The position numbers and the translations under genes are program-made. From a virus, in IMG/VR virus record IMGVR_UViG_3300034953_000035, positions 1 to 24,616 of that record: a stretch of 24,616 bases of DNA, one strand, 5' to 3'. Below, piece by piece: positions 1 through 24,616 of this stretch. How positions within the stretch are numbered: position 1 is the first letter of the stretch; every line of letters starts with the position of its first letter. The notes beneath the pieces are model-generated. The model was not told where the DNA came from. It saw nothing but the letters and a program-made list of their open reading frames with translations, and did not search any database.

Positions 1-230
1 GGCACATAGACTGGCTCTGGCTCTGGCTCGGGAAAGGTGTGATCATCCAGATGGACAAGTCCCATAGAAGTAAGGAATTCTTCTATCGAATCAAGGAGAA
101 CCATATCGCCCTCACGTCCCGCTGGGATGTGAACCCGAGCTGGGTTGAGTTCGCTAACTGAGTAGCGGGTATGATTTGAGGTGACGTAATCACCAGATTT
201 ATCTTCTCTAGCTATGTAATAATTTTGCAT
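1..230 (-). CDS. Unknown protein, truncated at the left window edge
   Basis: An ATG at 230 opens a frame that runs off the window after 76 codons. It starts MQNYYIAREDKSGDY and ends in a PEPEPEP stretch encoded by CTGGCT-type repeats near positions 10-32. The start overlaps the last 23 bases of the upstream methyltransferase gene, and an AGGAA lies about 8 bases upstream, one of the few visible ribosome binding sites here. I see no recognisable domain. The position, next to the leucine-rich-repeat and methyltransferase genes and where T7 has tail fibre and late genes, only suggests a late or virion-related role. The remainder lies outside the window. Confidence 0.6.
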   Translation of the reverse strand, partial: MQNYYIAREDKSGDYVTSNHTRYSVSELNPARVHIPAGREGDMVLLDSIEEFLTSMGLVHLDDHTFPEPEPEPVYV

Positions 231-714
231 ATCTTGTTCCTGTTATAAGTTTGTGTTCGTGTTCTGCTAGATACCTAGCAACGGATGGGTAGTGAGCATC
301 GTGGACAAGCAGACAACCCCCGACACGGAGCATTGAGAGTGCTTTTTCGCAATCGTTCTTGGTATGTTCGTAGTCGTGATTCGCATCTACTACAACAAGG
401 TCGCAGAGTGGGATGTCGGACGGGTCAAACGTCATTGAATCCTCGGTAAGTTGAGTGATGTTCTCAAACTTGTGGAACTTGTAAAAGTGTCCAAGGTCTT
501 TACCCGCTGCAATCTCAAGCTGTTCATCTTCCCCGCCATTAGGCAGGTCAAGAGTCCACACGTGCTTCGCTACTTCTGCGAGGCAAGATGTAGTGTAACC
601 GTGGTAAGTTCCAAACTCAAAGACATTGCCTGTCTCCCGAAATTCAACAGCTTGCGACGCAACGAAATCCCGCTCGATTTGTGTCCCTGTATTATGATGA
701 TTTGCAACTACCAT
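208..714 (-). CDS. Small class I SAM-dependent methyltransferase-like protein
   Basis: The 168-residue product looks like a compact Rossmann-type methyltransferase of the Methyltransf_24 kind. Motif I is around residues 31-41 (VFEFGTYHGYTT), an acidic residue at the end of the next strand is in WTLDLP, and a strand with VVVDANHDYEHT near residues 106-118 is followed by the GG turn and HDAH, as is usual in this family. The substrate cannot be read; relatives often act on sugars or small molecules. It starts three bases after the leucine-rich-repeat gene stops, so the two are probably co-translated, and the next gene overlaps its end. No clear ribosome binding site is visible. A role in modifying a host surface glycan or a virion component is inference from position. 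Confidence 0.7.
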   Translation of the reverse strand: MVVANHHNTGTQIERDFVASQAVEFRETGNVFEFGTYHGYTTSCLAEVAKHVWTLDLPNGGEDEQLEIAAGKDLGHFYKFHKFENITQLTEDSMTFDPSDIPLCDLVVVDANHDYEHTKNDCEKALSMLRVGGCLLVHDAHYPSVARYLAEHEHKLITGTRYAKLLHS

Positions 715-717
715 ATT

Positions 718-1872
718 TTAAAAGTGGAATGATGCATTAATCCAGATGTAGCCCTTGTCGAGAGTAGGATTAGCTGTCAGCCACGTTTCAAACGCTGCGG
801 AGCCTGGGTTGCCGCTGTAAAAAATCTGCCCTGTCGTTGTGGTCGCTAGCGAACCTGCGAACGCAATCAACGCTGCCTCAGATAGATTGTTATCGGCAAC
901 GGTTGTCCCGTTCCAGTAGGTGTATGAAAAAGCCACCCCTGTCGCCAAGATAGATGTTAGCTGGCCGCCCCGCACATATAGTTGTTCAAGTGCTGTCATA
1001 CCGCTTATATCCAGACTAGTTATGTTTGTGTTAGCAGCAAGTATGTAAGTCAGTAGCGTCGAGCTGCTTAAATCCAAAATAGTTATCGGGTTGCCATCGC
1101 AAGACAGTTGAGTAAGTGCTGTCAGACCGCTCACATCCAGATTGGTGATGTCATTGGAAGAAATAGATAACCCTTGCAGTGCTGTCAGTCCACTTACATC
1201 CAGACTAGTGAGCTGGTTGCTACCACAGAGCAGGCTGGTCAGCGCTGTCAGTCCACTTACATCCAGACTAGTGAGCTGGTTGTTGGCGACCCCTAGACGG
1301 GTCAGTGCTGCCAAACCACTTACATCCACATTGGTAACATCTCCATGAGCTGCAAAAGCTAATTGTGTCAGATTACCTGCTCTGGGGGCGGCACTGGTTA
1401 CTGCACCATCTGAACCCACATAATCAGTAGGCCAGATGCTCATTGTGTATGGCGCACCATTATTGTGTGGGATGCTTTGTAAGGGACAATATACCCCAGC
1501 CCCTCTTGCTTTATACACAGGCGTTCCACCATCTATGGAGTAGCAAATACCTGTGGCTCCATCAGTTCCATCGTGATATGCGCTGTGGGTTTTAGTTGTT
1601 GTAGCCACCGATACCATTGTTGCGTAACCCGTTGGGTTAGCTTGGGGCAAGTCACTAATAACACGGGATGCATTACCACCCTCGAAGCGTCGAATCGAAC
1701 GGTCAGAAACAAGGCTGAATAACTGCCCGACTTTCACCGAACCAGCGTCAATGATTACCTGCATCGCTGATGCGTCAGCTACGGCGATGGTTGCGGTTGC
1801 GATAGTGCCAGAGCCAACGGCTCCCCCACCCGAACCGCTGCTACCTGAGCGTTTTACGTTTGGATAAATCAT
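718..1872 (-). CDS. Leucine-rich-repeat protein at the tail-fibre position
   Basis: A 384-residue protein. The N-terminus is Gly/Ser-rich (residues 9-22), followed by a beta-rich region to about residue 165. Then come about seven leucine-rich repeats of 21 residues with the pattern LTxLxxxxNxLTxLDVSGLTA, and a C-terminal cap ending in aromatic residues. Such repeats are common in secreted or surface adhesion proteins of aquatic bacteria and make curved protein-binding faces. In T7 the tail fibre gene follows gp16; here this gene sits there, two bases after a small beta-rich gene. I infer an adsorption or receptor-binding role, but there is no visible gp17-like attachment domain. It could instead be a decoration protein. 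Two repeat units are identical over 39 bases at the DNA level. Confidence 0.75.
   Translation of the reverse strand: MIYPNVKRSGSSGSGGGAVGSGTIATATIAVADASAMQVIIDAGSVKVGQLFSLVSDRSIRRFEGGNASRVISDLPQANPTGYATMVSVATTTKTHSAYHDGTDGATGICYSIDGGTPVYKARGAGVYCPLQSIPHNNGAPYTMSIWPTDYVGSDGAVTSAAPRAGNLTQLAFAAHGDVTNVDVSGLAALTRLGVANNQLTSLDVSGLTALTSLLCGSNQLTSLDVSGLTALQGLSISSNDITNLDVSGLTALTQLSCDGNPITILDLSSSTLLTYILAANTNITSLDISGMTALEQLYVRGGQLTSILATGVAFSYTYWNGTTVADNNLSEAALIAFAGSLATTTTGQIFYSGNPGSAAFETWLTANPTLDKGYIWINASFHF
1181..1282 (-). repeat. 63-base tandem repeat inside the leucine-rich-repeat gene
   Basis: Positions 1181-1219 and 1244-1282 are identical over 39 bases and offset by exactly 63 bases, that is one 21-residue repeat. 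Flanking units, from about 1000 to 1330, are more diverged copies. The identity includes synonymous sites, which suggests recent duplication or gene conversion between units. Confidence 0.9.
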
Positions 1873-1874
1873 AA

Positions 1875-2129
1875 TTAGCGAAGAAGAGAGATGACAACCT
1901 CAGCTGTTGCAGTCGATGTGACGCGGAGCTTAGTTGCAGATGTGGAGAAGATGAGCGAACCGCTACCATCAATAGATGCGCCAGCTAGCTGTATATACTT
2001 GGTGCGCCCGAAGCGCTCAAGGGTGGTGGTACCTGTAGACTCAACTACAAGCTCACCGTTTTTACCGAGCCATTCGACCTCTGTAGGTGTGTTGGCTGGG
2101 ATTTGTTGGTTAATACCGAATCTTGGCAT
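1875..2129 (-). CDS. Small beta-rich protein of unknown function, possibly virion-associated
   Basis: An 84-residue product starting MPRFGINQQIPANTPTEVEW. It is rich in Thr, Ser and Val with alternating hydrophobic residues and no charged helices, which suggests a small beta-sandwich or beta-barrel. There is no signal peptide or membrane segment. It is the first gene after the hairpin that follows the gp16-like gene, and it stops two bases before the leucine-rich-repeat gene, so the two are probably translated together. I do not recognise the family. A tail or capsid accessory protein working with the leucine-rich-repeat protein is a reasonable inference. Confidence 0.65.
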   Translation of the reverse strand: MPRFGINQQIPANTPTEVEWLGKNGELVVESTGTTTLERFGRTKYIQLAGASIDGSGSLIFSTSATKLRVTSTATAEVVISLLR

Positions 2130-2156
2130 AATGTTTTTCTTTGGGTGGGGTTAAAG

Positions 2157-2184
2157 AGCCACCCCCCAAGAACGGGGGGTGGCT
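2157..2184 (-). terminator. Strong hairpin after the gp16-like gene
   Basis: A perfect 11-base-pair inverted repeat (2157-2167 with 2174-2184) with a 6-base loop lies 16 bases beyond the stop of the gp16-like gene. On the minus strand it is followed by CTTTAA, a weak U-tract, so it may be a terminator, a partial terminator or an mRNA-stabilising/processing stem. The stem is C/G-rich and very stable. Confidence 0.7.
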
Positions 2185-2199
2185 ATAATTTACTGCGGG

Positions 2200-5100
2200 T
2201 TAGTAGAGTGCTACGAATGCGGAGACCTGTTCAGCGGATTTACCCTGACGGATCAGTCCTTTACTTATCTTGTGCTGCTTGCGGGCTTTCCCGAACTCAG
2301 GGTATTCCTTGTAGGTTTCTTCGAGTGCTGCCTTGCGGTAGCGGTTCATCACCCTGTTAATCTCAGCGACACGTGGGCTAGCTATTCCCTCTTCAGGGAT
2401 ACCCTGTGCGTCGAGACGGTCATAGTAGTTCGACTTGATGAGCTTAGCTAGTGCCTGCTTCATTGTCTTACCGCCGAGCTTAGCTTCACCTGAACGAGCG
2501 ATGTAGAAGTCGTAGGCTGAGCGTCCGTCCTCATCTCGATATTCGAGCATGTCAAATTGCCCACCGTCTACCAAGCTGGAAGGCTTAGTGAACTTGTGGC
2601 CTAGCTCAGCTAGCTCAGACATCACTGGGTCATTCTTCTCACGAGACATCAGGATCGGAGACGCGGCGTTCCCTGTGAGATAACGACGAGCATCCACCTT
2701 TTCACCGAGCACGTTACGAGTAGGTTCTAGTTTGTGGGTAGCTCCGACCTTCTTCAGTAGGAACTCACCCATACTATGAGCTTCCCGCATGTGGTCTTCG
2801 CCTGTGATCATACCAGCTGACTGAGTGATCAAGTTGGGGATGTAGCTAGCTAGCTGTGACTTTCCAATATGCTCAAGTTTGCCCGTATCATCTTGGTTCA
2901 GTGCGTCGAGTAGACGTTGAACACCTGTGAGGTAGGACTTGTTGAACACATTCTGTGACAGTGCTGTCTGCATTCCTTCAATCACTGCGCCGAGTGGTTC
3001 AGTCATACGCTCATCCGAACGGTTGAACGTCTCGTGAACGTCAGCTACCGAGCCGAACAACATAGCGAACGGATCGAAGCGCTGATAGGATGTGTAGGTG
3101 TCTCCCTGCTTAATGCTGTATGCTTGCCAGCCTGTAGCCTCCAAGATTTTACGCTCGTCGGGGTCAGTAGGCCCGCCACCTGTGATGATGCCGTTACCGA
3201 CTAGGCCGAGAGCTGAGAACATCATAGATGCGCCCATCACTTGACGACCACGAGCTTGCGCTCTGATCATAGGGTCAGCGTGCTCAATCTGTTCGATGAA
3301 CTTCTTGTGCATACCGAGGAAGTTGCCGTATTTAGTTGGGAGCACTCGTTCCCCAGCGAAGTTGAGTAGGTTCATTGGTGTGCGAACAAACGGCATGACG
3401 AGCTGTAGTGTCGGGTGTTGGCTCACAGCTGTCTGTAGCTTCCGTCCGAGTGTTCCCTCAGCTAGCGGATTGGTGAAGGTTGTCTCACGTCCGAAATCCT
3501 GGGCTTGATTGGTTCGCTTGAGTAGATTCGGCAAGGCTCCCGCTTTCGCGTTATACTTTGTCTTCACTTCGTCAGCGATGAACTTTGAACGAGCTGGGCC
3601 TTTCATCCCTGCGGCATCTGCTTGCATGATCGCATCCTTGGTGACTGATGCCTCCGAGAACTTGCGACCACCTTCAGTAACTGCGCTGTCCATGTTGACC
3701 GTAACGTATTCAGCTAGGTCGTTTCCTTTGAGTCCCTTAGCTAGACCATCCTCAACGAACATCGTTTTAGCGTGTGCGCGGTAGTTGATCTGCTTTAGAA
3801 ACTCATCGGTTGCCATGAGTGAGCGTGTAGGAAGATTCACCAACTTACCGAATCCGTTTAGGATGTGGCCTTTGGTTGTCTTCTCTCCGACTCCGAATGC
3901 TTTAGCTGAGATAGCTCTATCTTGCTGCGAACCTGAGATGACATCTGTGACCTTGCTGGTAGCATCAAGAATGTTATCGTCAGACAGGAATGACTTCCAG
4001 CCAAACTTAGCCGACTCACTGATCTGCGAGAAGATTTGAAAGCCTTGACGCACGTAAGCACGAGAAGCCTTCAAGTCTCCGTTCACAGCTGCACCTACCA
4101 TACCTTCGAGAGGGCGATAGAACGTGTTTATAGTGGAAGACATCAAGTTGACTGCAAATGTCTTTGGCCCAGACAGGATCGAGTTCATCCATAGCTCATT
4201 ATGAGCGCGGAATAACTGACCGTTGCTGCCTAGCTGCGCCTTCAGGAGCTTCGTTTTAGCTACACCATCCGTTGCCTCTCCGAACTGCTTGAGGGCTTTC
4301 TTGAGGTAGTCCTGTCCGCCTGCCTTTTCAAGCAGCTCGTCCATATCAAACGCCTTCATTTCGGCTTCCTTGAGGTAGCGGGTTGAGCGGAGTGCTCTAC
4401 CCTGTGCTGAGCGTTGTCCACCAATGATACGGTGAAGGTCGCCAGCCATCTTCATCTGCTCCTGCGCTCGGATCATATCCTCTGGGTTGCCTGTCTTGTT
4501 AGCTAGATCAATCGCCTTCGTCATCGAGTCATACTGCTTTGGGAGTTGGTCAGCAGCCATGATAGCTATGAGCATTCCTTCGTCAGTCTTCAGCGTGCCA
4601 GAGCGGTAAGCCTTGAGCGTTTCATCGACATCCAAGTCATCCAAGCCTAGTGCAGCTTTGTATGCCTTAGCGCGGACGAATGTTTCCTCCATAGAGTGTT
4701 TCGTATGGATGTCCTTGTTGGCGATAGCTGCGTCACGTTTATAACCCAACCACTCCTTCATGTCATCCGTGCTGTTGATATACTCAGGGTTGAGTAGACC
4801 ATGCTCCTCACCAGCTGCCCGCTGAGCATCTGCCTTCAGCTCGGCGTTGCCCTTCCGAGCGATCTCAGCTAGCTCAGCCTCACTCTTGACCATTGCGGCG
4901 GGAGCTTTGGCTAAATCTTTGTAGCCGTCTTCGACCACATCAACAAGCTCATCAGGTGTCATACCTTCAGCGATGCCTTTGCGTCCACGCTTTAGTCCAC
5001 GGAATGCTGCCATAGTGAGACCTTCAGCAGCGACACCGAGACCGAGACCTTCAAGGACGTTCTTTAGTCGCCCCTCAATTTCTCCATCGTTGTCGTCAGC

Positions 5101-5571
5101 TGCCAGATATTCTGTGACAGGGTTAGCTAACTCAGGGATATCCTGAATCATATTAGACAAACGCTCTTCTTGGTGGTCGAAGACTGTGAAGTCTGTGATT
5201 GCACCAGCGATAGCGCCTTTAGCTACTTTGCCTACCTTACCTGCTCTAGCTAGCCAGCCGATCTTACCGACCTGTCCGACTACAGGGATGAACCCTGTAG
5301 CGAACTGACTAACACCCTGCACCATTTTACCAGCTGTGGTTTCGGAAGTGCCAAGGAAGTCTTGCTCCCAGTCGGGCAGTGAGTCTTGAGCTACCCAATC
5401 GAGTAGGTCATAGACTTCATGTGCTGCGCCTTCGACACCTCTGAAGGGTGCGGCGGCTATATCTTTGGTATAGTCCCAGAAGTCGGGATCACCCTGCTCA
5501 ATCGGTTGCTGCTGATTGATTGGGGGGAGCACGTTGGTAGGCTGGGAGCCTTCAAGTTTCGTTATCTGCAT
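2200..5571 (-). CDS. Internal virion protein, T7 gp16-like (ejection protein) lacking a transglycosylase domain
   Basis: About 1123 residues, slightly shorter than T7 gp16 (1318). By gene order it is the large inner-core protein that is ejected and spans the host envelope during infection. Hydrophobic Gly/Ala-rich helices occur around residues 70-125 (VVGQVGKIGWLARAGKVGKV) and 170-190, and the rest is long, mostly helical and charged. The N-terminal lytic transglycosylase domain of T7 gp16 is not visible: the protein begins with a Pro/Gln-rich tail and goes straight into the hydrophobic region. I chose the ATG at 5571, which overlaps the gp15-like gene by 20 bases and has AGAAGAAG upstream; a TTG at 5607 would add 12 residues. 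Confidence 0.85.
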   Translation of the reverse strand: MQITKLEGSQPTNVLPPINQQQPIEQGDPDFWDYTKDIAAAPFRGVEGAAHEVYDLLDWVAQDSLPDWEQDFLGTSETTAGKMVQGVSQFATGFIPVVGQVGKIGWLARAGKVGKVAKGAIAGAITDFTVFDHQEERLSNMIQDIPELANPVTEYLAADDNDGEIEGRLKNVLEGLGLGVAAEGLTMAAFRGLKRGRKGIAEGMTPDELVDVVEDGYKDLAKAPAAMVKSEAELAEIARKGNAELKADAQRAAGEEHGLLNPEYINSTDDMKEWLGYKRDAAIANKDIHTKHSMEETFVRAKAYKAALGLDDLDVDETLKAYRSGTLKTDEGMLIAIMAADQLPKQYDSMTKAIDLANKTGNPEDMIRAQEQMKMAGDLHRIIGGQRSAQGRALRSTRYLKEAEMKAFDMDELLEKAGGQDYLKKALKQFGEATDGVAKTKLLKAQLGSNGQLFRAHNELWMNSILSGPKTFAVNLMSSTINTFYRPLEGMVGAAVNGDLKASRAYVRQGFQIFSQISESAKFGWKSFLSDDNILDATSKVTDVISGSQQDRAISAKAFGVGEKTTKGHILNGFGKLVNLPTRSLMATDEFLKQINYRAHAKTMFVEDGLAKGLKGNDLAEYVTVNMDSAVTEGGRKFSEASVTKDAIMQADAAGMKGPARSKFIADEVKTKYNAKAGALPNLLKRTNQAQDFGRETTFTNPLAEGTLGRKLQTAVSQHPTLQLVMPFVRTPMNLLNFAGERVLPTKYGNFLGMHKKFIEQIEHADPMIRAQARGRQVMGASMMFSALGLVGNGIITGGGPTDPDERKILEATGWQAYSIKQGDTYTSYQRFDPFAMLFGSVADVHETFNRSDERMTEPLGAVIEGMQTALSQNVFNKSYLTGVQRLLDALNQDDTGKLEHIGKSQLASYIPNLITQSAGMITGEDHMREAHSMGEFLLKKVGATHKLEPTRNVLGEKVDARRYLTGNAASPILMSREKNDPVMSELAELGHKFTKPSSLVDGGQFDMLEYRDEDGRSAYDFYIARSGEAKLGGKTMKQALAKLIKSNYYDRLDAQGIPEEGIASPRVAEINRVMNRYRKAALEETYKEYPEFGKARKQHKISKGLIRQGKSAEQVSAFVALY

Positions 5572-7819
5572 TAGGTTGTGACTTCTTCTGTGGTTTGTAG
5601 ATTTCAAGGAGGTAGGGATTCTCTGTATAGAGCTTCAGCTGAGCGTTAAATGCCTCGTCTTCGTTTTCAAATACCTCGTGATTGACTTTGTGGATTCGTT
5701 CGTAGAACTCAGGTTTGTAGGTTCCGTCTGCGTTGCGCGTGGAGTTAAGCTCAACGAGGCTCAGGAAGATTGGACTAATGCGGGGGTCAACTTGGCTGGG
5801 GTTAAATGTTACACCCTCCTCAGTCGTTCCGCTAGCTAGCTCAGAATCTAAGTAGCCTACGAGTCCCTTCATTTCGTAATAAGCTACGTCAGCTGTTGGG
5901 TGAATCGTCTCAGGGGATACCTGCGTCGCCTCACCTAGTCTCTGCAAGACCTCCCGCGCTTTCGTTGGGGTCTGAAGGACATCTGATACAACAATTCTGT
6001 TGCCACCTGAGTTGATGCGGCTCGCGCCATCCTCATCATTAGCTGCATCCATCGCTGGAATAGTTTTACGCTTTGATGCGGTGGAGATTGCGGTGTATCG
6101 CGCCTGAACAGCCTCTGCCTCCGCCTTCACAGTCGCTACACGTGTCTGCTCCGTAGAGATTAAACCAGCGTAGAACTGCTCTGTGTGCTCTTTCGTGGTG
6201 TCAGCTCTGATCTTGTTCATCTTGATCGGATCAAGTTTCTCGCCACGCGCCTTAGCGTCGATAGCTTCAACTTGGTATGCCTTGACGATATCAGCTTGAA
6301 GACCTTCAGCGAACTGTGAGCCTAAGCCGAATAGTTCTTCGGTTTTCCCCTCAGCAGACAAATCCTGTAGGATCGTGAGTGCTTCAGGTGGTGCGCCGAT
6401 AGAGCCTACTGGGGAGATGATTGTTTGAACGGTGTCACCCTGCGTCACATTGCGTTTCTTTAGGACAGCACTCATTAAGTTATCGGGGGTGAGTGCTTGT
6501 GTGTGGCCCACAATAGATAGCTTGACGTTCTTACGGTCTTTAAACCAGACACGCTTTTGATAAGATAGCTCGTCGTGTGCCATAATCTCCTGATCAGTCT
6601 TGTCCGCGAAGACACCCTCCATAGTTGTGAGTGCTTCTTCGCTGTCCAAGTTAGCCGCATCTCTGCGTAGGTTGTCATCCAGCTCGCGGTTCACTGTAGA
6701 TTCGATAGCTCGGAACTGGGTGGAGGTGATATCACCTGACTTCATTAGCTCACGCTGCTCTTCGACGTAGCTAGCTAGCTCGCCATCTTCGCGTTGATCG
6801 AGGCTCTTCTGAGCTAGGAACTCGCCAGCCATTGCCTGCCCTGAATCTTTCTCCTGTGCTCGTTGCTGTGCCGCTTTGAGTGGGGCGACTGCTTGAGCTT
6901 GAGCTAGCCGACCTTCGAGGATGTTGAACGATGATGCCACCGTGCCGACCTTTCCGAACGTGCCGCCATCTCCGAGCTTATGTTCCTTCAGTGTTTCCAT
7001 TAGCGTATCCGCTTCGTCAAACTGATCAGTGGCGATGAGGTTCTTAATCATCGACTCAGCTACAGGCAGGAAGTTAGCTGTCACATCCTTGTTCGGGTGT
7101 GTCTGACTAAAGACCGTCATGGTGTCGGTGAACTGACGCTTAGCTTCACCCAATGCTTCAGGCGTGTGAGCCGTGGCGATACTGTTGAGCGACGTGTTGA
7201 GCTGGTTGTCCATCAACCGATCACCTTCTTTCTCCTGATAGGAGAGGATTGCGCGGTTGCCCGCTGAGCGGAAGTTATTCTCAGCGCGGTCAGCTGCATC
7301 CAGTAAGCCTCTGTAGTAGGGGCTGGAGGGGTCAACAGGTGCTCCCTCTAGCTTCGCCTTCCGTATCTCTTCAACGATCGTGTCGATAGCATCAGGCCCG
7401 CCTTGGGGAACTTCCTTAATCCGTCCGAACATCTCAGACTCAAAGGCTTCACCTTCTTCTGCACCCTTTAGGAAGTGCATAGTCTCTTGGAACTTCGGCA
7501 GCTGGGCGCGTGAGATTGTGCCGTCCTCAACAAAGCGCTTCATGTCACCATTGATGATGTCCATGCGCTGAGCTGAGTCCATGCGTTCAAACTCGACACG
7601 CGCCATGTCAGGAGCTTCTGCTATCTTGTCTTGTTGATGCTTATCGTAGACTTGTAGGATCGTCCCACTCATACGAGCGAGCGCTCTGGCTGTGCCTGCT
7701 GTTCCTGAGTTGTAGATAGCTCCCTCAGCTCGTGTTGTGATACGGTTGCGTGAGGTGACTCCGTGTGCTAGCTGTGGTGTTGCACCAACTAGGGGGTTTT
7801 TAATTTCGCGTCTTGGCAT
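5552..7819 (-). CDS. Internal virion protein, T7 gp15-like
   Basis: The product has 755 residues, close to T7 gp15 (747), and lies between the gp14-like and gp16-like genes. It is predicted to form part of the inner core and the ejected periplasmic tube. The sequence is highly helical and charged with many Gln, Glu and Ala residues, without signal peptide or transmembrane segment. I assign it by length, composition and position, as gp15 proteins diverge strongly. The ATG at 7819 starts 13 bases after the gp14-like stop; the leader has no clear ribosome binding site. Its C-terminus overlaps the start of the gp16-like gene. Confidence 0.85.
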   Translation of the reverse strand: MPRREIKNPLVGATPQLAHGVTSRNRITTRAEGAIYNSGTAGTARALARMSGTILQVYDKHQQDKIAEAPDMARVEFERMDSAQRMDIINGDMKRFVEDGTISRAQLPKFQETMHFLKGAEEGEAFESEMFGRIKEVPQGGPDAIDTIVEEIRKAKLEGAPVDPSSPYYRGLLDAADRAENNFRSAGNRAILSYQEKEGDRLMDNQLNTSLNSIATAHTPEALGEAKRQFTDTMTVFSQTHPNKDVTANFLPVAESMIKNLIATDQFDEADTLMETLKEHKLGDGGTFGKVGTVASSFNILEGRLAQAQAVAPLKAAQQRAQEKDSGQAMAGEFLAQKSLDQREDGELASYVEEQRELMKSGDITSTQFRAIESTVNRELDDNLRRDAANLDSEEALTTMEGVFADKTDQEIMAHDELSYQKRVWFKDRKNVKLSIVGHTQALTPDNLMSAVLKKRNVTQGDTVQTIISPVGSIGAPPEALTILQDLSAEGKTEELFGLGSQFAEGLQADIVKAYQVEAIDAKARGEKLDPIKMNKIRADTTKEHTEQFYAGLISTEQTRVATVKAEAEAVQARYTAISTASKRKTIPAMDAANDEDGASRINSGGNRIVVSDVLQTPTKAREVLQRLGEATQVSPETIHPTADVAYYEMKGLVGYLDSELASGTTEEGVTFNPSQVDPRISPIFLSLVELNSTRNADGTYKPEFYERIHKVNHEVFENEDEAFNAQLKLYTENPYLLEIYKPQKKSQPNADNET

Positions 7820-7832
7820 TTATTTTAGGGGT

Positions 7833-8372
7833 TTATGTTTCACGCGCTGCGACACGATCCATACCGCTACCATAAGCAGAGGCGGAGGATGCACCGATAT
7901 TAGCTGCGGCAGCTAGATAGCTAGGCCCAGCTACGGGAGTGCTGTAGGCTTCGAGGTTTTGAGTGAGTTGGATGTCTGTGCCTTGGAGCGCTAACTCCGT
8001 GCCGACATCCTTGAATGATTGTTGTTTCTGAGTGGCGGACTTGTAGCGTCCGTTCTCTGCGTCATAGCTCTGTAGGAGTGAGTCAACAGAAGCTCCTGAG
8101 ACATTACCCTCAGCTGCTGCTGCTGCGGCTCCCGCCTTGGCTCGTTCGGCTGCACTATCCGAGCGCTGCTCTTCAGCTGCGGAAGCTCGTTTCTCCTGTC
8201 CCTGTTTGATTCGTAGGGAGTTCTGTTCGTGCTGTGCGCCAATGATGGCATTCTTGCCCATACGCTCCTGAGCTTTGACCTTAGCGTCGGCAGCTTTCTG
8301 CGCTTCCATAGTGGATGCGATTGTGCCGACAGCTGACATAATGCCCATCGTGATTGAGATTGGTTCACACAT
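7833..8372 (-). CDS. Internal virion protein, T7 gp14-like
   Basis: A 179-residue protein (T7 gp14 has 196). It starts MCEPISITMGIMSAVGT, with the MC start and short hydrophobic N-terminal helix also present in T7 gp14. A long Ala/Gln/Glu-rich coiled segment follows, then GASVDSLL, which corresponds to the GSSMDR region of gp14, and a C-terminal GASSASAYGSG that closely resembles the GSSAASAYASG of gp14. In T7 this ejection protein forms the pore in the outer membrane. The start overlaps the end of the gp13-like gene by 8 bases, so translation is likely coupled. Confidence 0.88.
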   Translation of the reverse strand: MCEPISITMGIMSAVGTIASTMEAQKAADAKVKAQERMGKNAIIGAQHEQNSLRIKQGQEKRASAAEEQRSDSAAERAKAGAAAAAAEGNVSGASVDSLLQSYDAENGRYKSATQKQQSFKDVGTELALQGTDIQLTQNLEAYSTPVAGPSYLAAAANIGASSASAYGSGMDRVAARET

Positions 8373-8871
8373 CTTTGTAGTAGGGGTTGTCTTTAATGAG
8401 TAATAGAAAGTTCATGCCGTGCCTCGTGTAGGCGTTGGCGAGGGTGAAGCCCAGACGTTGAAGCCAAGCTACTGCTATGGTATTCTCGTCGTGGACGTAG
8501 TTATGCACGTAGGCATATTGGGGGTTATTTCGGAGCATCTGCTCAACGACCCAGTAGCTAGACTTCGCAAATATGTAGCTAGCGTCTTCAATGAGTGTCG
8601 TTGTTCCAACCATCCACATCATCCCAGCACGCTCGGAGTATCCAGCAGGCCCGACACCGAATAAACCTTCGGGCGAGCCTGCTACTTCGATTGTGTAGGA
8701 TTGGTGGATATCCCGTAGACCTTCAAACAGTCCTGCGAATTGGGACTTTCTCCCATCGTGCGTGAGTTCCTTCAGGTCAGCTGCGCGTAGGCGGCTACCG
8801 ACTGAGACTACATCACAGAGGCGCATATTGCGTATCAGTGCGTTATCGGAGAACTGTTTGTTTATTGTCAT
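8365..8871 (-). CDS. T7 gp13-like protein with a GNAT acetyltransferase-like fold
   Basis: 168 residues starting MTINKQFSDNALIRN, which resembles the MTIRPT start of T7 gp13. The C-terminal part (HNYV-x-x-ENT ... LQRLGFTLA ... YTRHG) aligns well with WNYV-x-x-GNT ... LKTIGAVFH ... YTRDG of T7 gp13 and looks like the last strands of a GNAT fold. In T7 gp13 is needed for virion assembly of internal proteins; catalytic activity is not shown by the sequence. I chose the ATG at 8871, whose ATGA overlaps the stop of the gp12-like gene, over an ATG at 8907 that would add 12 residues, because it fits both coupling and the T7 homologue. Confidence 0.88.
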   Translation of the reverse strand: MTINKQFSDNALIRNMRLCDVVSVGSRLRAADLKELTHDGRKSQFAGLFEGLRDIHQSYTIEVAGSPEGLFGVGPAGYSERAGMMWMVGTTTLIEDASYIFAKSSYWVVEQMLRNNPQYAYVHNYVHDENTIAVAWLQRLGFTLANAYTRHGMNFLLLIKDNPYYKDV

Positions 8872-11609
8872 AGGGTTGTGTTGGTTTTGGTATAGCGTCC
8901 CTCCCATGCTAAGCTGAGCCAGCTGGATGGATACGGGGTGTTGTTTTTTAGGGTTACAGTTACTTTGTCTGAACGTCCGTAGACTGGGAATCGATACTCA
9001 CCATCGTTAGGTGTAGCTGGGATGGTAGGTAAGACACCAAGGTCTGTCTCCTTCATGGTGTAGGTGTAGGGGTCTCGATACTTCTGAGAGACCACCACTG
9101 AGAACGGGAAGCAGTCATTGACCGTCAGCCGACCATACAGCACTTGAAAGTTACCACCAGTAACAGCGACCTGACCACCCCCACCTGTCGGCTTCATCAC
9201 TGTGGGGCGTGTTAGCTCGATACAGGTGGCGAAGGTTAGACCGATCCACAGCTCTTGCCCTGTGAGATCACCTGACACGCCATAGCTAGCTGAGCCATCA
9301 CCGTCGAGAGTAGCTAGGAGTGTTCCCGCGTTTGCTCCACGAGTGCAGATAGCTAGCTCAGCTCCACTTTCAATATCCGTAGGGAGCGTGAATGTGGTGA
9401 TGTCCGTGCCGCCGTCATAACTCAACGTTGCGTCGGCGTCTGTCACGCGATGATCAAGTAGCGTTGGGAAGTCCACGCCTTCTGCCGAGTTGAACTGACC
9501 TACGGCGGGGTTCCACCGCTCAATGTGCGTCACTCCTCCTCGTCTGATTAGGAAGTAGACAAGCGAATCAATGACATAGCTATGAAGCACCAGCCCACCA
9601 AGTGTTAGCTTACTGAACGATGACTGAACGCGCTCGCCATTCTTATCAACGAAGCGGTAGACAAAGCAACCGTCCCTTTCATCAGTCGTGTGGATGAGGA
9701 GCATATCCTCAGACGGCACGCCTGTAATCAGGTAGGGTTCTTTCGTAATATAGCGAGGAACATGCGCTGAGATGTCGTATGTGCGAAGCTTCAGTGTGTT
9801 CTTATCCACCGAGAACTGTTTGAGTCCAACGGAGTCACCACGAGGGAAACAGAAGAACGTATCAGCATTCAACGCGATAGGCTTACAGCTAGAGCTGAAC
9901 TCCGTGCGGGTGGACTGCGACAGTGAGACCTTATCGAAGGTGAACCCCTCCGATAAATCTAAGATATACTGAGCCTTCTCAGCAAACAATAGGATGTTTC
10001 CCTCATGCAGGGAAACGTGTTCAATGTTTGAGACAGCTTCATCTGTGATTTCTAGCTCAATAGGTTGTGTATCGAGCACGTTGGTCACTGTAGTCCTGAA
10101 CATATTGTAAGGCTGAGAGGTCTCTGAATATACGAAGGTGTCACCAACGAATAGACCTAAGCGCTCCTGTGTGTAGCTCAGTGCTGATACACCTTGACCC
10201 TCGATCTTCGGGAAGGCGTTTGTCTCATCGTCACCAACAAGGCGATCCGCCCAAGGAGCGCGTTTGAACTCAAAGCTGCCCCCAAGGGAGAGAAGGACGT
10301 GCGGCATTGTTGTTGTGTTAAACGCTGTTATCGTGTTCGGCGCGATTGTTTCAACCCATGCGCCTAGACCAAATTCCGCTCCGTTATTGGTGCTAAATCT
10401 TAGATAGTAGTCATCTGCGGATTCTGTGGAGTCCCCGATCACCTTAACTGAATAACCATCGTAGCAGTTTGTGGGTAGCCCATCTAGCGACTCGACTGAC
10501 TTCTGAACTAGCCCGATGTAGCTATCTCCTGCACCGTCACTCACCGAAGTCTCAAAGTAAGTCCCATCCACACGGCTGATTCTGATTAGGTTCTCACTCT
10601 TCGTGAATGTGTATTCAGATAAGTTTCCGCTAGCAGCAAGAGCATTCTTGAGTTTGGTTGCTATATACCTAGTTGAGATTTGATTTGCCTCAGTTTTACT
10701 AGCTGAGTGGGTGATAGTGACTGGGGCGATAGCCTCGGGGGGACTATCAGGGCTTGAGATCCTCGTAGTGTTGTTGGTTGACTTAACGATCTGTGAGTAA
10801 CCCTGCTGCTGTTGTTTAATTGATGCGGATACAGAGAATGATTCAATCGAGTTATTAGCTAAGCTAGCTATTACTGTGGGTGCGCCATTAGTCTGCATTG
10901 TCGTATTCCAAACTCCATCCTGAACAAGCGTGTAGGTGCGTGTCTTCCAGTTAGGGCGGTGATAGCTTGATGTGTTACTCTGAACAACGGCAATAATAGT
11001 TGGGAGCACGGTATATCCGCTACCTCCTGAAACTAGGCTGATATTCAAATCACAGCTGCTCGTACCAACGTTCGACCATTGAGCGCTGATGACTGCTTTA
11101 GCTGCAAAGTCTCCTGAGTTTAGCGTCACAGAGTAGTCAACCCCGTAGGCTCCTTGCTTGATGAAGAGTAAGACATCAGCAGGTGCGTCACCCGAAGCCT
11201 CTACACCTTGAGCTATGCCCTTCTCTGTGTTAGCTATGAATGTCGTATCTGACACTGTGAGCGCTTTGAATGCCCCTATGGGTGTCCCCGATGTAGTTAG
11301 GTAGTCTTTCCCATCAGGGAAGCTGACAGGAAACTCAGCCCCTGTCTCGGAGTTAAAGACTTGTAAGTTTCCACCCTGAATGAGAACAGAATAGCGTTCG
11401 TCGCTATCACGGTTGATGTCGTGGATGAACGTATCGGGAGTGAAATCCCCAGTCAGCGACCCACGGTAGTCCGTGCCATTACGTGAGGTGCTTCCTGAGA
11501 TTATGGATGGGATCACATTAACCTGAGCTTCTACTTGTGCGGGGAACCGTAAAGCTTCTGCTTGCTGTGTGACTCCACCAACAAGGTTCGGGATGTTTAC
11601 TTCGATCAT
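8868..11609 (-). CDS. Tail tubular protein B (nozzle), T7 gp12-like
   Basis: A 913-residue protein that starts MIEVNIPNLVGGVTQQAEAL, with the GG(I/V)-QQ and RFPAQ-x-x-x-QVN pattern typical of gp12 nozzle proteins. These form the hexameric lower part of the short tail. It is longer than T7 gp12 (794 residues); the extra length seems to be in the beta-rich middle region, about residues 170-420, with Ser/Thr/Asn-rich strands. It starts three bases after the gp11-like stop and ends in an ATGA overlap with the gp13-like gene. No ribosome binding site is evident at the start, which suggests coupling with gp11. Confidence 0.93.
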   Translation of the reverse strand: MIEVNIPNLVGGVTQQAEALRFPAQVEAQVNVIPSIISGSTSRNGTDYRGSLTGDFTPDTFIHDINRDSDERYSVLIQGGNLQVFNSETGAEFPVSFPDGKDYLTTSGTPIGAFKALTVSDTTFIANTEKGIAQGVEASGDAPADVLLFIKQGAYGVDYSVTLNSGDFAAKAVISAQWSNVGTSSCDLNISLVSGGSGYTVLPTIIAVVQSNTSSYHRPNWKTRTYTLVQDGVWNTTMQTNGAPTVIASLANNSIESFSVSASIKQQQQGYSQIVKSTNNTTRISSPDSPPEAIAPVTITHSASKTEANQISTRYIATKLKNALAASGNLSEYTFTKSENLIRISRVDGTYFETSVSDGAGDSYIGLVQKSVESLDGLPTNCYDGYSVKVIGDSTESADDYYLRFSTNNGAEFGLGAWVETIAPNTITAFNTTTMPHVLLSLGGSFEFKRAPWADRLVGDDETNAFPKIEGQGVSALSYTQERLGLFVGDTFVYSETSQPYNMFRTTVTNVLDTQPIELEITDEAVSNIEHVSLHEGNILLFAEKAQYILDLSEGFTFDKVSLSQSTRTEFSSSCKPIALNADTFFCFPRGDSVGLKQFSVDKNTLKLRTYDISAHVPRYITKEPYLITGVPSEDMLLIHTTDERDGCFVYRFVDKNGERVQSSFSKLTLGGLVLHSYVIDSLVYFLIRRGGVTHIERWNPAVGQFNSAEGVDFPTLLDHRVTDADATLSYDGGTDITTFTLPTDIESGAELAICTRGANAGTLLATLDGDGSASYGVSGDLTGQELWIGLTFATCIELTRPTVMKPTGGGGQVAVTGGNFQVLYGRLTVNDCFPFSVVVSQKYRDPYTYTMKETDLGVLPTIPATPNDGEYRFPVYGRSDKVTVTLKNNTPYPSSWLSLAWEGRYTKTNTTL

Positions 11610-11612
11610 AGT

Positions 11613-12191
11613 TTAATTATATCTCCGTGCGTTCTTCTGCTCAGCTGAGTTAGCTAGCGTGTAGCAGTTTTGGTTAAGCTCCTCCTTCATCAGGTCGGCG
11701 CGTGCTTCCACCTCGTCAGCTTTTGAGAACTGCCAGAGTATTTCAGCGTTCTCCCAGTTAGCTACGAGAGATCGCCCAGCTCGGACAAAGATGTAGCGGC
11801 GGGCTTCTTCGGGTAGATCATCGAAGTCGAGACGCACTGTGAGTAGGACGTTGACAGGTTCGGTGAATGTGGTGGTGCGGTTCTTTCGGTCGAACAGGAT
11901 AGACCCACGTTTGATGGGGTCGGTTTCAGTCTCTTCTCCTTTGTGAACGTTGATAGTATCGGTTGGGCAAAGGATCGTGCCGTCGCCTTCGAGAGCTAGC
12001 TCACGCTGCTCGACATTGAAGCCCCAACCTTGGGCTTGGACAGCTAGATCAATGTTATCTAGGAGATCAACAGCCGCTTGGAGGTCGGGGGGTAGAAAGC
12101 CATCTAGGATAGCCTGAGAAATTGGTGCGTCTCCTTTCATGGAGAGCATTTGATTGACCGCAGATAAGCGGGTAGTTGCTGTGACTGGCAT
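11613..12191 (-). CDS. Tail tubular protein A (adaptor), T7 gp11-like
   Basis: 192 residues (T7 gp11 has 196). The protein has the gp11 pattern: an N-terminal helix with AVNQMLSMKGDAPI, then AVDLLDNIDLAVQAQGWGFN, and a C-terminal region with RRYIFVRAGRSL and ALMKEEL-like helices. Gp11 forms a dodecameric ring joining the portal to the nozzle. The gene is the first after the capsid terminator, so its expression probably depends on read-through. The leader just before the ATG is a run of T and C from the terminator itself, with no ribosome binding site. Confidence 0.92.
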   Translation of the reverse strand: MPVTATTRLSAVNQMLSMKGDAPISQAILDGFLPPDLQAAVDLLDNIDLAVQAQGWGFNVEQRELALEGDGTILCPTDTINVHKGEETETDPIKRGSILFDRKNRTTTFTEPVNVLLTVRLDFDDLPEEARRYIFVRAGRSLVANWENAEILWQFSKADEVEARADLMKEELNQNCYTLANSAEQKNARRYN

Positions 12192-12203
12192 AAGAATAAA
12201 AAG

Positions 12204-12240
12204 AAAAAAACCCCCTGCCAGTGGTTAAACTAACAGGGGG
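12204..12240 (-). terminator. Rho-independent terminator after the capsid gene
   Basis: On the minus strand CCCCCTG (12234-12240) pairs with CAGGGGG (12211-12217) and is followed at once by seven T residues (12204-12210) and more T-rich sequence. This matches the position of the T-phi terminator after gene 10 in T7. It lies between the capsid and gp11-like genes and would reduce tail-gene expression relative to capsid. Confidence 0.93.
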
Positions 12241-12261
12241 TAAACAATACATGAACAAATA

Positions 12262-12322
12262 GGAAAAAGATGCGGTGTGAGGGAGACCCCAGCTTAAAGC
12301 CGAGACCTCCCCTGTTCACACC
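12262..12322 (-). terminator. Second, larger hairpin just after the capsid gene
   Basis: GGTGTGA (12274-12280) pairs with TCACACC (12316-12322) and GGGAG (12281-12285) with CTCCC (12307-12311), with a bulge and an inner GCTTTAAGC palindrome. On the minus strand it is followed by GCATCTTTTT. It stands 30 bases after the capsid stop and upstream of the main terminator. It may be a tandem terminator or a processing/stability stem. Confidence 0.65.
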
Positions 12323-12351
12323 ACATGAAACAAAACAACCTAGCTAGGAGC

Positions 12352-13329
12352 TTAGACTCCAGCAGCCGAGGACAATTCAACAGCACACTCTGGGCGGAGG
12401 ATACCGTGACCGACAGCAGTTTTAGCTACCATCAGCGTGCCTTGGTGGGCAACCGAGTATTCATCTTCGAGTCCGATGCCGAGCATACGAACTGTTCCCA
12501 TTGCGTCCTTTTGGAAGACCGTGCCAATGTGCTTGGAGAAGTCACCGTCATAGGTGTTGTTCTCGCCAGCCTTAGCGGTGATAACTGTCTTAGGAACGTT
12601 GTTGGACTTGAGGATTTTAACACCCGCAACGTGTGGGATGCGATTCTCAAGGTAGAGCTGTGCGCCACCGAGATCAGCGTTCTGCAAGTCCTTGTTCCGA
12701 GCTAGCAACGAGTATTGCTTAGGGCGGAGAACGATACAGCGATCATTCTCAGGGATGTCTTTCTCATCCAAGAGGATTGTTGCTTCGTAGATCGCTTCCG
12801 CAATAGACTCACCAGTATCACCGAGATTGGTAACGTCAGACTGATCGAGGACAGAGCCACCGTTCGCTTTAGGATCGGATGGGATGTTTGCGGTTGCACG
12901 AGCAGCGAGGGCGATGACCTGAAGGACATTGCGATCAAGCTCCATAGCTAGCGCTTGGCCTAGCTGTTCAGCATACTCACCACGGATTTCGTAGTTGTTC
13001 TTCAACTCGTCGATAGACGCAATGAAGACAGGAGCTACGAGGAGATCATCAAGAGAGATGATACGCTCACCGTGAGCGATGGTGTTGAGGAGACCGTTGG
13101 AAGGATCGAGGATGTCCTTACCTGCAACGTGGTATTTGGCAGTTGCCGAACCCATGATAGGGAAACCAGCGGACTTACCGTTCTTGAGATTACGGACTTT
13201 GTGGAGGCCGTCTGTAACGACGAAGCGCTTGTAGGAAGCAAGAATCTCTTTAGCGAGAATCTTGTAGAACAGTGCGTCAGTTGCACCAGCTTTGTTATCC
13301 TGACCGATACGGGATGGGGTAGTATTCAT
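12352..13329 (-). CDS. Major capsid protein, T7 gp10A-like
   Basis: 325 residues (T7 gp10A has 345). The strongest markers are NLKNGKSAGFPIMG near the N-terminus, which matches the RNGKSGQFPVLG of T7, and IRGEYAEQLGQALAMELD, which matches VRSEYTSQLGESLAMAAD. It has the HK97-type capsid fold of this family and forms the icosahedral head with scaffold help. A frameshift product such as T7 gp10B is not obvious, since the terminator hairpins begin 30 bases after the stop. The gene has its own long, structured leader and is flanked by terminators, as expected for the most highly expressed late gene. No ribosome binding site is visible just upstream of the ATG. Confidence 0.96.
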   Translation of the reverse strand: MNTTPSRIGQDNKAGATDALFYKILAKEILASYKRFVVTDGLHKVRNLKNGKSAGFPIMGSATAKYHVAGKDILDPSNGLLNTIAHGERIISLDDLLVAPVFIASIDELKNNYEIRGEYAEQLGQALAMELDRNVLQVIALAARATANIPSDPKANGGSVLDQSDVTNLGDTGESIAEAIYEATILLDEKDIPENDRCIVLRPKQYSLLARNKDLQNADLGGAQLYLENRIPHVAGVKILKSNNVPKTVITAKAGENNTYDGDFSKHIGTVFQKDAMGTVRMLGIGLEDEYSVAHQGTLMVAKTAVGHGILRPECAVELSSAAGV

Positions 13330-13353
13330 TTAGGTCTTTGAGAGGGGGGGTAT

Positions 13354-13393
13354 GATACACGGATATGTATCGTGAGGCTTCCCCAACGGGGAA
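13354..13393 (-). promoter_or_regulatory. Two hairpins in the capsid mRNA leader
   Basis: Stem 1 pairs GATACA (13354-13359) with TGTATC (13366-13371). Stem 2 pairs TTCCCC (13379-13384) with GGGGAA (13388-13393) around a 3-base loop. Both would lie in the 5' leader of the capsid mRNA, 24 to 64 bases before the ATG, where T7 gene 10 also has structured leader elements. They could protect the mRNA or help ribosome access, as no Shine-Dalgarno sequence is seen. Confidence 0.55.
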
Positions 13394-13531
13394 ACTCTTA
13401 GGGTTGGGTGGGGTTTACTTTTAGCTAGCTAGCTAACCTCGGATGCCCAGAACCTAGCCGCAGCTAGTGGGTGAGTTTAGAAAGGTTACTTTAAGTAAGT
13501 CTTGAAAGTGTGAGGGTATTATATTATTTGC

Positions 13532-13550
13532 GTCCTGCCTCAAGTATCGC
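13532..13550 (-). promoter_or_regulatory. Repeated motif, copy 2: candidate promoter for the capsid gene
   Basis: Minus strand GCGATACTTGAGGCAGGAC. It shares GATACTTG-x-G-x-CAGGAC with copy 1. Fourteen bases beyond TTGAGG comes TATAAT, and just after it TAATAC-CC-TCAC, which resembles the first part of a T7 promoter with one base missing. It may be a host sigma70-type promoter or a phage RNA polymerase promoter. It lies directly after the CCA of the tRNA-like gene and about 200 bases before the capsid ATG. Confidence 0.5.
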
Positions 13551-13554
13551 ACAG

Positions 13555-13654
13555 TGGGGAGAGAGGTTGGATTTGAACCAACGCAGCTACATGCACATAG
13601 CTACCACCTTCGTTTTAACAGCAACAACACCCTTTCGGTGTGGCTAGCTCTCTC
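13555..13654 (-). tRNA. Class II tRNA-like gene with encoded CCA, anticodon uncertain
   Basis: A 7-base-pair acceptor stem (GAGAGAG at 13654-13648 with CTCTCTC at 13565-13559), a perfect 5-base-pair T arm with loop TTCAAAT (13566-13582), a discriminator C and an encoded CCA (13557-13555) are all present. A 7-base-pair long variable arm (GTAGCTA/TAGCTGC with one G-U) points to the Leu/Ser/Tyr class. ACACC/GGTGT forms a possible but unusual D arm whose loop lacks the GG pair. The anticodon arm is poor: GTT, TAA and others can be placed, none with a good 5-base-pair stem. It may be a diverged or decaying tRNA or a tRNA mimic. Length is 96 bases plus discriminator and CCA. Confidence 0.55.
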
Positions 13655-13777
13655 ATAAATCCAAGCGCGTTATACCGACTCTTACGGTTTTTCTTTTAGT
13701 AGACCAACGCGCCAGATGCGCCTACCAGTTGTCTCACAGTAAATTAGTCTGTGATTATGAGTATTTAGTTAAGCTGA

Positions 13778-13796
13778 GTCCTGTCACAAGTATCTC
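13778..13796 (-). promoter_or_regulatory. Repeated motif, copy 1: candidate promoter before the tRNA-like gene
   Basis: Minus strand GAGATACTTGTGACAGGAC, matching copy 2 at 13532-13550 in 15 of 19 positions. It begins directly after the U-tract of the terminator that follows the scaffold gene. Downstream is the A/T-rich AACTAAATACT. The place corresponds to where T7 starts a strong late transcript before gene 10. Confidence 0.45.
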
Positions 13797-13824
13797 AAAA
13801 GATTCCCCTCATATAGCGGAGGGG
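13797..13824 (-). terminator. Terminator after the scaffold gene
   Basis: CCCCTC (minus strand, 13824-13819) pairs with GAGGGG (13810-13805) around an 8-base loop and is followed by AATCTTTT. It begins 13 bases after the scaffold stop. The stem is G/C-rich; the T-tract is short, so termination may be partial. Confidence 0.7.
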
Positions 13825-13837
13825 GTCGCTTTGGTTC

Positions 13838-14683
13838 TTACACGTTACTCACGGAGAGACGCTTAGCCACTTTCGCATTGAAAGCAGGGTCTGTTCTGTA
13901 GCGTGAGTCTTCCATATCCGCCAAGACCTCAGCCTCGGAGTTATATGGTTTCGTCACTGAACCATTTGTAGCTGCCTTACCGTTCAAACGGGTAGGCTTG
14001 CTGGCTTTCTTCGATGGGCCTTTAGCTGCATCGAACTTAGCTTTGAGAAGTTCCACAGCCATAGTAGCCTGTGATGCCTTCTTTGAATCGACTGCCTTGT
14101 TAAACGCGGCGATCTCTTTGTCGGAGTAATTCTCTCCTGCGAACTTCAGCATCTCGCTGTAGCTCTCTTGTCCACCAGCAGCATCATAAACAGCCGTATT
14201 GAATACGCCCTGCTTTGTGTTAGCTACCTGTTGAACTTGTGCCTTCTTGAGGGCGATATGATCTTCGATGTATTGGCGGGGGATGCCCTGCTCTTCAACG
14301 ATCTTATCAATCGACTCCTTGGAGATGTCGCCAGTATCTTTGAACTCAGCTGTGAAAGGTGCTGCCCATTCAGGGAGACCATCATCAGCGTCATCGTTCT
14401 CATCATCAGCGTCATCGTCGTCGTCAGCTTCGTCGTCGTCAGCGTCGTTCTCGTCGCCTTCTTCGTCATCAGCGTCGTCAGCGTCGTTCTCGTCGCCTTC
14501 GTCTGCATCGTCGTCGGTATCATCAACCGTCTGGAACTCTTCAAGCTCCTCTTCGTTGAGGACGTTGGATTCGAGCACAGCGCTAGCTGCGTCGTCGAGT
14601 TCGCCTGTAGCTACTACTTCTGCGTCTAGCTCAGTAGCGTCTGTGATATTGGCGATGTCTTTGTCGGTGATTACTTTGCCCAT
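13838..14683 (-). CDS. Capsid assembly scaffolding protein, T7 gp9-like
   Basis: 281 residues (T7 gp9 has 307), placed between portal and capsid genes as in T7. Residues about 50-100 form an extreme Asp/Glu run encoded by GTC/ATC repeats, with Asp, Glu, Asn and Ala only. The C-terminal half is helical with a Lys-rich segment (KAKFDAAKGPSKKASKPTRL), which fits the capsid-binding tail of scaffolds. The protein should direct procapsid assembly and then leave. The start is at the ATG 23 bases after the portal stop, without a clear ribosome binding site. The acidic stretch is longer than in T7. Confidence 0.9.
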   Translation of the reverse strand: MGKVITDKDIANITDATELDAEVVATGELDDAASAVLESNVLNEEELEEFQTVDDTDDDADEGDENDADDADDEEGDENDADDDEADDDDDADDENDDADDGLPEWAAPFTAEFKDTGDISKESIDKIVEEQGIPRQYIEDHIALKKAQVQQVANTKQGVFNTAVYDAAGGQESYSEMLKFAGENYSDKEIAAFNKAVDSKKASQATMAVELLKAKFDAAKGPSKKASKPTRLNGKAATNGSVTKPYNSEAEVLADMEDSRYRTDPAFNAKVAKRLSVSNV

Positions 14684-14706
14684 GTGGTTTTTTCGTTGAG
14701 GGATTA

Positions 14707-16353
14707 TTATTCAGCGGGAGCAGCTTCTTGCTGTCCTGCTACTTGTTGTTCGACCAACTTACCACCCTGAGCTAATGCTTGTGGGCCTAGTTTGTTGATC
14801 ATCTCCTGTTGTTGGAGCTGCTGCTGTTCAGCTGCTAGCTCTTCTTCACTTTTACTGATGCCTTCCCAGTCAATACCGATGATGTTGGCAATGCGGGTAA
14901 TGCCTTCAGATACTTTGGATGCGCCAGCTAATGCCTGCGGGCCGAAGATTTCACCGACCACGGATGCAAAGGTTCGCATTTGGTCTAGCTTGTGATTCTG
15001 ACCGAGAGCTTCCAACCCTGCCACGATGGACGGAGTTACAATATCTTCGGGCAGATCAGGCATTCGATTGCCCATCTCCATCCTCCAGCTAAGAGCCTCA
15101 ATGAGCCGCTTCTGAAGTTCGAGAGCTAGGATAGAATAAATACCACCGAGAGCATCATCAAGCTGCTCAGCTCTGAAACGCATCTCCTGAGCTGTCACAC
15201 GATCACCTGAACGAGCGAACGCTGAGTTAATCAGGAAGATTTCAGAGAGTGCCTGCTTGAGTCCAGCGTTGTGTTGGTAGGCTACAGACATGTCCGCGTT
15301 ATTCTGTGATAGAGTAAGTGGCGTAATGTCGTCGGGGTTGCCAAAAACAAACTCCAGATTCGCAGCCTTGTTCAATTGAGCTAGGTCGGTCTGTGAGTTT
15401 GGTTTAACAAGCGGGATGATGCGAGCCTTAGCTACTGCACCCTGCTTGAGGGCTAGCTCAAGTGTGTCGTGTGTCGATAGAGCACCACGGTATTCCGAGA
15501 TGAATGCACGACCCCAATCCTGACCGTCCACCTTGAACAGGCGGAGGGGAATCAGCGGGAGACGATTCAGTTCATAGCTACCATCTTCAACGACCTCGCC
15601 ACCAGCTTCTAGCTGATATGCCCAGTCTTCGACAGTGCGTGTGAACTCACGGTAAACAGTTACCTGAGTTTCATTATCGTCCTCGTTATCGTCTTGCTCA
15701 ATGCTAGCTAGAACCTTAGCTCGTAGCTCTTCATCTTCAATGAGGCTTGGGTTGATCATCTCCTTGATGATGATTCGGGTGAGATCACCATAGCCATCAC
15801 GAGTGAGCACATAGTCCGTCATACGGATATAGCGAACACTACCCTCTTCAGGGATTTCAAGACACACGTTGCCAGCTACGATGAGCTGCTTAACGCCTTC
15901 ACCGAGAGCGACACGAGCCGCTGCGTTCTCACCTTCTTCGATGATAGATGTAACAACCTTGTTCAGGCTCTGCTGCATCTCAGCTGAAGCGGCTGTAACC
16001 TGCTCAGCGATCTGCTTCATCTGCTCTGTCTCCAGTTCTTTCTGTCCTTCTTCAAGGTTCTCCTTAGCTAGCTTAACCAGTAGGTGCGTTAAGGTCTCCT
16101 CTGAGACGTTGTAGCGGAAGAACGGTGCTGCGATAGGGAGCAGCGTGTAGGTCAGCTTAGCTGAGAGATTGTTTAATCCCTGTGCGCCTGTGCTTTGGTT
16201 CGGGTCGGGTAGATCGGCTGAGCCGTTGTGACCTTCGGGGGGAAAGATATCAGGGATAGTCAGCTCAGCGTTTTCACGTGCTCTGTCTAGGAAGGGCTGG
16301 CGTTGCTGAGCTAAGCGCTCATACTCCGCTGCGATGGTTTTGTTATTGTCCAA
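14707..16353 (-). CDS. Portal (head-tail connector) protein, T7 gp8-like
   Basis: 548 residues (T7 gp8 has 536). Markers include the N-terminal AAEYERLAQQRQPFLDRARE, LNNLSAKLTYTLLP, and the late RVTAQEMRFRAEQLDDALGGIYS, all typical of T7-family portals. The C-terminus is Gln-rich. It forms the dodecameric ring through which DNA is packaged and ejected. The start codon is TTG at 16353, supported by AGGAG ten bases upstream and by the family N-terminus; no in-frame ATG is available for about 100 codons. The start overlaps the end of the upstream membrane-protein gene by 11 bases. Confidence 0.95.
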   Translation of the reverse strand: MDNNKTIAAEYERLAQQRQPFLDRARENAELTIPDIFPPEGHNGSADLPDPNQSTGAQGLNNLSAKLTYTLLPIAAPFFRYNVSEETLTHLLVKLAKENLEEGQKELETEQMKQIAEQVTAASAEMQQSLNKVVTSIIEEGENAAARVALGEGVKQLIVAGNVCLEIPEEGSVRYIRMTDYVLTRDGYGDLTRIIIKEMINPSLIEDEELRAKVLASIEQDDNEDDNETQVTVYREFTRTVEDWAYQLEAGGEVVEDGSYELNRLPLIPLRLFKVDGQDWGRAFISEYRGALSTHDTLELALKQGAVAKARIIPLVKPNSQTDLAQLNKAANLEFVFGNPDDITPLTLSQNNADMSVAYQHNAGLKQALSEIFLINSAFARSGDRVTAQEMRFRAEQLDDALGGIYSILALELQKRLIEALSWRMEMGNRMPDLPEDIVTPSIVAGLEALGQNHKLDQMRTFASVVGEIFGPQALAGASKVSEGITRIANIIGIDWEGISKSEEELAAEQQQLQQQEMINKLGPQALAQGGKLVEQQVAGQQEAAPAE

Positions 16354-16609
16354 TTAGGGAGTTCTCCTGTTTCACTGTGATCACACTAGGCAAAGTCACA
16401 GGAACACCAACGACCATAAAGGCATGTTGGCTTTTCGCTGTGAACAAGGCTTGGTCTTGATTAGTCCAAACTCTGTTTTGCACTTGTCGAATCTGAGCTA
16501 GCTCGTGATGAGCTTTGTCCAGAGACCGAGTGATGAAATATGTGGCTCCTACAGCTGAGCTGAGGATGGTTAGTATAAGAGAAGCCAAGGGTAGTGTGTT
16601 TTTAAACAT
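16343..16609 (-). CDS. Small protein with one N-terminal membrane segment
   Basis: 88 residues. A short basic start (MFKN) is followed by a hydrophobic segment at about residues 5-27 and then a polar helix (DKAHHELAQIRQVQNRVW). The single N-terminal anchor with an outside helix fits a small inner-membrane protein such as an i-spanin-like or holin-like factor, but the helix is short for a spanin and I cannot assign it. The ATG at 16609 has no ribosome binding site. It is the first gene after the 285-base gap with the possible T7-like promoter, and its end overlaps the portal start. Confidence 0.65.
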   Translation of the reverse strand: MFKNTLPLASLILTILSSAVGATYFITRSLDKAHHELAQIRQVQNRVWTNQDQALFTAKSQHAFMVVGVPVTLPSVITVKQENSLIGQ

Positions 16610-16894
16610 GGCTTTAGAAAGTTTGGTAGGAACGGCAACGCGCTGCCTTCAGTATTCGGGTTATCAAGGATTCTCTACTTGTTCCTCAGAACGTAGACCC
16701 GACCTCGCTAGCTTGATTAGCTAGCCGTTATCTAATACTGCCTACCGTGGGGGTTAGGGGTGTCGGCGCTTTCTACATACAGGTGCTTGCCTATAGTGGT
16801 AGTCTGCTCTCCAACGGGGGTTTTAGTTTATACTCCTCGAATTACGCTTCAGGAACTCTTATGAGTTTGAGAGGCGCGAAGAGTTGGGTAGGAG
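16610..16894. other. Non-coding gap upstream of the membrane-protein and portal genes
   Basis: No protein gene is supported. It holds a hairpin made of the AGCTAGC motif (16707-16713 with 16719-16725), a GGCA/TGCC hairpin near 16634-16649, G/C-rich tracts and a T7-like promoter core on the minus strand at 16790-16798. It appears to be a regulatory gap that separates the small-gene block from the virion block. Confidence 0.6.
16785..16805 (-). promoter_or_regulatory. Candidate T7-like phage promoter
   Basis: The minus strand reads GACTAC-CACTATAGGC. CACTATAGG is the exact -6 to +2 core of T7 promoters, and GACT lies two bases further upstream than in T7. Transcription would start near 16791 and run towards the membrane-protein and portal genes. 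Only one such core is seen in an intergenic region of the window, so it could be chance. Confidence 0.35.
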
Positions 16895-17095
16895 TTATTC
16901 GCCCAGTAAGGCGGCGAGCTGTGTAGCTGTTTTATTGGATCGCAGCACTTCGATCTCTGCCTCGTCGCTATCTTGGTTGAGGCGGACGATCCGCTTCTCG
17001 TTGGCTACGATGCGTTTGTCTTGAGTAGCGACGTGCGCTAAAAGGTTATTACGGAGCTTCGAGAGTCCTTTAGTAATAGATGCGTAGTTCTTCAT
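16895..17095 (-). CDS. Small helical protein of unknown function
   Basis: 66 residues, starting MKNYASITKGLSKLRNNLL. It has regular Leu/Ile/Val spacing and alternating Lys/Arg and Glu/Asp residues, consistent with a short coiled coil (ANEKRIVRLNQDSDEAEIEVL). There is no membrane segment. I do not recognise it. It starts 19 bases after the lipoprotein gene, with no clear ribosome binding site; the leader is a GT-rich run. Confidence 0.6.
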   Translation of the reverse strand: MKNYASITKGLSKLRNNLLAHVATQDKRIVANEKRIVRLNQDSDEAEIEVLRSNKTATQLAALLGE

Positions 17096-17114
17096 AGGTG
17101 GTGTGTGTGTTCGG

Positions 17115-17312
17115 TTAGTTCCGTTCTAGCTGGTATTCCAGATAGTTGATTGTCTTGAGTGCTTCTCTGGTAAATTCAGGAGCTGCTATCACCGCTTCTT
17201 CAAATTGCGGGTGAGCTAGCAACCTCTCGGTATTAGCTAGTTTCGTCGTCGTGGCGCACCCCGTTAAGGATAGCGTCAATACGATCATCGACAGTTGCAT
17301 CTTTAGTTTCAT
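17115..17312 (-). CDS. Small lipoprotein, possible o-spanin-like
   Basis: 65 residues with a classic lipoprotein signal: MKLKMQ, a hydrophobic core and the lipobox LTGC with Cys at residue 19, followed by ATTTK. The mature part is only 47 residues and helical, ending NYLEYQLERN. The gene starts inside the preceding small gene in another frame, overlapping it by 80 bases, which recalls Rz/Rz1 spanin pairs. However, the partner is short and the mature part is not Pro-rich as in many o-spanins. A lipidated envelope protein in a Gram-negative host is well supported; the lysis role is inference. Confidence 0.7.
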   Translation of the reverse strand: MKLKMQLSMIVLTLSLTGCATTTKLANTERLLAHPQFEEAVIAAPEFTREALKTINYLEYQLERN

Positions 17313-17412
17313 GGCGTTGCTGAGCTTGAGACTCTTTGATGCTGTCGAGTAGCCTACATAAAAGCTCCCCCAATAAAGGGAGAGCTTTCAGTAGAGCGAG
17401 GAGTGTAGCCAT
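17233..17412 (-). CDS. Small protein with hydrophobic N-terminus, overlapping the lipoprotein gene
   Basis: 59 residues from the ATG at 17412; a TTG at 17454 would add 14. The N-terminal 23 residues (MATLLALLKALPLLGELLCR) are strongly hydrophobic or amphipathic and the remainder is polar with many Asp, Glu and Gln. ATG follows the stop of the preceding gene after one base (TAG-T-ATG), so translation should be coupled. The following lipoprotein gene starts within it. It might be an inner-membrane partner of the lipoprotein, but it is short for an i-spanin. Confidence 0.6.
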   Translation of the reverse strand: MATLLALLKALPLLGELLCRLLDSIKESQAQQRHETKDATVDDRIDAILNGVRHDDETS

Positions 17413-17413
17413 A

Positions 17414-17626
17414 CTACTTAACGTTTTTTGCGCCGCCGTAGTTAGCTCCAACAAAGTCGATAACCTTACGCAGAGCTACGAGAGCTTTCTGTGCGAGGGT
17501 AACAACTACATCATCCTTCGGTGTTGGGGTAGCAGCCGCGATTAGTGCAGCTGTGCCTACCACACTGGTAGCGATGAGGAGGATCGTGGGAGCAAGCGCC
17601 ACAAGGGTATTGATTTTTTCGATCAC
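17414..17626 (-). CDS. Small membrane protein, holin candidate
   Basis: 70 residues, GTG start at 17626. A short polar start is followed by a long hydrophobic stretch (about residues 8-32, LVALAPTILLIATSVVGTAA) and a second, amphipathic helix (VVVTLAQKALVALRKVIDFV) with a basic tail. Size and topology are like small phage holins such as T7 gp17.5 (67 residues), but position differs from T7 and many other small phage proteins look alike. No ribosome binding site is evident; the leader contains a G/C-rich run. It is followed after one base by the next gene. Confidence 0.6.
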   Translation of the reverse strand: MIEKINTLVALAPTILLIATSVVGTAALIAAATPTPKDDVVVTLAQKALVALRKVIDFVGANYGGAKNVK

Positions 17627-17640
17627 TGTTGGTGGGGGGG

Positions 17641-17838
17641 TTAAGTGTTCACACCACTAGCTGCGCCGCCAGTATTAGTCGATGCACGACCAATCTTTAG
17701 GGAGCTTGTAGATGTCTTTTTGCGTGAAGTCTTCCTAGCCTCCGACACCTTCTTGACCTTCTTCACGATAGGCTCAGGAGGAGGTGGGGGTTTAGGGGCT
17801 TCAGGGATTTCTGGTTCTTTAACGTCAGGAGCGCACAT
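17641..17838 (-). CDS. Pro/Lys-rich virion-associated protein, T7 gp7.3-like
   Basis: 65 residues. The N-terminal half is Pro-rich (PEIPEAPKPPPPPEP), the middle is Lys/Arg-rich (KKVKKVSEARKTSRKK), and the C-terminus reads TSSLKIGRASTNTGGAASGV, comparable to the KKSLSVARSSGGG end of T7 gp7.3. In T7 gp7.3 is a small tail-associated protein needed for adsorption/assembly. The place just upstream of the portal block agrees. The starting MC could allow modification of Cys, but there is no lipoprotein signal. The ATG overlaps the end of the preceding gene by 14 bases. Confidence 0.65.
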   Translation of the reverse strand: MCAPDVKEPEIPEAPKPPPPPEPIVKKVKKVSEARKTSRKKTSTSSLKIGRASTNTGGAASGVNT

Positions 17839-18034
17839 TCTTGAATAAGGGGGTTAGATGTTCAGTCGCTGCCTCAGTTTTCAACCGTTCTACTAGAGCG
17901 ATCTTCCCCTCCCGAAACCAAATCTCACGCTCAGTCTCGGTAATCGAGGGGCGTTGATCGGTCTCAGCAAGGGAGTCGAGGTAGGCGAGTTGCTGGACAG
18001 TGAATGGTTGTCTAGGTGCTTGTGGCTTTATCAC
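17825..18034 (-). CDS. Small unknown protein
   Basis: 69 residues with a GTG start. The sequence (IKPQAPRQPFTVQQLAYLDSL) is charged and helical with no membrane segment or known motif. It starts 26 bases after the Nmad1-like gene and overlaps the gp7.3-like gene. No ribosome binding site is seen, and the frame stays open upstream without an ATG, so the exact start is uncertain. I do not recognise the family; in T7 this place has small genes such as 6.5, 6.7 and 7. Confidence 0.55.
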   Translation of the reverse strand: MIKPQAPRQPFTVQQLAYLDSLAETDQRPSITETEREIWFREGKIALVERLKTEAATEHLTPLFKNVRS

Positions 18035-18060
18035 TGTTTGTTCGTAGGGATGTCTATTGA

Positions 18061-18828
18061 TTAGCCCTGATGTTTACTGCGTTCGATCATGCCGAGAGCG
18101 ATGGTCGAATAGCCAATCAAGTCCTTGAAGATGTCCTCAACTGCATCACCCTTGGTGGTGACAGAGAGACCGCCTGTAGCTGTGAAAGCTTTCAAGCGCT
18201 GAATCTTATCGAGGATGCGGACGGTCAGCCCAGTGAGCGGGTCGATACCGAGAGACAGCGACTCATCGAAGTTGGCGAATGGGTTGTCCGCTTCGCCCTT
18301 TCCTCCTGTGTAGTCGTCATTCTTCTTACGGGTGAACGCCGCCAGATCATCAAAGGTCTGACGCTGGAAGCTATACCACCACTCCTTGCCGAAGGTTGGG
18401 AATGCGATGAGTTTACCTTCAGCTAATGCGGTTGGGCTACCCTCTTCAGCTACGGAGTCTTCCTCAATCGGTGTATCCTCATAGACAACCTCACTTGCCA
18501 GAAACTCTAAGATTTTATCAAGAGGCTTCTCTTCTTTAGATGAGCTAGGCCCGTCCAACTTGGAGCACGCCTCCAGCCAGAAGGTAATGCCTTCGGGTGT
18601 GTCCTCCCAGCGGAATGCGCGGGCGAGTGCTTTGACTGGGTGAAGTGTGTCACCCTTCTCAGTGGTGGTGACGAGGAACTGTCCGTGTGTGTCGTGGTAG
18701 TCGGCAGCGCGTTTCATTGCGAGACTGCGTAGCTCGGCATCCTGGATTTCAATGAGCGCTTCGATCACAGGAACCTCAGCGTGTGTGAGACAGAATGTGC
18801 AGAGGAGGTGGGGTGGTGTTGTAGGCAT
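18061..18828 (-). CDS. Protein with nucleotide-modification-associated domain 1 (Nmad1/DUF1599-like)
   Basis: 255 residues. The C-terminal part, about residues 150-250, has the Nmad1 pattern: a helix with KNDDYTG, then NPFANFDES, then LTGLTVRILDKIQRLKAF and VEDIFKDLIGYSTIA. This all-helical domain is common in phages and is named for association with base-modification genes; its biochemical role is not settled. The N-terminal approximately 85 residues contain a CTFC pair and a separate helical region, joined by an acidic linker (residues about 110-135). It starts five bases after the exonuclease gene and belongs to the DNA-metabolism operon. No base-modifying enzyme is visible in the window. 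Confidence 0.75.
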   Translation of the reverse strand: MPTTPPHLLCTFCLTHAEVPVIEALIEIQDAELRSLAMKRAADYHDTHGQFLVTTTEKGDTLHPVKALARAFRWEDTPEGITFWLEACSKLDGPSSSKEEKPLDKILEFLASEVVYEDTPIEEDSVAEEGSPTALAEGKLIAFPTFGKEWWYSFQRQTFDDLAAFTRKKNDDYTGGKGEADNPFANFDESLSLGIDPLTGLTVRILDKIQRLKAFTATGGLSVTTKGDAVEDIFKDLIGYSTIALGMIERSKHQG

Positions 18829-18833
18829 AATAA

Positions 18834-19625
18834 TTATTTCGTTTCTGGTTCTGCGACAGGGAGTAGCTTAGGTGCTTCCCATAGTGTGAGTTTCTGAGTG
18901 TGCATATTCCAATCATCCCAAGTGAGGATGCGGGCCATGCGTGCGTTGAGGAGTGCTTCGGCTTCGTTCAGCCCAGCTTTCTCGTATGCTTTGACGATGA
19001 CTGCCCACATCTCAGCTCGTGAGGTGCAGGGAGCTAGGAGCTTGGCAGCGGTGATCATCCCGATCTTGGGGCAACCTTTGTATCCGTCTACCGAGTCGCC
19101 AGCTAGAACCTGAGCCATGAAGAAACTGTAAGCCTCCTTGCGGGTAGCTACTGTGGTCTTCTCGGTATTCAGGTCGTAGAACGGGACTTCGGGTAATGTC
19201 TTGAAATCCTTATCGACTGAACAGATCACACGAGTCTCCCCTGTGTCTGGTTGTGTGGCTAGGATACCGAGGATGTCATCGGCTTCCAGCGTCGGCATCT
19301 CGTAGCTAGTATAGGTAGCTAGAAGATACTCACGCAGAGCACCATGAATAATTGGTTTCCGTGTAGCCTTGCGGTTCGACTTGTAGGTCGGGAGCAGTGC
19401 GAATCGAAAGCCTTCCTTAGTGGAACAGGAGAGAGCGACTTCGACACGATCTGCGTCTAATGCTTTACGAACGTTTTCAATACGATCATCTAGCATTTGT
19501 TTGGCTTGATCCAAGTCAGCGTGTAGAGTCCAGATACCGTCACCCCATTCAATAGGAGTTTCAATAGCTAGACCCACACGGTAGACAAAGACATCGGCAT
19601 CAATTAGAGCGATGGTTTCTGACAT
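18834..19625 (-). CDS. 5'-3' exonuclease, T7 gp6-like
   Basis: 263 residues (T7 gp6 has 300) in the FEN/PIN-like nuclease fold. Metal-binding acidic residues are visible: D9 and D11 in LIDADVFVYR, E114, D116 and D117 in LEADDILG, D138 and D140 in SVDKDFK, D177 and D180 in GDSVDGYKG, followed by the helix-hairpin-helix PKIGMITAAKLL. In T7 the enzyme removes RNA primers, degrades host DNA and takes part in recombination and concatemer processing. All catalytic positions look intact. It lies downstream of DNA polymerase, separated by the metallophosphoesterase and a tiny membrane peptide. Confidence 0.95.
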   Translation of the reverse strand: MSETIALIDADVFVYRVGLAIETPIEWGDGIWTLHADLDQAKQMLDDRIENVRKALDADRVEVALSCSTKEGFRFALLPTYKSNRKATRKPIIHGALREYLLATYTSYEMPTLEADDILGILATQPDTGETRVICSVDKDFKTLPEVPFYDLNTEKTTVATRKEAYSFFMAQVLAGDSVDGYKGCPKIGMITAAKLLAPCTSRAEMWAVIVKAYEKAGLNEAEALLNARMARILTWDDWNMHTQKLTLWEAPKLLPVAEPETK

Positions 19626-19629
19626 AGTG

Positions 19630-19704
19630 TTAGCCGAGTAGTTCTTCGGCGGTATAGATTGCGAGGATGAGTAGTGCAGCTAGGACACCTGTAAGAGGTT
19701 CCAT
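19630..19704 (-). CDS. 24-residue hydrophobic peptide between phosphoesterase and exonuclease
   Basis: A very short frame, MEPLTGVLAALLILAIYTAE followed by ELLG. Its ATG overlaps the stop of the metallophosphoesterase gene (TAATG), which suggests translational coupling, and it ends four bases before the exonuclease ATG. Residues 4-17 are a hydrophobic run long enough for a short membrane helix, flanked by acidic residues. The fit into an otherwise unfilled gap favours a real gene, but at this length chance cannot be ruled out. No function is assigned. Confidence 0.5.
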   Translation of the reverse strand: MEPLTGVLAALLILAIYTAEELLG

Positions 19705-20468
19705 TAGTGCCGCGGCATAGGGTGAGTCCTTGGGATGATACCGTTTGTGACAGTGCCGCAACCAAGGACAGGCTTACGTGGGAAGTCCTTACCATAGGCT
19801 TGAGCGTAGCTATGACGATCAACGCCACATCCTACAGCCATGCCCCAGAGCAAGTCGTGGTCGGTAGCTGAGAACTCTACACCAAAGTTACTGTGTAGGT
19901 GTCCCATCACCACGCTCTTACGCTTCTGCTTCATAGCATTGACGTGAGCATACATACCACTGAAGCCTGTGCCGTGGATGTAAGCCACACCATCAACATC
20001 AAACTCCCAATCGAATACCCAACCTTCAGGACATTCGAGGACTTCATGGAGTGGGCGTACGTAGGCTCTAGCTAGCCCATGCTTCAACGCTTTCCGTGCT
20101 GGTAGGTGGTCGTGGTTTCCAATACAAATCTTTGCTACTGGAAATTCCTTATACCACTTAGCTAGGTTAGCTTTAGCTTTAACTAGCTCGTCACCTGCTG
20201 ACATCCCATCGGGGTCGGCATCATGGAAGCTGATAGCATGCTGATCAACGATGTCTCCAATGAAGACAATATCAGTCACGCCTTCAGCCCTGAACGTATC
20301 AACAATGAAATCGAAGTAGCCAGCAACCGAGAACGGCTCATGGATATCACCAACAACACCAACGACGCGATCAGGTGAGATTATTTTAGTGCGTATCTGA
20401 GCTAGGGCGAGCTGTTCGGTGAGACTTAAACGCGGGCGGTAGCCTACGTTGATAATTTTCTCTGACAT
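19704..20468 (-). CDS. Metallophosphoesterase (calcineurin-like)
   Basis: 254 residues with the full set of phosphoesterase motifs: GDIH (residues 40-43), GDIVD (71-75), GNHD (117-120), and GHLH near 189-192, with an extra H in YIHG. These bind two metal ions. The family cleaves phosphomono- or diesters, including nucleotides and DNA ends. Similar genes are found next to DNA polymerase in several marine T7-like phages, with unknown substrate. It lies between polymerase and exonuclease, so a role in nucleotide or DNA-end processing is a fair inference. The ATG at 20468 has only a weak AAAGAA upstream. Confidence 0.92.
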   Translation of the reverse strand: MSEKIINVGYRPRLSLTEQLALAQIRTKIISPDRVVGVVGDIHEPFSVAGYFDFIVDTFRAEGVTDIVFIGDIVDQHAISFHDADPDGMSAGDELVKAKANLAKWYKEFPVAKICIGNHDHLPARKALKHGLARAYVRPLHEVLECPEGWVFDWEFDVDGVAYIHGTGFSGMYAHVNAMKQKRKSVVMGHLHSNFGVEFSATDHDLLWGMAVGCGVDRHSYAQAYGKDFPRKPVLGCGTVTNGIIPRTHPMPRH

Positions 20469-20539
20469 ATTTCTTTGAAGGGGTTAGGGGGTGGAGGGTT
20501 AGGTGGTGTCTTTGGTTTCAGTAGTGAGTAAGGCCACAT
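20444..20539 (-). CDS. Possible 31-residue Pro-rich peptide after DNA polymerase
   Basis: An ATG four bases after the polymerase stop opens a frame reading MWPYSLLKPKTPPNPPPPNP and ending within the start of the metallophosphoesterase gene. The Pro run is unusual for a chance frame, but may simply reflect the C-rich spacer. It would fill the only gap between the two genes. There is no ribosome binding site. Treat it as weak. Confidence 0.25.
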   Translation of the reverse strand: MWPYSLLKPKTPPNPPPPNPFKEICQRKLST

Positions 20540-20543
20540 AGTT

Positions 20544-22424
20544 TTAGTGGGTTTCGGCCCAGTTCATTCCGATCTTGTATTCACCATCCAGAGGACAGCG
20601 TAGCTTGAGGTCTTCCCCAGCGTTTCGGATTGATTGCACCATCAACTCACCGAGCGTGTCAGCTAGCTCAGGCTTGCATTCGATTTGAAACTCATCGTGA
20701 ACGTTGAGCATCAGCGCGAAGTCTACCTCCATCTCTAGCCCAGCTTGTGTAGCTAGGTCAGCGAAGAGGACAGCAGCTGTTTTCATAATGACAGCTCCAG
20801 CGGATTGAAGGAGCGTGTTGAGTGCGGAGTGCTCGGAGCGAACGAATAGTTTTCTACCGTCCAGTCCTGTGAGCGTTTTGTTTGCGCGGGTAGCTACGAT
20901 GACGGCATCCTTTAGATAACGAACTGCGGGCAGCGCATTCATAAAGGTGGTCTTCAGGTTCTTACCGTGGGTGGCTGTGCCTCCTACGATCTCACCAATC
21001 TTACCATCACCTCCACCATAGAGCCATGCGTAGATGAACGTCTTTGCGTTGTCGCGTGTCGGTAGTCCAGCAGCTGCTTGATTGTAGCTGTGGATATCAC
21101 CTTCGAGAATCTGCTTAGCATACTCACCCTTGTCCCAGCGTCCAAGGTAGTGAGCTAGGCAGCGGAGTTCTAAGCCAGAAGCATCTGCCCCAACCTGAAC
21201 CCAACCTGATCGGGTCGGGCCAAATAGTTGCCGACACTCATAACCGTAGCCGCCACTAAGTCCGTATAGTATCCCTTCCTTGTTCCGCCGAACGGCAGGA
21301 ACCTGAGCGAGATTGGGAGAGCTGTGAGAGCAACGACCTGTGACACATTCGTTTGTTTTAACACGTCCATGAATTTTTCCTTTGTTGGTGTGCTTCATCC
21401 AGCCTTCGTTTCCTGAGCTGATCTGACTGCACCGTTTCTTTAACATCAGATACTTATTCAGGAGCGGAGCTTCAGGGTAACTCAATCCAGCTAGGATCGT
21501 TTCTGTTACCTTTGGCTTGCCGCTCGGTGTGAACTCCTCTGGCTCCCACCCATATTTAAGGGTGAGAGCAGCGGCGATCTGATCTGTTGATGAGGGGTTG
21601 ATGGGGGTATGCTTTTCTTTAAAGCGTCCCTTAGTTAGAGAACCAGCGGAGTGATGTAGTGAGGCTTCCTTCTTGGTTGCCCACTCCTGCCCGTCTGGTG
21701 AATCCCAATAACGAGACTTCAAGACTTTCACATTAGGAGGGAACAGTGCCTTGATCTCCTCTTCGAGTTCGTAGCGCGTGCCTTCGATTTCACCATACAA
21801 CTTGTTAGCTGCTAGCTCGTCGAAGCCTACACCGTTGCGCTCTTGGATAGACATGAGTTCTTTGAACCGATGTTCCAGAGCAAGACATTGATCTGAGTAT
21901 GGTCTAGCTGTGAGGTATCTGTAGAGAGCTACATTGACCGACACATCCTGAGCACAATACTCCTCCATCTCCTGAGACCATTCGGCCCAGTCGGTTTCTT
22001 CTGCGAAGTCTCCCTTGTGAATGCCGAGACGGTAGCCCCATGCTTTCAAAGTTTGACTGCCGTAGAACTTAGGAGGCAGTGAGCGTTTGCGCTGTCTAAA
22101 GTCTAGCTCCTTTAGGTGAGCATAAATAACTGAGCTAACTACGTGAGTATCGTAGACAGAGCCGCGAGGCTCCCACTCAGGATAGAGTTTGTGTATAGCT
22201 GGAAAGTCGAAGTTGATGATTGAGTGACCAATCAAAGTTCTAGCTCCAGCTAGGCGGGAGAGGGCTACTTGTATTTCAGAATCGTCGTAACCTGTGGCGT
22301 TTCTGTAAGTAGCTGCCTCTCCCGTATCCACATCCTCAATACAGATACAATGAATGCGATCTGTAACATCTAGTAAGCCATTAGTTTCAATGTCGAATAC
22401 CAGATTTGCTGAGTCTATGTCCAT
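20544..22424 (-). CDS. DNA polymerase I-type replicase, T7 gp5-like
   Basis: 626 residues (T7 gp5 has 704). An N-terminal 3'-5' proofreading exonuclease is present: DIETNG (D11, E13), HSIINFDFPA, and YCAQDVSVN. The family A polymerase domain follows: motif A DASGLELR near residue 414, motif B DNAKTFIYAWLYGGG near 457-471, and motif C HDE near 576. The exonuclease catalytic acids and the motif A and C acids seem intact. The thumb region is shorter than in T7, so a thioredoxin-binding loop may be reduced or absent. The start overlaps the end of a 54-residue gene by 38 bases; GGAGG lies about 15 bases upstream. Confidence 0.97.
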   Translation of the reverse strand: MDIDSANLVFDIETNGLLDVTDRIHCICIEDVDTGEAATYRNATGYDDSEIQVALSRLAGARTLIGHSIINFDFPAIHKLYPEWEPRGSVYDTHVVSSVIYAHLKELDFRQRKRSLPPKFYGSQTLKAWGYRLGIHKGDFAEETDWAEWSQEMEEYCAQDVSVNVALYRYLTARPYSDQCLALEHRFKELMSIQERNGVGFDELAANKLYGEIEGTRYELEEEIKALFPPNVKVLKSRYWDSPDGQEWATKKEASLHHSAGSLTKGRFKEKHTPINPSSTDQIAAALTLKYGWEPEEFTPSGKPKVTETILAGLSYPEAPLLNKYLMLKKRCSQISSGNEGWMKHTNKGKIHGRVKTNECVTGRCSHSSPNLAQVPAVRRNKEGILYGLSGGYGYECRQLFGPTRSGWVQVGADASGLELRCLAHYLGRWDKGEYAKQILEGDIHSYNQAAAGLPTRDNAKTFIYAWLYGGGDGKIGEIVGGTATHGKNLKTTFMNALPAVRYLKDAVIVATRANKTLTGLDGRKLFVRSEHSALNTLLQSAGAVIMKTAAVLFADLATQAGLEMEVDFALMLNVHDEFQIECKPELADTLGELMVQSIRNAGEDLKLRCPLDGEYKIGMNWAETH

Positions 22425-22551
22425 GTGTGTCGAAGTATTCCTCCGTTGTTGCGTAATTGCGTGAACCTAGTTTAGGGAGCGTCGAGCGTTCCTTATTCGG
22501 GAACAGCTCTAGCTGCTCAGAAGTCTGATTCGTTGTCTGGTTTGAATCCAT
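22387..22551 (-). CDS. 54-residue unknown protein overlapping primase/helicase and polymerase genes
   Basis: The ATG at 22551 has a good AAGGAG nine bases upstream, one of the best ribosome binding sites in the window, which decides this start over one 20 codons upstream. The product (MDSNQTTNQTSEQLELFPNK...) is polar, rich in Asn, Gln, Thr and charged residues, with no membrane segment. It overlaps the primase/helicase end by 35 bases and the polymerase start by 38 bases. It contains ELFPNKE but no motif I recognise. It may help translation of the polymerase through coupling. Confidence 0.65.
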   Translation of the reverse strand: MDSNQTTNQTSEQLELFPNKERSTLPKLGSRNYATTEEYFDTHGHRLSKSGIRH

Positions 22552-24229
22552 AGTCGCTAGCTCCTTTCTTTTGTTCGCGTTCGAGTATTGAGTCAGGCAT
22601 GTCACACTCATTCAGGAGTCCTGTAGTGTGATCATACTTTGCGGCGAAGACTTCACCCGTTCCTGAGCCGAGTAAACGATCCTTGAGGCAGCGCACTAAT
22701 GTAGTGCATCTGATATCAGGATCGGAGTGTTGCTGATTGCGTTCGAGACCAAAGGCGTAGTGAACCCAGAACCCGATAGCTCGTGAGCCTTTGAAGTGTC
22801 TGAGCATTACTCTACCCCCCTCTTCGTGGGGCGTGCCGTCTGGTGTAGCTAGGTGTGAGATAACATAGATGCAAACGTTCAAGCTCAAAGCTAACTGAGC
22901 AAGCTCAGCCATCAATGTCTCTAACATCTCCTTCTCGTTATCGGATACAGCGGCGAGTGCGGTAAGGTGATCAATGACGATATGCTTACAGCCACAGTCC
23001 AGAGCCATGTAACGAATGATTCGTTTGATAGGCTCCCACTCAATGCCGCCGAAGTGGTCATAGAGATAGAGCTGATCTTTGAACGAGTCTACAGTCTCAG
23101 CTAGCTTGACCTTATCGACAACAACATCGGGGTTATGATATTGAGTCTTGTCCCGCTTGCCTGCGATCCGTCGAACTGCTTGAGCTGGTGGCATCTCTAG
23201 GTAGATAGCTGCAACCTTCTCCTTATTTACGGAGAGGGTATGCTCGATTACCTGTGTCATCACGTCTGTCTTTCCAACACCTGTGCCAGCACCGAGCGCA
23301 TAGAGTTCACCGTAGCGGCGACCTCGTGTGATTGCAGTCATAGCGGGCCAAGGCCAAGAGATACCCTGTTGAATATCCTCAAGAACTTTCTCCTTCAGTG
23401 AGCTAGCTTCGACAACACCATCAAGACGGTATTGCTGAGCTGACCACATGCAGGCGATTAGGTCTTTACCACGTCCAGCCTTGAGCATTTCGTTGGCATC
23501 CTTCAGAGGTAGCTCAGCTATGTAAGCCTTGCCGTTCTCAAGTAGCTGAGCACATTCCTTAGCTGCGTCCCGCCCTACTTCATCCATGTCGAAACAGAAT
23601 ACGATCTCTTCGTATTGCTCGATGAAGTTGAGGTTACGTCTGATTGCTTTAGCTGCACCCTTCGCGCCTTCCGACACAGAGACAACGGGCCATTTATGGG
23701 ACTGCACCTGAGAGAGTGACATCGCATCAATCTCACCCTCGGTGATAATCAAGCGCTTGCCTTTGCCCCAGAGGTGCTGACCGAATAGCTCGACCTTGCC
23801 CTTAGCTCCAATGACGTTGAATGATTTGTCTTTAAAGCGAAGCTTCTGCTTATTGCCCTCACCATCTGTGCAACGGTAGGGAGCGATCTGAACAGGCTTG
23901 CCTTTGAACTTACCGACCATGTAGCCGAACTTGCGGCACGTTTCCTCGGATAGCTTGCGAGCTGGTAGAGCCATGAACTCACCTTCGAGTAGGTTACTCT
24001 TGCCGCCACGACTTGAGCTAACAGCTCGGCCTTGCGCCTTGAATGGTGTCACAGCGTCCTCGTCTACGTTGCCCATAGACTTAGCTGATCGGTATGCCTT
24101 GGACTCATCACAGGCAAAGCAGAAGCCATGACCATCAGTGAAGACAGCGAGTGCGTCGGATGACCCACAAACATCACAGGGTAATTTCCCTACTAGCTCG
24201 GAGTCGTCTTCGTCTAGCGTAAATCCCAT
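22517..24229 (-). CDS. DNA primase/helicase, T7 gp4-like
   Basis: 570 residues (T7 gp4A has 566). The N-terminal zinc-binding domain has C18, C21, C37 and C40. The TOPRIM primase core has TEGEIDAMS near residue 165 and CFDMDEVGRDAA near 212. The DnaB-type helicase has Walker A GAGTGVGKT near 315, a Walker B strand IVIDHLTALA, and a final GSRAIGFWVHYAFGLERN segment before the C-terminal tail. The C-terminus is acidic and polar, ending DNESDF; in T7 an acidic tail with a final Phe binds the polymerase. So primer synthesis and unwinding are on one protein. The ATG overlaps the end of a 59-residue gene by 16 bases and has no clear ribosome binding site. Confidence 0.97.
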   Translation of the reverse strand: MGFTLDEDDSELVGKLPCDVCGSSDALAVFTDGHGFCFACDESKAYRSAKSMGNVDEDAVTPFKAQGRAVSSSRGGKSNLLEGEFMALPARKLSEETCRKFGYMVGKFKGKPVQIAPYRCTDGEGNKQKLRFKDKSFNVIGAKGKVELFGQHLWGKGKRLIITEGEIDAMSLSQVQSHKWPVVSVSEGAKGAAKAIRRNLNFIEQYEEIVFCFDMDEVGRDAAKECAQLLENGKAYIAELPLKDANEMLKAGRGKDLIACMWSAQQYRLDGVVEASSLKEKVLEDIQQGISWPWPAMTAITRGRRYGELYALGAGTGVGKTDVMTQVIEHTLSVNKEKVAAIYLEMPPAQAVRRIAGKRDKTQYHNPDVVVDKVKLAETVDSFKDQLYLYDHFGGIEWEPIKRIIRYMALDCGCKHIVIDHLTALAAVSDNEKEMLETLMAELAQLALSLNVCIYVISHLATPDGTPHEEGGRVMLRHFKGSRAIGFWVHYAFGLERNQQHSDPDIRCTTLVRCLKDRLLGSGTGEVFAAKYDHTTGLLNECDMPDSILEREQKKGASDYGFKPDNESDF

Positions 24230-24393
24230 CGACGTTGCATATCCAGTGCGTTGCGGTGCGTGAGAGAGTAGTCGGTAGCGGGGTAGAAGATGAGATCAGA
24301 GTCTACGCTGATGTGCCAACGCCAGCCGTAGACGGTCGAACCGTAACGCCAGCCTTTGCGGAAAAGATAGAATGCTTCTTTTAAATTCTTCAT
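24214..24393 (-). CDS. 59-residue aromatic-rich unknown protein
   Basis: A frame starting MKNLKEAFYLFRKGWRYGST and rich in Trp, Tyr and Arg, ending RRWDLR. A strong GGAGGG is about ten bases upstream of the ATG. It overlaps the primase/helicase start by 16 bases. In T7 the lysozyme/amidase gene 3.5 lies in this place, but this protein is too short and has no amidase motif. I do not recognise it. The first half may be a basic DNA-binding or protein-binding helix. Confidence 0.7.
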   Translation of the reverse strand: MKNLKEAFYLFRKGWRYGSTVYGWRWHISVDSDLIFYPATDYSLTHRNALDMQRRWDLR

Positions 24394-24400
24394 AAGAAAA

Positions 24401-24429
24401 GCCCTCCCCCCGATTAGCGGAGAGAGGGC
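24401..24429 (-). terminator. Hairpin after endonuclease I that covers the next ribosome binding site
   Basis: On the minus strand GCCCTCTCTCC pairs with GGGGGGAGGGC (11 pairs, two G-U) around a 7-base loop and is followed by TTTTCTT, as in an intrinsic terminator. The 3' arm contains the GGAGGG that serves as ribosome binding site for the 59-residue gene. It starts 8 bases after the endonuclease stop. Confidence 0.7.
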
Positions 24430-24436
24430 ATGTAAT

Positions 24437-24616
24437 TTATTCGTTGAGCCATGCGGTAGGAATCACCTTAGACGACCACTGGAAATTGTGTTTATCACAC
24501 CACTGCGCGTAGGTAGTCTTCGATGTCTTACTCAGCACACGGCTAGGAGTCTGTAGAACGAATCGGATATCCGCTTCGGGATTCTCCTTTCGGATTTTGA
24601 GATGCTTCGACCTATC
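24437..24616 (-). CDS. Endonuclease I (Holliday junction resolvase), T7 gp3-like, C-terminal part
   Basis: Only the last 59 codons are in the window. The sequence reads DRSKHLKIRKENPEADIRFV, then SKTSKTTYAQWCDKHNFQWS and VIPTAWLNE at the end. This matches T7 endonuclease I (DRKKHLLLKEQHPELDIRFV, GSKTTYGEWCEKHGFRFA, IPVAWI) closely. The T7 enzyme resolves branched DNA and breaks down host DNA. The catalytic residues are further upstream and lie outside the window. The gene order gp3-gp4-gp5-gp6 is the T7 one. Confidence 0.95.
   Translation of the reverse strand, partial: DRSKHLKIRKENPEADIRFVLQTPSRVLSKTSKTTYAQWCDKHNFQWSSKVIPTAWLNE

Follow-up and report, generated by a model that had tools for sequence, protein, structure and literature searches.

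The closest described counterpart of the locus considered here is, by genomic position, the T7 tail fibre gp17 (PF03906). The tips of T7-like fibres are thought of as trimeric β structures. By sequence, it is Internalin-J (3bz5), a protein of leucine-rich repeats (LRRs) of 21 residues with a cysteine ladder; repeats of this length are common on bacterial surfaces. By organisation, it is a module of the Alteromonas phages A5, V22 and P24, which are morphologically distinct and otherwise dissimilar but have in common a tail fibre and its companion gene, a chaperone, and for which horizontal transfer has been inferred (PMC10579305).

Here we describe an LRR protein encoded downstream of gp16 in an uncultured T7-like podovirus. 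We consider it probable that receptor binding by the tail fibre falls to this protein and that its module came from other phages in the form of a cassette. The window, which is the whole stretch of DNA analysed, is the complete IMG/VR record IMGVR_UViG_3300034953_000035, a 24,616-bp linear fragment. Its assignment to the T7-like podoviruses follows from profile matches to primase/helicase, DNA polymerase, portal, major capsid, gp11, gp12, gp13, gp14 and gp16. No near DNA match to the window was found among 50,697 phage records, and the nearest named relatives, which include Pelagibacter, Roseobacter, Rhizobium, Bordetella and Desulfovibrio phages, show ~24–46% protein identity. The same phage is present in a second sample (IMG/VR 3300034736), where locus L006 is 99.98% identical to window positions 7669–13230 over 5,562 bp. 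Between the capsid and scaffold-like genes, ~500 bp (13330–13837) are without a clear gene. On the minus strand, the genes run in the order gp16, p84, LRR gene, methyltransferase and a third gene cut by the left contig end, where the record stops (Table 1).

Table 1. Features of the LRR locus and its positional anchors
Feature	Position in window	Strand	Remarks
Third cassette gene, first 76 codons, cut by contig end	3..230	(-)	Homologues in L167 and L169
Methyltransferase (Methyltransf_24), 168 aa, second cassette gene	208..714	(-)	82–83% identical to L167/L169
LRR protein, 384 aa	718..1872	(-)	ORF, LRR profiles, repeat units
Shared module (linker + LRR + cap)	718..1641	(-)	On unrelated N-termini in L167 and L169
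LRR protein residues 1–77			Phage-specific N-terminus, Gly/Ser-rich
LRR protein residues 78–165			β linker domain
LRR protein residues 166–312			Seven LRRs, 21 residues each
LRR protein residues 313–384			C-terminal cap
p84, 84 aa, predicted all-β	1875..2129	(-)	Between gp16 and LRR gene; candidate adaptor
12-bp GC-rich hairpin, terminator- or processing-like	2157..2184	(-)	-26.4 kcal/mol, z -4.3
gp16-like internal virion (ejection) protein	2200..5607	(-)	phrog_6651; positional anchor
gp12-like nozzle (tail tubular protein B), 913 aa	8868..11609	(-)	PF25675

The sequence-only reading had described a 384-residue protein with about seven 21-residue repeats, and the ORF, the LRR profiles, the mapping of the units and shuffling of the sequence all bear this out. 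Profile search matched the ORF to LRR_4 (8.3e-16) and LRR_8 (9.5e-8), with an LRR_4 score of 58.1 bits against a curated cut-off of 27. The units start at residues 166, 187, 208, 229, 250, 271 and 292, and six 63-nt repeat copies are present in the DNA of the gene. Over residues 166–310, identity at a lag of 21 residues is 58/124, far above the values for 5000 shuffles (mean 12.6, maximum 26), so that the periodicity is not due to chance. Three PHROGs of unassigned function also match the LRR region (phrog_7816, 1e-19; phrog_6688, 7e-8; phrog_21719, 3e-7), but these matches are confined to the repeats, extending slightly past them in one case. Patterns built from the full-length LRR protein and from gp16 retrieved no close relatives, and the best match of the LRR protein N-terminus among annotated phages had an E value of only 0.8.

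Internalin-J is the best solved-structure match (1.7e-41), and the window protein resembles it in repeat length and consensus. This likeness, together with the frequency of such repeats on bacterial surfaces, raises the question of whether a host adhesin was captured by the phage, an origin that would still be compatible with a receptor-binding role. The likeness is, however, confined to the repeats: the window protein has neither the further internalin domains nor the cell-wall anchor and retains only two of the ladder cysteines, and its score of 72.8 bits against the Internalin J model NF033187, for which the whole-protein curated cut-off is 1700 bits, comes from the repeats only. Outside the repeats, the nearest sequences are phage genes, at the DNA level too, and a scan of bacterial genomes made with the methyltransferase gave two matches only, both distant. 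As the close relatives found for the non-repeat parts are all in phages and the resemblance to Internalin-J is that of a generic repeat, the earlier suggestion of borrowing from a host adhesin is not supported, and we regard such an origin as very unlikely.

Two other candidates were rejected. A ubiquitin ligase of the SlrP/SspH type was discarded because no ligase or catalytic domain follows the LRR, LRR families alone scoring above cut-off, and the PRK15370 score is 26 bits vs 1113. Of the Listeria phage LRR matches, the single annotated case inspected, an internalin-like gene, closes its record in the company of regulatory instead of tail genes and was left aside. Elsewhere, apparently unrelated viral contigs encode large LRR proteins, some in tandem pairs, either beginning MATFITSK... 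(L172, L177, L179–L181 and L183) or with lengths of 2200–3043 aa (L174–L176, L178 and L184); these are possible further LRR virion proteins. On one viral contig (L182:9584–14885), there is an array of four related LRR ORFs whose N-termini resemble one another (MK..ELKQLI.E.ILAE).

The location of the gene after those of the ejection proteins, also noted at the outset, is confirmed. Upstream of the LRR gene, profiles identify gp12 (PF25675), gp13 (phrog_308), gp14 (phrog_805) and gp16 (phrog_6651), with an ORF at the gp15 position, and only p84 intervenes between gp16 and the LRR gene. Of the 105 relative loci that continue past gp16, 95 have a gp17-type N-domain in the ORF that comes next, a count that is uncorrected for relatedness and was made with a local profile seeded by eight of the 95. 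The first gene after gp16 is annotated 'tail fiber' in HTVC041P, ProddE, CRP-171 and S30-C28. The window LRR gene thus has the genomic position of the T7 fibre gene, but its product is without the gp17 N-domain and has an LRR tip instead. Searched with PF03906 (Phage_T7_tail), the window yielded nothing at E ≤ 10, while the same search was positive in 9/15 viral records. The local N-domain profile built from the relatives was negative across the window, and a gp17 remnant in p84 or in the LRR protein N-terminus was rejected on this basis. No homologue of the LRR protein, p84 or the methyltransferase occurs in the relative loci. PF03906 is likewise absent from four T7-like relatives of 37–44 kb (L046, L139, L153 and L159; records G004–G007), in which small genes and terminase genes come after gp16 and no gp17 N-domain is found anywhere. 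The loss in the window is therefore not unique, and absence of the domain is tolerated.

This tolerance bears on the possibility that the LRR protein serves as a secondary fibre or as a branch, attached to or beside a gp17-type fibre, or some other anchor, that lies to the left of the contig end. The contig does end within the cassette, and relatives such as HTVC041P carry further adhesin-like genes, with a lectin domain, after the fibre. The gene with the gp17 N-domain nevertheless comes first after gp16 in the relatives, not behind other genes, and G004–G007 manage without one. We consider a secondary fibre unlikely, while according it some weight.

The p84 ORF, for which no homologue and no confident fold match were found, ends 2 nt ahead of the LRR start codon. 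The spacing of the LRR gene to its neighbours on both sides is 2–3 nt, from which we infer that the p84, LRR and methyltransferase genes are probably translated together. The hairpin is located between gp16 and p84; ProddE has an annotated terminator at the corresponding place, ahead of its tail fibre. Compared with four annotated relatives, the nozzle gp12 has an insertion of ~100 residues within residues ~168–300 (window 10710–11108); it contains a GGSGYT..PT motif and might affect fibre attachment.

When part of the repeat region was used to search 2.9 million viral contigs, 28 loci were retrieved, in two of which, L169 (G001, 38,096 bp) and L167 (G002, 17,349 bp), the match reaches beyond the repeats. 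These contigs and the window have in common a cassette that comprises the LRR protein from residue ~78, the methyltransferase and the first ~75 residues of the third gene, in the same order in all three. Nothing else is common to the window and G001/G002, and the window nozzle has no match in either phage. Between the window and L167/L169, the linker–LRR–cap module is 57% identical over the aligned part; the number of repeats is seven in the window, seven in L167 and four in L169. The DNAs of L167 and L169 are 95–97% identical from L167:4856 to 6474. This interval opens shortly before the fibre-gene linker and closes at a Pro-Glu stretch in the third gene, at residue ~80. Outside both boundaries the proteins diverge, so the transferred piece begins within one gene and stops within another. 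Divergence is greater for the window copy, which has 74% DNA identity over ~800 bp. In G001, the GC content of the LRR gene is 50% vs 42% for the contig, which suggests that the gene is foreign there. Three more scans, one each for the methyltransferase, the third gene and the module, relied on short patterns that miss distant relatives and brought no additional copy, so that three copies of the cassette are known. The L167 and L169 phages have a few further genes in common with each other, suggesting a common or related host. As a separate observation, both of these phages encode proteins made up of short G-x-H-x repeats (GNHEGDH...; L167:9182–9598 and L201:10610–11365).

In L167, the module forms the C-terminal end of a 749-aa siphovirus tail-fibre protein. 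The residues that precede it are repeats matching tail-fibre PHROGs (to 2.6e-43), and the gene lies downstream of that for the tape-measure protein (1.8e-44). This fusion and this neighbour are the strongest functional evidence for the module as a fibre tip. In L169, the module is carried on a different N-terminus, downstream of the terminase, the only gene of this region recognised by profile; the genes before the LRR gene gave no profile match and should, by position, include those for portal and capsid. The alignment and the DNA boundary at L167:4856 show a phage-specific N-terminus joined to a conserved C-terminal tip, and the module recurs in phages without other similarity, the behaviour of an exchange module. 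As the window has the cassette in common with two unrelated phages (L167 and L169), we take the LRR protein to be, most likely, a swappable receptor-binding tip that moves between phages and was obtained from others. The proposal of a receptor-binding protein at the tail-fibre position is thus supported by the L167 fusion, the sharing of the cassette and the 95 of 105 loci; its host-adhesin component is not.

Some observations weigh against an LRR tip. The L169 LRR gene is not adjacent to any recognised tail gene, prediction for residues 1–81 is of low confidence, and p84 offers neither a homologue nor a confident fold. Moreover, LRRs, unlike T7 fibres, are not known to trimerise. The cassette might alternatively serve outside the virion, the LRR protein and the methyltransferase acting in or on the infected cell in surface modification, superinfection exclusion or anti-defence. 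LRR proteins can work inside or on cells, and the methyltransferase belongs to the cassette. The fusion of the L167 module to tail-fibre repeats points the other way; moreover, no signal peptide or sorting motif was seen on reading the LRR protein sequence, and profile search revealed no effector domain beyond the LRR. We judge a non-virion role to be very unlikely.

The methyltransferase has a sub-threshold likeness to the RMNT_CmcI and Methyltransf_3 O-methyltransferases, with no match among solved structures and none in annotated phages. Its target may be a surface sugar or else the fibre. The third gene overlaps it by 23 nt in the window, L167 and L169. The homologues of the third gene are 156 and 162 aa long and have phage-specific C-terminal halves, and this half resembles phrog_6034 and small tail-region genes of two Achromobacter phages; the product is possibly an assembly factor and may help folding. 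A bolder idea, which we think distinctly improbable, is that the cassette is a self-contained unit of recognition and exclusion. The LRR tip would bind a surface glycan and the methyltransferase would methylate the glycan or the tip in the course of infection, stopping progeny and related phages from binding to infected cells or debris. Such a unit would spread between phage families as one piece, its in-gene ends joining each phage's own anchor.

AlphaFold2, run on the three-sequence alignment, predicts most of the LRR with pLDDT of ~67–84 and a β-rich region at residues 84–149 (~53–65), with little confidence for residues 1–81. Fold matches of the predicted structure are LRR proteins, including InlJ and SspH1, and the best viral match is a 'PKD domain' protein of an uncultured phage. 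In LRRs, positions 6, 8, 10, 11 and 13 are exposed, lying on the concave sheet or next to it, and these are the most variable positions of the repeats. In the L167/L169 units, the exposed positions have amino-acid changes only (pN 0.30, pS 0), with a pN/pS of 0.25 elsewhere; in the window units, pN/pS is 1.41 at exposed positions and 0.61 elsewhere. All these comparisons draw on a small number of non-independent units. The tendency recurs, with similar ratios, in most other phage LRR genes, so that the signal is not special to the cassette. The variability of the exposed face is compatible with a binding surface without demonstrating selection. The variable codons in L167/L169 mostly retain the third base. 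A diversity-generating retroelement was considered and rejected, as G000–G002, all three of which may be fragments, contain no reverse transcriptase (PF00078) and no second LRR DNA copy as a template.

In the receptor-binding tip that we favour, the phage-specific N-terminus, probably with the help of p84, would fix the LRR protein to the tail. Residues 78–384, comprising linker, LRR and cap, would project outwards and bind a host surface molecule through the exposed concave face of the repeats. The module would have come from other phages in a cassette that also carried the methyltransferase and, of the third gene, possibly that of an assembly factor, the N-terminal half.

If true, an LRR tip would add to the fibres of T7-like phages a fold known elsewhere as a versatile binding scaffold, in the internalins and in the variable lymphocyte receptors of lampreys. 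The natural junctions in three phages mark where the recognition tip is exchanged, and the constant methyltransferase partner raises a direct and testable question. Our search of the open-licence literature found no described LRR tail-fibre tip. Like the Alteromonas module, the window cassette brings together a fibre and a companion gene in unrelated phages; it differs in its LRR tip, in the methyltransferase at its middle and in having both ends inside genes, and neither 'leucine' nor 'methyltransferase' occurs in the text describing that module (PMC10579305). Exchanged host-recognition modules are thus already known, and what is new here is an LRR tip with a methyltransferase as its partner.
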